Shown here piece after piece: positions 1 to 64,000 of a DNA stretch of 64,000 bases (the stretch's first letter is position 1; the number at the start of each line of letters is the position of its first letter). This DNA is from Sporisorium sorghi. Taxonomy: Eukaryota; Basidiomycota; Ustilaginomycetes; Ustilaginales; Ustilaginaceae. The notes beneath the pieces are model-generated. The model saw only the letters and a program-made list of their open reading frames with translations, was not told where the DNA came from and made no database searches. The stretch spans positions 1 to 64,000 of the forward strand of contig JALCCG010000099.1 of the NCBI GenBank assembly GCA_023212695.1, given 5' to 3'. Both the position numbers and the translations under genes were made by a program.

Positions 1-2
1 GT

Positions 3-605
3 GCAACGTCTGTCGCTGCCACCGCTGCTGCTACGTCTGCTGCCACAGCATCACCCCGCGCAATCAAGCAGGAAGACGACCAGGACGGCGTCGACGGGCT
101 CGATTTCGAGCGCATCCGCTCCAACGGCTCCAAAACCTCCTCCACCACCACGGACAAAGTCAAACCCTTCGCTGCCACCGGCGACGCCATCACGGGCCAC
201 CTTCCCGCCAAATGGCTCGTCCCGCGCCCACCCGAGTCATACGAACGCCCACCCCCGCTCGACCGCAGCGAACAAGTGTACGAGGTCAGCCACATCGTCG
301 CGATCACGCCGACGCACAGCAAGTGTTTGGTGAGGTGGAAGGGTTTCGGACCGGAGGACGATACGTGGGAGTACTACGACGAGCTGGTGAATGGCGGAGC
401 GAGGGAGGCGGTGGAGGAGTTTATGAAGTGGATTAATGGGGTGCGGGATGAGATTGGGAAGATGTTGGATGGGGAGAGGCAGGAGAAGGTGGAGTTGGAG
501 ATGATGTCGGCCAAGAGTTTGGTGGGGGAGAGTCAGAGGAGGACGTCGGGGAGGAATGGGGCTGGGCTGCCGTTTGCGAATCTGCCGTTGAGTTTGCCGT
601 TTTGA
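3..605 (+). CDS. Chromodomain protein, 5' end outside the window
   Basis: The frame beginning at base 3 stays open to the stop at 603-605 (200 residues seen), with no in-frame ATG before the domain, so the N-terminus lies outside the window. Residues about 90-140 form a chromodomain: a YEVSHIVA strand, the VRWKGF core, and a TWEYYDEL segment carrying the aromatic and acidic positions that cup methyl-lysine. Chromodomains of this kind bind methylated histone H3 tails in the nucleus. The stretch before it is Ser/Thr/Ala-rich and disordered, and contains an IKQED segment that fits the SUMO acceptor consensus. The roughly 60 residues after it are charged, with no second domain such as a chromoshadow visible. 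It could be a stand-alone reader or the C-terminus of a larger chromatin protein; this part does not decide which. Confidence 0.75.
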   Translation, partial: ATSVAATAAATSAATASPRAIKQEDDQDGVDGLDFERIRSNGSKTSSTTTDKVKPFAATGDAITGHLPAKWLVPRPPESYERPPPLDRSEQVYEVSHIVAITPTHSKCLVRWKGFGPEDDTWEYYDELVNGGAREAVEEFMKWINGVRDEIGKMLDGERQEKVELEMMSAKSLVGESQRRTSGRNGAGLPFANLPLSLPF

Positions 606-699
606 ATGCGATATTACTTGGCCATTAGCACGTTACAGACGATTGTGAGCGGGGCGAGACGTGAGCGTTAGAGGGGGGTATACTGCAGTGCAAGTCACA

Positions 700-1623
700 T
701 CAATCACACGCATTGACAGCATCGAGCAGCGCATCATCCTGATCAATCTGCTCCCGGAACCACGCCGGCAAAGCCTCGCGCTCCGGATACGCAATGAGAT
801 CCGTATCGAACATCTCTACGAACCTCTCGTTTGTCGCCCTCGCCCTGTTTCCGGCAAAGTGCCTGTACTCGAGCAAAATGGTCGCGAAGTTCCACCTCTG
901 CAGCTTGCGGAGGCAGCCGAGGAGGACGCCGATCTCGTGGATCCCCGAGGTGTCTGTGACGAGGACCGGGTGGTGCGTCGAGTCGAGGAGGATGTGCAGG
1001 CTGTCCTTGACGAGGTCTTCTGTGAGGGTCGAGGTGCGGCTGGAGAGCGGTGTGGTGGGCGAGGTGGTGTGTAGGAACGAGAGCGAGAGCGGGGGGTCGG
1101 CGTCGTCTGCGGTGGCGGAGGAGAGGTCGGGCGTGCCCCACCGCCGCAAGCCGAAGTGCAGGAACGCGATGCCGTGCTTCTTGCAGAACGCAGTCAGGCT
1201 CGGCGAGGGCAGCTCCGCGGTTAGCGACAGGATGGTGCGCAGCTGCAGCGTGCGTAAGAAGGAATGGTTCGACGGCGTAGGCGTGGCAGAGCGGTAGATC
1301 TGCGGTGCTACCGAGGCAAAGAGTGCAGGTGGCTCGACTAGCGATGCTGTCGGTATCGGTGTTGATGGCGTTGTGTGATGGTGGTGGTGATGGTGATGCG
1401 AGTGCGAGTGAGAGTGCGAGTGGTGAGACGAGGATGCAGATGTGGACTGCTGCAGAGGGCTGGACGAAGAAGGCGAGGTGCCTAGCTTCGACGTCGAGGC
1501 TGATGGTGGCGCTAGGTGTGAGCTCGTCATGATGTGCGCTGGAGCTCGGTGGAGATGACCGGCAGTGATGGTGTGAGGCGTGGAAGGAGGAGGCGAGGTC
1601 GGTTGCCGTCGCTGTTTGTGCAT
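700..1623 (-). CDS. Oca/Siw14-type tyrosine phosphatase-like protein with no catalytic Cys
   Basis: A 307-residue protein of the plant/fungal atypical dual-specificity phosphatase family (Siw14, Oca1-Oca6), whose active members cleave inositol pyrophosphates. The first 90 residues are Ser/Pro-rich with a His run at about 76-83. The family fold starts near residue 108 (PQIYRSA) and continues through ILSLTAE and the GCLRKLQRWN and EYRHFAG blocks typical of the family. In the active-site loop (HPVLVTDTSGIHEIG) the nucleophilic Cys is replaced by Asp224 and the phosphate-binding Arg by Glu230, so the CX5R signature is lost. That predicts a pseudophosphatase, as for some yeast Oca subunits thought to be structural. 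ATG 1623 is the longest start; Met32 (1530) is also plausible. It is divergent from SLX4 (290 bp) and convergent with the chromodomain gene. Confidence 0.8.
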   Translation of the reverse strand: MHKQRRQPTSPPPSTPHTITAGHLHRAPAHIMTSSHLAPPSASTSKLGTSPSSSSPLQQSTSASSSHHSHSHSHSHHHHHHHHTTPSTPIPTASLVEPPALFASVAPQIYRSATPTPSNHSFLRTLQLRTILSLTAELPSPSLTAFCKKHGIAFLHFGLRRWGTPDLSSATADDADPPLSLSFLHTTSPTTPLSSRTSTLTEDLVKDSLHILLDSTHHPVLVTDTSGIHEIGVLLGCLRKLQRWNFATILLEYRHFAGNRARATNERFVEMFDTDLIAYPEREALPAWFREQIDQDDALLDAVNACD

Positions 1624-1913
1624 TTCATGGACCCTTGATCGTCATAACGCGGAAACTCGGCCTTGTCTTGCTCCACTCCTCCTCAACCGCATTCCTTACC
1701 AGCGACCTTGACTCAGCCTTCCTCACCGCCATCATACAGCCTCTGCACCAACAACGTCACAATGCCAGGACAGCCACTGCACACCTGAATCAACCACCTC
1801 ACGCGTGACCCGCACCACCACCGCTCATGCTCCGCACATCCCTCGCAGCGTGTCACCAGCTGGCGCCCTCTCCACATTACCTCTGCCTACCCTTCCTCTT
1901 ACCCGCACACACC

Positions 1914-2789
1914 ATGTCCAGGCGATCCAGCCGGCTAAGCGGCCACCTCTCGGGCTCATCTCCACCCTCAAGCCTCGACGTCTTCCACAGCAACAGGACT
2001 CTCAGCACCGACGCAGCCGCCGGGCCGTCCTCAAGGGCAGACGCAACCTCGATCCCATACTTTGAGGAATGGCCTACAGAAGCGCTACAAGCCGAGGTGA
2101 AGCGGTACGGCTTCAAGGTGTCGAGGAAGCGAGCGACGCTGATTGACCAGCTCAAGGCGGTGTATGAGGCGCTGCACCGGTCAAAGGCGGCGTTCGAAGC
2201 GCCTACCGGGAACGGTGATGCAGCTGCAGCCGCCACTGAAGCGGCCCCTGTAGCGAGAACAAAGCGGACGCTCATCTTGCCAGCTTCCACGTCGGGTATG
2301 GAGAGTGCTGCGGTGGGAAAGGGGAAAGGCAAAGGCAAAGGACGGCAAAGCGATCCGTTCGTTCTCGACGCTGACTCTACGTCCGACTCGTCGTCCGACT
2401 CTGTAACGCTGGCTTCCAACGGAGCAAACGAAGAGGCAGGCGACTACACAGCGCAGCTCGAGCTAGAAGCGCAATCCGCCACCGACGGATCCTCCTCAGA
2501 CATCCCCCTCTCCGCACACCCACCCGAAGGCGACGCTCCCGAACCAGCAGTCGAGCCCACCGCAGCGCTCGCAGACACAATGACAAGTGCCATCCGAGCC
2601 GACGCTGCCCTGTGGGGCAGAGTCCTGCGCTTCGAGCCGGTCAGCTTTGACGAGTTTGTCAGCATCGCGACGCAGAGCGGGCTAGGCATGGATACGGGGA
2701 AGAGGAAGGACGAGGTGAGGACGTGGTTGGACAGGCAGTGTATATGTTTTTATTCGAACGATTTGACGGGGCCAAGGAGTCGGCATTGA
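1914..2789 (+). CDS. SLX4: SLX4, scaffold subunit of a structure-specific endonuclease
   Basis: A 291-residue protein that resembles the conserved C-terminal part of SLX4, the scaffold that binds the SLX1 nuclease to resolve branched DNA (replication forks, Holliday junctions). Residues about 49-90 (YFEEWPTEALQAEVKRYGF, then a Lys/Arg-rich turn and a helix) match the SAP-like helix-extension-helix of SLX4. Residues about 225-285 (LWGRVLRFEPVSF up to LDRQCICFYS) match the helical domain that contacts SLX1. A KGKGKGKGRQ basic stretch and acidic/Ser-rich linkers lie between. The ATG at 1914 (CACACCATGTCC) is preferred over an in-frame ATG at 1827, which would add a leader-like hydrophobic segment. 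It is short beside animal SLX4 and lacks the UBZ and BTB regions, as in other fungi. An upstream exon cannot be excluded. Confidence 0.8.
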   Translation: MSRRSSRLSGHLSGSSPPSSLDVFHSNRTLSTDAAAGPSSRADATSIPYFEEWPTEALQAEVKRYGFKVSRKRATLIDQLKAVYEALHRSKAAFEAPTGNGDAAAAATEAAPVARTKRTLILPASTSGMESAAVGKGKGKGKGRQSDPFVLDADSTSDSSSDSVTLASNGANEEAGDYTAQLELEAQSATDGSSSDIPLSAHPPEGDAPEPAVEPTAALADTMTSAIRADAALWGRVLRFEPVSFDEFVSIATQSGLGMDTGKRKDEVRTWLDRQCICFYSNDLTGPRSRH

Positions 2790-2981
2790 CGAGGAGAGCG
2801 GAAAGGGAACAAGAAGAAATGCACATTGAATTCGAAGACGAACGAGAACGAGAAGAAAGTGTGGACAGCGAAGAAGAGAGAGACAGCGCATCAAGCGTCG
2901 GTACAGAATAGGGGAGGATGAAGGCGAAGGAAGAAGGGAGAGCGAAGGCGAGGTGAGGACTGGAGGGGATGATAACGTCGT

Positions 2982-4235
2982 CTATTCGGTCTGCTTCAAC
3001 GTACCGACGCGAGTGTGGTGCTTCTCCTCGACCTTTCCCTCGACCTCCTTGGACAGCAGACCAGCCTGCTTGAAGCACGACGTCAACTTGACCCTCTCCT
3101 CCCTATCCAGCTTGGCCGGGGTTGCGACGCACACCTGCTTCTCGTCCACCTTGACGATACCCTTCTTCTTCCTATGGTGCTTCTCCAACGACGCCTCACG
3201 CAGCTGGCATTTGTAGTCGCAGTGGTCTTCGTCGTACTGCTGATAATGGTGTCCCTTGACCTCGTCATCCGTGTACTCCTTGCCCGGGATCACATCGCGC
3301 TTTGTAATCGCGGGCAAGTCGAGCCACTCGTCGCCGCCTGCGGAGTGCGATGCCCACCACAACAAGTCCCTTGCGCTGCCGTCGTCGTTGAAGTAGCTGT
3401 TCAAGCTGCTCGGGTACGGGTCGGGTTTCTGGTTCACCGGGAACCCGCCCAGCCACGCCGAGCGCTTGACGTAGCCCTGCTTGCGCATCCACTGCACGGC
3501 CTTGATGTGGAAATCCTTGATCTGCTGCTGCGATCCGCCACTGGCTTGGGTGATGCCGTACTCGGTCATCCAGATCGGCAGCCTGAACTCGTCGTGCACG
3601 CTGCTGATCCAGTGCGTCAGCTTGTCAAAATCCCGCCACGATCCGTACCAGTGCAGCGCGATGAAGCTAATCTTGCACCCGAGCTTGTGACACTCGGCCA
3701 TGAACTGCTGCAGCCACTGCATGTTCCAGCACACCTGCGGCGATCCCACCTGCACACCCATATCCGCAAACGGCTGCAGCTCCTGCATCCACAGCTTCGC
3801 CGCCGCTTGCGGTCCCAGATCCGCCTGGCCCTGCACATCAGGCTCGTTGCACGCAAGCATGTACTGAGGCTTCCTTTCCCGCGCCTCCTTTTTCACCGCT
3901 TCCCACTTGTCCCACTTCGAAGGGCCCCAAAACGTCGGCACATACTCGAACCCGAGCTTGTCCAGTTCGGGAACACACGGGTCCTGCCAGTGATGGTACC
4001 AGGAGATGTCCGTGCGTTTGGTGGATTTCAGGCCCTTGATGCAGTACGGCCCACAACCCCAGGGAACGCCGATGTTCAGCCCAGAGTCGTTGCTGCGCGT
4101 GACGATTGGTTTGGGCGCGTCATGCTCTTGGTGGTGCTTGTGGTGGCCGTGATGGTGGTGGTGTTTTTTGGATGTTGCCGGGGCGACCAGCGCCAGGGCG
4201 AGGATGGTGGCGAGAACGCCGAGCTTGAGCTTCAT
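2982..4235 (-). CDS. Secreted GH128-type beta-1,3-glucanase-like protein with a His-rich N-terminus
   Basis: A 417-residue protein with a clear signal peptide (residues 1-22: positive start, hydrophobic core, ATS cleavage region), which fixes the ATG at 4235; an in-frame extension to 4430 is leader sequence. Mature residues 23-39 hold ten His residues. The catalytic domain (about 52-300) resembles the glycosyl hydrolase catalytic core related to Asl1 and GH128 endo-beta-1,3-glucanases: VPWGCGPYC, SWYHHW, YVPTFWG, LACNEPD (Glu131, likely acid/base), FIALHWYG and WMTEYG (Glu225, likely nucleophile). The likely role is cell-wall glucan cleavage or binding outside the cell. The C-terminal 100 residues are Lys/His-rich with a dibasic Lys-Arg (ITKRDV), a possible Kex2 site. 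Substrate is inferred from the family only. Confidence 0.82.
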   Translation of the reverse strand: MKLKLGVLATILALALVAPATSKKHHHHHGHHKHHQEHDAPKPIVTRSNDSGLNIGVPWGCGPYCIKGLKSTKRTDISWYHHWQDPCVPELDKLGFEYVPTFWGPSKWDKWEAVKKEARERKPQYMLACNEPDVQGQADLGPQAAAKLWMQELQPFADMGVQVGSPQVCWNMQWLQQFMAECHKLGCKISFIALHWYGSWRDFDKLTHWISSVHDEFRLPIWMTEYGITQASGGSQQQIKDFHIKAVQWMRKQGYVKRSAWLGGFPVNQKPDPYPSSLNSYFNDDGSARDLLWWASHSAGGDEWLDLPAITKRDVIPGKEYTDDEVKGHHYQQYDEDHCDYKCQLREASLEKHHRKKKGIVKVDEKQVCVATPAKLDREERVKLTSCFKQAGLLSKEVEGKVEEKHHTRVGTLKQTE

Positions 4236-4430
4236 TGCGAGGATGCTCAGCGAAGTGAAGACGCCTGCTGAGAGAGGATGGTGATTTGCTGAGCGAGTAG
4301 GAAAAGAAAGGGAAAGCGAGCAATTCCTTAGAGAGGCGGGAAAGGGTAGAGAGAGTAGGAAGGAGAAGATAGGAGAGACGCAGGGAGAGAGGAGAAAAGG
4401 GGGCAATGAAGTCCTCAGACGAGACAACAC

Positions 4431-4440
4431 GCTTATAAAG
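4431..4440 (-). promoter_or_regulatory. Possible TATA box for the GH128-type gene
   Basis: Read on the minus strand the sequence is CTTTATAAGC, about 200 bp before the ATG at 4235. The intervening leader is strongly pyrimidine-rich, as in other leaders in this window. This is the only TATA-like element near the start. Assignment is by position. Confidence 0.4.
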
Positions 4441-5294
4441 TACGAGTGGGGGGCCAGCCAAAGTCTCTTGGCCGGAGACCGCTTTCAAAACGTCACTCGA
4501 CTCACCTCAAAGGGGCGGCGTGGCGCCTTTGTGAGGAGCAAAGCCTTCCTTTGTGGGAGTTCTGGTCACGTTCGTGTCTGCTTGGCACAAACCAGAGTAC
4601 GCTAGTCTGGTACCGAGCAGGCCCAAAGCGTTGAAGAGATTGTTCTCGGTGCTCGCGTTTTCCCACAACAGACCCACCGTGCCTACATGAAGCCCACTGG
4701 CTCTAGTGCTGGCAAGGACACCAAGGCTTTCAGTCGATCCTCTCTGGCATCCCACACAACGCCCAAGACCCCATTTTTGACACACCAGTGCTGTCAAGGC
4801 TTTAATCGATTGAAGCATGGCTTGTCCATGACATGACTGGAAATCAAAGCGTTGTACAGGAACTCTGCCATTGTTCTGCAGAGCAAGTTGTGAGCTTTGA
4901 CTGCGACGCAAGGCGATGCGAGGCTCGGAGGGGGAAAACAGTGGGCCTCAGCGCTCTTTGCTTCCAACAAAAGCGCATGCACGCATACTGTAGCTCTCAT
5001 TTCATGCACGCTCGAATGCGCCCTTGTGTGACGGTCTAGAAGGAATTCTGCTCAATCTTTCCGCAGCACGGCGGGACCGGGTTGCAGCGCGGACCGTGCC
5101 CTTGACCCCTGAGTCAATCCGAGCTGCAGAACGAGGCTCGAGCTCCGTCGACACAATGCCACTCACTTCCAACTCGCTAGATCAAGCATAGACATTCTAT
5201 AGAAGCTTCCGGATGCATTCTGATCCTTCCGTCGGGGCAAGTTTATCGACAAAGATGGCAAGCTAGCTCCTCTCTATCCGAGCAGCAGTCTGGA
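4441..5294. other. Intergenic, no gene seen
   Basis: About 850 bp between the GH128-type promoter and the 3' end of the EamA transporter. The open frames here are short and unlike any protein I know, and there is no poly-pyrimidine leader or good start context. It probably holds the upstream regulatory region of the secreted glucanase-like gene and the 3' UTR of the transporter. Confidence 0.5.
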
Positions 5295-7388
5295 CTAGTG
5301 AACGGAATCCCCACCACCAACAAGCACCGCAAAGCCTGCCCCTATCAACGTACACCCCACCACACTGATCCACTTTAGCTCGTGGCCCAGCAGCACATCC
5401 GCAATCTCGACCAGGATCGTCGTCATCAAACAGCTCACTGACGCCAGCACGGGCCCCCAGAGCGACAACAGAATCATAAACGCCGCGTTGAAGAAGATGC
5501 CAAACAGGCCGACGAGGGCGATGGAGACGTAGGTGCGCGCGTTGTGCGGCAGCTCGAAGGGTTCCCAACCGAGGTGGTTTGCGACGAGAAGTGCGATCCA
5601 AAAGGTGGTGAAGGTGGTGAGGCCGATGCCGGCTGTCATGACGTTGGCGTGTAGGCCGAACGGGAGGGGTGGTGGGATGGAGGGGTCGTGCACGGTGCGA
5701 TGCGACGAGGTGCGGCGGCTGGGGCCCGGTCGGGATGCATTCGTGTCGTCTGGCGGGAGAGTGTCAGGAGCGGAAAGCTGGTGCGTCGAGAGGTGCGAGC
5801 GCGTGCGGTGGAGCCGAGTGGCGCCAGAAAGCACCTGTCGTTCTTCGTCCTCGTCTAGCTCGGATTCGGTCGCTTGGCTTTCGTCGTCCATGTCGTTGGC
5901 CGGACCAGTGGACACACGGACAGCCTTGGCGTGCACGCGCACCTGGTCTGCCGCGGCCGCCGTCTTTGCCGCTTTACCCGCGTCTTCAGGTTCGAGCGGT
6001 GTCGCCGGCTCCGGCGGAGGCGTGATGCTTTGGTAGTCTGGACGCTCTTGATCTATCAACCTGTCGACTGCGGTCGAGTATCTCCTCGCCTCGATAGACT
6101 CTTGCTTCTTGACATCATCCGCATCATCGTCGCCAAGAACATGCTGAGCCGTTTCCACATCATCGGTGCTGAGCGTGCTGAGGTCGCCGTTGGCTTGGTC
6201 GTGGCGCGATTCGGATTGAGAAGACCGCAACAGCCCTTCGGTCTCGTATCGCTGCTGGTGATCGTCCTCGTCAGCATCTTGATAGCGAATGTAACTCCGC
6301 GAGCGACGATTGCGACCGCCGGGAAGGGCCGAGTACATTTCTGCCTGCTTTTGCTCATCTGGAAGCGTGCCGATAAGTTTGAACGCCATTTCGTAGGCTG
6401 CCATGGTGACTGCGCCGATGAATGCGAGCAGATCGCCTAGGACGGGATTGTGCGCGCTGCTGACAGGCGGAGGCTCAGAAGAGTTTTCTTGCCTTTTCGC
6501 CAAGAAACGACCGATGATGGTCTGGATCGAGCGTCGAACAAGCTGCTCTGCAGGGTCGTCCTTTGCCGGTGGCTTGCCATGCACGGGATCGATGGGCTTG
6601 GGCACCTTCCGGTGGTCTGCACCGCCATACGCAACAATGATGACACCGAGACACGCCAGCAGCACGGAAAACACCTTTCTTCTCTCCCACTTTTCGCCGA
6701 GAAACCAGACCGAAAACACGAGCGCCCATACGGAAAACGTGTTGTAGATGGCAGTAATATCCGCCATCGACGTCATAGGCACTGCGCAGTACCAGCTGAG
6801 AGCGGGTACAGTGATGCCTATGGTCAAGATGAAGAAAAGACCGGCGAGTCGAAGCACGTTGAAGCCGAACTGTTGCTCGAGAAAAGACGCCGGACGACGT
6901 CGCGAGCTTTCGGATGCGTGTTGCTCCCAGTCGTTGCCGCTTGTACGAATACCTCTGCCTGAAGCTTGACTGAGTCGTTGACGAACGGCATCGGCACGTG
7001 GATCTGGTAGAGAAGACGCCGGCGTATCCAACTGCCATCTCAAATTCTGAGCGATGAGATGGAGGTAGTGCGTGATGGGTCGGCCCGTAGTCCATTTGAG
7101 GAAGAGAAGGTGCATAGGAAAGAGGAGCAAGAAGCTGCTATGCCCAACGTAGAGCGAAAGGAACGGTTTCCTGTAGTTGAGCGTTTTTTCGTTTTGAACG
7201 TATTGCGCGAACTCGGTTTGGAGAGTGTATGCGAATAGACTGAGGACAAAGGCAAAGATAGCTTTGCCTCCTCCAGGCAAATTCATAAAGCTTGCCCTTT
7301 TCGCTCGAGGTGTCGGAGTGGTTGCCGCATTGGCTTGGTGCTCTGCTGTGTCACCAGCATAGCTGTCGCGAAAGATGTTGGTCGACAT
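5295..7388 (-). CDS. EamA/SLC35F-type membrane transporter with a long cytosolic loop
   Basis: A 697-residue multi-spanning protein of the drug/metabolite transporter superfamily, closest in pattern to SLC35F-type proteins and yeast YML018C/THI74. Membrane segments are visible at about 41-62, 74-97, 174-260 (several, including the conserved MTSMADITAIYNTFSVW and FLGEKW...GVIIVAYGG blocks), 315-340 and four in the last 118 residues (for example GLFGIFFNAAFMILL). A hydrophilic segment of about 230 residues (roughly 345-578), rich in Ser, Asp and Glu, splits the two halves and has no recognisable domain. The reading frame is continuous through it, so it is not an obvious unspliced intron. Substrate unknown; the relatives sit in vacuolar or other internal membranes. 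It is divergent from SEC20 over 510 bp. Confidence 0.8.
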   Translation of the reverse strand: MSTNIFRDSYAGDTAEHQANAATTPTPRAKRASFMNLPGGGKAIFAFVLSLFAYTLQTEFAQYVQNEKTLNYRKPFLSLYVGHSSFLLLFPMHLLFLKWTTGRPITHYLHLIAQNLRWQLDTPASSLPDPRADAVRQRLSQASGRGIRTSGNDWEQHASESSRRRPASFLEQQFGFNVLRLAGLFFILTIGITVPALSWYCAVPMTSMADITAIYNTFSVWALVFSVWFLGEKWERRKVFSVLLACLGVIIVAYGGADHRKVPKPIDPVHGKPPAKDDPAEQLVRRSIQTIIGRFLAKRQENSSEPPPVSSAHNPVLGDLLAFIGAVTMAAYEMAFKLIGTLPDEQKQAEMYSALPGGRNRRSRSYIRYQDADEDDHQQRYETEGLLRSSQSESRHDQANGDLSTLSTDDVETAQHVLGDDDADDVKKQESIEARRYSTAVDRLIDQERPDYQSITPPPEPATPLEPEDAGKAAKTAAAADQVRVHAKAVRVSTGPANDMDDESQATESELDEDEERQVLSGATRLHRTRSHLSTHQLSAPDTLPPDDTNASRPGPSRRTSSHRTVHDPSIPPPLPFGLHANVMTAGIGLTTFTTFWIALLVANHLGWEPFELPHNARTYVSIALVGLFGIFFNAAFMILLSLWGPVLASVSCLMTTILVEIADVLLGHELKWISVVGCTLIGAGFAVLVGGGDSVH

Positions 7389-7898
7389 GCTTGGCGCATA
7401 CGGTGCTGCCGAGGTGACTGATCCTGTGCGGGGCGCGTCGACGGGTCAGATCCGACAGAGCAACAGAAAGGCAAAAGCGATCGGAGCGCTACCGATGCAT
7501 CTGTAGAAGCAACGGACCCGCCGATGTCAAATGCACTCGGTGCTTACGGAGAAGCCGAACAAGTCCCAAGAGAGTGAAAAGAGCGTGACATGGGCGAGGA
7601 GCCTGTCGGCCGTTCTCTGGATGAGATTATGTCCGTGTCGGAGAGGCTGACTGAGCCTAAGCCTGGGCCGTAAAGCAGCGTTGAGAAGTGTGGGGGAGCG
7701 TCGTGGCAGCGAAATGTGATGGTGGGACAAGAGCTGGAGCTGCAAGTTGCTGCACTTGACATGTCTTGTTGCTGTCACTCGAGGGAAAACCGAAATTTGT
7801 CTTCCGACACGGTCGGGCCACGCCGACGCTCAAAATTGCACCTTCCATCATCACAAACTCCATTCCCAACCTTCCATCGCCCACTGCCATCAGCAACC
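7389..7898. other. Divergent promoter region, transporter / SEC20
   Basis: 510 bp between two divergent starts. The last 60 bp before SEC20 are C/T-rich (leader-like). No TATA box or repeat is obvious. Open frames crossing it are extensions of SEC20 or unsupported. Confidence 0.45.
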
Positions 7899-9002
7899 AT
7901 GTCTTCGGCCATAGCATCCAGCTCACGCCCCCTAGTACCACCCGACCTCGCCGCCGTCCACGCCTCCTTCCAACGCTACAGCCAAGATGTGACCGATCAT
8001 CAAATCCCGCGCCTGCAAACGTGCACCAGCGCCTCCCTCCTCGCGGACTACGAAGCCGAGCTCATCGCCTCCCTCGACGGCCTCAAGCGGCAAGCGAACG
8101 ACCTCAAGCTTGCCGTCGACGAAGCCGACTCCCCCTCCGAGCGTCACGCGCTCACAACTCTCGCCGCCTCCGCAAGCCAAGAACTCGAGCAAATTCGGCA
8201 ATCGGCCCGTCAAGCGCTGCTCGCCGCGCGGCGTTCCATCGCGACCGCGCGCACGGCCGAAGCACGCGCCGGGCTGCAGCTCGCCGCGGACAGCGCGAAG
8301 GAGCGCACCGGTGGCCGTGCCGGCTCGTCCGGGCAAGACAAGCTCATGGCCGCTTCGCAGGATGTCACGGACGCACTGCGCCGCACCGTGGCACTCATGT
8401 CGTCTGAACTCGAGAAATCCGCCATGTCGAGCCAGCTGCTCGAAGAGTCGTCGCAGACGCTCTCAAGCTTGTCCTTCCAGTACGGCTCGCTGACGACGCT
8501 CATGGCGAATTCGGCGAAGATGATCAAGACTATGGAGAGGGAGGATCTGATCGGGAAGGGCATGGTGGCTGCGGCGTTTTTGTTCTTTTTGGGGTGTGTG
8601 GGGTATATTGTGTATGTGAGGCTGATCAGTAAGGGGATTGGGCTGCTTGGGGTTTTCTTTAGGTTGTTTGGACTGAACAGGTTGGTGGGCGGGATGGCGA
8701 GTCGGACGGCGGAGGATGCAGGGCAGAAAGCGGCGCAGTTGGAGCAGGTGGTGGCGGACAGTACGAAGACGGCGGTAGACGTGGCAAAGGCGGTGACTAC
8801 AGCCGTAGCGTCGGCTGTGTCGGCCGCGGCGGCTGCACAGGCGAGCTCAGTGACACGCCAGGTCAAGCAGGATGTGGTGGATCTGCAAGACGATCTCGAG
8901 CAGCTCGTCGAGACCGTTATGCCGCCGCAAGACGAGCAGCCGCCTGGAGATGCGCCAAAGACGCGAGCCAACACGCTTCCGGTCGAACATGTCGAGCTGT
9001 GA
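7899..9002 (+). CDS. SEC20: SEC20-type SNARE of Golgi-to-ER transport
   Basis: A 367-residue type II membrane SNARE. Residues 1-150 are helical with Ala/Gln-rich coiled coils. The Sec20/BNIP1 SNARE-like segment (about 150-218: LRRTVALMSSELEKSAMSSQ followed by LEESSQTLSSLSFQYGSL) leads to a single membrane span at about 222-244 (VAAAFLFFLGCVGYIVYV). Sec20 works with Ufe1, Use1 and Sec22 and the Dsl1 tether in fusion of COPI vesicles with the ER. The 120 residues after the span, expected in the lumen, contain an Ala-rich coiled stretch and end in HVEL-stop, close to the HDEL retrieval signal at the end of yeast Sec20. The ATG at 7899 (AACCATGTCT) is chosen; upstream in-frame codons are leader. 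It is convergent with MRPL16 (135 bp). Confidence 0.85.
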   Translation: MSSAIASSSRPLVPPDLAAVHASFQRYSQDVTDHQIPRLQTCTSASLLADYEAELIASLDGLKRQANDLKLAVDEADSPSERHALTTLAASASQELEQIRQSARQALLAARRSIATARTAEARAGLQLAADSAKERTGGRAGSSGQDKLMAASQDVTDALRRTVALMSSELEKSAMSSQLLEESSQTLSSLSFQYGSLTTLMANSAKMIKTMEREDLIGKGMVAAAFLFFLGCVGYIVYVRLISKGIGLLGVFFRLFGLNRLVGGMASRTAEDAGQKAAQLEQVVADSTKTAVDVAKAVTTAVASAVSAAAAAQASSVTRQVKQDVVDLQDDLEQLVETVMPPQDEQPPGDAPKTRANTLPVEHVEL

Positions 9003-9137
9003 ATCTCAAGCCATTTCGCCTTCACGCGGTCCAGTGCATTCGTGCTGTGTGCGTGCGTCGCTTCAGTTCACAAACAGAATCGACAAGCTGAAAATGTGAT
9101 GTTGAGAAAAGTCTATGATACAACGCAGTTTCGACCG

Positions 9138-9939
9138 CTACGACGAAGCAACGGCAGCCGAAATGCTAGCCTCACCCGCTGGTGCCGCAGCGGCGGCGTT
9201 GGCACTTGCGCTCGCACCAGATTCAACAATCTTGTTGCCAATCCTCGGTTTCGAAGCGGTCGTAACGAACTCCGTCGGAACCGGCAGCTTTGCCGATGCC
9301 AGACGCAGTGCCTCCTTGGCGACCTCGGGGCGGATCTCGACCGGCCCGCCAATCTCGAAAATCACCTTGCCCATGTTAGCCCTACACCATCGCAACATCA
9401 AAACACGAGTCAGTCTTCCGTTATCAAAGTCGTCGAAAGAGTGGGGGTACGTACCTGCAAGCCCAGTACTCAAACGTGCCCTTGCCTTTGCCCATACGCG
9501 TCTCGTTGCCCTTGATGCACACGGGGATGTCTGGGAACACGCGCAGGAAGACCTGTGCACCCTTGACCACTTTCAGCTTGCGCTTGAGCGCCGTTTCGGC
9601 CGCGACGAGCTGCTTGGCCGACAAACGCGCAGGTGCCAGCAGCCGGATTCCGTAGGCGCCTTCTTGCACGGTGGTGCCTTTGGTCGAACCGCCCGTGTTG
9701 AACGGGATGGTGATCTTGTGCGCCTTGCGGTACTTTGTTCGGCGAGGGGCGAGGTTGCCCTTGTGTCGCACACCGCCGAGAGTGGACGAGGGGGGTGAGC
9801 TGGTGCGAAGTGTTGGGCGCGAGGAGGAGGTCATGTGAAGCGAGCGAATCGAGGCGGAAGCCGCTGAGGAGGAGGGACCAGACGTGCTGGCAGCGCTCAG
9901 GCCGAGCCTGCCGAATGCAGAGGTGAGTGATGAGAGCAT
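9138..9939 (-). CDS. MRPL16: Mitochondrial large-subunit ribosomal protein uL16, two exons
   Basis: Exon 1 is 9939-9455 and exon 2 is 9381-9138, with a 73-bp intron (9454-9382, donor GTACGT, acceptor GTAG) splitting an Arg codon in phase 2; the spliced protein has 242 residues. Residues 1-55 are Ser/Ala/Arg-rich without acidic residues, a mitochondrial presequence. The body is uL16/L10e: KYRKAHK, GAYGIRLLAPARLSAKQLVA, FPDIPVCIKGNETRMGKGKG, FEYWACRANMGKVIFEI, spanning the splice junction exactly. It binds the 23S-like rRNA near the tRNA sites of the mitoribosome. The last 30 residues are an Ala/Ser-rich tail beyond the bacterial length. It is divergent from SFT1 over 443 bp. Confidence 0.92.
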
Positions 9940-10382
9940 GTTGTTATGCTCACTGCGATGTGGAGATGGCGATGACCGTGAGTGATGATGTTGATGGTTG
10001 CTCTGAGAGGATTCACACAACGAAAGGGCGTCTCGGAAAGGATTCTTCCAAAAAATCAGAGGGCTTTTTTTGCCGAATCGGGATTGCCTTTAACAAATCC
10101 CCGATTCGACATGATCCGGCCGCTTTGGTGACTGTGACTGCGATTCTGCCTGGTTTTTTTTTGTCTCTCTAAACCTCCGCCCAAAAGCTGAGCCGAGCCA
10201 AGCTGCGACCGACGAGAACGACATCCACGACTTTCACTCCTCGTTTCCACCTTGACATTCGACATCCATCATCCATCCTGCTCGACCTCGCCATAAGCAA
10301 CCCAGCCAAACTAATCGCACTCTCATCATCATCAACAATTCAGTAAGCAGGGGCTGCTAGCAACGAGCGCAGCCTAGGCTAG
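9940..10382. other. Divergent promoter region, MRPL16 / SFT1
   Basis: 443 bp between divergent starts. It contains two short T/A homopolymers near 10066 and 10157 and a C/T-rich leader with repeated CATC motifs from about 10200 to 10330 ahead of SFT1. No coding sequence is seen. Confidence 0.45.
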
Positions 10383-10682
10383 ATGTCCACCTCGGCCGAT
10401 CGAACGTACGAGCAGCAGAACGACTCGGCTCTCGACGCCCTCTACTCGAAAGTGTCCTCGTTGCGTTCCGTGACGATCGACATTCACAACGACTCGGAGA
10501 ACCAGCGCTCTGGTCTGCTTTCGAACACCTCGGATCAGTTTGACAACTTTGGTGCGCAGTTGCAACACACCTCGAATCACTTTTCAAGGACGGTCGTCAA
10601 CGGCGCCCGACAGCATCGGCTGACGCTTTACATCGTCGGTGGGTTTGTGGGGCTTTGGCTGCTGTACAAGCTATTCCTTTGA
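10383..10682 (+). CDS. SFT1: SFT1/BET1-like Golgi SNARE
   Basis: A 99-residue tail-anchored Qc-SNARE with the size and layout of Sft1 (BET1L/GS15), which acts in intra-Golgi retrograde transport. Residues 8-72 form the heptad-repeat SNARE motif (ALDALYSKVSSLRSVT, then DQFDNFGAQLQHTSNHFSR), with a Gln near its middle fitting the zero layer. Residues 79-98 form the C-terminal membrane anchor (LTLYIVGGFVGLWLLYKLF), with almost no residues after it. BET1 itself is usually longer, which favours SFT1, though the two are hard to separate by eye. JAC1 begins 17 bp after the stop on the same strand. Confidence 0.78.
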   Translation: MSTSADRTYEQQNDSALDALYSKVSSLRSVTIDIHNDSENQRSGLLSNTSDQFDNFGAQLQHTSNHFSRTVVNGARQHRLTLYIVGGFVGLWLLYKLFL

Positions 10683-10699
10683 TCGGGTGTAGACGGACG

Positions 10700-11545
10700 A
10701 TGGTCGCTACTGGTGTTGTGCGTGCTGCGGTGCGGCGTGGGCCGTCGAACGCCGTTCGGGCGGTAGCGCGGAAGTCGGTGGCTGTGCGTACGTTGGCAAT
10801 CTCATCGAGAGGGATCGTATCTCTGCGCGCAACCACTGGATCGCTGCCACCGAAGCAATCCATTTCAACTCCCTCAGCACGGCTCACCTACAGCACATCC
10901 ACCGCAACACCCCCGCTCAAATCATGTTCCAACTGCAGCGAAGCCCAAGCTTTGGAATCCCTCTCGTGCCCCAAATGCAACACGCTCCAACCGCTTCCCT
11001 CGGACATCGACTTTTACAAAGCGATGGACCTCGACTTCGCCTCTGTGCCCAACGGCGGCTGGGAAGTGGACCCTTCCGCACTCAAGCACGCCTGGCGGCT
11101 CAAGATGGCCGTGACGCACCCGGACCGCATGGTGGGACGCACGGAAAAAGAGCAGCAGATCGGGGCGCAGCAGAGTGCGCTCATCAACCGCGCATATGAG
11201 ACGCTCCTCAACCCCTTGCCGCGTGCGCACTACCTGCTCGAGCGACACCATGCGCCCGAAGTGTCCGAGTCGGACTCGCTCGAGGACCCCGAGCTGCTCA
11301 TGGAGGTGATGGAGCTGAGGGAGAGGCTGGAGGAGGCAGGGAGCGAGGAGGAGGCCGCAGAGGTCAGGGCGGATAATGCAAAACTGCTCCAAGCGAGTGT
11401 GGATGCGTTGGCAAGTGCGTTCGGTCAGACACCGCCCGATCTGGACGCCGCGAGGGAGGCTGCGGTGCAGCTGCGATACTGGTCCAACATCGACAAGGCC
11501 GCGCGGGAGTGGTCGCCTGGCAAGAGGGTCGAGTTGCAGCACTGA
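10700..11545 (+). CDS. JAC1: JAC1/HSCB, mitochondrial J-protein for Fe-S cluster transfer
   Basis: A 281-residue protein. Residues 1-45 are Arg/Val/Ala-rich with no acidic residues, a strong mitochondrial presequence. Next is a four-Cys motif (C76, C79, C90, C93: CSNC and CPKC), as in the N-terminal metal-binding domain of human HSCB. The J domain follows (about 103-175), with the HPD motif at 140-142, which stimulates the ATPase of the mitochondrial Hsp70. The C-terminal three-helix domain (ELLMEVMELRERLEE, through DLDAAREAAVQLRYW) binds the scaffold Isu1. ATG 10700 is the first ATG after SFT1 and the only one giving a complete presequence. The start lies 17 bp from the SFT1 stop, so its leader must overlap SFT1 or share its transcript. 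Confidence 0.9.
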   Translation: MVATGVVRAAVRRGPSNAVRAVARKSVAVRTLAISSRGIVSLRATTGSLPPKQSISTPSARLTYSTSTATPPLKSCSNCSEAQALESLSCPKCNTLQPLPSDIDFYKAMDLDFASVPNGGWEVDPSALKHAWRLKMAVTHPDRMVGRTEKEQQIGAQQSALINRAYETLLNPLPRAHYLLERHHAPEVSESDSLEDPELLMEVMELRERLEEAGSEEEAAEVRADNAKLLQASVDALASAFGQTPPDLDAAREAAVQLRYWSNIDKAAREWSPGKRVELQH

Positions 11546-12333
11546 AGGCTACGTTTCCACTGCCATACTGTACATAGTGTTGATGCACGAATACATAGAC
11601 TGCCACTGAACATCGCAAGAAGATGAGGAGAAGAAAAGCCACCTCGATCTGTGCGGTAGCGAGATCGATGCATTCCCGGCGAGGTTTCGGGAAGCTGTCA
11701 AGCCATGCGATGTGGCTCTACAAACGGACCGTTCTGGTGGCGTCGTGTTGAGCGTGAGACAGGGTCGGAAGGCGGGGATGCACAGCTAGGCCCGTTTCTT
11801 TTTCTCAAGGTTCGATGCTCGTCTTGTCGATTGTTAGGATTGAGAGGCTTACCGCGTTTTGCTTTGCAGCATGCGTGCGCACACGGGACGCGCTTCATTT
11901 CAATGTCCCATGCGAAGTGTTCATGGCATTCTCTCGCCAACGTATCATGGCTGAGAATGAGTTTGCAACGGTTGAGTTCTACAAAAGATGAGGATGGACT
12001 TGCTCTTTGCGAGAAAAGAATCGACGACGTCGACGACGACGACGCTGCTCGAAGACGATCAAGGCTCGGCTGTCGATGGCCAGATTAACCAAAGCAGGAA
12101 GAAAGCTCGAGTCGCGTGCGCAGTCACAGTGCCGTGAAAAAGCCTTTCGCTTGTCGAAATGAAGCGAGCAGCCAGAGGCAAAGGCAGGAAGGCTCGTGAA
12201 ATGCCAAGGGGAATCCTGCCTCTGGCTTCGGGCTCGATTTTTAGCTCGAGACCGCCCAAGTGCTTCTTGCTGATGATGCGCAGCCTGGACTCGAGTTTGC
12301 TTTGCCGCGCATGCGAATCCACCTCTTTTTTTC

Positions 12334-12361
12334 TTTTTTTTTTTTTTTTTTTTTTTTTTTT
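12334..12361. repeat. Poly(T) run, 28 bases
   Basis: An uninterrupted run of T preceded by another seven T after one C. It is intergenic. The exact length is uncertain in any assembly. Confidence 0.9.
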
Positions 12362-12733
12362 CCGGTGGGAAAGCCAGCCAGAGAGGGCCGTGTGAAATGG
12401 TGAATTGACTCTCAGACGAGCACGCGCTGCCGACCCTCCGATCCGACTAAGCAAGCCCGAAGTGACCGCTTCCGACCGCTCGCATCTTCGATGTTCCAGC
12501 AAGAGGTGCTGCCAAGAGGTGTTCGAGAGTCAGCGATAGAGCAAGGTCGACGATCGCATTTCGAAGTCGAAGTCGATGCCAAACAAAGCAAGCGCAGCTG
12601 ATCTTAGGCTATCTGTCCTCAGGCGGTTGCAGCGAGCGGCGGCTAAGCTGCATGGACAGCTGCAAAGCTGCTTTGCTCTCGTCGTTTTCCTTTGAAAAGT
12701 TTTAAATCGGCATTTTTTGCGCAGAGGTGCTGC

Positions 12734-12756
12734 GAGGAGAGAGAGAGAGAGAGAGC
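12734..12756. repeat. (GA)n microsatellite
   Basis: About ten GA units ending in GCGACAGAG, in the intergenic region after JAC1. Confidence 0.85.
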
Positions 12757-14567
12757 GACAGAGTGGGCACTGCAGAGCGGACCCCAGATTTCTCGCTGCG
12801 AGACCCTTTCGAATCCGGGGGCGGAGCGCGCTGCACCTCGACAGGCGACCTGTCACGAGCCGAATCTGTAGCGGAGCAACACGAAAGCCACAACGCGAGA
12901 GCTTCAGCAAACTTTGGCGCATTTAGGTTTGAGTGGCCCGCCTTCGACTTCATGTGACTGAGCGTCGAGCCTGATTCATACTCGCGTTCAAACTGTCATC
13001 TCCACAGTCGCTCCCCTATTCTCTATCCTTCTCCTCGTCGTTGCAACCCTTCACCCACCTCGTCCGACCTGCGCCTATATCATAGAACACCATCCACTGC
13101 TGCGCTGTGTATCTACCTCCAGCACCGCCAGCATCGAGAACAGCAAACAGCATTCAACGGCGACTCTCTCGAATCCGAGCTCGCTAGACGTCGTATCGGT
13201 CGACTCTTGCTGTGTTCAGCAGCGTTGCAAGCACTGCCTCCAGCTAGAAAGACCCATCGATAGACGGTGCAGGGGCGGCTGCTGCCTTTGTCGAAAACGA
13301 AACGACTGCTTGTGCTCGTGCGACTTGGGCGAGCAGACCCAGACACTTACCATCACGAAAGGCGATGCTTCTGCGCTGCCCCTCTCGATAGGTCGAAGAT
13401 CTGCAAACAAGATTCGCGACCACTGAACGCAATATCAAACGGCGCAGGGTGTGCTCGCACACCGCGACTGTATGCTTCGCGGTTCGTCGTCGTTCGGCAA
13501 TTCACTGGTGTCGGATGACAGCCTGATATTCATCGCCAACGTCTTCCTCCTCTCTCTTCCTCCCGTCTCAAGATACCCCGCATAGATAGACTCGCATCGC
13601 AAGAGGTCCGTAGATCTGTAATAAGAGGCAAGACCGCAAGAAGAAAGCGAAATACGTGGCAAGCAGTTCCAGGTTCGTCAGTAGACAACATCGATCCTGC
13701 TCGGCACGGAGCACAGACCCATCACTCGCCAAGTGGAAGCGCACGCTTTCGTACACAACACGAGCCTGTGTAACGCCAACACCGGTTGCTGATCTTGACC
13801 GCTGTGCCGCACAGCCATCTGAGGGCGACGGAAAGTCCGTCAAGAATCAAGCTAGAGAGCACCTAGAAGCTTCGATCAGCGACAAGAATACTCGGACAAC
13901 GACGTACCATCATAGAGATTGGACTTGACAAGGTGAGTTTCAGCTAGCCAGCGAACAGATCAAGACTTGGCGGTGGTGGCGGTGGTGGAGATGGTGGTAG
14001 CAGAGAGACAACAGACAAAACGCTGGATCTGGTTCGATGCAGACCGACAGAGAAGAGAAGAACGAGACGCTTGGATTTGGCCGCGATGAAGAGCAGCAGC
14101 TGCGCTCCTTCTGCTTTTCTCGGCTCAAAATCGCGCGCTAAGCTGCTCTGGCCTCCTCACGGTGCTGGTCAAGAGGCAAGAGCATCGGAAGCGCCGTCTG
14201 CCGTCTGCCGTTTGTCGATGGCTAGAGCCTCAGCCTCTACCTCTGCTGTGCAAGCTGCAATTTCGGTTGGATGCGACTCTCCCCGTTTGCCTGCCTTCCA
14301 GAAAGGGCAAGTTGCCTTTTCCGATGCATTTCAAATCACAGCTGCGCAGAACATTGGCTTTCTGGCCTCTCTTCTTGCTCGGTTGCTACAAGATCGGCAG
14401 TCTGACTCATTCGGCCAAAGGCATCGGCACCAACACACGGCGAACATCTTCTGCTGTTCTGCCTTGTGACTGGTTCCGGGGGGCAATTCCGCTCTCAGAG
14501 AGTGACGGCTGCACGGCGCAATTCAGTTCTGCCTGGCTTTGCGCTCAGGTGATCCATGCATCCTTTC

Positions 14568-14589
14568 TTTTTTTTTTTTTTTTTTTTTT
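14568..14589. repeat. Poly(T) run, 22 bases
   Basis: A pure T run in the putative leader/intron region before the PSP1-domain gene. Confidence 0.9.
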
Positions 14590-15785
14590 GGTCATGTCGC
14601 CAGGCAGCTGTCGGATTTAGCCATGAAGGACTGCATGCAACAGACGGCGCAGCGCGCAGTCCAGACCCTGGCGTCCGCTTCGAGCTGCAACGAGTGCGAT
14701 GTCGCCGACTTGTCACAGTTCGGAAGCGGACTTTAGCCAAGCCAGTCACGGCAGAATGAGGCTGAAACTGGTTGCAAAGCGACGGCTCTCTTTTCTCTTG
14801 CGCGGGTTGTCAGGTCCAGCTCTGGCCATTCCGATCGAGATGGAGTGATTGGTCTGCTTTGTGCGACAGTCACCTTGCCTCGTCGTCAACATCACTCAGC
14901 TCAGCTCCACGAAGTCACATGGATCTTCCAGTCGGAGCATGTGATAGCGGGGCGACTGCGCAGTTGTGATTGGAGCGATAGAGACAGAGCGAGCGAGCTT
15001 TGGCTTGCTCTCGAGCTGCTCAAGTCCGTACTCAGTCTTCTGCTTCTACGACTCAGCGAAACGTCCCTTCCACCGTCACGCTCTCAAGGCAGAGAGAAGC
15101 GCGACCTCGCCTTTAGCTTCCCCTTTCTCCCGTCATCACATTCGCCATCCTCACTTTCGAGCTCGAGCTCCTTACATCGTGTCGACCATCATCTCTCGTC
15201 TTTCGAAAGTGGCCACCTCAGCATCGCCACTCGTCGTCGCCATTGTCTCTACCGCTCGCATCCATCGTCTCTTCCCTTCTTTGAGTCCATCCACTGACCT
15301 CGACACCTTCCTTCAACTCTCTCTCTCTCTCTCTGCGTCACCTTTTCGCCGCCCTCACTAGCACCGACTTCATCATTTGATCTTACTTCAAGCCCTTTCG
15401 AGCGCATCTAGAATCGGCGCAGAAGCAAAGATCTGCAATTAATCAATCGTCCAGGCTCGTCAACTCTGCATCCCACCCGTCTCGCCGCACGCTCGCGTTG
15501 GCTTCCTCCTTCCGCATTGCGGCTTCATCATCTCGAAGCATCGTAGACGATTGCTGGCCTTAGACCTAGAGCTCGCAAGATAGGGACAAGGCGCACGTCT
15601 ATACAGACCAACGTCTTTGTCCGCAATCCTCAGCATCGGGCAGACTTCCACTGAAGCAGACGTACACAGCCTCGATCTACAGACTCCCTCGACGCAGTGC
15701 TGTGGGCCTGCGAAGGAAGAGCGGCGCCTCTCCTTACGTCTTGACCAACAATCCACCATTTTTTCTCCATCAAGACTTTGGCAGT

Positions 15786-18692
15786 ATGGCCGAACGCGGT
15801 GAGCCGACTCAGTCGCGCGCCGTGCAGATTGGTGCTGCCGACTCGTCCGTCCTTGCAAAGTCGTCTCAACGCGAGGCGCAACGTCACAGCAACGCTAGCT
15901 CGCCCGGCTCCTCTCCTACACCGTCCAACCCGTCTCATCCAGCTTCGCTCAACGGCGACGACGCTCGCCATGGCACCTCGCCTGCCACCTCGGTCGACGT
16001 CCCCTCTATGCCGCCTTCTGGCCTCAAACTCGATCTGTCGTCGAGCGGCGCACAAAGCCGTCAGGAGCAGCAGGCTTCTCTCAGCCGCGCTGGTGTAGCG
16101 CGCTCTCCTCACCCGCTCGATGCATCGCAGGAATCGCGCTCGTCGCTGGCAGCTCGATCGGGCGGCATCCTGGCGACGATGCAGGAAGAAGAGGGTCCTG
16201 CCTTTTCCGAGAGTCGACGTGGATCGACGCTGGGCTTTGACTCGAACCCGTCCTATTCGCACATGGAGCAGACCGTGCGTGCTTCGCGCCACCGCTCGGC
16301 GTCCAGCGCCGCAGCTCTGGCCCTCCACAGCAACGCGGCCCCTTTCGTCGATCGGTGGGCCAAGAATGCGGCAGGTCGCATCGCTCCGGCTTCAGGCATG
16401 TCGTCTCGCACCATCTGGGAAGGCCAAAACACCGACTCAATGGCCAGCAACACCAGCCCGAACCCGGGCATGCCGCAGAGACCCATTCCGCCGCTGCAGC
16501 GCGGCTTTTCAGCTTCATTCGTCCGCAGCAGCAAACCCGAGCCAGCATCGCCCTTGCCGTTTCTGAGCTCGCCTGCCGGCTTCCACGATCTCGGTTTCGA
16601 CTTCTTCGACCCTTCGCTCCGTACGTCGCGCGCCAACGTCCAAGCCGCCACCACATCTCCCTTTGGCGCGGCGCCAGACCTTCCACAGCTCTCGAGCTAT
16701 CCTGAGACGGCGGGCGCCGATGTCGGCGGCGAAGACGCTCAGCGTCCCATCGCCGGCACCGAGTCTCGACGTCATTCGGTCGCTGGCACTGGCCCCAACC
16801 GCGAGCCTGCCGGCGTCATTGGAGGCCATCGACGCGCCATCGGTTTTGACGTGGCCGACTCTTACGCGCAAGATTCCAACGGAGCGTGGCCACGCGCTAG
16901 CAGCCACGGCCGCGACCGCAGCGTCAGCAGCGTCAGCAGCGTCATTCCGGGCTTCAATCCGTTTGCAGGCAGCAGCCTCGCCCTGTCCGTCGACGATCTC
17001 GCTGGCGATTATCAGTTCGAAGCTGTGTCTCGTAACGACCCGCAGCGCTCGGATATGACTGGAGGCAACGCAGCCGACGCCAGCCCCTATGCAGCATCGA
17101 TGCCCTCTGGCTTTGATGATCGAGGTTTTGGCAGCTTCGAATCCGGCTCCGTTGGCCTGAACGACACACCGCTTGCTCGTGGCAATCGCGGCGGCGGTGC
17201 TGGCGGCAGAGACAGTCTGTCGGCAAGCTGGGACACGATGACGCCCTCACAGATGGCAGCACGTTCGGCGGGCGAAGGTCAGCGCACGCTCGCCGAGATG
17301 ACGAGGCGGCTGCGTCAAATGTCGATCGGCGAAGGCGACTTGCGTGCGCGTCCGCATTTCCCCGGTGTCGCATCCATCTTTGACAGCCAGGCAGAGGGAA
17401 CTCGTACGGTGCGCGCTAGTCCCGGAACGTCGCCCACTGGAGTCCGTGGTGCCGCGGTGGATGCGAGTGCTGCTGCGGGTGCGAGCAGTGGTCGGGGTCT
17501 TTCTGCTCAGGCTAAGGCGTTCACATCTATCTCGCAGGCGCGTGCATCGATGGCGCAGGATCACTTTGATGCTAGTGGCTACACGGGTGTCGGTCCCATG
17601 GACGTGCCCTTCTATGGCTATGCTGGACCCACACTGGCTCCAAGCGGTCGCATCATGCCACAGATGGCGGGCGTGCCTCCGTTCCTTCCGCCGCCCCCGC
17701 CGCCGCCGCAGCAGCAGCAACACGCTGGCCTTGGCGGATCCATCATCGGTGGCCTGCCCGCTCTGGGACCGCCTCCGACCATGTCGACCTCGTCGAACGA
17801 CCTCACGTTTTCCAGCTTGGCCGCCCTTGGACCGATGCCGCCGTCATCGAAGGGAGCTCCCTTCGGCCTCGGCGGCGGCGCAGGAGGTCCAGCGCTGTCG
17901 AGTGCAGGCACGACGAGCGAGCTGCAGGATCTGGGCAAGGGAGTGCCGCTGACGAGCCTGTCCAAGGAGACGCCGCTGTACATTGTCGAGTTCAAGCAAG
18001 GACGCACGGATCTGTTCTTCCGCTCCACGTCGCCGTCGCAGTCACCTTCGAACCGCGATGGCGAGCCTATCCGACGCGGCGACTTGGTCATTGTAGAGGC
18101 AGACCGAGGCAAGGACCTGGGCACGGTGGTCAACGATAGCATTACGGTCGAGCAGGTGCAAGCGTTCCTTGCGCATCAGTCGGACCTTACGATCGGCACG
18201 GCAGCTGGAGGAGCCGCCGCCGTCGCCGCCGCCGGACTGCACGGCCAAGGGGGCTTGCTGGCGGGCTCTGGCGCGGGCGACGAGACGTCTTCGAACGCAT
18301 TTGGCTCCGGCCTAAGTGTTTCCCCGACTTCGACGATGGGTGGATCGCAGGCGCCCGTCAATACGAGCGCGATGGCGGCTCGACCGATGCGCACGATCAA
18401 TCCCAAGCGCCTCTTCACCAAGGCGACGGCCGCGGACACGAGCATGCTCTACTCGAAGGCGCAGGACGAGGAGCGCGCCTTGCAGCTGTGCATCTCGAAG
18501 GTGATGCAGCGCGGACTGCCGATGAGCGTGGTGGCGGCCGAGATGCAGTGGGACAGGCGCAAGCTCACTTTCTACTATACGGCCAGCATGCGCGTCGACT
18601 TTCGCGATCTGGTCAAGGAGCTCTTTCGACTGTACAAGACGAGGATCTGGATGTGCCACCTTGGCCATCCGAGCGGCGCCGGCATGGGCTGA
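15786..18692 (+). CDS. PSP1 C-terminal domain protein
   Basis: A 968-residue protein, mostly disordered (Ser, Pro, Gly, Ala, Gln), including a Pro run then a Gln run near residue 640 (PPPPPPPQQQQH). The conserved part is at the C-terminus: LYIVEFKQGRTDLFF and GDLVIVEADRGKDLGTVV (about 735-790), a variable insert, then NPKRLFTKA, RALQLCISKVMQRGLPM, AEMQWDRRKLTFYYTA and VDFRDLVKELFRLYKTRIWM. This is the PSP1 domain, shared by bacterial stage 0 sporulation protein YaaT and fungal Psp1. Yeast Psp1 is a low-complexity protein linked to mRNA and suppression of polymerase alpha mutants; its biochemical role is not clear. An insert of about 80 residues splits the domain. The ATG at 15786 (AGTATGGCC) is chosen; an upstream in-frame extension to 15702 lacks an ATG in good context. 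Confidence 0.82.
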   Translation: MAERGEPTQSRAVQIGAADSSVLAKSSQREAQRHSNASSPGSSPTPSNPSHPASLNGDDARHGTSPATSVDVPSMPPSGLKLDLSSSGAQSRQEQQASLSRAGVARSPHPLDASQESRSSLAARSGGILATMQEEEGPAFSESRRGSTLGFDSNPSYSHMEQTVRASRHRSASSAAALALHSNAAPFVDRWAKNAAGRIAPASGMSSRTIWEGQNTDSMASNTSPNPGMPQRPIPPLQRGFSASFVRSSKPEPASPLPFLSSPAGFHDLGFDFFDPSLRTSRANVQAATTSPFGAAPDLPQLSSYPETAGADVGGEDAQRPIAGTESRRHSVAGTGPNREPAGVIGGHRRAIGFDVADSYAQDSNGAWPRASSHGRDRSVSSVSSVIPGFNPFAGSSLALSVDDLAGDYQFEAVSRNDPQRSDMTGGNAADASPYAASMPSGFDDRGFGSFESGSVGLNDTPLARGNRGGGAGGRDSLSASWDTMTPSQMAARSAGEGQRTLAEMTRRLRQMSIGEGDLRARPHFPGVASIFDSQAEGTRTVRASPGTSPTGVRGAAVDASAAAGASSGRGLSAQAKAFTSISQARASMAQDHFDASGYTGVGPMDVPFYGYAGPTLAPSGRIMPQMAGVPPFLPPPPPPPQQQQHAGLGGSIIGGLPALGPPPTMSTSSNDLTFSSLAALGPMPPSSKGAPFGLGGGAGGPALSSAGTTSELQDLGKGVPLTSLSKETPLYIVEFKQGRTDLFFRSTSPSQSPSNRDGEPIRRGDLVIVEADRGKDLGTVVNDSITVEQVQAFLAHQSDLTIGTAAGGAAAVAAAGLHGQGGLLAGSGAGDETSSNAFGSGLSVSPTSTMGGSQAPVNTSAMAARPMRTINPKRLFTKATAADTSMLYSKAQDEERALQLCISKVMQRGLPMSVVAAEMQWDRRKLTFYYTASMRVDFRDLVKELFRLYKTRIWMCHLGHPSGAGMG

Positions 18693-19504
18693 GGTCGATG
18701 CTGATCCCTTGCTAGTTCAGGCTCGACACTGACAAACGCACCTAGCGTCTAGGAGAAAACATATGTCTTCCCCCAACCAGGCCTCCTCTTCGGCGGCAAC
18801 AAGTCATGTATAGTGTACTTGAAATATCATGATCATACCCCTCCATTCCGTCCCCTCTCTTCCTCTCTTGCAAATGTAAATGTAATTTACTGTACATGAG
18901 CACAATCAGCGGGCATGACAGGCATATCTCACGTTTCGGACCGTCAAAAGAGGAAAAGGAAGAAAAAATGACCAACGAAAAGATGGCCGATTTATTCGTA
19001 GCAAAAAGAAAGAAGCTTCGAGAGGGAAGACAAGTTGATGCAACGATGCGCTCGCTGTGCCTACAGTAATTCAAGGCAACGAGCGGCAAGCGGCAGATCT
19101 GCCAAGCGAAGTGGAAGAGAGACAGAGAGAGAGAGAGAGAGAGAGTGTGTGTGTGTGTGTGTGTCGGCGCGGGCGGGCCATCGGTTGTCTCGGTCTCGGT
19201 CTGAGGGAAAAGCGTGCTTGTGTGCTTCAAACGACATGTGACCCCGCACGCGCCACTTGGCAAGCCACGACCGAAATGCAACGTTTCTTCGCAGACGAAG
19301 CTGAAGCTGCATAGGAACCCGTGACGCTGCTTGCTTGCTTTGCTTGCAACGAACGACCAATCACCTGGTCTCGATTGCTTCGATTGCTCCAACCGCTTCT
19401 CCTTTTCATCGTTGGCATCCTCGCTCCTTTTCCTTCCTCACCAACACCATCATCCACCAGCAATCTCTCTATCCAACGACACCTCTTCGTAGAGCCTCTT
19501 CAGG
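18693..19504. other. Intergenic, PSP1-domain gene / ARMT1-like gene
   Basis: 812 bp in a head-to-tail arrangement. The first part should hold the PSP1-domain 3' UTR; a compound microsatellite lies at 19116-19164; the last 130 bp are C/T-rich leader before the ATG at 19505. No gene is seen. Confidence 0.5.
19116..19164. repeat. Compound (GA)n(GT)n microsatellite
   Basis: About 13 GA units with one interruption, followed directly by about ten GT units. Confidence 0.9.
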
Positions 19505-21334
19505 ATGGTCTGGTCTCCGCCCGTTCCTCTCACCTCTGCCAAGGACAAGTCGAGCTTTGCCTACGAGTCGACCGTCCACCGCTGGCCTGCCATTCTCGCC
19601 CAGGTGATCGATGGCATCTACAGCGCCAACCATGCTCTGTCGTACTCGCGCACCAACCAGTCGGCCAAGATCCAAGAGGGCAAGCAGATCATCGAAAAGG
19701 TGGCTGCGCTCAAGCACGACATGAGCCGAGACCGCCCGCTTGAGCCCATCCGCGTCGTCTCCGGCCAAGACGCTGACCAGGGTCCCTCGACCGAGCTGCT
19801 TGATGCCACCATCGAGAAAGAGCAATGGACTTGGTTCCAGGCGCCATGGCTCTTCGCCGAGTGCTACCTCTACCGGCTTCTCAGAAGCTTCTTTGCTCGC
19901 AGTGAGCACTGGAAGCAGTACGACCCCTTTTCCAAGACCAAGCTCGACACGTTCAAGAGCTCTGGCACCGCCATCAGTGCACTTGCCGTCATCATCCAGG
20001 ACCTCGTGACCAAGTCGCTCTCGTCTGAACAGGGCGCCGAGTCGACGCCCGAAGGCCGCGAGATCCTCTTCCACGAGATGGCGCAGATGTCGCTGTGGGG
20101 CAATGCCACCGATCTCAGCCTGCTCACCAACCTCTCGTACGCCGACTTGCAAGCTCTGCAGACCACCGGCCGTGAGCAGCAGGAAGCGCGCAGCAAGTTT
20201 ATTCTCGCAAACGACCTCGACCAGGCTTGGACGAAGATCTCGTCGCTCCAGAACGGAAGGGTCGACATTGTGCTCGACAATGCTGGCTTTGAGCTGGTCA
20301 CAGACATGATCTTTGCCGACTGGCTGCTGACCACGCCTCACGTTGGTCAAGTCGTCTTCCACCCCAAGAACATGCCTTGGTTCGTCTCGGATGTCACGCC
20401 GCCCGACTTCCGACACACGATCGAGTCGCTGCTCGAACCGAGCTTCTTTGCACGACAGGAAGACGCCAGCCAGGACCGACACCGCAGCGTCAGCCGCAGC
20501 CGAGACCTGCAGGCCGACCCCAGCAAGTACTCGTACAATGCTGCTGGTGGGCAAGGTGCTCAGCCGGCGGGTTCGCGCTCGCTCCAGATGGCCGACGACA
20601 GCAAGGAGCGTGGTCGCTCTCCGCACCCTCCTGGCAGTCTGCACCTGCAGGCCAGAGACGGCAGCGTCGACTCGACAGGACGAGGCCGTGCTCCTGCCGG
20701 CAGCCGCAACTTCCAGATGGACCCGGCCTACTTCAAGAACGCGCGCTCGCAGACCATCTCTCCCTCTCGATCGTACGTCATGGACAGCTCGCGCTTCTCC
20801 TCGCTTTCGATTCACGACGAGGACGGCGACGAGCGAGACGGCCGAGGCCGATCGACCGCGGTCAAGGACGAGACGCCGTCGTCGCAGACCCCCGTGCAGG
20901 CCATGGTGAGACGGTGGATGAAGCACATGGAGGAGGGCCGCTTCAAGCTGTCTGTGCCGCTCGACACTGCGCTCGGCGCCGACACGGGCTCCGCCAACGG
21001 CTTCTGGACGCAACCGGTATCGTACGCCAACATGGCGACGTACTCGCCCGAGCTGCACACGGAGCTGGCCACCAAGAGCGACCTGGTCATCTTCAAGGGC
21101 GACCTCAACTACCGCAAGCTCACGTCGGACGCTACGTGGAAGTCGACCACGAGCTTCCGCGAGGCACTGGGCCCGCTTGCTGGTACGATTGAGATCTTGG
21201 CTCTGAGGACCAACAAGGCGGACGTGTGTGTTGGACTGAAGGAGGGTCAGGAGGAGTGGGTCAAGGGCCAGGATGAGAAGTGGCGCGTAGATGGCAAGTG
21301 GGCCGTGGTGCAGTATTGCCCCAAAGACAAGTGA
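19505..21334 (+). CDS. ARMT1/DUF89 metal-dependent phosphatase with a repetitive insert
   Basis: A 609-residue protein of the DUF89 damage-control phosphatase family (human ARMT1; a yeast member is YMR027W/Hrt2), which removes phosphate from sugar phosphates such as fructose-1-phosphate using Mn or Ni. The N-terminal helical domain (TVHRWPAILAQVIDGIY, WTWFQAPWLFAECYLYR) and the metal-site loop DNAGFELVTDMIFADWLL (Asp258, Asn259) are intact, as is GDLNYRKL (Asp533) near the end. Residues about 320-464 are not part of the family. They are Ser/Arg/Asp-rich and contain about five imperfect copies of a unit like SRxLQxD (SRDLQADPSKY, SRSLQMADDSK, GSLHLQARDGS, SRNFQMDPAYF, SRSYVMDSSRF). The frame is open throughout. 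It is convergent with VMA12, 77 bp apart. Confidence 0.85.
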   Translation: MVWSPPVPLTSAKDKSSFAYESTVHRWPAILAQVIDGIYSANHALSYSRTNQSAKIQEGKQIIEKVAALKHDMSRDRPLEPIRVVSGQDADQGPSTELLDATIEKEQWTWFQAPWLFAECYLYRLLRSFFARSEHWKQYDPFSKTKLDTFKSSGTAISALAVIIQDLVTKSLSSEQGAESTPEGREILFHEMAQMSLWGNATDLSLLTNLSYADLQALQTTGREQQEARSKFILANDLDQAWTKISSLQNGRVDIVLDNAGFELVTDMIFADWLLTTPHVGQVVFHPKNMPWFVSDVTPPDFRHTIESLLEPSFFARQEDASQDRHRSVSRSRDLQADPSKYSYNAAGGQGAQPAGSRSLQMADDSKERGRSPHPPGSLHLQARDGSVDSTGRGRAPAGSRNFQMDPAYFKNARSQTISPSRSYVMDSSRFSSLSIHDEDGDERDGRGRSTAVKDETPSSQTPVQAMVRRWMKHMEEGRFKLSVPLDTALGADTGSANGFWTQPVSYANMATYSPELHTELATKSDLVIFKGDLNYRKLTSDATWKSTTSFREALGPLAGTIEILALRTNKADVCVGLKEGQEEWVKGQDEKWRVDGKWAVVQYCPKDK

Positions 21335-21411
21335 GTTGCGGTAGAATGTAGATATTCTTACAAGGAATGAATGAATGCGATAGCAATTGCCAGTGTGAAG
21401 TGACATCTTGT

Positions 21412-22332
21412 TCATGAAGGCTCCTTGCTTGACGGCGACGATTGTGAGATGCCTTTCGTAGTGCTACTGAGCTGCAGAGGCTTGAAATCTGGCAGGCCCG
21501 ACTTGACGTCTGAGCCCTTCATGCGATTGCTCTTGATCTTGTTGCTCTCGTCGACGTAGACGCTGTACCTGCTGTACAGCACGATCTCTGCCACTGCAGT
21601 CAGAATCGCGACCAACATGCTAGCCAACACCTTGTTGCCAACACTAGCATTGCCGCTCGCCCACCACGCAGCGGTGGCGGTAGCGAGTGTCGAGAGGAAG
21701 ATGTTGAGGATGACACTGAGTTGACGCTGTGCATCCTTCCATGCTTGTTCCTCTCCCTGTCCCACGAGGGCGCGAGAGGAGGAGAGGTGCGGAGCAGCAG
21801 CGGCGTGCGAAGAAATTCGTTGATGCAGGGACAGCGTAGGATCGACGCCGGCAATGTTGACGTACGAGGTGGGGATCTTGTAGCCACCTGAAGCAGCGTT
21901 GTTGGCGGTCGAGGTGGACATGCGTTGATACTCTGCCTGCTCTTGCGCGCGTCGAATGGCTGCTAATGAATCCTCAAGCTGCTTCGACCGTTCAAAGACG
22001 GGTTTGGGTGGGACGTAGACGCGCGATCCAGCGACGAGCGCAGACAGCTTGAGCTTAGCCGTATCGATGCTCAGCTGCGATGCTGCTCGACCTCCTTGCG
22101 CCCAGGATGCGATGCGGATCAGCACCGAATGGTCCAGCACGATCGGTGCCGCCGAGTCAGTCGCAGTGCTGACCGTCGGAACAGCCGGACTGTCTGCCGT
22201 CATCTTGGGCCGCGCAGGCTGATCCTCTAGCGCGGTTTTGAGGGATTGCACCGCATCGTCTTCCGATCCGCTCTCCTGCGCCAGCCGTCTGAGCAGCTGC
22301 GAGTTGGCTGTAGACAGCACGAGTTTTGTCAT
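21412..22332 (-). CDS. VMA12: VMA12/TMEM199-type V-ATPase assembly factor
   Basis: A 306-residue ER membrane protein. The family hallmark is at about 127-160 (GSRVYVPPKPVFERSKQLE, then an Arg/Gln helix ending AEYQRM). Two membrane spans follow at about 220-240 and 247-265 (ILNIFLSTLATATAAWWA; VLASMLVAILTAVAEIVLY), separated by a short Gly/Asn turn. Vma12 works with Vma21 and Vma22 to assemble the Vo sector of the vacuolar proton pump in the ER. The ATG at 22332 is chosen. The frame stays open for 121 more codons upstream, but that part includes a run of Phe coded by a poly(A) tract on the plus strand and is leader. The cytosolic N-terminal half and C-tail are Ser/Ala-rich. Confidence 0.82.
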   Translation of the reverse strand: MTKLVLSTANSQLLRRLAQESGSEDDAVQSLKTALEDQPARPKMTADSPAVPTVSTATDSAAPIVLDHSVLIRIASWAQGGRAASQLSIDTAKLKLSALVAGSRVYVPPKPVFERSKQLEDSLAAIRRAQEQAEYQRMSTSTANNAASGGYKIPTSYVNIAGVDPTLSLHQRISSHAAAAPHLSSSRALVGQGEEQAWKDAQRQLSVILNIFLSTLATATAAWWASGNASVGNKVLASMLVAILTAVAEIVLYSRYSVYVDESNKIKSNRMKGSDVKSGLPDFKPLQLSSTTKGISQSSPSSKEPS

Positions 22333-22716
22333 CTCCGTAGATGGTCGAGGTTGAGAAAGCAATAGCGGCTCAAAAGTCGGCGTCCGTTGCTCCACATCGT
22401 GCGAGTCTTTTCGGCCGGAAAATACTCGAACTGCTGCGTCGCCGAACAAAAAAAAAAAAAAAGAAAAAGTGTTGTTCTCTTTTTTGATGTGAAACATGCA
22501 GCGTCGATCCTTTTCCCTCGGGGAACCCTTGGGCTCTTGTCTTTCCAATTCGGATAAAGGAAGAACACTGCACAATCCAAGAACTTGGTTCTCCTTTCTT
22601 CGATCATTCGTACTCAAATGTCGCATCGAAGAATGTTGGGATAAAGGTCTGATCAATGTTGCACTGGCCTCGAAGCGGTGTCGGTCCAAGCGCAAAATGG
22701 CCGAATGTGGGGTTGC

Positions 22717-22744
22717 TTTTTTTTTTTTTTTTTTTTTTTTTTTT
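22717..22744. repeat. Poly(T) run, 28 bases
   Basis: A pure T run followed by CTTTAAAAAATAAATAAAT, forming a local AT-rich island in GC-rich DNA. Confidence 0.9.
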
Positions 22745-23036
22745 CTTTAAAAAATAAATAAATTGTGATTTTAGCAAAGGTGCGTGCGGAGTTGTGTCCC
22801 ACGCCTAATCTCGCTGCTGCTGCTTGCTGCCGACTTTTCAAGAGTCGAACTTGCATCGGCCACACATCCTTCCAGAAGCTGGCTGGGCGTGCGTGCGTGC
22901 GTGCGTACAGCCGAGAAAGCTTTGCAGCTGCGTGCCTTTTGGAGGGCGTGTGTGCGTGTGTGCGTGTGAGTGTCGGAACGCTTCCTTCCTTTCCCACACT
23001 CTAAAGTCACGAGTCAAAAAAAGTGGACACGCATGT

Positions 23037-23070
<34 letters not shown>
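23037..23070. repeat. (CTTG)n tetranucleotide array
   Basis: About 8.5 perfect CTTG copies in the putative UPA2 upstream region. The same motif recurs at 44480-44518 and briefly near 34655. Confidence 0.9.
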
Positions 23071-23528
23071 GCGTTGCTGTGAAGCACAAGCACGAGCTTG
23101 ACCCACGCTCAAGCACCTAGATTGAGCGGAGGAGCTTAGCAAACACACGCCGCCGTCTTGCATTCCTTCCCGTCTGTAATCGCAAGCTTCTCTAGTCGCT
23201 TCTTCCATCACCTCCATCATCACTACCGTCGCTAAGTTGTAGCATCTGTTTTCACTCGGATCAACTACTACAACTTCCGGCGTGGCTTCGTATCGCGCCA
23301 CTTTCTCATCAGCTTCGCCACGGCATTCGAGTGCCACCCGCACGGTGTCTTCATCGGTCACCTAAAAAGCAGCTTCTTTTCACCCTTCATGTCGACATCC
23401 TCATTCTAGCTCGGGACGGCTGGTTGTCTAGCTTCGACCGAGGTGGTGTCGACATCTGCTGCGCCGCTTTCTCATTTCAGTCGCAACAGGCTCGTTGAAC
23501 AATCTTCGCGTCAACATCGCACCGCAAG

Positions 23529-26500
23529 ATGGAGGGTCGCACTCTCAATGTCGCCGCACCGGTGTTTCAGCCGGCTGCGCTCGCCAGCAGCAATGTCGAC
23601 ACACCACGACAGCCGTCGCCTCTGCCGTCAGGAGCGAGTACACCCGCTCAATCGTCCAACCAAGCAGGTCGTCCTTCATTGGTGAGTATACCCTTGTCCA
23701 TTCTCCTCCTTGCTCCGTAGCAGGCCAGCAGCTGTGGCGGTCTTGTTGTCAGGGAAAGGCACCTCCCGCCCGCACATCCTTGCTGACGCTTTGAATCTCC
23801 TTCCTCTGCAGCTCTCGCAAATACAAAATCAAATGACGCCTGTCGGCGGCGTGCCAGGCGCAACTATGCACATGAACGCCAACTCTCGCCCTTTCGTTCC
23901 TGGCGGAGCTGCCAACCCCAGCGTCTTCAAGCCTCACACTCCAGTCACACCGTACCAACTCCCTCCACCACTTGCTGCAAACCCGTCCCGATCGCCGCTT
24001 CCACCTCACAGGCTAGGCCATGGCATGAACAATGCAAGCGTCCAGCTCACGGGTCTTCCAGCCTTCCTCGCCACTCCGCCCATCATCAACCACATGCCTC
24101 ATCCTGGCGGCTATGTCGGCCCGCCATCACCGATCTCTCCCGGCGCTTCTGGTCCTCCGAGCCCTTACTTCATGCCAACGGGGCAGGTCAGCCTGGGTGG
24201 TCTACCGCATCCTGCAGCTGCCATGAACGGCAACATGAAGTTTAGAAAAGGAAAAGGCCTTCCACCCGTCACTCCGCTCAAGACGACTGGTCACAACTCG
24301 ACCCCGTCCATCTCGATGAACCCAGCCGCATTCGCTGCAAGTCTTGCTGCTGTCAAAGCAAAGAAGAGGATCGTCGTGTCGTTGCCAGCTGAACGTCCTT
24401 TGCCAGACGACGAGGCGCTGCTTGCTCAATCGGAGCCAGAGCTCCTCGAAGATCAAGTCAAAGAGACTGGCGAGACGAGCAGAGCGGAGGCAGTCAGGCG
24501 TCGTCGTGCGCGTGCTGCCGCCTCAACACGAAGCAAGTGGATTCAGCGACTGCCTTGGGGCCCAGAACAGCACGATCGCACTCCGTTGGTCGAGATGCCC
24601 AAGGATGCCATCGTCACATGCGAGACTTATCCTGAACCGTGGCCTCATTCCCTCGGTCTGCCAGACACGATCGACATCTACCTTCCAGGTAGGAGTGCTT
24701 GGGACGAGTATCTCGAAATGCGCTTCGAGGAGCAGCAGATGGAAGCCGAGGCTGCCGACATCGATGCCGATCCCGCTATGCCCTATCACGCAGCTCTTTT
24801 GCCGCCCAACACGGCCGCTTTCCAAGCAGACCGCAGGGGACGCAGCCTGTCCATTTCCACGCCCGCGGACCCGAGCATGGTCACCTTTAAGCTCAACCGC
24901 TTCCTTCAATCGCAGCAGCAGCAGCTGCAGCAAGACCCGAACCAGCCTTTGGAGCGAGACTCTCCTGCAAAGTCGAACAAAGCCAATGAGCCATTTGGTC
25001 GCTTCCAGACGGACTTGCCTGATCGTCTCCGAGAGGCATTTGCGCGCCGTGTTGGCGAGAATGCGGATCTCCAGCTTCGACCCACGCTCAAGCATAGCCA
25101 TACCATGTCGCTCGGCATGCCCAGCTCAGGTGGACCCTTCGGCCCCGAGGTGTTTAGCGCTCTGGACATGATCCGCGCCAACTCCGATGGGCCGCCTTCC
25201 AAGCCTCCCTCCGAAGCCCAGGATCTGCCGGAAAAGCCGCTGTCTGACTCCGAAGCAATGTTCGGCAGGTCAGACATCTATCTGTCCAAAATCACCGAAG
25301 AAAGCGCCGAGGGCGAGCCCGAACCTGAGCGTACTGACGTGCGACACGACGCAACAAAGGGCACGAGCAGTGGCAACTGGCAGCAGCTTGGAAGAGGTTT
25401 TGGGTACGAACCTGAACCACGAACTGCGCAGAACGGCTCATCCAGGAAGCATGCCCGCCAAACCTCGAGGATCTCAGTCAGCACATCCCATCGTGCTGGC
25501 GAAGAGAGCGAGGAGCTTCTCAATGACGACGACGACGACGACGAAAACGTTGAAATTCGCACCAACCCTAGCGAGGATGCCGACGCATCCGACTTCGAAG
25601 AAGAGCCTCACGAGTACGGGCCTGATCATTGGCGTGCGCATCATGGCAGCGTCCACTTGTCTGCCTTTGGCGACGCTCGTGGTCGACACGGCTACGATGA
25701 CATGTCACAGGCAAGCGACGACGACAGCCTCAGAGATTCTCTGACGCCCTCCGACGAGCAGTTCAGCAACCCTTCTGACGAGGAAGCTGCGCGCGAGGAG
25801 CGCATCTTGCGTCGACAGCATCGCGCTGCTGAGCGTGCTGCTCGTCAGGAGCGGAAGGAGCGTCGACGAGGTCGAGCCAACACCAACAACACTCTGCCCA
25901 GCAGCAGCATCGGCGAGGGCGAGCTGCACGAACATGGCTCCTACGCGCTCGATCGCGAAACGACGAGCTTCCGTCGTAACGAGCTTCGACGAGGCTCGCA
26001 GCACCACGACATCATCAGCAATCCCTCAGACGAGGTGCAGTCCGATCTGGATGACTCGATGACCTTTGGTCACAACGAAAAGTCGTACCTTCCTGATCAG
26101 AGCAAGCGCTTCAGTCAGGATTTCCGCTTTCCGCCAACGAAGCCGCCTGTTGCAGCCATCGGCTCACAAGCTCATCATCCAAGCCACGCCGCCTTTTCGG
26201 ACAGCCGTCCACCCATGTCTGGCACGCTTGGCCGAGCTTCGGGCATCTCGCTGCTCAATCCTGATGCCAAGGAGTTCAAGTTTGGCGGTGCAAGCACCGC
26301 TACGAGAGCTGTCTCTGCGCCCATGCCCAGCTTGCACACTGCGTCAGATTCAGCGCAAGGCCAGCACTTCCGCCTTCCAAGCATCAAGACGTCCAGCTTC
26401 GGCTCGATTGCAGAGATGGCTGCCGATGCTCCCCATCTCAATGTGGGAGCCGCACCCTTCACGCCTGGTGCCTTTACTTTCAAGACCAGTCAGACGCTGC

Positions 26501-29500
26501 AAGTGCCAGAAATGTCGTCGCGATCAGCGTCGCCAAGCTTCGCTGTGGCGGGCGTCGACGGTGATGTCGACGGAGATGTCGACGGACGCGAGGTCGAGAA
26601 TCGAGAGGTGCAAGGTCGAGAAAAGCGAACACGCTACGGACCTATCGACTATGAAAGTGAGGACGACGTACGCTATCGTATGTACAGCACCAGCCCTCCT
26701 CGACCGCAGGCATCTGCGGCAAGTATCGAAGGACCCTTGCGTAGCTTCAGCACGCTCGCCAGGCAAGGTCCGCCGCCGTTCCTCCCCGAGGGCTACACGC
26801 AGCAGCAGCGATCGGTCTCGCACGAGTCGCGGTTCACTGCAGATGCGCCTTCATTTGTGCCTACCTGGGCAAAGGGCGCTCAAGGCTTTGGCGGTTCGAC
26901 AAGCTTCAAACGTCCATCGCTGCCTGACTGGGGCCAGCAAGCGAAACCATCGCAGAACGATGCCGGGCAAGGAGCTCTCCCCTCAATCTTTGATCCTTCC
27001 TTCTTCACAAGAGAGACGGGTAGCAAGGCGATTCCCATCAAGCGTCCTCCAGAAGGTGATCGTACAAACAATGCGGATCAATCTCGTTCAGCTCAGCAGC
27101 CATCGTCGTCTTCGTCGGTGTCCATGTCTCTCGACAGTCTGCAGGGCAATGTAGCACTCACTACAACGATCGATGGTGGTCAGACCTCGACAGAGACTCT
27201 CAAGCCTCCTGCTGCCTGGCAGAGATCAGTGTCCTCTCGGCCAGCGGTACGATCGCAGCCTATGCACATCCCCATGGATCCCCACAGCTCGCACTCGTCC
27301 TCCGCCTCGCTTGCTTCTGACGTGGGCTTTGGCACTGCGATCCGATGGGGAGGACGACGTTCGTCTTCAAGCATGGGTATGTCGTCTGTCGACAGGCGAC
27401 TGCGCAAGTCACAACGCGGCCACTACGATTCGCAAGACGCTAGCGGCAATGACGACGACCAAAATGAGGACGACGATGAAGATCTAAGCGACTTTGTCGA
27501 GGAGATTGTGGATCGTGTGGACAAGGCTCTGGAAGGATGGGCCGGCAAAATCCTGGATGAAGTGACCATCATGGGCCAGGTGCGCCCACACCCGCGCGAT
27601 GTGGCTGCTGCCGCCGAATTCGCTTTGGATCAAGACAAGCTCGTAGAAGACATGTCGAGGCGCCTGGAAGAAGCGTTGGACGTCCACCTTGCATCTTCAT
27701 TTTCGCTCCATGCTCGAAAAGCGACCGGTGCGTCGGACGAGACGCAGACGACAATTCGACCGTTCCAGCCGAGGAACCCTTCACCGGATGACAAGATGAC
27801 CACTTCGGGACTCGTTGATGCACCGGGCGAATGGGACTTTGACTACGTGCAGGAGGTCCTCGAGGCCAAGCTGGGCGACTTTCGCAAGCAGATCGAATCG
27901 AGCATGGCTCAGATTATCGAGTTGCTCGAGACGCCCGGTGTCGTCGCTTCGGGTGCGAAGCACGTCGGAAACGGTGACGGCATCAACGGCTCTGTTCTGC
28001 CATCCGACTTTGCTGAAGGTGTTATGACGCGACTCGTGGCGCAGCTTCAATCGCTTTTCGAGAGACATACCACGTCAGCCAGGGAAGTTCAGTCGGATTC
28101 GGATGCCAAGCTGCAGCAGGCTATGCAGTCCAAGCTGGACGAGAATCTGGTTCTCCTCTCAGAGAAAGGGGCAGCCGACCGTTCCAGCCTCCAGCAGATG
28201 CTCGAGGCGGATATGCATGGATTGGAGCGCTCGATCAGCGAGGTCGGCAACGCTGTCAAGGACCATCTGCAATCTGCGCTCGAGGTGACTTTGCCCTCGC
28301 TGCTGGAAAGCAAGGCGGCGAGCGATGCAACTCTGGCGGAAAGGCTGACCAACAAGCTTGGCCAGGCGCTTGGTCCTGTCTTGTCAGAGGAGCGCAGATG
28401 TCTGCTAGAAGAGCATCAGAGGAGCCGAGACCTCTTGCTGGAGGCGGTGCCATCCTCATCTCGAATTGCACAGTCGACGGTCGAGCTGATCGAGCCGCTA
28501 GTCAAGAGCCTCAAGAGCGATCCGATCGACTCGGACGCGCTCGTGTCGCGCTTGGCAGAGGTGATTGGCAAGCAGTCGATCGAGCACATGGTGGATCTGA
28601 ACCCGGTGCTTGCTCTTCTAGAACCGCTGATCGTCAAGCATGAAGATGCGCGAGCTTTCAGCAAGAAGATACTGCAGCGTCAGGAGGACACGGAACGCAC
28701 GCTCTCGGAACTACCCGGTGCTATCAACGCCAAGACGGAGATCTTCCTCTCGAGTGCGAGCGAAGCGAGCGAGAAGCAAGGTCTGATTCTGGAAAAGATC
28801 GCCGAGATCAGGGCCGAGCTTAGGCGCGAGGCGGATCAATCTTCGAATGCGGTGGCGTCAATCGAGACGGAAGCTCTGCACAAGAAGCTCGAAGACCTGG
28901 CACGGGACAGGCTGTTGTCACAAGAGACGGCCGAAAAGACGCTCGGCGAGCTGGCTGGTGTGTACCACGTGCTCGACTCTTCGTACCAGGCCTTGTCTAG
29001 ACTGGAAGCTCAGCACACTACGAGCGAGGAGTCTCACAGAGAGCTTACGGCCAAGCTGGAGAAGCAAGCTCAGGCGAGTGCCAACCTGGCGCGCGAGCTT
29101 AGAGAGGCTGAAGGCCGTGCGACACGCGCAGAAGCTGCTCAAGCCGAAGCAGCCGCTAGGCTGGTGTCTTCGGACAAAGAGACGGTGATGTTGCGGGAGC
29201 AGCTTGCCCAAATGACAGCCGAACTCGCCGCTTCCAAAGCCGAAAGGGCTCAGGAGCGCGAAGCATCGGCCAAAACTTTAGCAGAAGCGGTAGCCAGAGC
29301 CGACCGAGCCGAGGCTGCGAGCGTCGAAACGCAAGACCGACTGGGCCGTTTGCTGGAACAGGCTACGGTGGCAGAGCGCGAGGCATACGAGTCAGCCAAA
29401 TCAGTGCTGCAGCGTGCATCCAAAGCAGAAGGGCAGCTCGCCGCTCTCGAAAAGCGCATCGCCGAACAGGACAACAAGATCGCCACCCTGCAGCAACTGT

Positions 29501-30087
29501 CAGCTACGCAAAAGCAGAAGGCAGCACAGAGCCACCAGAAGCTGGCTGAGGGCGAGAAGCGCGTCAAGGAGCTTGAAGCCAAAGCGGAGCAGCTTGCCGA
29601 GGCTACGGTGCGCCTGGGCGTGCTCGAGGTAAAAGCGAGCGAGCTGGACGATACGCGCCGCCAGCTGCAGCAGAGCGAGGAGAGGGAAGCGCACGCCACG
29701 GAGCAGGTGAGGCGGTATGACGAGCGCTTCCAGCAGCTGGAGCGGGACCTGGTCGAGATGAAGGAGGGCTTTGTGGAGAAAAGTGTGCACGAGGGGGTGG
29801 AGAAGCGGCTGGAGGAGAGCCGGAAGCTGGTCGAGCAGTTGCAGGCGAAGTTGGCGGCGGCGGCGTCAACTTCACCCAGAACGTCGGATGGGTGGGAAGC
29901 GGTCGAGCAGCAGCCGAGGACGGGTGCGTGGGCATCCATGCATGCTCCGCGGATCCGCGTCGAGGAGGACCAGAGCGATGAGTCTTTGGACTTTGCTGGG
30001 AGATCGAAGCGGTCAGTGTCGTTCGCGTCAACGGCAAGTTACAGCAAGAAGGAGGTCGAGGTGGACGAGGGTGGGTGGTGGTCGTAA
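23529..30087 (+). CDS. UPA2: UPA2-like scaffold of endosomal mRNA transport, two exons
   Basis: Exon 1 is 23529-23681 and exon 2 is 23812-30087, with a 130-bp phase-0 intron (GTGAGT donor, CTGCAG acceptor); the protein has 2142 residues. Four PAM2-like motifs, which bind the MLLE domain of poly(A)-binding protein, are visible: LNVAAPVFQPAA (6-17), MNANSRPFVPGG (72-83), LLNPDAKEFKFGG (865-877) and LNVGAAPFTPGAF (927-939). The middle is disordered and charged. Residues about 1300-2070 are coiled coil, densest from 1715. The end is GGWWS, giving GWW at 2139-2141. This matches Upa2 of Ustilago maydis (about 2.1k residues, four PAM2, dimerising coiled coil, terminal GWW needed for endosomal placement), which works with Rrm4 and Pab1 to move mRNAs on early endosomes. 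The extra PAM2 in exon 1 supports the short first exon. Confidence 0.88.
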
Positions 30088-30456
30088 GCGCCACCACGAG
30101 GGAGGAAGTCATCACTGTCATTATACCACTTTCATCAGTCAAATTGCATGGTTTTGAATTGCCAGCTGCGGCTAAGCGTGAGCTAAGAATGGTACTGTCT
30201 GGGAAGAGTTGGTCTGACGAACGAAATGACAGGCATGTTGGTGTGAGCGTGTGGCGAAGCGAGTGTTCGTTGCGATTCCTGTCTCAGGGTCCTTTGAGAA
30301 GAAACGCGGGAGTCGGGCAGAACGCATGGCTGCACTCCACCACGTTTTTTTTGCGCTTCTCTGTGCACTTCCTTCTCGAAGCACCCCTAACCATCCCTCG
30401 ATTCACACGCAACCTTGCAGCCGCTGATCGAACCTTCGCTCGACAGAGGCAGAAAG
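30088..30456. other. Intergenic, UPA2 / SMN homologue
   Basis: 369 bp in a head-to-tail arrangement. It holds the UPA2 3' end and a short C/T-rich leader with a T-run near 30346 before the ATG at 30457. No gene is seen. Confidence 0.5.
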
Positions 30457-31698
30457 ATGTCAAGACGAGTCGTCTCGTACAGCGACATCAGCGACGATGC
30501 TCCTCCGGCTCCACCATCGTCAGCGCAGGCGGAAGCCGGGCCCTCATCGTCCACTCATCACCTGGCCCACGTGGAAACGAATGGTAATGCGGATGCATAT
30601 GGGAGCAGCAACGGTGCTGGAGGAGGCGGTGGGAAGAAGAGAAAGCGCAAACCTGCGGCTCGTAGTGATGCAGGAGCAGGGGGAGCAAGAAAGGCGATGC
30701 TGCACTGGGACGACCCGACGTATGCTGCCAGCGTGCCCGAGGCGGGCGATGCCGAAGGGTATCGCGTGTACGATGCGAGCGGCTATACAGCGCAACACAA
30801 CGGAGACCTGACCGGCCGAGAAGAGGAGGCGGGTGATGAGGATGAAGAGCAGTGGAACGCTGCTGAAGCATCACAGACCGGCATCGACCAGCCGTACACC
30901 GCGTGGAAGTACGACGAGTGGGGGGAGCCGTACTCTGCTTCCAACGGGCACCTCGACGATACCTCTCACTACGACGAGTACGGTATCGAGCAGGATGACT
31001 GCGCTCTGCACTCTGCCGATTCATCCGACTCTGACGCCGCCTCGCTGCCGTTCGTCATACCCGACGTATCCGCGTTCCACCGCACCAACGATCCACCCTC
31101 TTCCCTCCCCCTCACCGCCCCCACCTCCACGCTCACACACCGCCCACCACCCTCAGTCGGCGGCGGGGGCCGCACTTTGACACACGCCGAAATCTGGGGC
31201 GCCAACAGCATCGTCAGCGCGTACAACGCCGCCCTCCGCCAGTTCTGCACCATGCACCAACTCCCCCTATCCCACACGGAAGAAGTGGCGGCAGCGCTGT
31301 GGACCGATGCACCGGCGCACGACTCGCTGCTTGCGCTGCAGGTGCGCGATGATGCTGCGCAGGCTGTTGCGCTTCGTGCTGCTGCACAAGAGGCGGGTGG
31401 AGCGGGAGGCGGGGAGAAGAAGGAGCGCGGTAGGGTCGTAACGAAGGTGCCGCACGCGCATCTAGAAGGTAATGCGGCGTGGAAGAAGGCTGTTAAGACT
31501 GTTCAGTGTACGCCCAATCGCATAGGTGCTGTCAACCCACCACAAGCAGCCAACACGAAGGAAACGACAAAAGCGGAGCGTACACGGGAAGGAAAGCGGG
31601 TGGAGAGCGAGGCGCAGCAGCAGCAGCAGGATCAGCAGGAACAGCTGCACGCATACTGGTACGCTGGGTATCGCGCTGGGATCGCTGCTGCTGCTGCT

Positions 31699-31734
<36 letters not shown>

Positions 31735-32163
31735 GGAGAGGCTGCGGCGGCGAGTGGAGAGGCTGCGGCGGATGCTTTGGGATACAATGTCGATGGGGAC
31801 GCTGCTGCTGCTGAAGCTGCTGAAGCTGTTGGTGGTGACACCGATACCGCTTCCAATGCCAATCACACAGCCGTTGCTGACGCCGTTGCAGCCGACTCAC
31901 CTATCAATGCTATGAAGACGGCTGTTGGCGACGACACGACCATCGACGCTGCGAAACACGCTCCTCTGCACGCTAGCTCAGCCAGCGAATCAATCGTCGA
32001 CGCTCTCCCTGGCCCTCACCCTGTCGCTCATGCCGATCAGGACGCAGTGACCGCTACCAACGACGCAGCCGACATCGCTAGCCTTGTGGGCGACGCCGCC
32101 AAACTCGAGCCTGACGCCAACGCTGCTGCCGCTGACGCTGCCTCCGCCGCTGAGACGACCTAG
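30457..32163 (+). CDS. SMN-like protein with a long alanine-rich C-terminal tail
   Basis: A 568-residue protein with the two hallmark segments of SMN (survival motor neuron; Smn1/Yab8 in fission yeast), the core of the complex that loads Sm proteins on snRNAs. The Gemin2-binding-type helix is LTHAEIWGANSIVSAYNAAL (Trp at 247), though the usual Asp-Asp after the Trp is Gly-Ala. The YG-box is AYWYAGYRAGIAA (Trp at 401), the self-association helix. No Tudor domain is seen, as in other fungal homologues. In known SMN proteins the YG-box is close to the end. Here it runs into about 16 Ala residues (GCT/GCG repeats at 31685-31731), two SGEAAA units, and 130 more Ala/Asp residues. The N-terminal 240 residues are acidic and disordered, with a KKRKRKP nuclear signal. 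The ATG at 30457 (AAGATGTCA) is the first; upstream codons have none. Confidence 0.72.
31685..31731 (+). repeat. GCT/GCG triplet repeat coding a poly-Ala run
   Basis: About six GCT/GCTG-type Ala codons followed by about nine pure GCG codons, directly after the YG-box of the SMN homologue. Pure triplets are prone to slip, so length may vary between strains. Confidence 0.85.
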
Positions 32164-32394
32164 CCCCGCCCTCACAAACTCACCTACAACACACATCTCA
32201 GATACCCACGCAAGCCAAACTCCCCTGCAATGCTTCTGTCAGCACGCACTCCACCTCGAATCACACACACAGCATTTCAACCAGATCGACACTTTTACAC
32301 AACGTTCGTTTTGCTTGTTTTTGATTAATCGTTCTTTCTGCGTGGACCCATCTGACCCACGTCTTGTCGCACTGCACCGCTTGCATGCCTCTAT
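32164..32394. other. Convergent 3' region, SMN homologue / GATA factor
   Basis: 231 bp between two converging stops, with a C/A-rich first half and a T-rich second half. It should hold both 3' ends. No gene is seen. Confidence 0.4.
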
Positions 32395-32647
32395 TCAATC
32401 ATCGATCAGCTGATCGACCGATGCACTCCTCTCCCTCTCCCTCTGCGGCTGCCCACCCTCTGCCACGCCAGCGCCGACATCGCGAGGCGAGACCATAGCC
32501 GACGCGGACCCGCCCTCGCGCCTTCCATTGCCGTTGCCCTCATCGCCACCACCTCCCGCGACACCGCTTCCGGACGACGGGTCCATGGGCGAATGCGAGC
32601 TGGTGCTCGCCGAACTCAACCTCGCTTGTGCCGCCGCCGCCGCCGCC

Positions 32648-32684
<37 letters not shown>

Positions 32685-33987
32685 CGTTTGCCGCGCCCGC
32701 GTCGTGCTGCTGCGACTGCGACTGGTGCGAGTCGCGCCGGCTCGCCGATTCCTGCTCCTTGTACTTCTTCCACCTCGACCCGCACCTATCACACAGCGTA
32801 CCCGGGCCGTTGGGTCCACGCCGGAACTTGGCATCGTGCGGAGCGGCGCAGTTGGAGCACGTCCGGTTCTTGGTCGACGCGAGCTTGCGTACGGGATAGC
32901 TGCCCACCTCCGCCGCGGTCGGCGTGCCGGGATACCCGCTCCCGACGGCAGCACGCCCGCCGCCTGTCGTGTGCGGATAGTCGATCGGCGCGCGAGCCAG
33001 CTTGCGCGTGCGCTCCAGCTCGTCCACCTCGTGCGCCTCGTACACTCCATGCACACTGCCATACGGCGGCGCGCCAAACGAGCTGCTCGATGACGTCGAC
33101 GGGAGATTCGTCAGCCCCGGCATGGACGAGCGCTCGCTGCTCGAGGTGAGGTACGCACTGCTGCTCGGCGGCGGCGATCGCATCCCGCCGAAGCGCGAGC
33201 TCAGCGGACGGTGGGCTGGCGGCTGACCCGCCGCCGCCGGCGGGATGCCGTATCTGTCGGCTCGCTCGTCTGCATACGCGTAGTCGGCGTCGAGCGCCGA
33301 TGCGGTGAGCGGCATGCGTGCCAGATGGCGTTGATCCGCGTCGTGCAGGTCGGCATGGTGCATGTCGGCGTAAGGTCGGTGTCGAGCTGGTGCGCCCGGA
33401 TGAGCGTACGACATGGGTGGGGGAGATAGCGGTTCGGAACCGGGCGGCAGATGGGGTCGAGAGACCATGTTGACAGGTGCGCTGTGCGGAGGTTCGTTGG
33501 CAAGCGGCGGGATCGCGGCGCTCGGGCCGTCGCCATGAGCTACATTGGCCGATGCTGTGTTCGGCGCTGCGGCGGCGCCGGGAGAGCGGCGGTCGTAGTC
33601 AGCCGGACGAGGACGTTTGATGCCAATTGCTGTTGGAGGAGGTGGTGGGAACGACTGGCTCCTGAGGTCAACGCGGTCCCTCAAGGCAGCGGCATCAGCT
33701 ACACCGCCGGCGAGGTCGAGTCGACGCGCGAGATCGTCGCGCTCCTGCTCAGCATACCGAGCGCGCTGCGTCGACCTTTCCAACTCGCGCCTTAGCTTTT
33801 CGAGATCGACATATGCCTGCGAGCTCTCGGCAGCGCCTCCTTCACCGTTGAAGGCGTACGTCATTCTGGCCTTGACGAGCGCCCTGACGAGCGGGCGCAC
33901 GACATCGTCCAGATACGTGCGTTCGAGCAGGTGCTCGCCGAGCGAGGTGGGGACGAATGTTGGCTCCTCGTTGTTGATGTCGTGCAT
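32395..33987 (-). CDS. GATA-type zinc-finger transcription factor
   Basis: A 530-residue protein with one GATA finger of the CX2CX18CX2C type: C377, C380, C399, C402 (RTCSNCAAPHDAKFRRGPNG, then TLCDRCGSRWKKY). This class binds GATA-like DNA sites. The 18-residue loop is the plant-like and WC-2-like form rather than the 17-residue loop of nitrogen regulators such as AreA. Residues 55-95 form a Leu/Glu/Arg coiled coil (LEKLRRELERSTQRARYAEQ). The rest is Pro/Ser/Ala-rich. A long Ala run (about 16, broken by one Thr) follows the finger, coded by GCC/GCT repeats at 32627-32690. A basic KRPRP near residue 125 could be a nuclear signal. The ATG at 33987 is the first in frame. The target pathway is not recognisable. 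Confidence 0.85.
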
Positions 33988-34681
33988 TCTAGATGTAGCG
34001 TCAAAAAGGCCACGATGGCCGGTGGATGGATGGTGGTCGTAGATTAAAGAGCTAGAAGACCGAGTCGATGATGCCGAAGATCAAGCCAAAAAAAAGAAAA
34101 AGAAAAAGGAAGAGGCTGTGACAATAGGCAGGTGAAACCAAAGCAATCGCCGCAGCTTTAGAAAAGAGAGTTGCTTCGAGGCTATCCGATTGAGTGGATG
34201 TTCGGACCGCGCAGATGTAGCTTGGGCGCGGGAGACCAATGAGGCCGAGCAGAGGTTAATGGTCGGAGTTGACTGAGCTGAGAAGACAATAAGGAGAGAG
34301 AGAGAGATGGGACTAACGAGTGACTTTGTCGAGACGGGCAAGCGGCGGTGTCGAGATGGGGATGGTCAAGGTCCAGAAAGTTAGCGCGTGGTCTTGTGCA
34401 TGCAACAATGCATGCAACAATGGGCGTGGACTGCAGGTCGGGGTTGGGTGGTGAAGACAAGCACCTGATCGAGGGCAATGGACGTTGATGGCGCTGAAGG
34501 GAAGAGTCGGTAGATGGGTGCAACGGGGGATGTGACTGGCCCAAGAACACCCAGGATACGGGAAAAGGGGGGAAAGCGGCGAAGGGCGGCTAGAAGCCAG
34601 CAAGACCCGGTGAGACACGGCACGAGCAAGTGAGAAGAGTGCGCGAGCAGCTGTGCTTGCTTGCTTGGTGGAAGAGAAGAA

Positions 34682-34708
34682 AGAGAGGAGAGAGAGAGAG
34701 AGAGAGAG
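34682..34708. repeat. (GA)n microsatellite
   Basis: About 12 GA units with one GG interruption, in the putative leader of the GATA gene (CT-rich on that strand). Confidence 0.85.
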
Positions 34709-34841
34709 GTAAGAGAGAAAAGGAGCGAGCGAGCGAGTGGCCGACCAAAGCAGCGTGAGAGAGGCACAAAGGCAAATGACGAAAGCCGAAGGCGAATGGA
34801 ATCCATCAATCGGTCAATCAACACTCAACTCAGGGTGCAGC

Positions 34842-34930
34842 ACAGCACAGCACTGCACAGCACTGCACTGCACTGCACAGCAGAGAAAGGCACACAAGGC
34901 ACGAAAGCACGAAAGCACGAAAAGCACCGA
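34842..34930. repeat. Two short tandem arrays (GCACA/CACTG and GCACGAAA)
   Basis: CAGCACAG/CACTG-type units from 34842 to 34882, then three GCACGAAA units at 34898-34924. They sit just before a 30-base A run. Confidence 0.75.
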
Positions 34931-34952
34931 GTGAAAGCGCACTCAAAAGCGA

Positions 34953-34954
<2 letters not shown>

Positions 34955-34984
<30 letters not shown>
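34955..34984. repeat. Poly(A) run, 30 bases
   Basis: A pure A run followed by GAAAGGGAAAAATAGCC. Intergenic. Confidence 0.9.
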
Positions 34985-34986
<2 letters not shown>

Positions 34987-35276
34987 AAGGGAAAAATAGC
35001 CTTTATTGCTTGTGCTGCAGCAGATCAGAGAAGTTAAGCTTTTACTTGTCGACACAAAGACATCCATCGCCGACGATCCCGAAGCATGGATTCCAAACGA
35101 GGCTAAAACACTTTTTGTCAACTGACCACCTGAGGTGCCGCCGCTCGACCGTCTGTGCGTGTGCTTGAAATGCATGCGTGACATTCCCTCTTCTCTCAGC
35201 TCCGATCGTAGCCATGCCAAAAGCACACAATGTGAAAGCGCAAGCTCGCCCGAACATTCCGCAGCGGCGTGGTCAA

Positions 35277-35310
35277 AATAATAATAATAATAATACAAAT
35301 AAATAAAAAG
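35277..35310. repeat. (AAT)n / AAAT-rich stretch
   Basis: About six AATs followed by ACAAATAAATAAAAAGG, markedly AT-rich against its GC-rich surroundings. Confidence 0.85.
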
Positions 35311-35354
35311 GATCATATCCGATAACCGAAAACGCCGTTGAAGCGCGGGCAACG

Positions 35355-35385
35355 GCGGAGCGTCGGAGCGTCGGAGCGTCGGAGC
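35355..35385. repeat. (CGGAGCGT)n short tandem array
   Basis: Nearly four copies of an eight-base unit CGGAGCGT in the gene-poor region. Confidence 0.8.
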
Positions 35386-35502
35386 AGGCGATTGAGTTGC
35401 CATCGAGCGAGCAGAGCCAAATCCTGCCCTTTCACACGGCCCAGTGTGACGCTCTCATGTCCGTTTTGGCTCGGGAAGGGTGGGGGCGAAAGGGAAAAAA
35501 AG

Positions 35503-35537
<35 letters not shown>
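35503..35537. repeat. Poly(A) run, 35 bases
   Basis: A pure A run, preceded by another seven A before one G. Confidence 0.9.
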
Positions 35538-35538
<1 letters not shown>

Positions 35539-35812
35539 AAAAGAGGCTGTTTGAGCTTGGTCCAAATTTGTGGGTCCATTTCGCAGGTATAAAAAATGAG
35601 TTTAATCGAGAGAAAAGAGCTCGCGCTTTCTCTCTCGGTCGCTTCGCTTTACTCGCTCGTTAGCGATCCTGCGCTTGCGGCACCTTTGAGATTTTCATGC
35701 CAAATCAGCAGCTTAAATCCGGGCCTCGTGAGCGGATACGGACGGCCATGACACTTTCGCCAGCTCATTGCATGTGAACAATGCTGAGACCCAACCTTCT
35801 TTTGCATGCTGC

Positions 35813-35834
35813 TTTTTTTTTTTTTTTTTTTTTT
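35813..35834. repeat. Poly(T) run, 22 bases
   Basis: A pure T run, followed 36 bases later by a second T-rich run (about 10 T, then TTC units). Confidence 0.9.
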
Positions 35835-36829
35835 CCAAAGGAATGGAAATTGTGTCCAAGAGGGCGGAACACTTTTTTTTTTCTTCTTCTTCGCTCACCC
35901 CCACATGCAGCCGCCCACGCCCAAAGTGTACTGTACGTATGTGGCTTACAGCAGAGAGAGAGATACTACCTTCATATCAGGTGGGTTATGAAGGGACACG
36001 CGGGTGTTGAGAAGCCTATCTGTCTCGTCTCGAGCTTGAGTCATTTTCCTACACGGTTACACTTCGATGCCACAAAGAAGGGAAAAAAAAAAAATCAAAA
36101 AAATCAAAAAAAAAAAATCTCATTTGCGTTCCTTGTCCCTGCTCCAACCTTGAGTGTCGTGCTGCGTGCTGCGTGCTGCGTCTCTGCAGCGGCTGGACCG
36201 ACGCCGTCGTTCGGATGTGCCGATGTGCCGCTTCGGAATGTCCCACCCGCCGAGGCACTCGAATTCGAGTCAACACGAAATTCTACTCTAACTTAGCACC
36301 GAGCTCGCCAAGAAACACCGACACAGATGACTGCGCCGATTAACTTACGCTATTGATATCACTCCTTGCACCGGGTTCAGCTCGGTCCTACTTGCAGCTT
36401 TAACCCCCACTTGAGCCGGATCCTGTGCCAGGTGCATTGACCCTTTCGTGCCGTTTTTCCATGCATGTATCGACCTAAGCAGATAGATTTCGTCAACAAA
36501 CAATTGTCCACATTTGGCCCGGCCCCCCTGACATTTCAGTCTCCGGCACGTGTCCAGTCGGTTTTGTTGACGTTCGGGAAGATTCCGCGGCGAGAATCCG
36601 AGATTCGGCTCGCTATCAGGCCGGCATGAAAAAAGCTGCGAGGTGCCGTACCGCTCAAAGCTAAGCTGTTGGGTCGTGGGGTCATTGATGAGCAATGACC
36701 ATTTCGTACAGTACACAGCCAATCAACTCGCAGCGCAAAAGCTGCCACACTTTGTTGCCCCCTTGTTTTTCCTGCCTCTCCACGTAATCTGGGTCCAAGT
36801 CGGAGCTTGAACACTGCCTTTTTCTTTTT

Positions 36830-36831
<2 letters not shown>

Positions 36832-36862
<31 letters not shown>
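36832..36862. repeat. Poly(T) run, 31 bases
   Basis: A pure T run preceded by shorter T runs separated by single C bases. Confidence 0.9.
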
Positions 36863-38674
36863 CTTCTCCCTGCTCCTGGACCGCATTGTTGTGAGTGTAC
36901 ACCGTGCAGCATGCCAAAGTGGTACAATGGGCACGCCATCCGATTGTCTTGCGCTGTGCAGTAGAGTATATCGCTCATGTCGGCTTGTCGTCCATGCAGC
37001 GTCGGCTGCGCTACCGCTGTTCCAGTGCCTCTGCAATCAAGCCGAGCCTTGACCGGTCAAATGGCCGACTGCAAACCCGCCGCGGGCTAAGCTAACCTTT
37101 GCAACAGCCCTGCTCGCCTCGCATGCTTCACAAGTGACGTTACAGTATCGGCCAAAGACAAGCCGAGCTTGCCGGTGTGAGATGCAAAGCTCGCGTGCGA
37201 GCCATTAACTTACCCGCTTGATTCGGTCTTCTCCGGGCGTTTGTTTCTCTTGTTTCTCTCTTGCGTACAGTATCCGCAAGCACTTTGAGGTTTAAAGTGC
37301 AATGCCATCGTAACCGGAGAGGTCGTAAGCCTGCCAGACAATGCTCGTGAAATGCAAGCAAGGGACGAATCATCTGCACGCAATCTCGGTCGACATGGGT
37401 CGGTCTGCATGAGAGCTTTCACAAGGCAGCAAGCACAGCGGGACTGCCAAAGTGCACACACGACACGAATGCATCCCATCGACTCTCGACACCCACTGGC
37501 AGCATCATGCTGTTGCGCTTCTACGACGTGTGGCATCGCCGATGTCCCATGCCAGAGATGCCACCGAGTCCAAGTCTATCTTGGACCTCATCCTTCTCTT
37601 GGCTAGCAATTCGAGAGCTTGAGAGGGTTAGCAATTTCATTTTATTTTATTTTTATTTTATTTTTGAACGTCGGTGAATTTTTCCTCTGGCGCAGCCAAA
37701 CTCGTTTTCTCGCATTCTCAGCTTGGTGGAGTGTGATCGCTTCATGTGAGTGTCGAAACAAGCCAACGCTTCAAACGACAGTCGCCAATCATGTTTTCAG
37801 AGCCTCTTTGCGCATTTGACTCGACCCTTCGACCCCACCCACAAACAGGCTTCAGACGGACACGCTTGCAGGCTTTGTTTCATTACGCCTACCGAGCTCG
37901 AGCTCGACCTCGTCTTCGTCGCCGTTGCCTAGAACCCTGTCGGCTTTACTTGTCTGGTCTAACTTGAAGATCTCGCTTGACGTTCTTTGCATGGGAACCC
38001 TTGCTCGCCAGCCAGCTCGTTTCTTTTCGGCGAGCAGGATCCCGCTGCACAGCGGTTCGGGGTCCAGAGCCCCCCCCCCAAGAGTACGGATTTGACCAGC
38101 CGCGCCCGGGCTTTGGCGACGGGGTGAACTTACTTAGCGCTTTGGTCGCATGCAAGACCAGAGAGCACCGTCGCGCACGTTGCTCTGTTCGACGGGCGAG
38201 TGTTTGACAATGGTTGCGAGTGAATAGAGTCCGCCATCGAAGCAACTCGACTGCCGGCCAGAACGACAACCTCGCTTAGAAGAACGTTTACCGAATGCCC
38301 TGCTGCGTTCCTTAACGGCCTACGGCGGGCGGCTTCTGCGTCCGCGGTCGCCTTTCGATGCAAATCTCTTGCCGCTCACTTTTTTCGAGTTTTGAGCGAT
38401 GCCAGCAGGATCTTCTTGTGAAACATTCCCTGTGGTGCCTTTCATGCTCCGTCTGTATTCGAGGCCCAGAGTCATAGCTCGAGTTAAGCATCAGTTGATG
38501 TCAAACTGTTGAAGCAGAGTCATTCTGGTCGAAGCACTTCTACTCGTACGAGATGGTGCGTCAAATGCAAAATGGGGTTTTTGTTTTTGTTTTTTTTTTT
38601 CCAATTTGGGCTCGCGTCGCGTCGCGTCGCGTCGGAAATTTCTCCACAACCGACAAATTTTGAGGACCTTGAAG

Positions 38675-38677
<3 letters not shown>

Positions 38678-38727
<50 letters not shown>
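38678..38727. repeat. Poly(T) run, 50 bases
   Basis: The longest homopolymer in the window. A (GTCGC)n short array at about 38615-38635 lies just upstream. Confidence 0.9.
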
Positions 38728-38729
<2 letters not shown>

Positions 38730-39243
38730 AACCTCCTCGTCGACAAGGGTCCATAAAGCTGTGACTCCCGGCCGAACATCGTCGGCCGATCTCATATCAT
38801 CATCCATCACAGCGCGCGCAGCAAGACGTGTCGAACTGCCAGAATATCGCACTCAGCAAAGCCAAGCAAGAGCAACGGTCCAGCAGCGTCGAAGGCGGAG
38901 GCTGGACAAGACGCCAGCAGGGGTGCGAGGCCATCCATCCACCTGACCATCACCTCCTCGCCGCGAGGCGGGTGCGCCTTGACCTGTCGCACTGGCTAGG
39001 CTGCATCGTCAGCCTACGCTCGGTCGACTATCTTGCAATAACGAAAGTCGGTCACGGGCGTTGTCCTCTAGCACCGGCACGGACGGAAGGAAGCAAGTGC
39101 ACGACACTGGTCGCCATCATAGAGGATCGTGGCGGTGGTCCGAGTTGCGGCTAGACACCGTCGAGCAGGCTGGAACGGATCATCATCGCTTTCCTGCCGA
39201 TACAGCACCTTCCAGGAACAGCCTTGACCCAGCTGCCTCCGCC

Positions 39244-41700
39244 ATGTCGTCGCTCAACCACCACCCTCGTCCCATCGACGACGATCTGCCCGCCAACAAG
39301 CGGCGCAAGGTCAACACGTGTCTGCAGTGCAAAGCGCGCAAGGTGAAATGCGACAAGGTGCGTCCGCTCTGCGGGCCGTGTCAGCGTCGACGCATTCCTG
39401 CCGACCGCTGCGTCTTCGCCGATGAAGCCGACCCGGAGACGCTGCAGCACTACCTGGGCCCGGACTACGTCGCCCAGCAGCAGCAGCAGGGCTTTGATCT
39501 CAACGACGAACCCAGCACGTCGGCAGCGGGGCTGTTGGGTCTGCAGACGCCGCACGCCCGCGCCGTTCTCGACCGCATAGCGCAGCAGATGCGTCAGGGC
39601 CAAGCCGCCGCCAACGGCGAGCTTGCCGGGCTGCTCGGTGCAGCACAGCTCAACGGCAACGGCAGCGCTGCCTCGGACGCAGCAGCCGCCGCAGCTGTTG
39701 CAGCCGGCGACCCGAGTCTAGCCGGCAGTCTGCTGGCTGCCAGCGGCGCGACCGGTGCCAACGGCGATGCAGCCGGCAAAGGATCGGCCGATGCCGTCGG
39801 CTCCCTGCTGGCAGGCAACCTGTTCCCGTTCGCCTGCGAACCAACACACGAACGCACCAAACTCATCCTTGGCCTCCTCCCCAACGATCACGTCGTCAAC
39901 GTTCTCCTCGACAGCCTGCGCACCTTTGAGGCCAAATCGCCCCTCGGCATCAGCTGGCGCCTCATCCGCGTGCAGCTCATCAACCTGCGCGGCGATATCT
40001 CGGACTGGAGGACAGGGCAGGTGGACGAGCCCGATGTCGACTTGACATTTTTGGCGCTACTGTTCGAGCTGATGGTGGCGGCGATCGACTGCAAGCCGAT
40101 TGACGAGGTGATTAGTGAGGGGATTGCGCTGACGGCGGAGCAGGTGCCGGATATGACCGAGCGCTGGCATGCGACGTGCCAGGCGCTGCTGGCCATGAGC
40201 GACTTCAGTCATGAGCCTAACCTCAATACGGTGTGTACAGGGTTTCTGTTTTACCTGTACGAGTTGCGAAGGGGGCGGTCGAGGGCTGCGCGGGATCATC
40301 TTCAGAGCGTAAGTTTCTTCCCCCAATTGACCGGGCAGTCTTTTCCGCGTCGCCATACTGACTCGACTCTCTTCTCCATACAGTCGTTCCAAAGCGCCAA
40401 AGCGATCAGCATGCACCAGCTCGACTCGGCCGAGGACGACGCCGCCCGGTGGCAAACCACCTCGGAAACAGACGACCTCACCATCCGCACCGGCGCCGTC
40501 ACCGCCATGCGCAAAGCGCACTTCGAAGGCGGCCAAGTATTCGCCATCGCCGAAGAAGCCTTCCTACTCGACTCACTCCGCTCCTCCTCGACAATACGAC
40601 GTCGCGAGCTGGTGCAGACCAACATCCCGGACCGCACGCACCTGGTGCGCGAGGCGGCGCGCATGCTGTGGGTGTCGATCGCGTGGCACCTCGAGGTGGT
40701 GAGTGCGCCGTGGCCGCTCGGCGAGCGGATCGACGATGCGAGCTGGACGACCAAACTGGGGGTAATAGACGAGGCGCATTTGGCGGATGGCGAGGCGGTG
40801 GAGCTTCCGACGGGTGCGGGGTTGGGGTCGGTCTCGACGCACCTTTTCGGGTTTCTCGCGGCATCGACGCGGTTTATGCTGCGCTATCCGCCGCATGGGC
40901 AGGAAGTGGATACGCTGCTCAGCACCGTTACGGAGTGGAATGGCATTGCGGATGTGCATCTCGCGCGGTTACGCGAACACGCCGCCTCTGCCACCGCCGG
41001 GGGTGCCGCAGCGATGCTTCCGCACTTCGCGCTCGTCATCCACCACTGGGTGCGGATCCGCCTCCTGCGCCCGCACTTCTCTCGCCTCCAGCGCTCGCCC
41101 TCCCTCGCCGCCTCGCGCAGCACCCTCCTCACCTCGTGCGCCGAAGCCCTACTCCAAATCCAGAAAATCAGCGCAAAGGCAGACAACGTCGAGCTGTCGG
41201 TCTTCCAGCCCGTACTCACAGCCGTCAAAGTGGACGCGACGCTCCTCCTCGCGCTGCGGCTGCTGCACTGCGCGCGCTCGAACGACACCAACGCCACGCA
41301 GGAGTGGCGCGACACACGCAGGCTGGCCAAGGCGTCGCTGCTGCTCATGTGGACGCATGCCGCCGAGGCCGAGGCCGCGGCGCAGCGTTTGGGTGGTGTT
41401 GCGGGCTGGCGCAAGCACATGCGGCAGTTGGTGGAGGAGGTGTTGTTGCAGGCGTTTGAGGTCAAGAAGCGCGCATTGAGGGTGATGCCGAGGGTCAAGG
41501 GGGAGGAGGGCGAGATGGACAGGGAGGACCGGCTGGATGCGCATCTGGGGCCGCTGGGGGACGAGGTCGCGCTCAAGGTGTACAGGGATCGCTTGCTGGC
41601 CGGCGCGGAAGCGGAGGGCGAGGGGGAGGACGAGGAGGAAAGAGGGTACGGGCTGCCACTGTTCTTCGATGCATTGGATGGCTATCTCCGCTCGCTATAA
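39244..41700 (+). CDS. Zn(II)2Cys6 transcription factor, two exons
   Basis: Exons 39244-40308 and 40384-41700 give 793 residues. The intron (75 bp, GTAAGT donor, ACTGAC branch-like site, ATACAG acceptor) is a multiple of three and has no stop, so an unspliced reading adds 25 residues. The DNA-binding domain is at the N-terminus: C26, C29, C36, C43, C46, C56 (NTCLQCKARKVKCDKVRPLC), a fungal binuclear zinc cluster, preceded by KRRK. Residues about 70-200 are Gln/Ala-rich. The rest is helical, of the kind seen in the fungal-specific factor middle region (LIRVQLINLRGDISDW, FALVIHHWVRIRLLRPHFSR), and ends with an acidic stretch and a Leu/Phe-rich tail. The ATG at 39244 is the first in frame. The regulated pathway is not recognisable. 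Confidence 0.85.
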   Translation: MSSLNHHPRPIDDDLPANKRRKVNTCLQCKARKVKCDKVRPLCGPCQRRRIPADRCVFADEADPETLQHYLGPDYVAQQQQQGFDLNDEPSTSAAGLLGLQTPHARAVLDRIAQQMRQGQAAANGELAGLLGAAQLNGNGSAASDAAAAAAVAAGDPSLAGSLLAASGATGANGDAAGKGSADAVGSLLAGNLFPFACEPTHERTKLILGLLPNDHVVNVLLDSLRTFEAKSPLGISWRLIRVQLINLRGDISDWRTGQVDEPDVDLTFLALLFELMVAAIDCKPIDEVISEGIALTAEQVPDMTERWHATCQALLAMSDFSHEPNLNTVCTGFLFYLYELRRGRSRAARDHLQSVSFFPQLTGQSFPRRHTDSTLFSIQSFQSAKAISMHQLDSAEDDAARWQTTSETDDLTIRTGAVTAMRKAHFEGGQVFAIAEEAFLLDSLRSSSTIRRRELVQTNIPDRTHLVREAARMLWVSIAWHLEVVSAPWPLGERIDDASWTTKLGVIDEAHLADGEAVELPTGAGLGSVSTHLFGFLAASTRFMLRYPPHGQEVDTLLSTVTEWNGIADVHLARLREHAASATAGGAAAMLPHFALVIHHWVRIRLLRPHFSRLQRSPSLAASRSTLLTSCAEALLQIQKISAKADNVELSVFQPVLTAVKVDATLLLALRLLHCARSNDTNATQEWRDTRRLAKASLLLMWTHAAEAEAAAQRLGGVAGWRKHMRQLVEEVLLQAFEVKKRALRVMPRVKGEEGEMDREDRLDAHLGPLGDEVALKVYRDRLLAGAEAEGEGEDEEERGYGLPLFFDALDGYLRSL

Positions 41701-41847
41701 AGAAAGTTCAGAGCAAGCAGATGGCCAACCAGCACCTCCTTCACACAGCAATGGGAACATGGAAATGGTCTCATGGAAAACAAAACCTACAGCACTCTTT
41801 ACACGAAAAAATATACACAGCACCACCACCACCTGTCTACACGAACA
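41701..41847. other. Convergent 3' region
   Basis: 147 bp between the Zn2Cys6 stop and the stop of the FAR-17a/AIG1-like gene on the other strand. It should hold both polyadenylation regions. Nothing else is seen. Confidence 0.4.
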
Positions 41848-43283
41848 TCACCAATTGACCGGACGGAACAGCTGGGCCTGGCTGCTCGACGCATCCGGAT
41901 TCGGCACGTACAGCCTGCTCGCGTTCCTGCTCAGCGAGCGCGAGCGGCGGAACTCGTCGCCGGCCTCATAATCGCTAGCGAAGCGGATCGAGGGGCGGTG
42001 CTGGTTGAAGCCGTTACTCGAGGTGGGTTTCGTCTCGTTGTTGTCGACGACGATGCCGCTGGACCTTGTTCCAGTGAGTGCGTTGGAGGGGAAGCGGCCA
42101 CGGAGGTGGATGACGTCGTGGCCCGGTTTAGCGCGCTTGCCGCCGCCGCCGAGCGGTCCGGGTCCACGCAGCGTCGGGATGCACGCGTCGTCCGGCACGC
42201 CGACGGCTTTGGCGCTGCCCGAGCCGCCGCTGCCCTGCACTTTCGCGGCAATGTGCTCGCGCAGCAGCATCAGCCCCTGCGTGATCAGGAACGACACCAC
42301 CGCGAAAACGCCGAGGAGCAGGCAGAAGAACACCACGAGCGGCCGGCCGAACTGCTCGACGTTGAAGAAGCCGTAGACGTAGACGTGGTAGCGGTTGTAC
42401 GTGATGTCGACGATGCCCATGTAGAGACCGAGGATGGCGACGATGGGGACGAGGTGCCACCAGGGCCTGAGGGGCGTGCGGGAGAGGACGACGAGGTCGA
42501 GCATGGTGAGTACCCAGTTGAGCGTGTGCTTTCCGATGTTGGAAAACGCGCTGTACGGATCACCCAGCGGAGTAGGTCCTCGCAGCACCGACCCGAAGAT
42601 CACCAGCACCACCAAGGGGTACGCCGACACCGTGGACACGAGCAGGGTATGGCACACCTGCAACGGTCTCGAAAAGGAACTGCTCAGCCACGACCTTGGA
42701 TACCGCGATCCAATCTCGAACTCGCACCCTTTGCCGTAACTCAACTCGCGCTCGATATCCTCGTGCACCCGGGTCCCGAACGCATCGATCCCCGCTCGAT
42801 GCCGCGCGATCTCGATCCTCCCAACACCGTTCAGCGGATAGGCCTTCTCGAGCATCTCAATCCGGCTGCCAGCCAGCTGCGCACTGGCGCGCTTCCACCG
42901 GCGCAGCGCCCACCAGAAGCTGAACGTGTGCACGGCAGACATGAGGAAGTACACGCTGTCGCCCCAGAAGCTGAGACTGGTGAAGTAGGTCACCGTGCCC
43001 ATGCCCTCGACGACCGCGGTGCCGAGCGCGGTGGTCAGCATGTACACGGCGACGAGCGCGCGGAACGCCGCGAGCGCGGGCACGGGTAGGATGTAGGATG
43101 CGACGAGCCGGTGCTGCGGATCGAAGGGCGTGTCGACCCCGAGGTGGTGGTAGATCTTGGTCGAGATACCGGAGACTTCGGGAAGGCGCTCTTCTTCAGG
43201 CTGCTCGGTCTGGCCCGGGTGCGAGACGAATACGGGCGCGCGTCGTCCATCTTGGGCGTCATGTGTGCGGCGAGGTTCGCCAT
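41848..43283 (-). CDS. FAR-17a/AIG1-like membrane protein, apparent frameshift near 43228
   Basis: The ATG at 43283 has an excellent context (CGACAATGGCG) and opens MANLAAHMTPKMDDARP. The remaining 411+ residues are in another frame, which has a TAG just upstream and no ATG of its own. The two frames join at the G/C-rich GCGCGCCCGTATTC near 43228, where one missing base would give a continuous protein (DDARP followed by VFVSHPGQTEQPEE). The body has about six membrane spans in the FAR-17a/AIG1 pattern (ADTRP-like hydrolases of branched fatty-acid esters): YFTSLSFWGDSVYFLMSAVH, HTLNWVLTMLDLVVLSRTPL, PWWHLVPIVAILGLYMGI and YHVYVYGFFN. The Ser/Arg/Pro-rich tail of 120 residues is probably cytosolic. 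No normal intron joins the frames. Confidence 0.68.
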
Positions 43284-43513
43284 TGTCGATGTTGTTCTAT
43301 CGAAATCGTACCACTTGCTGTTCGTGAGCCTTGCTGACCGTTCAAAGCTTGATCGTCGCTCCTGATACGAATCCGAGTCTACGAAGCGGCAAAGAAGGGA
43401 TCGACGAGCTCGACAGCAAGCACCGCCAGGGAAGAGAGGTCGCAAAGCAGAAAGGTGAAGGAGGAAGGTGTGATTGACGAACGAACAAGAACAACGATTT
43501 CAAGCTCCACGCC

Positions 43514-43519
43514 TATATA
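43514..43519 (-). promoter_or_regulatory. TATATA box for the FAR-17a/AIG1-like gene
   Basis: A TATATA about 230 bp before the ATG at 43283, followed on that strand by a pyrimidine-rich leader. It reads the same on both strands but lies only about 20 bp from the possible plus-strand start at 43540, too close to serve it. Confidence 0.5.
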
Positions 43520-43539
43520 CTCTTCGCACAAACACACCA

Positions 43540-43830
43540 ATGTCGGGTACAATCACAACCTACAGCGACCAGTTCAGGCTCCGTTATCAGGTGCGCTCTG
43601 ACAGCTGCTCTGCGCCCGACGCCCAGCGCCCGCCCAGCAGAGAAGCTGACAATGCTGACAAGGAACGGCAGTGCGGCTGCAAAGCATGGCTGAAACATCG
43701 ACTGGCGTGGGTCGGGCATCTCGCACTAGCAGAGGAAGAACGGAAGGAGCAGCAGGAGAGGGATCGTGTCAAAGCAGAGGGACGGAGGAGGGGGCGGCTA
43801 ACGGAGGCGTTGGATGTCTTGTCTCGCTAG
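43540..43830 (+). CDS. Possible small gene, 96 or 69 residues
   Basis: Starting at ATG 43540 (ACACCAATGTCG) the frame runs 96 codons. If an 81-bp segment (43591-43671, GTGCGC donor, two GCTGAC branch-like sites, CAG acceptor) is removed, the frame is kept and 69 residues remain, with a CGCKAWLKHRLAW segment and a long charged helix (EEERKEQQERDRVKAEGRRR) to the stop. I recognise no family. In favour are the start context and the helical composition; against are its size, the weak donor and its position beside the TATA box of the divergent gene. Confidence 0.33.
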   Translation: MSGTITTYSDQFRLRYQVRSDSCSAPDAQRPPSREADNADKERQCGCKAWLKHRLAWVGHLALAEEERKEQQERDRVKAEGRRRGRLTEALDVLSR

Positions 43831-44240
43831 CGTGGAGCGCCTCGTTGTCGGGGTCTGGAACCATGAGAATTGTGCCGTGTAGCTCGTGGCCAGCTACTTT
43901 GCCTCCCTTCCTCCCCCGCTCAACGTAGACCCCGCGTGCTCTTCACTTGGAGCTCGCTATCAGCACGAGCCCATAAGCAACTCCAACGCAGCATCTGACG
44001 TACGATCTGTCCCCACACTAGAGTGTCGAGGGTGTATAGAGAAAACAGCAGGAGAAAGGCAGCTTGTCGAGTAAGGCATCGTAGCCGGCGCGCGCCATTG
44101 TGCTGTCCAACCTCGAAGTTCCGGTTTCGGCAAGCGCATTTTATTTCATTTTTTTTCCCAATTTCTTTGGCGTGAGCGGCGTTTGACGTGCGACACAAGT
44201 CCAGCCTCCGACGTTGCTGTTTTTCCCTTTGACATCAAGC

Positions 44241-44261
44241 GAGAGAGAGAGAGAGAGAGAG
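44241..44261. repeat. (GA)n microsatellite
   Basis: About ten perfect GA units. Confidence 0.85.
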
Positions 44262-44479
44262 GCACATTTCAAGTCTCTCTCCAAAGTCGATGGGCGAGCA
44301 TGGCGCAAGCATTTTTCTCCCAGTTAGCTGAAACCTCGACCAACGCCTGCCTCCTTTCTCTCCCATCGCCGTTGTCTACAGGCACAGGCCATTTTCGAAG
44401 GCTGTTCTGCCAAGCGATGCTCCAAGACATCCGCGCGTTGCTGACAAGGCGGATCGATTGACAATCGTATCGGACCATG

Positions 44480-44518
44480 CTTGCTTGCTTGCTTGCTTGC
44501 TGGCTTGCTGGCTTGCTT
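44480..44518. repeat. (CTTG)n array, degenerate at its end
   Basis: Five CTTG copies, then CTGG/CTTG alternation. Same motif as at 23037-23070. Confidence 0.85.
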
Positions 44519-44920
44519 CGTGTGCACACTGTGGCCCGTGGGAGAGGTGTGTCTCTGATTGCAGTTGGAACAAGGGAACAAGCACGGTGGCTAGCGGGAT
44601 CGTGCGGCCATTTGTACCATCGCCTGATTAGATCGAGTGTCGAGATCACGATCTCGACGAAGACCTCCTTTTCGGTCTAACAGCTTCAATTTTTATTTTT
44701 ATTTTTTGTACTTGTTACACCTTCACAGCACACATCTCAGCCCCCCAAAAAAAAAATTCGCCAAAAGGGTCTTCCGACTCCCGTAACTGCTGCATCAACC
44801 AGAAACACAAAGACACTCTCACACACATCTTGGTTTGCTTCTCATCCACACGCACATACAATCCGCAGCAAGCATCACTGCCAGCGACCACACCCGGCAG
44901 TCAGAGCGTGCTAATCGAGC

Positions 44921-46669
44921 ATGGCGCCACCCGCTCCGCCAAAGCAGGCGTCCAGAGTCGCAAGGCCAGCCGCGAGATATCGACCCGGCAAAGCCCCCCT
45001 CGGTGCTGGTGCGTCACTCGACGACTACTCGGACTCGGACGACGCATCTGATGGTGGCCATGATCGCAGAGATGACGGCAATTCTGGGCCAATTGGCGTC
45101 ACGGACCTGTCTTTGGGGACGGCTGCGCTTCTCAATGCCGCAGGGCAGCAACAAAGACGGACAGCAGGGATCGTTGTCAATGATGCGAGTGCAGGCAGCA
45201 AGAAGCTCGATCTGCGGTTGAATGCTACGACTCAAGCAGCGCCGGGCGAGCAAGAGGAGGACTCGTCCGAGTACGAGACAGACACGGACGAGGAGCCTTC
45301 CAAACCTGTATTTCGCAAACCGGGTCCCTCTGCACCAACGCCACAGCAAGCTCCACAAGCAAGCGACTCGTCCGAGTACGAAACAGACTCGGACGAAGAG
45401 AGCGACGACCAACCTGCCCCGCAGCCCATGCTCAAGCCCATATTCGTGCCCAAACGCGCGCGCACAACGATCACCTCCTCCACCGCCGACACCGCACAGC
45501 AGCCGACCGAAGCAGACGCGGAAGCCGCAGCCGAAGCCTTAGCCGCCCAACGTCGCAAAGAGGCGCACGACCTCGCCGCTGCCACAATCAAACGCTCGCT
45601 CGCCGAGAAGGAGCACGCCGAACTCCACGCGACCGACGTCGACGACACAGACGGTCTCGACCCAGACGCCGAATTCGACGCCTGGCGCCAGCGCGAGCTC
45701 GCCCGCCTCCAACGCGACCGCGACGCCATCCTCGCCAAGCGCAAAGAGCAGCAGGACCTCGACGACTTCCGCTCCCTCCCCGAGGCTGAAAAAGAACGGC
45801 TGGGCCGCGAACGCGCCGCACAGCTCCGAACCGAGAAGAAGGAACAGCGCGGCAATCCGGCGTTTTTGCAAAAGTACTACCACAAGGGATCGTTCTTTCA
45901 AGATATGGATATATTGAAGAGGGACTATACGGAGAAGACGACCAAGGACGTCGATGTGAGCAAGCTGCCCAAGATGATGCAGGTGCGCAATTATGGTGTG
46001 AAGGGGCGTAGTAAGTGGACGCATTTGGCGAATGAGGATACGAGCAAGTCGGCGATGAGGTTCGAGGTTGGGGGTGGGGCGTCAGGGTCGAAGGGGTGTT
46101 TCAGGTGTGGTGGGCCGCATTTGCGGAGGGATTGTTCTGAGGTGGGGGGAGGAGGAGGCGAGGGTGGGAGTGGTGCGAATAGAGCCGAGCTCGCGGGAGG
46201 AGGAGGAGAGCGCAGCCGTACATGGGGCCAGAATACCAAGGAAGAGGAGGAGGCGCGCTCTTCGCATAGACGGCGCGACAGAAGCAGAAGTCCCAGACGA
46301 GACCCGAGCAGATACGACCGCGACGAAGCCAAATCTCGCAGCTCACATCGCTACGACGACGACGAACCAACCCGGCGCTCCCACAGCTCACGCGACGATC
46401 GGGACCGTCCCAAACACTCTTCGTCGCATCGAGACGACAAAGAACGCCGCCATCGACACCATCGAGACTCCGACCGTGATCGCCACCACCATCGTTCGGA
46501 CAAACACGACCATGACCACAGCTCACGGTCCGATCGACACCGTTCCGACGAGCACAAACGGCGAGACCGAGACGAGCATCGTCACCGTCACCACCACAGC
46601 AGTGAGCGCAGCAGCAAGAGCAGTCGCGACCACGAATCCGACCGCAAACGCTCCCGGCTCGACCTCTAA
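44921..46669 (+). CDS. MFAP1-like spliceosomal protein with a zinc knuckle and RS-like tail
   Basis: A 582-residue protein. Residues 1-370 match MFAP1 (microfibrillar-associated protein 1), a component of the spliceosomal B complex despite its name. It has two SSEYETDxDEE acidic motifs (about 112 and 148) followed by KPVF and KPIFVPK blocks, a long charged helix (about 200-310) and the conserved end FLQKYYHKGSFFQDMDILKR followed by SKLPKMMQVRNYGVKGRSKW. MFAP1 normally stops soon after this. Here a CX2CX3HX4C knuckle follows (C393, C396, H400, C405: GCFRCGGPHLRRDC), then a 160-residue tail dense in Arg, Ser, Asp and His (RRRDRSRSPRRD, HRHHRDSDRDRHHHR), like RS domains of splicing factors. The frame is continuous. 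It is convergent with YPT7. Confidence 0.85.
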   Translation: MAPPAPPKQASRVARPAARYRPGKAPLGAGASLDDYSDSDDASDGGHDRRDDGNSGPIGVTDLSLGTAALLNAAGQQQRRTAGIVVNDASAGSKKLDLRLNATTQAAPGEQEEDSSEYETDTDEEPSKPVFRKPGPSAPTPQQAPQASDSSEYETDSDEESDDQPAPQPMLKPIFVPKRARTTITSSTADTAQQPTEADAEAAAEALAAQRRKEAHDLAAATIKRSLAEKEHAELHATDVDDTDGLDPDAEFDAWRQRELARLQRDRDAILAKRKEQQDLDDFRSLPEAEKERLGRERAAQLRTEKKEQRGNPAFLQKYYHKGSFFQDMDILKRDYTEKTTKDVDVSKLPKMMQVRNYGVKGRSKWTHLANEDTSKSAMRFEVGGGASGSKGCFRCGGPHLRRDCSEVGGGGGEGGSGANRAELAGGGGERSRTWGQNTKEEEEARSSHRRRDRSRSPRRDPSRYDRDEAKSRSSHRYDDDEPTRRSHSSRDDRDRPKHSSSHRDDKERRHRHHRDSDRDRHHHRSDKHDHDHSSRSDRHRSDEHKRRDRDEHRHRHHHSSERSSKSSRDHESDRKRSRLDL

Positions 46670-46882
46670 TCCATCTGCACATCTCTATGCACACTCACTC
46701 TGGCGACGCTTCACGTCAGCGCAGTTTTCAAACGCAGTGCATTACGGAAGTCCGGATAAAAAGGAAAGACAAAAGTGTGAGGAACCGCGCAGCCCATCAC
46801 GAGCTCGTATGAATACTCGAGCGGCCGTTGAAAGAGAAAGGTATCAAAGTGGGCCGAATCCAGCCGTACGACGTTCGGCGTT

Positions 46883-47572
46883 CTAGCAGTTGCATCCGCT
46901 CTGTTGGTTGTCCTGGTCGATGCGGATCGGGTCCGGGTAATCAGCATACAGCTCGGCCTCGGCCTCCTGCTGCAACGCAGCGCGCGCAATAGTCTGGAAT
47001 GCCTGCTCCACATTAATTGCCTCCTTGGCACTCGTCTCAAAGTACGGGATGTTGCCCTTGGACTGGCACCACGTCATGGCGCGCTTCTGCGAGACCATGC
47101 GTTTGCTCTCTTCGACGTCGATCTTGTTGCCGAGCACCACAAAGGGGAAATTTTCGGGATCGTGGGGTGCGGCTTGGATGAGGAACTCGTCGCGCCACGA
47201 ATCGAGCGTCTCGAACGACTTGGCATTGTTGACGTCGTAGCAGAGACAACAGCAGTCGGCACCACGGTAGAAGGCGACGCCGAGCGACTGGAAACGCTCC
47301 TGGCCAGCGGTGTCCCAGAGCTGCATGGTGACGAGACGGTCGTCGACCATCACTTCGCGTGTGAGGAAGTCGGCACCGATCGTGGCTTTGTACGCGGAAG
47401 AGAAGCGCTTGTTGACATCTGTAAGTTGCACAAGAGGAGAGTCAGTAATGGAGGTTGAGATGCAGTGAGGGTGATAGGGAGCATGCTTACATTGGTTCAT
47501 CAATGATGTCTTGCCAACACCCGAGTCTCCGAGGATGATGACCTTGAGAAGCACCTTCTTACGTGAAGCCAT
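46883..47572 (-). CDS. YPT7: YPT7/Rab7 GTPase, two exons
   Basis: Exon 1 is 47572-47491 and exon 2 is 47418-46883, with a 72-bp intron (GTAAGC donor, TTACAG acceptor) that splits a Tyr codon after SLMNQ; the protein has 205 residues, the normal Rab7 size. G motifs are all present: GDSGVGKTS, the effector loop [25 protein letters not shown] and TSAK. The C-terminus SGCNC carries the two Cys for geranylgeranyl groups. Rab7 drives fusion of late endosomes, autophagosomes and vacuoles through HOPS. The codon choice and GC content are like the neighbours. Confidence 0.95.
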
Positions 47573-47827
47573 GGCTGTCCAAGTGTGTCGTTTGCGGTGG
47601 GTTGATCAGCAGGGGTTGTAGAGGTCACGTCGCGGGCCAGTCACCGTCGTTATCGTGTGGTTTCCAGATGTTGCGAGGTTGTCTTCGATCGAGATGACAG
47701 AGAGGGCAGTCAGACGTCGACGATGCTGCGGATGATGGTGGTAGTGCTGACAGACGGTGATGGTCAGAGTGTGTGCGGCGATAAACCCGTCTGTGTGAGA
47801 GATCAACACGCACCGATTAGCCTCCTG

Positions 47828-47854
47828 AAAAAAAAAAAAAAAAAAAAAAAAAAA
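47828..47854. repeat. Poly(A) run, 27 bases
   Basis: A pure A run in the leader region of YPT7 (poly(T) on the YPT7 strand), about 70 bases from the assembly gap. Confidence 0.9.
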
Positions 47855-47926
47855 CAACGCCCAGGGCTGTAATGACACTAAGAGTGCGGTCGAGAGGTTC
47901 CACTCCAAACTCTCCCTGTTCTGCTT

Positions 47927-47936
47927 NNNNNNNNNN
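47927..47936. other. Assembly gap (10 N)
   Basis: Ten ambiguous bases, the only ones in the window, between poly(A) runs. A round number suggests a placeholder, so the true length is unknown. Confidence 0.95.
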
Positions 47937-47995
47937 GAGGGTTGGGTGAGAAAAACCCATCCAGGGAAAAAAAAAAAAAACCCACATTACACCCC

Positions 47996-47996
<1 letters not shown>

Positions 47997-48027
<31 letters not shown>
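47997..48027. repeat. Poly(A) run, 31 bases
   Basis: A pure A run 60 bases after the gap, preceded by CCCCC. Confidence 0.9.
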
Positions 48028-48028
<1 letters not shown>

Positions 48029-48106
48029 CAGCTGCACAGCCTGTATAATCACGAAGTGGAGTGTCGAGAGAGCCAAAGCCAAAGCGCGCCTTGCTTGCTG
48101 CGCTCA

Positions 48107-48142
<36 letters not shown>
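48107..48142. repeat. (GCT)12 triplet repeat, non-coding
   Basis: Twelve perfect GCT units about 280 bp before the ATG16 start, probably outside or within its 5' leader. Confidence 0.9.
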
Positions 48143-48144
<2 letters not shown>

Positions 48145-48420
48145 TTTCTTTAGACGCTTGTGTGGGCAATTTTGGCCATTTTCCAAGAGATGCATCACAC
48201 GCACACACGCCGCCGCCGAGTCGTGGTTCGCTTTCGTCATGACTCTCGCATGCACGCGCTCTAACATCCTTAAAGTGGGGCCGAAATTCAGTGAGGGGCG
48301 GCAGGCGCAGGTCACCACCGGCGTGGACCCTGAAACAGCTGCTCGGGCACCTCTCTCCTTCAAAGTCGACTTGATCCATCGAACAGCACGACACACTTCC
48401 ATCTCAACCACAAGCGAATC

Positions 48421-49262
48421 ATGCAGGCAACAACAGCAACACACTGGAACCAGGCCATCTTCTTGCGGCTGCAGGAACGCGATGCTCTCGAGAAGCAGCA
48501 CGATTCTGTCGTTCAACACTGTGAGTTTTGCACGTTTCTCCTCCAGACTTGACCATCATGAAGCTGATCTTTGAAGCTCTTTCCATTCAAACAGATCGGA
48601 AGCTAGCAGAACAGACCCGTCTGCTCAAACAGCGCAATCGAGCGCTTTTGAACGCAGCAGCGGCTGGGCCATCCACACCCGCTGGTGCCAGTTCCAACTC
48701 AGCCACAGGCTCGCCTTTGCCCTCCTCCTCGTCAGCGGCGAACCCGGTCCAGTTGGCCTACATCACCTCTCTCGAGCAGCAACTCTCCAGCCTGCGCGAT
48801 GAGGTCGCCACACTCTACAAGACACAAGGTCAAAACGCACAACGTCTGCTCCTCATGAGCGAGTCGCACCGCGAAAAGGAAGAGGAGGCGCGTCGTCAGT
48901 CCGAAGCGCTGGCTAAACTCCAACTGGACCACGAGAAGCTCAAACGGCAAGCGGACGATCTCGGACACGCAGTGGGGGAGAAGGACAGGGGCATTCAGAT
49001 CCTGCAAGACGAGCTGGCCACGCTGAGTCTAGAGCTGAGCCAGATTGAGGCGCGCAATCAGGACTTGAAGAAGGATAATGCGAGCCTGTTGCAGCGCTGG
49101 CTGGATCGGATGAATGAGGAGGCGGAAAAGATGAATGAGGGTACGATATGGCTGGAAGAGGTGAGGAAGCGGAGGGAGAGCTCGGCGCCAGCGACTGGTG
49201 CTGCTGCTGCGGCTGGTGGGACTGCGGGCGCGCCCTCGGCTTCACCCGCGACCAAGTCGTGA
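48421..49262 (+). CDS. ATG16: ATG16 autophagy protein, two exons
   Basis: Exon 1 is 48421-48520 and exon 2 is 48595-49262, with a 74-bp intron (GTGAGT donor, AACAG acceptor) splitting a Tyr codon; the protein has 255 residues. The first exon codes the Atg5-binding helix (HWNQAIFLRLQERDALEKQH), which is absent without splicing. A Ser/Ala-rich linker follows, then the dimerising coiled coil (about 85-215), ending in the family signature LELSQIEARNQDLKKDNASL and LLQRWLDRMNEEAEKMNE. There is no WD40 domain, as usual in fungi. ATG16 holds the Atg5-Atg12 conjugate that places lipid on Atg8 at the forming autophagosome. Confidence 0.9.
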
Positions 49263-49629
49263 GCAATGATACCCTTACAATCCACAGTCGCATTCGCAGA
49301 GCATCTGTTGTGAGCCTTGATCCACTCGCAGCGTATCGAGCATGATGAGTCTTTGCTGTTTCGCCCCTTTCCGAAACGCGCTCTCGGTCCAGCCAGCCGA
49401 AGTGCAGCCAGCCAGGGTTTGGAGCGAGCAGCACGGATTTCGGAATTTCCGAGCTTCCCTGTTGGAGCTTTCGATATTTCTGTCGTCGTGGTCTGAGCCA
49501 CATCCTCACAATCACCATCTTCGCTCTCTACCAATCACATCACATCGGCGAGATCAACAACCTCATCAAGCTACTGCTGAGTCACTCACGTCGGGCTACC
49601 TTGCGTACTCGCATATCGCAATAGCCAAC
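49263..49629. other. Intergenic, ATG16 / ARP5
   Basis: 367 bp in a head-to-tail arrangement. The frame of ARP5 stays open back to 49342, but this part lacks actin-like sequence and reads as C/T-rich leader. No separate gene. Confidence 0.45.
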
Positions 49630-52074
49630 ATGGCGCCCGTCGCCGTTCATGACAGTCGCATGCCGACGCAGTCATCCGACGGCACCGCTTCCTCCTCATC
49701 AAAGCCATATCAACCTCTTGACCATGTCCCTGTCCACATCGCCACCGACTTTCCCAAGCCTAAACCGGTGCCAAAGCTCGAGTATCGCTCTTCGTCCTAC
49801 TGCAACTCGGACTGCCCTATCATCATCGACAATGGCTCCAGCGAGCTCCGCGCAGGCTTTGCGCTCTCCGACGCCACCGATCCAACCTCCTTCCCTCAGC
49901 AGCCATTCCTCGCCTATGACAACCTGATCTCCAAAGTGCGCGATCGCAAAAAGAGCTTCACCATGCTCCTGGTCGGAAACGACGTTTACGCCGACGGTCT
50001 TTCGCGAAGTTCCATCCGCAGCCCCTTTGACACCGACGTCGTCACCGGCTGGGACGCCATGGAGATCGTCCTCGACTACACATTCTCCAACCTCGGCATC
50101 GATACCGACCGGGTGCAGCATCCCATCTGCATGACCGAGACGCTGTGCAACCCGGCCTACAGCAGAGGCATCATGAACGAGCTCATGTTCGAAGCCTACC
50201 AGGTTCCCACGGTCAACTATGGTGTTGACTGTCTCTTTTCGGCGTATCAGAACGAGGTCGGTCAGGACGCGCTCGTTGTGTCTTCGGGACGTTCCAGCAC
50301 GGTTGTGATTCCCACGGTGGCGGGCAAGGGTATTCTGACCAACTCGAAACGGCTCGCGTGGGGCGGTGCGCAGGCTTCGGATCTACTGCTGCGCTTGATA
50401 CAGCTCAAGTACCCCGGCTTCCCTACACGCGTCACGCCGTGGCAGGCGCAGAACATGCTCGAGGAGCTGTGCTACGTCTCGTCCGACTACGCGTCTGACA
50501 TCAAGGGCATGGCTATGATGCCTGCCTCGCACAAAGCCTACGCGCCTGGAACGTGGACGCCCATGGAGCGCTCCGACGTCATTGTCCAGTTCCCCTACCA
50601 GGATGCGCTGCCGGAGCAGAAATCCGAAGAAGAGCTGCGCGCCCAGGCCGAGCGTCGCAAAGCCGCCGGCGACCGGTTGCGCGAACAGACGCGCAAGATG
50701 CGGTTGGAGAAGATGATGCAGAAGGAGAACGATCTCAAGTACTACCAGCAGCTGCGCGAGTGGAAGGGCAAGAAGCGCAAGGCCGAGTATCTCAAGCGTC
50801 TCGAGAACGACGGCTTCGACAACGAGGGCGCGCTCGACAAGATGATCAACAAGATCGAAGGCGCCCTCAAGCGGTTCCGCGCCAAAGAGCTGGGCGAGGA
50901 GTACATCGAGGACGAGAAGCAAGAAGAGCCCACGTTCCCGCTCATCGACGTGCCGGACGCCGATCTCGACGAGGACGGCGTCAAAGAGAAACGCAAGCAG
51001 CGCCTCATGAAGGCTGGCTACGACGCCCGCTTGCGAGCCAAAGCCGAAAAAGCCGAAGAAAAGCGCTTGGAGCAAGAGGCGCTCAAACGCGACGAGGACG
51101 AGCGCATCAACAACCCGCGCGTATGGTCGGCCAGGATGCGCAAGGAGTACGACGACGCCATCAACCGCATCAAGGAGCGCAAGCGCATGAAGGAGATGCT
51201 CTCGGACCGCAAGTCGTTGGCGGCGCAGCAGCGGATGAAGAACATTACGGCGTTGGCGTCGGACGCGCCGGCGGGGAGCGGCAGTGCTACCCCGACGGGC
51301 GGATCGCGCAAGCGCAAAAAGGGTGGGGACGAGGATACGTTCGGAGCCAACGACGACGACTGGGCCATTTATCGCGAGATCCAAAACGCGGACGATTCAG
51401 AAGAAGAAGAGGACGCGTACAACAACCTCGCGGCGATCGAAACGCGCCTGCTGACGCTCGACCCGACCTTCGGGCCCGACGACACGTATGCCGCCCGCCT
51501 GGCGAGGAAGAACCGGCTGACGCTGACATTCTTCAACGGTCCCGGTGGCGGCGAAGAAGCGTCGATCGCGCCCACCGCCGACCCCGCACTCGCTCCCAAA
51601 GACGACACACCCGCGGACGCATCCAAAGCGGACACGGACCCGGAGTCCATCAAGCGGCAGCACCAGCTGCACCTCAACGTGGAGCGCATCCGCGTGCCCG
51701 AGATGCTGTGGCAGCCGTCCATCGCCGGACTGGACCAGGCGGGGCTGGACGAGATCTGCTCGCACGTCGTGCACTCGTTCGACGCCGATGTGCGCGCGAG
51801 GATGCTGCAGAACATCTTTGTGACGGGGAGACACACGGGGTATAGAGGGTTTGAGGAGAGGCTGTATTCGAGTATTCGTGCGATTCAGCCGAGTAGCGTG
51901 CTGGTCAAGGTGAGGGGCGCGAGGGATAGGAGGTTCGATGCGTGGAAGGGTGCGGCGAGGTGGAGTGTGAAGGACGCAGAAACGTTCAGGCAGACGGCGA
52001 TTACGAAGCAGGATTACGAGGAGAAGGGCAAGGAGTGGTTCAAGGAGCATGCGCTGAGTGCGAATTGGCGGTGA
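49630..52074 (+). CDS. ARP5: ARP5, actin-related subunit of the INO80 remodeller
   Basis: An 814-residue actin-fold protein. The nucleotide-binding start is IIIDNGSSELRAGFALSD (about 62-79), followed by the SPFDTDVVTGWDAMEIVLDY, PICMTETLCNPAYSRGIMNE and VNYGVDCLFSAY blocks of Arp5. A charged helical insert typical of Arp5 covers about 320-560 (ARMRKEYDDAINRIKERKRM), then an acidic segment and the conserved end AGLDQAGLDEICSHV, NIFVTGRHTGYRGFEERL and the KQDYEEKGKEWFKEH tail. Arp5, with Ies6, joins INO80 to nucleosomes and couples ATP use to sliding. The ATG at 49630 (CCAACATGGCG) is chosen over an upstream in-frame one at 49342. Two small Ser/Ala-rich insertions lie near 10-30 and 535-550. 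Confidence 0.92.
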   Translation: MAPVAVHDSRMPTQSSDGTASSSSKPYQPLDHVPVHIATDFPKPKPVPKLEYRSSSYCNSDCPIIIDNGSSELRAGFALSDATDPTSFPQQPFLAYDNLISKVRDRKKSFTMLLVGNDVYADGLSRSSIRSPFDTDVVTGWDAMEIVLDYTFSNLGIDTDRVQHPICMTETLCNPAYSRGIMNELMFEAYQVPTVNYGVDCLFSAYQNEVGQDALVVSSGRSSTVVIPTVAGKGILTNSKRLAWGGAQASDLLLRLIQLKYPGFPTRVTPWQAQNMLEELCYVSSDYASDIKGMAMMPASHKAYAPGTWTPMERSDVIVQFPYQDALPEQKSEEELRAQAERRKAAGDRLREQTRKMRLEKMMQKENDLKYYQQLREWKGKKRKAEYLKRLENDGFDNEGALDKMINKIEGALKRFRAKELGEEYIEDEKQEEPTFPLIDVPDADLDEDGVKEKRKQRLMKAGYDARLRAKAEKAEEKRLEQEALKRDEDERINNPRVWSARMRKEYDDAINRIKERKRMKEMLSDRKSLAAQQRMKNITALASDAPAGSGSATPTGGSRKRKKGGDEDTFGANDDDWAIYREIQNADDSEEEEDAYNNLAAIETRLLTLDPTFGPDDTYAARLARKNRLTLTFFNGPGGGEEASIAPTADPALAPKDDTPADASKADTDPESIKRQHQLHLNVERIRVPEMLWQPSIAGLDQAGLDEICSHVVHSFDADVRARMLQNIFVTGRHTGYRGFEERLYSSIRAIQPSSVLVKVRGARDRRFDAWKGAARWSVKDAETFRQTAITKQDYEEKGKEWFKEHALSANWR

Positions 52075-52296
52075 GGCGGGGATGTGGTTGCAATGCACGA
52101 GCGGAGGTTTGAAGCAGTGGATGACTGCGTGATGGTGTGAGAGTGTGTGCGTCTTCTTTGAGCAAACTCATCTGTGCTCAGGATCTCATTTCACAGACAT
52201 GGACGCAAGACGCACACAGAGCAGGGTGATGTGAATCAATCTGTGCATTGAAGGATACAAAAGTCGCATGAACACCTTGCGTGAGTGACCGTCTGC
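52075..52296. other. Convergent 3' region, ARP5 / RRP1
   Basis: 222 bp between converging stops, with several short direct repeats of GTGTGAGAG and CACAGA type. It should hold both 3' ends. No gene is seen. Confidence 0.4.
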
Positions 52297-53691
52297 TCAT
52301 TCTTCGTTCTCCTCCTCGTCCTCCTCATCATCATCACCCTCCTCTTCACCCTGCACATCATTCAACCGATCCTGCTCGTCCCGCCACAGCTGGTACAACA
52401 GCCTCCTCCTGGCCTCGGTCGCATCCTTGCGCGACGCTGCCGTGAACAGCGCCTGGAAGATAGCCTTGCGCAGAACCAGGGCGACGTCCGCGCTGGCCTC
52501 GTCCACGTCATCATCATCATCCTCTCCAACGTCATCGTTGGTGCTGCGAGTGGGGGTTGGGACGGCGGAAAGTGCGAGCAGGAGCGGGTATCGCACGTCC
52601 TCCGCTGCGTCGGAACCGGCGTCGGAGGGGGCGAGGGAGGGTTCGGACTCGTCGTCGTTGTCGTTGTGGTCGAGGGTGGATTCGTCGGCGAACGAGTGGA
52701 ATTCTGTGGTTGTTTCGTCTCCTTCTTCCTGCGATTCGTCGTCGTCGTCCTGCGCTGCGTCGTCGTCGAGGTCGGACAGCTCCTCGTCGTCCCGCGCAGC
52801 CGCGACGAGCGTATCCGCCAGCAGGGGCTCAAAGACATTACTCCAAATCCGATCGTACATCGCCTTGCTCTTCGCTGTCGCCAGAGCGTCGACGAACGGC
52901 ACGAGCAGCTCGAGCGTCGGCACCAGCGGCAACTCGCCCTCCCCCTCCTCTTCCTCGTCAGTGTGCATCTTGGCGTCGTGCAGCTGTTCGAGCACCTTCT
53001 CGAGCTCATCCAGGTAGATGTCCGCGAGGTGATACGTCAAGCTATCGGGGACCTTGGGGTTGTTGGTGCTAAGCACCCCGGCGTCGAACTTGCCCAGAAT
53101 GCCCTGGAATCGCTTCACCGCTTGCGCGTTCCAGCCTTCTTCGGCGAGCAGCTGAAAGCCCGACGCGACAAAGCGCCGCACGAGGAGGTAGAATTTGTCC
53201 ACTCGGTGCTTGTCCAGCCCCGCCCACTCGGCCACCAGCGTGTCCCAGAACGCTTCCAAAAACGCCAAGCCCCCCTCTGCGCGCTCCGTCATACCACCCT
53301 CTTCCCCCGCTTTCCCATCAGAAGAGTTGCTCGGGCGAACAAGCACGAGCGCCGCCAAATCCCCAGCTAGCCGCTGCTGCACCAACGGCTTATCCGACAT
53401 CCAAAAGCAGTAGAACAGCCCCTGCCACAGCTTGCGCAGCTCCAGCTCCCCGATGGTGTGCGCACCATTTGCGGACAGATACGCAGTCAGTGAGCGAACG
53501 GCTCCGTCTCGGATGCGCTTCTCCGTAGACGCCAAGGCCCGCCCCAAAGGCAGCGACGCTTCTTCCGCCGTTGCTGAGGAGGAAGGCTTTGCTTTCTTGG
53601 TTTTACCTCCGCTGCCGTTGGCGATAGTGGAGGCGGGGGCCGAGGCTTTGCGCTTCGAGCTCGAGGCTTTCGATGTTGATGCCGCCGCCAT
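52297..53691 (-). CDS. RRP1: RRP1/NOP52 ribosome biogenesis protein
   Basis: A 464-residue nucleolar protein required for 27S pre-rRNA processing in the 60S pathway. The conserved Nop52 domain is at about 45-265: LASTEKRIRDGAVRSLTAYL, LRKLWQGLFYCFWMSDKPLV, LDKHRVDKFYLLVRRFV, SLTYHLADIYLDEL. The basic Lys/Ser-rich first 40 residues (KRKASAP, KTKKAKPS) suit nucleolar import. The last 170 residues are very acidic, with Asp/Glu runs, and Ser-rich. The ATG at 53691 follows a TG dinucleotide run (53692-53710 on the plus strand) and is chosen as the first in good context; an upstream in-frame ATG would code His-Thr repeats from that run. Confidence 0.88.
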   Translation of the reverse strand: MAAASTSKASSSKRKASAPASTIANGSGGKTKKAKPSSSATAEEASLPLGRALASTEKRIRDGAVRSLTAYLSANGAHTIGELELRKLWQGLFYCFWMSDKPLVQQRLAGDLAALVLVRPSNSSDGKAGEEGGMTERAEGGLAFLEAFWDTLVAEWAGLDKHRVDKFYLLVRRFVASGFQLLAEEGWNAQAVKRFQGILGKFDAGVLSTNNPKVPDSLTYHLADIYLDELEKVLEQLHDAKMHTDEEEEGEGELPLVPTLELLVPFVDALATAKSKAMYDRIWSNVFEPLLADTLVAAARDDEELSDLDDDAAQDDDDESQEEGDETTTEFHSFADESTLDHNDNDDESEPSLAPSDAGSDAAEDVRYPLLLALSAVPTPTRSTNDDVGEDDDDDVDEASADVALVLRKAIFQALFTAASRKDATEARRRLLYQLWRDEQDRLNDVQGEEEGDDDEEDEEENEE

Positions 53692-53692
53692 A

Positions 53693-53710
53693 GTGTGTGT
53701 GTGTGTGTGC
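53693..53710. repeat. (TG)n dinucleotide run
   Basis: About nine TG units directly in front of the RRP1 start codon (CA repeats on the RRP1 strand). Confidence 0.85.
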
Positions 53711-54138
53711 GTCGTGGTGGATGGTCGAGGTGGTGAGGACAGATCTGGAGGTCGGCGAAGAAGTTCAGGAAGAAAGGCTCGAGGCTGCAGCGAGAACAAA
53801 TTTCCCAAAAAGTTGGAAAATTTAGAGACCCTTTCTCATCATGATTTGACGTGATTACATAATACCGAAAGCCCTCAACCACCCACATACGTGCTTTGCT
53901 CCTCACCTGCGTTGCCTTCGTTGCCTTCGTTGACTCCATTTTGGATGACTGCGACGAATTGGTTGGCTGCATTGACTTTGGGAACAGTGGTGTGGTTGGC
54001 AGCGCAAGTGTCGTCCGCCTGAGCAGCAAGAGTCGCGCCATCACTAGCCGGAAGAAGCGGGAAGAACATCAACGAGAGAAGCCGAGGCATCGGGGGCAAC
54101 CGAGGATAGCGGTCGAAGCATGAGCGGAAGCGCGAACG

Positions 54139-54333
54139 CTAGAGCCTCCTAGCATGTTGCGGATTGAGCCCAAGACCGTCTGCGGAATCGAGCTGGTGGT
54201 AAGTGGTGGAGGTCGATGCGGCTGGCGATGCCGAGCGAGCGCGATTGCTGAGCATGGCTTGGAGCACGCCCGCATCGCATCGCTCCAACCACTGCTGAAG
54301 ATAGAGGTGATCTTCGCGCGTCAGCTGCGCCAT
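54139..54333 (-). CDS. Possible small protein, 64 residues
   Basis: From ATG 54333 (GCACCACCATGGCGC, good context) the frame gives MAQLTREDHLYLQQWLERCD, a Met/Leu-rich helix (GVLQAMLSNRARSA) and a Ser/Thr-rich end. The first half looks like an amphipathic helix of a real protein, but I know no family. It may be the first exon of a longer gene; a splice donor (CAG|GTGAGG) lies further down at about 53903 in a different frame. It is listed because nothing else explains the region. Confidence 0.3.
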   Translation of the reverse strand: MAQLTREDHLYLQQWLERCDAGVLQAMLSNRARSASPAASTSTTYHQLDSADGLGLNPQHARRL

Positions 54334-54835
54334 GGTGGTGGTAGCCGAATGTGCCGAGTCTTGCTGGCGGACTAGACGGAGCAGAGTCGCGTGCGACGTT
54401 GGTGCCGACACCTGTAGTGCGGGATGTGTTGGTGCGGTAATCGAGTGCGGATGAGGGCTGAAGGTGATGATGACGACAGTCTTCCTGGTGGACAGAGCAG
54501 TGCTGCCGATGTGGAAGACGGACCGATGCAGAGGTACGAGGGATAATGGACGAGAGGTACGAGATGGGAGGGTTGGGGGAGAAGCGGGATCGTCGAGAGG
54601 TGGTGGCAGAGAAGGAGAGTACGGATCGCAGGTGTCGAACAAGAGTCTTGCGAAAAGGGACACCGGCGTGCGCAAGAGAATGCGAATGCGGGTGATGAAG
54701 AAGAAATAGTTTGAGGGGTGAGTTAGCTAGCACACCGCAGTCGTCGTCGTTTTCTCAGACCATCACTGCTGCGTATCACACAAACGATGCATCAGAGGTG
54801 CAATGGATTGCTTCAGCGTTTCTGACATCCGCCCC

Positions 54836-56845
54836 TCACTTGACTCCCAGCGCAGGCGCGGGATAAGCACTGGCGGCATGCGCAGCAGGCGGTACATTCG
54901 CCGCCGCCGCCGCCGCCGCCCCTCCTCCTGCCAAACCCGCAGCAGCACCATTCAACGGCCCTGTCTGCCCGACAGCACGCACGACGCCGATGAGCTTCGT
55001 CTTGCCCTCCCTCGTGATCAGCTTCATGCCCGGCTTGACGTACTCGGGATACCTAATAAACTGCAGCCGCAGCTTGGCGCGGTCGCCCGTGCGCACCACC
55101 GGCTTGCCGCCATGCGCGTCCACGCCCGCCGCCGCCGCCGCCGCTCCCGGTCCCAGCGTCGGCTGGCCGTCGAGCTTCGCAATGCCCACAATGCGCACCG
55201 TCTGTCGGATCGACGCGGCGTGCAGCACCATGCAGCTGCCGACAGACAGCGTGGTCGAGTGGTACAGACACAGAATTTCGGCGTCGAACTCCATGTAGCT
55301 CTTGGGCGCCACCTCGGTGCGCGCGACCATGACCATGCCCTTGCGCACCTGGTTGCGGCGGATCTTCTTGAGCGCAAACGACACGCTCTGCCCCGCCGTG
55401 GCGCCGTCGACGTGGACGCGCTTGCGCTGGATGCTGCGGATCGACGTGGTGACGAACTGGCCCAGGCTGTCTGGGCCGAGGAGCGCCGAGTCGCCCACTT
55501 TGCAGCTGCCGGCCAAAACGACGCCGGAGACGACGGTGCCGACGAAGGGGACGGAGAAAATGTCGCTGATTTGAAATTCGAATGGCTGGTCGACCTGGAA
55601 CTTGGCCGCGCTGGCTTGGGGCAGGATGTTGAGGAAGCTACGCAGCAGGTCGAGGTTGAGTCCTGTCACGTTGGAGATTTGGAAGATGGGGCAGATGCGC
55701 TCTGACTCGAGCCGGAGGGCGGATTCGACGACTTGACCCATGTCGTTGATGAACACGGGCGTCTTGCGGCATCCGGGCGACTTGAGGATCTTGGTGAGCT
55801 GCTTGAGCGTCGTCTCGAGCACGTGGGCAGGGGTCATGTCGATCTTGGTGATGCACACCACCACGGGCACTGATAGAGCTAGAGCAATGCCCAGATGCTC
55901 CTTGGACATGCCGATCAGGCCGGCATTCGCACCAACCATGAGCATGACAAAGTCCGGGAGGCAGCCGGTCATGCCAAAGACCGTTGTCTTGAGGTACCGC
56001 TCGTGGCCGGCGAGATCGATGAACGAGATGACTTTGCTCGACTTGGCACACACCTCTTCCCAGGACATCTTGCGACCGGGCTCCTGACCAGGACCCGCGA
56101 CATTGTGCACGGGCCGGCTCTGGGAGTCAAACCCCATGATCTCCATGCCGACGGAAGAAGTTCTACCGGACTCGACTTCGTGCTTGTGGCGGAAGAGGTT
56201 GACACGCGCCTTACCTCTGCCATCGTCGAGACCACCTTTCGTCAACACGCCGAGCATAGTCGATTTGCCAGCGTCGACATTGCCAATGACGGCAATACGA
56301 AGCTCGACCAGCTCCTCGGCACCGGCAGGGATTCTGCGGATGAGGACGTGCGCCGACTTGCTGCGGCCATCATCTGCAGTGTGCTGATGGAGGAGACTGG
56401 CATCAGCATCGGATAAGCTGGACGCCTTGACGACGTTGGCGATGGCTATTGACAGCTCGTCTTCGGTAAAGAGGCTGATTTCGGCGGGGTTGTCACCGGG
56501 GCCAGGCGCGCCAATGCGCAGGACGAACTCGCCGCCTTCGTAAGCGACACGGTCGGCGATGTACTTGACTAGACCCTTGGCCTGAGGAGCAGCAGCAACG
56601 GGAGCAGCATCTCCTTCCTTGGTGACGGTGTCAGTGTCAGTCGGCTGGGACGGTAATGACGCCGGTAATGACGCAGTGCTGTCGTCCACGGGCTCGAGTA
56701 AGAGTTTCTTGAGGTCGGCTGATGACAGAGAGAGCGGATCGAATGCTGTTGAAGTGGAAGTGCTGAGGCTGGTAGAGTGAAGATCGGCGGTGAGGGCGTC
56801 TATTGTCGGTCCCTTTTTCTGTGGCGCAGCTGAAGAGACAGACAT
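54836..56845 (-). CDS. GTPBP1/GTPBP2-type elongation-factor-like GTPase
   Basis: A 669-residue protein of the GTPBP1 branch of the EF-Tu/EF1A superfamily, which in animals acts in ribosome rescue and mRNA surveillance. G motifs: GNVDAGKST (188-196), DLAGHERYLKTTVFGMTGCL (from 277), TKID (333-336). The second and third EF-like beta-barrel domains follow (FEFQISDIFSVPFVGTVVSG, GDSALLGPD, then a barrel with MEFDAEILCLYHST and LQFIRYPEYVKPGMKLITRE). The first 180 residues, with FVLRIGAPG and an Ser/Ala-rich start, are specific to this family. There are Ala runs of five and six near residue 545 and at the C-terminal end (about 640). The ATG at 56845 is chosen, since upstream codons look like leader. 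Confidence 0.88.
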   Translation of the reverse strand: MSVSSAAPQKKGPTIDALTADLHSTSLSTSTSTAFDPLSLSSADLKKLLLEPVDDSTASLPASLPSQPTDTDTVTKEGDAAPVAAAPQAKGLVKYIADRVAYEGGEFVLRIGAPGPGDNPAEISLFTEDELSIAIANVVKASSLSDADASLLHQHTADDGRSKSAHVLIRRIPAGAEELVELRIAVIGNVDAGKSTMLGVLTKGGLDDGRGKARVNLFRHKHEVESGRTSSVGMEIMGFDSQSRPVHNVAGPGQEPGRKMSWEEVCAKSSKVISFIDLAGHERYLKTTVFGMTGCLPDFVMLMVGANAGLIGMSKEHLGIALALSVPVVVCITKIDMTPAHVLETTLKQLTKILKSPGCRKTPVFINDMGQVVESALRLESERICPIFQISNVTGLNLDLLRSFLNILPQASAAKFQVDQPFEFQISDIFSVPFVGTVVSGVVLAGSCKVGDSALLGPDSLGQFVTTSIRSIQRKRVHVDGATAGQSVSFALKKIRRNQVRKGMVMVARTEVAPKSYMEFDAEILCLYHSTTLSVGSCMVLHAASIRQTVRIVGIAKLDGQPTLGPGAAAAAAGVDAHGGKPVVRTGDRAKLRLQFIRYPEYVKPGMKLITREGKTKLIGVVRAVGQTGPLNGAAAGLAGGGAAAAAAANVPPAAHAASAYPAPALGVK

Positions 56846-58003
56846 GGTGACGCGATATGCAGCCTGTGAGACGGTACTTGTCGGTGCTGAACAGTGAAGC
56901 AGAAGGGAATGATATGCCAAGAAGCAGTGATGTGGCGAGGCCGAGTGTGATGGGTGAAAAGCACGAACGTGAGATGACTCGATCCGGGTTCGTGTGGCGA
57001 TATGCCGGTGTCTTGAGGATGCGACTGCGCGCTCGTTTGCAGCCGTGTCGGTTCGGCGCCGTGATCCCGAAAGCTGAAGACAACAGTGATATAGACGATG
57101 GTGATGGAAGTCGAGAGTCAAGCGTGGGAAGTGTACGAGAGTGGCAACGTGAGAAAGAGCGTCGAAATGCTATCGGATGGAACCGACGACACCGAGCCGG
57201 CGAATTTGATGCGCTGTAATTGCGCTGTCGGCAATCACGAATCCAATCCGGCCTGCGGCTGCGCAGAACAGACTCAAGCTCGAAGCTAGCTCGCTCGCTC
57301 GCTCGCCTGCTCGCGTCACCCGAACGCTCTTTCGCTCTGCGGCGCAGCTGTGGTAAGAAACGCCTTTTTCTTTCGGTGTGTGGAGAGAGACTCAGCGCAG
57401 CGCGTCCTGCAACACCCTGCATTTCAATCGAAGCGCTCTCATGCACTCTGACCTTAAGCCTGCAGCAGCAGCAGCGCAGAGTCGACTTTCGGAACGGCCC
57501 ACTGCTGCAAATGAAGCGGGGTTGCTGCTGTAGAGAGCGTGGGTTTGCTGCCACCTGCCACATCAGAAGAGTCACACGACTCGCCGCAGGTTGCCACGGC
57601 TGGGCTGAGAGTTGACATGGGCGTGTGACTCTGCTCGTTGCTTTGTGACTCGATCGTGGAGCGGCTGAGCAAAGTGACAGCCCCAGCGAGTCACCTCTCG
57701 CCCCACAGCGGATCGCATAGTCGGCGCTTGGCTGTGGGAGAACGAGCTTTGATTCAAAGCGCTGCCATCGACTCCAGCAACGCCAAAGTGCGCCTTACAG
57801 CAGCAAAGGGCGAATCTTGGCTGTCATTCAGAGCAGACCACGCGACAAGCACCAAGTCGCATTGTCGTGGTCTTTCTTCACCAACCAACTTTCTTCGAGG
57901 CTTCTGCTTTGCAGATGAGAAAGGCTTCCAACACTCGTTCTCAGGCCAAAAGAAGTCGACCCGACCCGTCTCTCGGAAAGACTCTGCACGAATCTGTCAC
58001 CCC

Positions 58004-58027
58004 AAAAAAAAAAAAAAAAAAAAAAAA
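58004..58027. repeat. Poly(A) run, 24 bases
   Basis: A pure A run after CCCC; intergenic. Confidence 0.9.
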
Positions 58028-58339
58028 CTTGGGTCTGAAATTCGGCTGTTATGACGCTCTCGATGATTCAGCAGCCTGCCAATTGATGCACCAAGAGGAA
58101 AGCTGTCTGGTGATGCTTTCTTCTACAGCACTTCGTCAAGTGACCGTTCGATGAGAGAGACCCTGGCTTCGAAGCGAAATGTCAGCCAAGCGCCATGTGG
58201 ACTCGGTCACGATGCTCAGTCCATTCTCACTCAGCAGGCAAGGAGCGAGCCAGCATGACATAGCGTATGATGGCTCAGCGCTTTGCTTGGCTTTGCTCAG
58301 CCTGCTGCTCTCCAGGAGCCTGATGACAAGCACATTGCG

Positions 58340-58361
58340 AGGTTGATGCAAGGTTGATGCA
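58340..58361. repeat. Direct repeat AGGTTGATGCA x2
   Basis: Two head-to-tail copies of an 11-base unit immediately before the TATA box of the SDR gene. Possibly a regulatory site; no factor is known to me for it. Confidence 0.6.
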
Positions 58362-58365
58362 AGCG

Positions 58366-58371
58366 TATATA
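58366..58371 (+). promoter_or_regulatory. TATATA box of the SDR gene
   Basis: CGTATATATGAG lies 58 bp before the ATG at 58429, a spacing that suits a short leader. It is the clearest TATA box in the window and suits a stress-regulated gene. Confidence 0.6.
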
Positions 58372-58428
58372 TGAGCCGCTTCGAGCCTCATCTTCTCTCA
58401 TCGCGACCATCTACTCTCTGAGCATCTC

Positions 58429-59487
58429 ATGAACTCGCTCAGGTCCTCTCTCAGACCCATCTCACAACATCTACACCCCCTTCGCTATCCAGCTTCACTT
58501 CCCCGCACCACCCTCTCGACCCGCTACTGCAACTTCACCATGTCCTCCTCGCAGAACGACGACCAGGTGGTCACCGCCTACCCCAACTACTACCCCAAGG
58601 GCCAAAAGCAGCAGCTTCCCGGCGAGGACCAGTCGATGGAGCCGCTCGCCGAGCACATCAAGGTCGAAAAGTGGGACAACGACGGCAAGCCGTACCTCGA
58701 AGAATACAAGGGCAGCGGCAAGCTGCAGGGCAAGTCGGCCATCATCACGGGCGGTGATAGCGGTATCGGACGCAGTGTCGCGCTGTTCTTTGCGCGCGAG
58801 GGGGCCAATGTGACGATTGCGTACCTGCCAGAGGAGGAGAAGGATGCGGATATGGTGGAGAAGCTGGTCAGGGAGGCGCCGATGGGCACCAAGGAGATTT
58901 TGCGCGTGCCCAGCAACCTGGAGAAGGAGGAGGACTGCAAGAAGGTGGTGCAGAAGCACCTGGAGAAGTGGGGCACGATTGACATTGTGGTCAATAACGC
59001 TTCGAAGCAGGTGCCGTGCGACAAGTTCGAGGACATTGACCTCAGCGTCGCCGAGAGCACTTTCCGCTCCAACGTGCTCGGAGCTTTCGCGCTCACCAAA
59101 TTCGCTCTGCCTCATATGAAGCGCGGCTCGACCATCATCCAGTCGTCTTCGGTGACTGCTTACAAGGGGTCGGCCAAAATGATCGATTACAGCTCGACGA
59201 AGGGCGCTCTGGTATCGTTCACCCGCAGCATGGCCCTGCACCTCGCTCCTCGAGGCATCCGCGTCAACGCCGTCGCTCCCGGTCCTGTCTACACGCCGCT
59301 GCAGCCGGCTAGTCGCAGCGAGGACAACATGGAAGGTTGGGGAGTTGGTGGCGTTCCTCTGCATGGAAGGCCCGGACAGCCAGCAGAGCTAGGTGCGAGC
59401 TTTGTGTTGTTGGCCGATGCAGGATCATCCAACATCATGACAGGTCAGGTTCTGCACCTCTCGCACGGCAGCTGGTTCGGTTCTTGA
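58429..59487 (+). CDS. Short-chain dehydrogenase/reductase (SDR)
   Basis: A 352-residue classical SDR close to the bacterial YhdF/YghA and glucose-dehydrogenase-like group, often stress induced. Cofactor-binding TGGDSGIGR is at 107-115, NNAS at 189-192, and the catalytic Ser at about 241 with Tyr254 and Lys258 (YSSTK). The Asp-containing TGGDSGIGR loop and the late ADAGSSNIMTGQVLHLSHG motif are typical. The first 37 residues are Arg/Ser/Leu-rich with no acidic residues, a likely mitochondrial presequence. A second ATG at 58540 (CACCATGTCC, Met38) is in good context and would give a cytosolic form. Substrate unknown. Confidence 0.85.
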   Translation: MNSLRSSLRPISQHLHPLRYPASLPRTTLSTRYCNFTMSSSQNDDQVVTAYPNYYPKGQKQQLPGEDQSMEPLAEHIKVEKWDNDGKPYLEEYKGSGKLQGKSAIITGGDSGIGRSVALFFAREGANVTIAYLPEEEKDADMVEKLVREAPMGTKEILRVPSNLEKEEDCKKVVQKHLEKWGTIDIVVNNASKQVPCDKFEDIDLSVAESTFRSNVLGAFALTKFALPHMKRGSTIIQSSSVTAYKGSAKMIDYSSTKGALVSFTRSMALHLAPRGIRVNAVAPGPVYTPLQPASRSEDNMEGWGVGGVPLHGRPGQPAELGASFVLLADAGSSNIMTGQVLHLSHGSWFGS

Positions 59488-59995
59488 TGTAGGCCATGTC
59501 TGCTAAGTGTTCGTGTTGTGATCATGTCGATTCAGTCTTTCCAAATGTCAAAGGTTCGTGCTGAACTGTCTGTCGTGGGTGATCTGCATGCAGAGGGTGA
59601 GAGAGTGAAGTGATGGTCGAAGATTCAGGGTCCGGGGTCGCAGACAGCGGGAAGCCTTCGAGACAGCTTACAGCGACCGGGCCGTGTCAATTTAGAGCGC
59701 GTTCGCCAACGGCCCCGAGAAATCGATGTCTCAAACACGCCGATAGACGGTGTCACTGTGCACGTTCCACTCTGCCCACCATCATCTTCTCAACTGCCAT
59801 CCCACACACGATCAACGGCATCGCACAGTCTCTACCTCACAACAGCGCCATGCTCGGCTAGTGGTTCTATCTGTACACTCTTCTCCCCAATGCGTTGCTC
59901 GCATTCATAGAGGATCCATTGCAACCAGCTTTGTCTGCTTTGGAGCTTTGTCTGCTTGGGACGCACCCAATTGCAAAGCAGATTCATCTCCAACA
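59488..59995. other. Intergenic, SDR / transporter
   Basis: 508 bp in a head-to-tail arrangement. The transporter frame stays open upstream to 59750, without conserved sequence. No gene is seen. Confidence 0.45.
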
Positions 59996-61858
59996 ATGAG
60001 CCACCAACCCGCCGACGCACGCTCGATCGGCACCGACCACTCGATAGAGTCGTCCGATTCCGACATCCTCTTCTTCCCCACCAGCTCGTCTGCTCGCAAT
60101 TCGACCGATGTAGCTGCAAGCAAGCTGTCTTCCGACACAATACGCGCCTCGTCCAAGCCAGCATTGACATCTTTATCACCGACACAGCTGCGCGATCAGG
60201 AACGAGACGACGATGCAGCCGATGCCGAGTCGCAACCGCTCACGGGCAGCAACGAGAGGAGCGGCAGGTCGAGTCCGTACCGCGACGACGTAACCGCTTC
60301 GACGGGGCATCGCACGCCATCGAGCACGTTCGGCCACACGCTCGACCCGGGCGCGTACTGGCGGCTTGCGGAACAGGCATCGACGATCCCCTCTACGCGC
60401 TTCCTAGAGACCCAGCAGGGGGGCACGCTGAGCGAGCGCACGGATGCATACTGGAAAGCGGCCGTGGTCAACGTGCTTCTCATCCTGAGCTGGTACACGT
60501 TTTCGACGCTCATCTCGGTGTACAACAAGTGGATGTTCTCGACGGACAAGAAGAATTTCTCGTATCCGCTCTTCGTTACGAGTTTTCACATGCTCATGCA
60601 GTTCGTGCTCAGCAGCAGCGCTATGAAGCTCTTCCCGCAGCTCGTGCCGCGTCGTCCGAACGGCAGCACCTCGCGTCCGTCCGGAGTCGACTGGGCGTCC
60701 AAAGTCGTACCCTGCGCGCTGGCGACTGCGCTCGACATCGGCCTCTCGAACACCAGCCTCAAGACGATCACGCTGACGTTCTACACCATGTGCAAGAGCT
60801 CCAACCTCGCGTTCGTGCTGTTCTTCGCCTTCCTCTTCGGGCTCGAGGTGATCCGGTGGAGCCTGATCGGTATTATCTCGCTCATCACCATCGGGGTAGT
60901 CATGATGGTGGCAGCGGAAACCAAGTTCGTGCTCGTCGGCGCTGTGCAGGTGCTGTCTGCGTCGGCGTTGGGAGGGTTGCGGTGGGCGCTGACGCAGATG
61001 CTGCTCGACCGCGACGAGATGGGCATGAACAACCCCATCGCCACCATCTTCTGGCTTGCGCCCGTCATGGGCGTCTCGCTCATCACGCTCTCCGCCATCT
61101 TCGAATCGTGGCACGGCATCTTTGCGGCGAAGTCGGGATACTTTGACACGCTCGCGCACGCTCTGCGCACGGTGGTGTTGATCGCAGCACCTGGATTTTT
61201 GGCGTTCGGGATGAACCTCGCTGAGTTCGCGCTGATCAAGCGCACGAGCGTGGTGACGCTGAGCGTCGCGGGGATATTCAAAGAGGTGCTGACGATCGCA
61301 CTGGCGAGTAGCGTGTTTGGCGACGAACTGACGCCGATCAATGTGACTGGGCTGTGTATTACGCTGGTAGGCATAGGGCTGTACAACTGGCTCAAGTACC
61401 GGCTGATCACGCGCGGCGCCAATGCGGTCGTACACGAGATCTCGGGCCTCAACGAGCTGGGCGAGAGCATCCGCAGCCGCGCCAGCTCCATCTTTCGCGG
61501 CGGTGGCGCGTCGAACAGCGCAGGGCAAGGGCGCGGGTACGAGCACCTCGGCACCAGCAACGCAGACGACGAGAACTCTCTCTTGTTCGACGAGCAGCAG
61601 GAACGAGGGAAGGGAGCGCGGCGCAAGAATACGGGCGAGTCGGACGCGCTCGAGCTCGATACGCAGCGCGTCAGCCAGGAGATTGTGTCGAAACCGTATG
61701 CGGCTGCGCGGGTTATGACGGACGAGGAAAGGGAAAGGGAGAGGGAGAGGCTGAGGAAGATCGAGGAGGAGGCGGATCTGGATGGTTGGGGCACGTCGGG
61801 CGAGAGGATCACGGGTCAGGGGCTGGTAGAGGAGCATCATCATGCGAGGTTTCGATAG
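59996..61858 (+). CDS. Triose-phosphate-translocator-family transporter (SLC35C2-like)
   Basis: A 620-residue membrane protein of the TPT/nucleotide-sugar transporter family. About ten spans lie at about 150-480, with family blocks SVYNKWMFS, PLFVTSFHMLMQFVLSS, ALDIGLSNTSLKTITLTFYT, KSSNLAFVLFFAFLFGLE, ASALGGLRWALTQMLL, TSVVTLSVAGIFKEVLTI and PINVTGLCITLVGIGLYNW. Substrate is not deducible by eye; relatives include SLC35C2 in the Golgi and yeast Ymd8. The first 145 residues are Ser/Thr-rich. The C-terminal 130 are charged, with Arg/Glu repeats (ERERERLRK). The ATG at 59996 (CAACAATGAGC) is chosen. Confidence 0.86.
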   Translation: MSHQPADARSIGTDHSIESSDSDILFFPTSSSARNSTDVAASKLSSDTIRASSKPALTSLSPTQLRDQERDDDAADAESQPLTGSNERSGRSSPYRDDVTASTGHRTPSSTFGHTLDPGAYWRLAEQASTIPSTRFLETQQGGTLSERTDAYWKAAVVNVLLILSWYTFSTLISVYNKWMFSTDKKNFSYPLFVTSFHMLMQFVLSSSAMKLFPQLVPRRPNGSTSRPSGVDWASKVVPCALATALDIGLSNTSLKTITLTFYTMCKSSNLAFVLFFAFLFGLEVIRWSLIGIISLITIGVVMMVAAETKFVLVGAVQVLSASALGGLRWALTQMLLDRDEMGMNNPIATIFWLAPVMGVSLITLSAIFESWHGIFAAKSGYFDTLAHALRTVVLIAAPGFLAFGMNLAEFALIKRTSVVTLSVAGIFKEVLTIALASSVFGDELTPINVTGLCITLVGIGLYNWLKYRLITRGANAVVHEISGLNELGESIRSRASSIFRGGGASNSAGQGRGYEHLGTSNADDENSLLFDEQQERGKGARRKNTGESDALELDTQRVSQEIVSKPYAAARVMTDEERERERERLRKIEEEADLDGWGTSGERITGQGLVEEHHHARFR

Positions 61859-62055
61859 GGTTCTGCACACGCAAGAAAGCGCAAAGGTTTTCGTGTCAGG
61901 TTCATCGAGCCGAGACTTGCGAGGATGCTTCCTTCAGCGATGAGTTGAGTTGCGTGTGCAAGAGAGCGCTAAATGTTGTATTGCAGTACAATGTCTACAA
62001 AGGGTATATTTCGAGGCAGCATCGCCTTGTTTGAATGCTCCTTCCTCTCCGTTCG

Positions 62056-62493
62056 CTATACCGTCTGCTCTGCTCCCTCCCCAGCCTCTCCCGAATCTTG
62101 CTCCGCCTGCTCCGTCCCCGCCCCACTCTCCGGATCGCGCCACGTCGCCCAATGCCCGACCTGCTTAGCCATCACCTCGCCTACAAACGCCGGATCTCTG
62201 CACGCCAGCCTGAACTCCTCCTCGCTCTGCAGCAGATCCAGAAAATGCAGCGCCTGCGGATACTGCAAATACTTCACGTAGCGCGGATGGCGAAAGTAGT
62301 CGAGGTACTTGAGGTATCGTTTGAAAGCGGCGGAGGAGAGCACCCCGGACAGCGCAAGGTGGTTGAGGTAGTACGGGTTGGCGAGCGAGGAGAGAAACTC
62401 AAGGTCGCGAGAGAAGGCGGCTTGGTTGGCGGCGCGGCGCTGTGAGTCGGTGGTGGTTGAGGGTGGTTGTGGTGGTGAGGCGTTTGTGGTCAT
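62056..62493 (-). CDS. MED31: MED31/SOH1 Mediator subunit
   Basis: A 145-residue protein of the Mediator middle module, which relays signals to RNA polymerase II. The compact Med31 domain is complete (about 28-108): FLSSLANPYYLNHLALSGVL, FKRYLKYLDYFRHPRYVKYL, YPQALHFLDLLQ, then the FVGEVMAKQVGHW tail. The Gly/Glu-rich end of 25 residues is variable in the family. The ATG at 62493 is the first in frame. It is divergent from GSH2 over 417 bp. Confidence 0.93.
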   Translation of the reverse strand: MTTNASPPQPPSTTTDSQRRAANQAAFSRDLEFLSSLANPYYLNHLALSGVLSSAAFKRYLKYLDYFRHPRYVKYLQYPQALHFLDLLQSEEEFRLACRDPAFVGEVMAKQVGHWATWRDPESGAGTEQAEQDSGEAGEGAEQTV

Positions 62494-62910
62494 TGTAGGA
62501 GGGGCCGAATGGGCGGGGAGCGCGGTGTGGGTGGTGGGTGGGCTGATATTTTGGTAGGCTGTCGTGAGGATGACTGTGAGCCGGAGCAGCAGTAGCAGGT
62601 ACAGCAGCAGTTTTGATGCGTTGGGTGATGATCGATCGAGATGGTGACAGTCGAGAAGAAAAGCTCAACTGCGGATGATCCGTGAGCATCACACACAAAA
62701 AGTTCAGGGTCCTCTTTCTGTCGGAATTAAGCCGACGAGAAGAATTCGAGATGTCGGATGGCGCGATATTCCAGCTTGGCTGCTGCACAGACACACACTC
62801 CCTCTCTCCTTTTCCCATCAACCTCGATGCTCCTCACCACTCTCACCATCTTGCTCCTATCCACGCTCTTCCTTTCATCACCTCTCCTCAACCTACTCGG
62901 CATCCCAACA
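62494..62910. other. Divergent promoter region, MED31 / GSH2
   Basis: 417 bp with C/T-rich leader sequence before GSH2 (CTCACCACTCTCACC, CATCTTGCTCC). No clear TATA box. Open frames crossing it are artefacts. Confidence 0.45.
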
Positions 62911-64000
62911 ATGTCACCACCCACACCGACACTCCCCGCATGGCCACCAACCCTCCCCGACCCCGCCGTCGACTACACCTCCACCCAAGCGACCGATTAC
63001 GCCCTCACGCACGGCATCGTCTACCGTCCCCTTCCCGCCTCGCCCTCCACGCTCCCGCCTAGCGACAGCGCGATCCACGCGCCCTTCTCCCTCCTCCCCT
63101 CTCCCTTCCCACGCACGCTCTTCGAGCAGGCGCAAACCATCCAGCCCGCGTACGACCTGCTTTACGCTCAAGTGTCGTCGGACCATGCGTTCCTGCAGCG
63201 CGTGATTGGCGAGTCGGTCGTGCGCGTCGACGAGTTCCAACGGCAGCTGTGGGAGATCTATACCGCGGTGAAGGATGATCTGGTGCAGCCGTTGAGTCTG
63301 GGGTTGTTTCGGAGCGATTATCTGCTGCATGATGCGGAGGGTGTGGTTGAGGCGGGGATGGGGAGTAGGGCGGGGAGGCTGGAGCTGAAGCAGGTTGAGT
63401 TTAACACCATTAGTGCGTCGTTCGGCGCGCTGTGTACGAAGGTCAACGCGCTGCATCGCCACATTGCGCAGACGACGGGCTATTTGGGAGTGTACGAGGG
63501 TCTGGCGGATTTGGGTAACTTGCCCGAGAACCAGGCGCAGGACGTGCTCGCCGGCGGGCTGGCCGCTGCGCACGCTGCGTACCTCTCCCAACGAAGCGAC
63601 GACAACACATACGTGCTGTTTGTCGTACAGGAAGGTGAGCGAAACGCGTTCGACCAGCGCCCGCTCGAGCACGCCCTCCAGCGCCAGGGCATCCGAGTCG
63701 TGCGCCAGAGCTTCAAAGAGATCGCTGCTCGCATGGCTACCCCCCGGCCGGACGACGCCAAGCGCACGCTGTATTTGGACCACCCTGTGCTGGGGCGGAT
63801 TGAGATCAGCGTGGTGTACTTCCGCGCGGGCTACGGACCGGGAGACTACACGGGCCCGACCGAATGGCAGACGCGCAAGACGCTCGAGCTGAGCGGCGCC
63901 ATCAAGTGCCCCTCGATCGCCGTCCAGCTGGCAGGGGCCAAGAAGGTGCAGCAGGTGCTCGCGGAGCCGGACCAGCTCGAGCCCCTCCTCGCCGCGCTCT
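62911..64000 (+). CDS. GSH2: Glutathione synthetase, 3' end beyond the window
   Basis: The frame from ATG 62911 (CCAACAATGTCA) runs without a stop to the window end (363 residues seen of about 480-520). The eukaryotic glutathione synthetase family is clear: VDYTSTQATDYALTHGIVYR, HAPFSLLPSPFPRTLFEQA, QRVIGESVVRVDEFQRQLW, GLFRSDYLLH, KQVEFNTISASFGAL (glutamylcysteine-contact region), VQEGERNAFDQR, and SVVYFRAGYGPGDY. The enzyme joins Gly to gamma-glutamylcysteine with ATP in the cytosol. The ATP-grasp C-terminal part, with the Gly-rich loop, lies outside the window. Confidence 0.93.
   Translation, partial: MSPPTPTLPAWPPTLPDPAVDYTSTQATDYALTHGIVYRPLPASPSTLPPSDSAIHAPFSLLPSPFPRTLFEQAQTIQPAYDLLYAQVSSDHAFLQRVIGESVVRVDEFQRQLWEIYTAVKDDLVQPLSLGLFRSDYLLHDAEGVVEAGMGSRAGRLELKQVEFNTISASFGALCTKVNALHRHIAQTTGYLGVYEGLADLGNLPENQAQDVLAGGLAAAHAAYLSQRSDDNTYVLFVVQEGERNAFDQRPLEHALQRQGIRVVRQSFKEIAARMATPRPDDAKRTLYLDHPVLGRIEISVVYFRAGYGPGDYTGPTEWQTRKTLELSGAIKCPSIAVQLAGAKKVQQVLAEPDQLEPLLAAL

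What the first reader, a model, noticed from the sequence alone, without database searches (positions are those of the whole stretch)
23529..30087. UPA2 ortholog: a four-PAM2, coiled-coil, GWW-terminated mRNA-transport scaffold
The protein (2142 residues with the first exon) has PAM2-like motifs at about 6-17, 72-83, 865-877 and 927-939, a long C-terminal coiled coil and a terminal GWW. These match Upa2 of Ustilago maydis, described as a core part of mRNA transport on moving early endosomes. The third motif (LLNPDAKEFKFGG) lacks the usual Pro after the Phe-x and may bind weakly. The first PAM2 lies entirely in a tiny first exon, so annotation from the ATG-less second exon would lose it.
Basis: partly seen in the sequence, partly recalled or inferred. 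Interest (0 to 1): 0.75.

Follow-up and report, generated by a model that had tools for sequence, protein, structure and literature searches.

The report
Smut fungus Upa2 mRNA-transport scaffold
This is a smut fungus's version of Upa2, a known scaffold protein that helps carry messenger RNA on moving endosomes; it is an ordinary family member, but it seems to carry five rather than four docking motifs, and the one thought weakest is among the most conserved.

Summary
The gene is real and as described: two exons (23529-23681, 23812-30087), consensus splice sites, 2142 residues, one copy found. It is most probably the Upa2 ortholog: 35 homologs, best 84% (Sporisorium scitamineum), and Rrm4, Upa1 and Pab1 orthologs lie in the same genome. 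Direct alignment to U. maydis Upa2 was not possible. Two corrections. (2) Motif 3 (LNPDAKEFKFGG) is not a decayed site: further searches reached mushrooms (268 homologs, 120 listed and examined), and strict LNPxAKxFxFG occurs in 112 of 120 there and 22 of 37 smut-side proteins. Motifs 3 and 4 and a terminal GW[W/Y] are the shared core; the exon-1 PAM2 was seen only on the Ustilaginales side. F-x-F recalls the F-x-Y of Upa1's PAM2-like motifs, so motif 3 may have its own specificity (untested). AlphaFold suggests a mostly disordered N half, long C-terminal helices and a small folded module near 232-371.

The parts
23529..23681 (+). exon 1, residues 1-51, start codon and PAM2 motif 1
   Evidence: same kind of N terminus in 12 of 18 models P0002-P0019
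23544..23573 (+). PAM2 motif 1, LNVAAPVFQP, residues 6-15; Phe aligned in 12 of 18 near and 0 of 17 distant homologs
23682..23811 (+). intron, 130 nt, GT...AG
   Evidence: homologous models read on into LSQIQNQM at the same place
23812..30087 (+). exon 2, residues 52-2142 and stop
   Evidence: one match in the genome
23872..23901 (+). PAM2-like motif 2, MNANSRPFVP, residues 72-81 (Ser instead of Ala)
24352..24771 (+). predicted small folded module, about residues 232-371, two strands and several helices
   Evidence: AlphaFold2 block pLDDT 54-90 in an otherwise low-confidence half; no Pfam family at E <= 10 for residues 198-396; no clear PDB match, inconclusive
26254..26286 (+). PAM2 variant motif 3, LNPDAKEFKFG, residues 866-876, F-x-F-G in place of F-x-P
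   Evidence: strict form in 22 of 37 smut-side and 112 of 120 Agaricomycete-side proteins; Pfam PAM2 E 0.0024, below cut-off; the only non-homopolymer match of N-P-x-A-K-x-F-x-F in the genome
26437..26481 (+). PAM2 motif 4 with trailing FTF, LNVGAAPFTPGAFTF, residues 927-941
   Evidence: AxxFxP followed by F[TSN]F in 36 of 37 and 116 of 120
26611..26628 (+). conserved QGREKR block, residues 985-990
   Evidence: GREKR in 35 of 37 and 117 of 120
26833..26862 (+).
   Evidence: Phe in 18 of 18 near and 17 of 17 distant homologs; not aligned in Agaricomycetes
28723..29880 (+). long coiled coil, about residues 1689-2074; block 1921-1960 is its most conserved part
   Evidence: home-made heptad score, AlphaFold2 helices, mean identity 0.68 in 17 distant homologs for 1921-1960
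30073..30084 (+). C-terminal GWWS
   Evidence: terminal GWW in 32 of 37 smut-side proteins and 98 of 120 Agaricomycete-side ones; GW[W/Y] in 115 of 120

Best explanation
The gene encodes Upa2, a long scaffold of endosomal mRNA transport. Its mostly disordered N-terminal half displays several PAM2-type short motifs that dock onto the MLLE domain of poly(A)-binding protein Pab1; the C-terminal coiled coil dimerises the protein; the terminal GWW attaches it to the endosomal transport complex. PAM2-Pab1 binding, dimerisation and the GWW requirement are published for U. maydis Upa2; for this protein they are inferred from homology and anatomy. Added here: five motif sites, of which motifs 3 and 4 are the core shared with mushroom homologs, and motif 3 is a conserved F-x-F variant rather than a degenerate site.
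For: Gene model. 35 homologs, best 84% over the full length. PAM2-like motif count. Long coiled coil and GWW. Residues 52-1228: 920 of 1177 with pLDDT < 50. Own genome holds an Rrm4 ortholog (best structure matches 7pze, 8s6n and 8s6o; the last two are named RRM4), a Upa1 ortholog (ankyrin, FYVE and RING domains; a PAM2 stretch and two acidic FVYP/FIYP stretches read by eye) and Pab1 (four RRM, MLLE). One match in the genome. Published properties of Upa2: passages of PMC9249222 and PMC12852828.
Against: No alignment to U. maydis Upa2 was possible, so orthology rests on architecture and the smut family. Published work says mutating all four PAM2 motifs removes Pab1-MLLE binding without disturbing transport (PMC9249222): Pab1 docking by PAM2 is not the essential act, and if five sites exist in U. 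maydis one of them does not suffice for binding in that assay. Pfam's PAM2 model matches only motif 3, and below its cut-off. Motif 5 has Phe, not Leu, at the first anchor in 16 of 25 smut-side rows and does not align in Agaricomycetes (mean identity 0.13 there). The models of both halves have low confidence (mean pLDDT 64.0 and 43.4).
Confidence: 0.92

Rival explanations
1. It is a Golgi tether of the Uso1/p115 type, as the database names say.
For: Several hits are named 'related to transport protein USO1' or 'Transport protein USO1'; a long coiled coil is present.
Against: No Uso1 domain in a Pfam scan of the exon-2 ORF at E <= 1; PAM2-type motifs, GREKR and GW[W/Y] conserved across the family. 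That the name is a coiled-coil-driven automatic label is inference.
Confidence: 0.03
2. Motifs 2, 3 and 5 are chance or decayed look-alikes, and only motifs 1 and 4 are working PAM2 sites.
For: Only motifs 1 and 4 keep LN and F-x-P together; Pfam matches are weak or absent; motif 5 is not aligned in Agaricomycetes and motif 2 is weakly conserved there (0.24 against 0.18 overall).
Against: 0 of 5000 shuffles reach five sites. Motif 3 mean identity to this protein is 0.70 in 24 smut-side and 0.72 in 21 Agaricomycete rows against 0.41 and 0.18 for residues 52-1228. Motif 5 keeps F in 25 and P in 24 of 25 smut-side rows.
Confidence: 0.15
3. The N-terminal half works mainly through its other conserved blocks (the 232-371 module, NPS[D/E] repeats, GREKR, LPSI) and the PAM2 sites only fine-tune it.
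For: Stretches of the module have mean identity 0.52-0.67 in smut-side and 0.34-0.39 in Agaricomycete rows, against 0.41 and 0.18 overall; GREKR in 35 of 37 and 117 of 120; the published four-site PAM2 mutant still transports mRNA (PMC9249222).
Against: In Agaricomycete rows motifs 3 and 4 (0.72, 0.58) are more conserved than the module. No function is known for these blocks from the passages I saw.
Confidence: 0.35

Closest known systems
Upa2 of Ustilago maydis
   Same: Multiple PAM2 motifs, coiled coil, terminal GWW, with Rrm4, Upa1 and Pab1 in the same genome (published features from passages of PMC9249222, and PMC12852828)
   Different: Five PAM2-like sites counted here against four published; which four were counted is unknown to me, as the 2019 paper is not held
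Upa1 (FYVE adaptor with PAM2 and PAM2-like motifs)
   Same: A PAM2 motif for Pab1; the F-x-aromatic core of its PAM2-like motifs (FVYP and FIYP in this genome) recalls F-x-F of motif 3
   Different: Upa1 has ankyrin, FYVE and RING domains; a Pfam scan of this protein shows none of them. Motif 3 lacks the acidic stretch and the Tyr
LARP4/LARP4B PAM2w variant
   Same: A variant PAM2 that changes around the anchoring aromatic residue (PMC7356810, passages)
   Different: PAM2w swaps the anchor Phe for Trp; motif 3 keeps Phe and has Phe instead of Pro two residues further on
Uso1/p115 tethers
   Same: long coiled coil; database label
   Different: no Uso1 domain found; mostly disordered N half with PAM2-type sites

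Membership tests
Upa2 | multiple PAM2 motifs in the N-terminal half | tested here: met
   five PAM2-like sites by pattern; the published number is four; binding not tested
Upa2 | long C-terminal coiled coil (dimerising) | tested here: met
   coiled coil; dimerisation itself not testable here
Upa2 | C-terminal GWW motif | tested here: met
Upa2 | reciprocal best match with U. maydis Upa2 | not testable with these tools
   no hit shows the name U. maydis, paper not held; unnamed P0009 may be it but was not identified
Upa2 | co-occurrence with Rrm4, Upa1 and Pab1 | tested here: met
Upa2 | shuttling on early endosomes with mRNPs | not testable with these tools
   needs microscopy
PAM2 motif (Pfam PF07145) | score over the curated cut-off of 20 bits | tested here: not met
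   17.2, 17.9 and 16.5 bits for motif 3; peptides 2, 4, 5 and exon 1 no match; in the family scan 13 of 20 members match PAM2 at E <= 10, best 1.3e-6
PAM2 motif (consensus xxLNxxAxEFxP, PMC4466420) | anchors L, N, A, F, P | tested here: met
   motifs 1 and 4 carry all five; motif 5 lacks L and N, motif 2 lacks L and A, motif 3 lacks P but alone has the E before F
Uso1/p115 tether | Uso1 head domain | tested here: not met
   no such family at E <= 1 in the Pfam scan of the exon-2 ORF

The most novel reading that the evidence does not exclude
Motif 3 of the Upa2 family (LNPxAKxFxFG) is an ancient, separate class of MLLE ligand: it keeps the canonical PAM2 part (LNxxAxxF) but carries an aromatic residue two positions after the anchor Phe, where the FVYP core of Upa1's PAM2-like motifs has its Tyr. 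It could read a different MLLE surface from canonical PAM2, for example that of Rrm4 MLLE1 or MLLE2, whose partners are reported as unknown, and so tie Upa2 to the mRNA transporter as well as to Pab1.
Probability: 0.15. Interest if true: 0.65.

Novelty: new member of a known kind. Interest (0 to 1): 0.33.

Why it matters
Upa2 is described as a core scaffold of the U. maydis endosomal mRNA transport system (PMC12852828). Knowing which docking motifs are widely shared (3 and 4, GW[W/Y]) and which are confined (exon-1 PAM2) tells where to look for the function that the published four-PAM2 mutant did not reveal. The conserved F-x-F variant, the fifth site and the predicted folded module are concrete, cheap targets for peptide-binding and deletion tests, and several family members are labelled USO1 in public databases.

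Full report
Gene model. The window encodes on the + strand a two-exon gene: exon 1 23529-23681 (51 codons), intron 23682-23811 (GTGAGT...CTCTGCAG), exon 2 23812-30087. The spliced protein has 2142 residues with a single terminal stop. A search of its 23.17-Mb, 469-contig assembly with the exon-2 protein found one match, itself. Exon 1 is supported by homologs: 12 of the 18 models P0002-P0019 begin with a PAM2-bearing N terminus of the same kind and 6 lack it, so annotations do lose it. No transcript data were available.

Identity. A search of 5.8 billion proteins gave 35 homologs. Those that show an organism name are smuts and related Ustilaginomycotina (taxonomy recalled), except one filed under the plant Cichorium endivia; others are unnamed. 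The best are Sporisorium scitamineum 84%, S. reilianum 81% and S. graminicola 78%, each with 100% of the query covered. Several are named 'related to transport protein USO1', but the exon-2 ORF shows no Uso1 domain in Pfam at E <= 1. The architecture matches what papers say of U. maydis Upa2: a dimerising scaffold with four PAM2 motifs that bind the Pab1 MLLE domain, and a C-terminal GWW crucial for endosomal binding (PMC9249222, passages; PMC12852828, passages; PMC10688622, passages, for the scaffold role and Pab1 binding). The original Upa2 paper (2019) is not held and no hit shows the name U. maydis, so a direct alignment was not made.

Partners. The same genome holds an Rrm4 ortholog (781 residues; its C-terminal part matches 7pze, 8s6n and 8s6o, the last two named RRM4 in the PDB; that all three are U. 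maydis is recalled). Pfam sees two RRM stretches and one MLLE over the cut-off there; two further MLLE matches at 16.8 and 16.7 bits fall below it, fitting the three MLLE domains of the published protein. A Upa1 ortholog has ankyrin repeats, FYVE and RING, a PAM2 stretch (13.4 bits, below cut-off) and two acidic stretches ending FVYP and FIYP (read by eye). Pab1 has four RRMs and an MLLE. MLLE matches over the cut-off occur only in the Pab1-like and Rrm4-like genes.

PAM2 motifs. Five, not four, PAM2-like sites are present: 6 LNVAAPVFQP, 72 MNANSRPFVP, 866 LNPDAKEFKF, 927 LNVGAAPFTP, 1059 FTADAPSFVP. A relaxed pattern finds 5 against 0.40 expected (0 of 5000 shuffles); it was written after seeing the sites. 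The stricter pattern finds 3 (motifs 1, 4, 5) in residues 1-1270 against 0.08 expected (0 of 5000). The anchor Phe of motif 5 is kept in 18 of 18 near and 17 of 17 distant homologs, of motif 3 in 18 and 16, of motif 4 in 18 and 16, of motif 2 in 17 and 11, and of motif 1 in 12 and 0 (the six near misses for motif 1 are models that start later). Against this, Pfam's PAM2 model matches only motif 3, below its cut-off, and published work reports that mutating four sites abolishes Pab1-MLLE binding, which would leave any fifth site too weak alone in that assay.

Deeper family. A profile of 17 smut-side sequences reached a Psilocybe cyanescens protein (E 5.8e-40). A search with that protein gave 268 homologs, itself among them; the 120 listed were examined. 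Where named they are Agaricomycetes (taxonomy recalled); a few are unnamed. They keep GREKR (117 of 120), NPS[D/E][D/E] (120 of 120), terminal GW[W/Y] (115 of 120; GWW 98) and strict LNPxAKxFxFG (112 of 120); the smut-side numbers, this protein included, are 35, 35, 32 and 22 of 37 (26 of 37 for a looser F-x-F form). Shuffled sequences gave the strict form 0 times in 3140. In an alignment of 25 smut-side sequences and 21 of the 120, the residue two after the motif-3 Phe is Phe in 18 of 25 and 21 of 21, and Pro in 5 of 25. Mean identity to this protein (24 and 21 rows): motif 3 0.70 and 0.72, motif 4 0.71 and 0.58, motif 2 0.56 and 0.24, motif 5 0.65 and 0.13, residues 52-1228 overall 0.41 and 0.18. 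So motifs 3 and 4 are the shared core, motif 1 was seen only on the Ustilaginales side, and motif 5 is conserved in smuts but not aligned in Agaricomycetes. After motif 4 an F[T/S/N]F follows in 36 of 37 and 116 of 120. Published phylogeny, as cited in PMC7550108 (passage), says Upa2 is missing in ascomycetes; its presence in basidiomycetes at large may already be known.

Motif 3. The canonical part of PAM2 is LNxxAxx[F/W]; what follows is variable among solved complexes (PMC7356810, passages). Motif 3 has the full canonical part. Its F-x-F resembles the F-x-Y of the PAM2-like core FVYP of Upa1 (PMC4466420, passages). A conserved Tyr absent from PAM2 is critical for Rrm4 MLLE3 (PMC12852828); that it is the Tyr of FVYP is my inference. 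The resemblance is in spacing only: motif 3 has no acidic stretch. Rrm4 MLLE1 and MLLE2 are reported to lack the glycine for the anchor Phe and not to bind PAM2 or PAM2-like sequences, which counts against them as partners.

Structure. AlphaFold2 of residues 52-1228 (mean pLDDT 43.4) gives 920 of 1177 residues below pLDDT 50, with motifs 2-5 in low-confidence stretches, and a compact module at about 232-371 (block pLDDT 54-90) with two strands and several helices. Residues 198-396 have no Pfam match at E <= 10, and the half has no clear PDB match, which is inconclusive. Residues 1230-2142 (mean pLDDT 64.0) are mostly long helices, among them about 1648-1728, 1750-1917 and 1929-2038, and a home-made heptad score marks 1689-2074.

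Mechanism. Most likely the coiled coil dimerises the protein, GWW attaches it to the endosomal complex, and the N half presents several PAM2-type motifs to Pab1 on poly(A) tails. For this protein all of that is inferred from homology; nothing was measured.

Verdict. An ordinary, well-conserved ortholog of a known protein, with a missed fifth site, a conserved F-x-F PAM2 variant and a predicted module worth testing.

Noticed in passing
L011 1280-3622 (Rrm4 ortholog): The Rrm4 ortholog itself carries two PAM2-like stretches just before its last RRM (VSASAAPFVP and MSPSAPLFAP, read), a possible direct link to Pab1; the phrase 'PAM2 motifs in Rrm4' is not in the main text of PMC9249222.
   Followed up: no
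25564-25575, 25768-25779, 26020-26031: Three copies of an N-P-S-[D/E] block (residues 636, 704, 788) in the N-terminal half; at least one NPS[D/E][D/E] in 35 of 37 smut-side and 120 of 120 Agaricomycete-side homologs. Function unknown.
   Followed up: partly
P0018: A homolog filed under the plant Cichorium endivia is 56% identical over 68% of this smut protein: probably fungal contamination of a plant assembly.
   Followed up: no
23389-23409: A six-codon upstream reading frame (ATG...TAG, read) about 120 bases before the start codon; whether it is transcribed is unknown.
   Followed up: no
21412-22743 (- strand): The divergent neighbour encodes a Vma12-type V-ATPase assembly factor (Pfam E 1.6e-33).
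   Followed up: no
30391-32160: The downstream open frame is Ala-rich and has no Pfam match at E <= 0.01.
   Followed up: no
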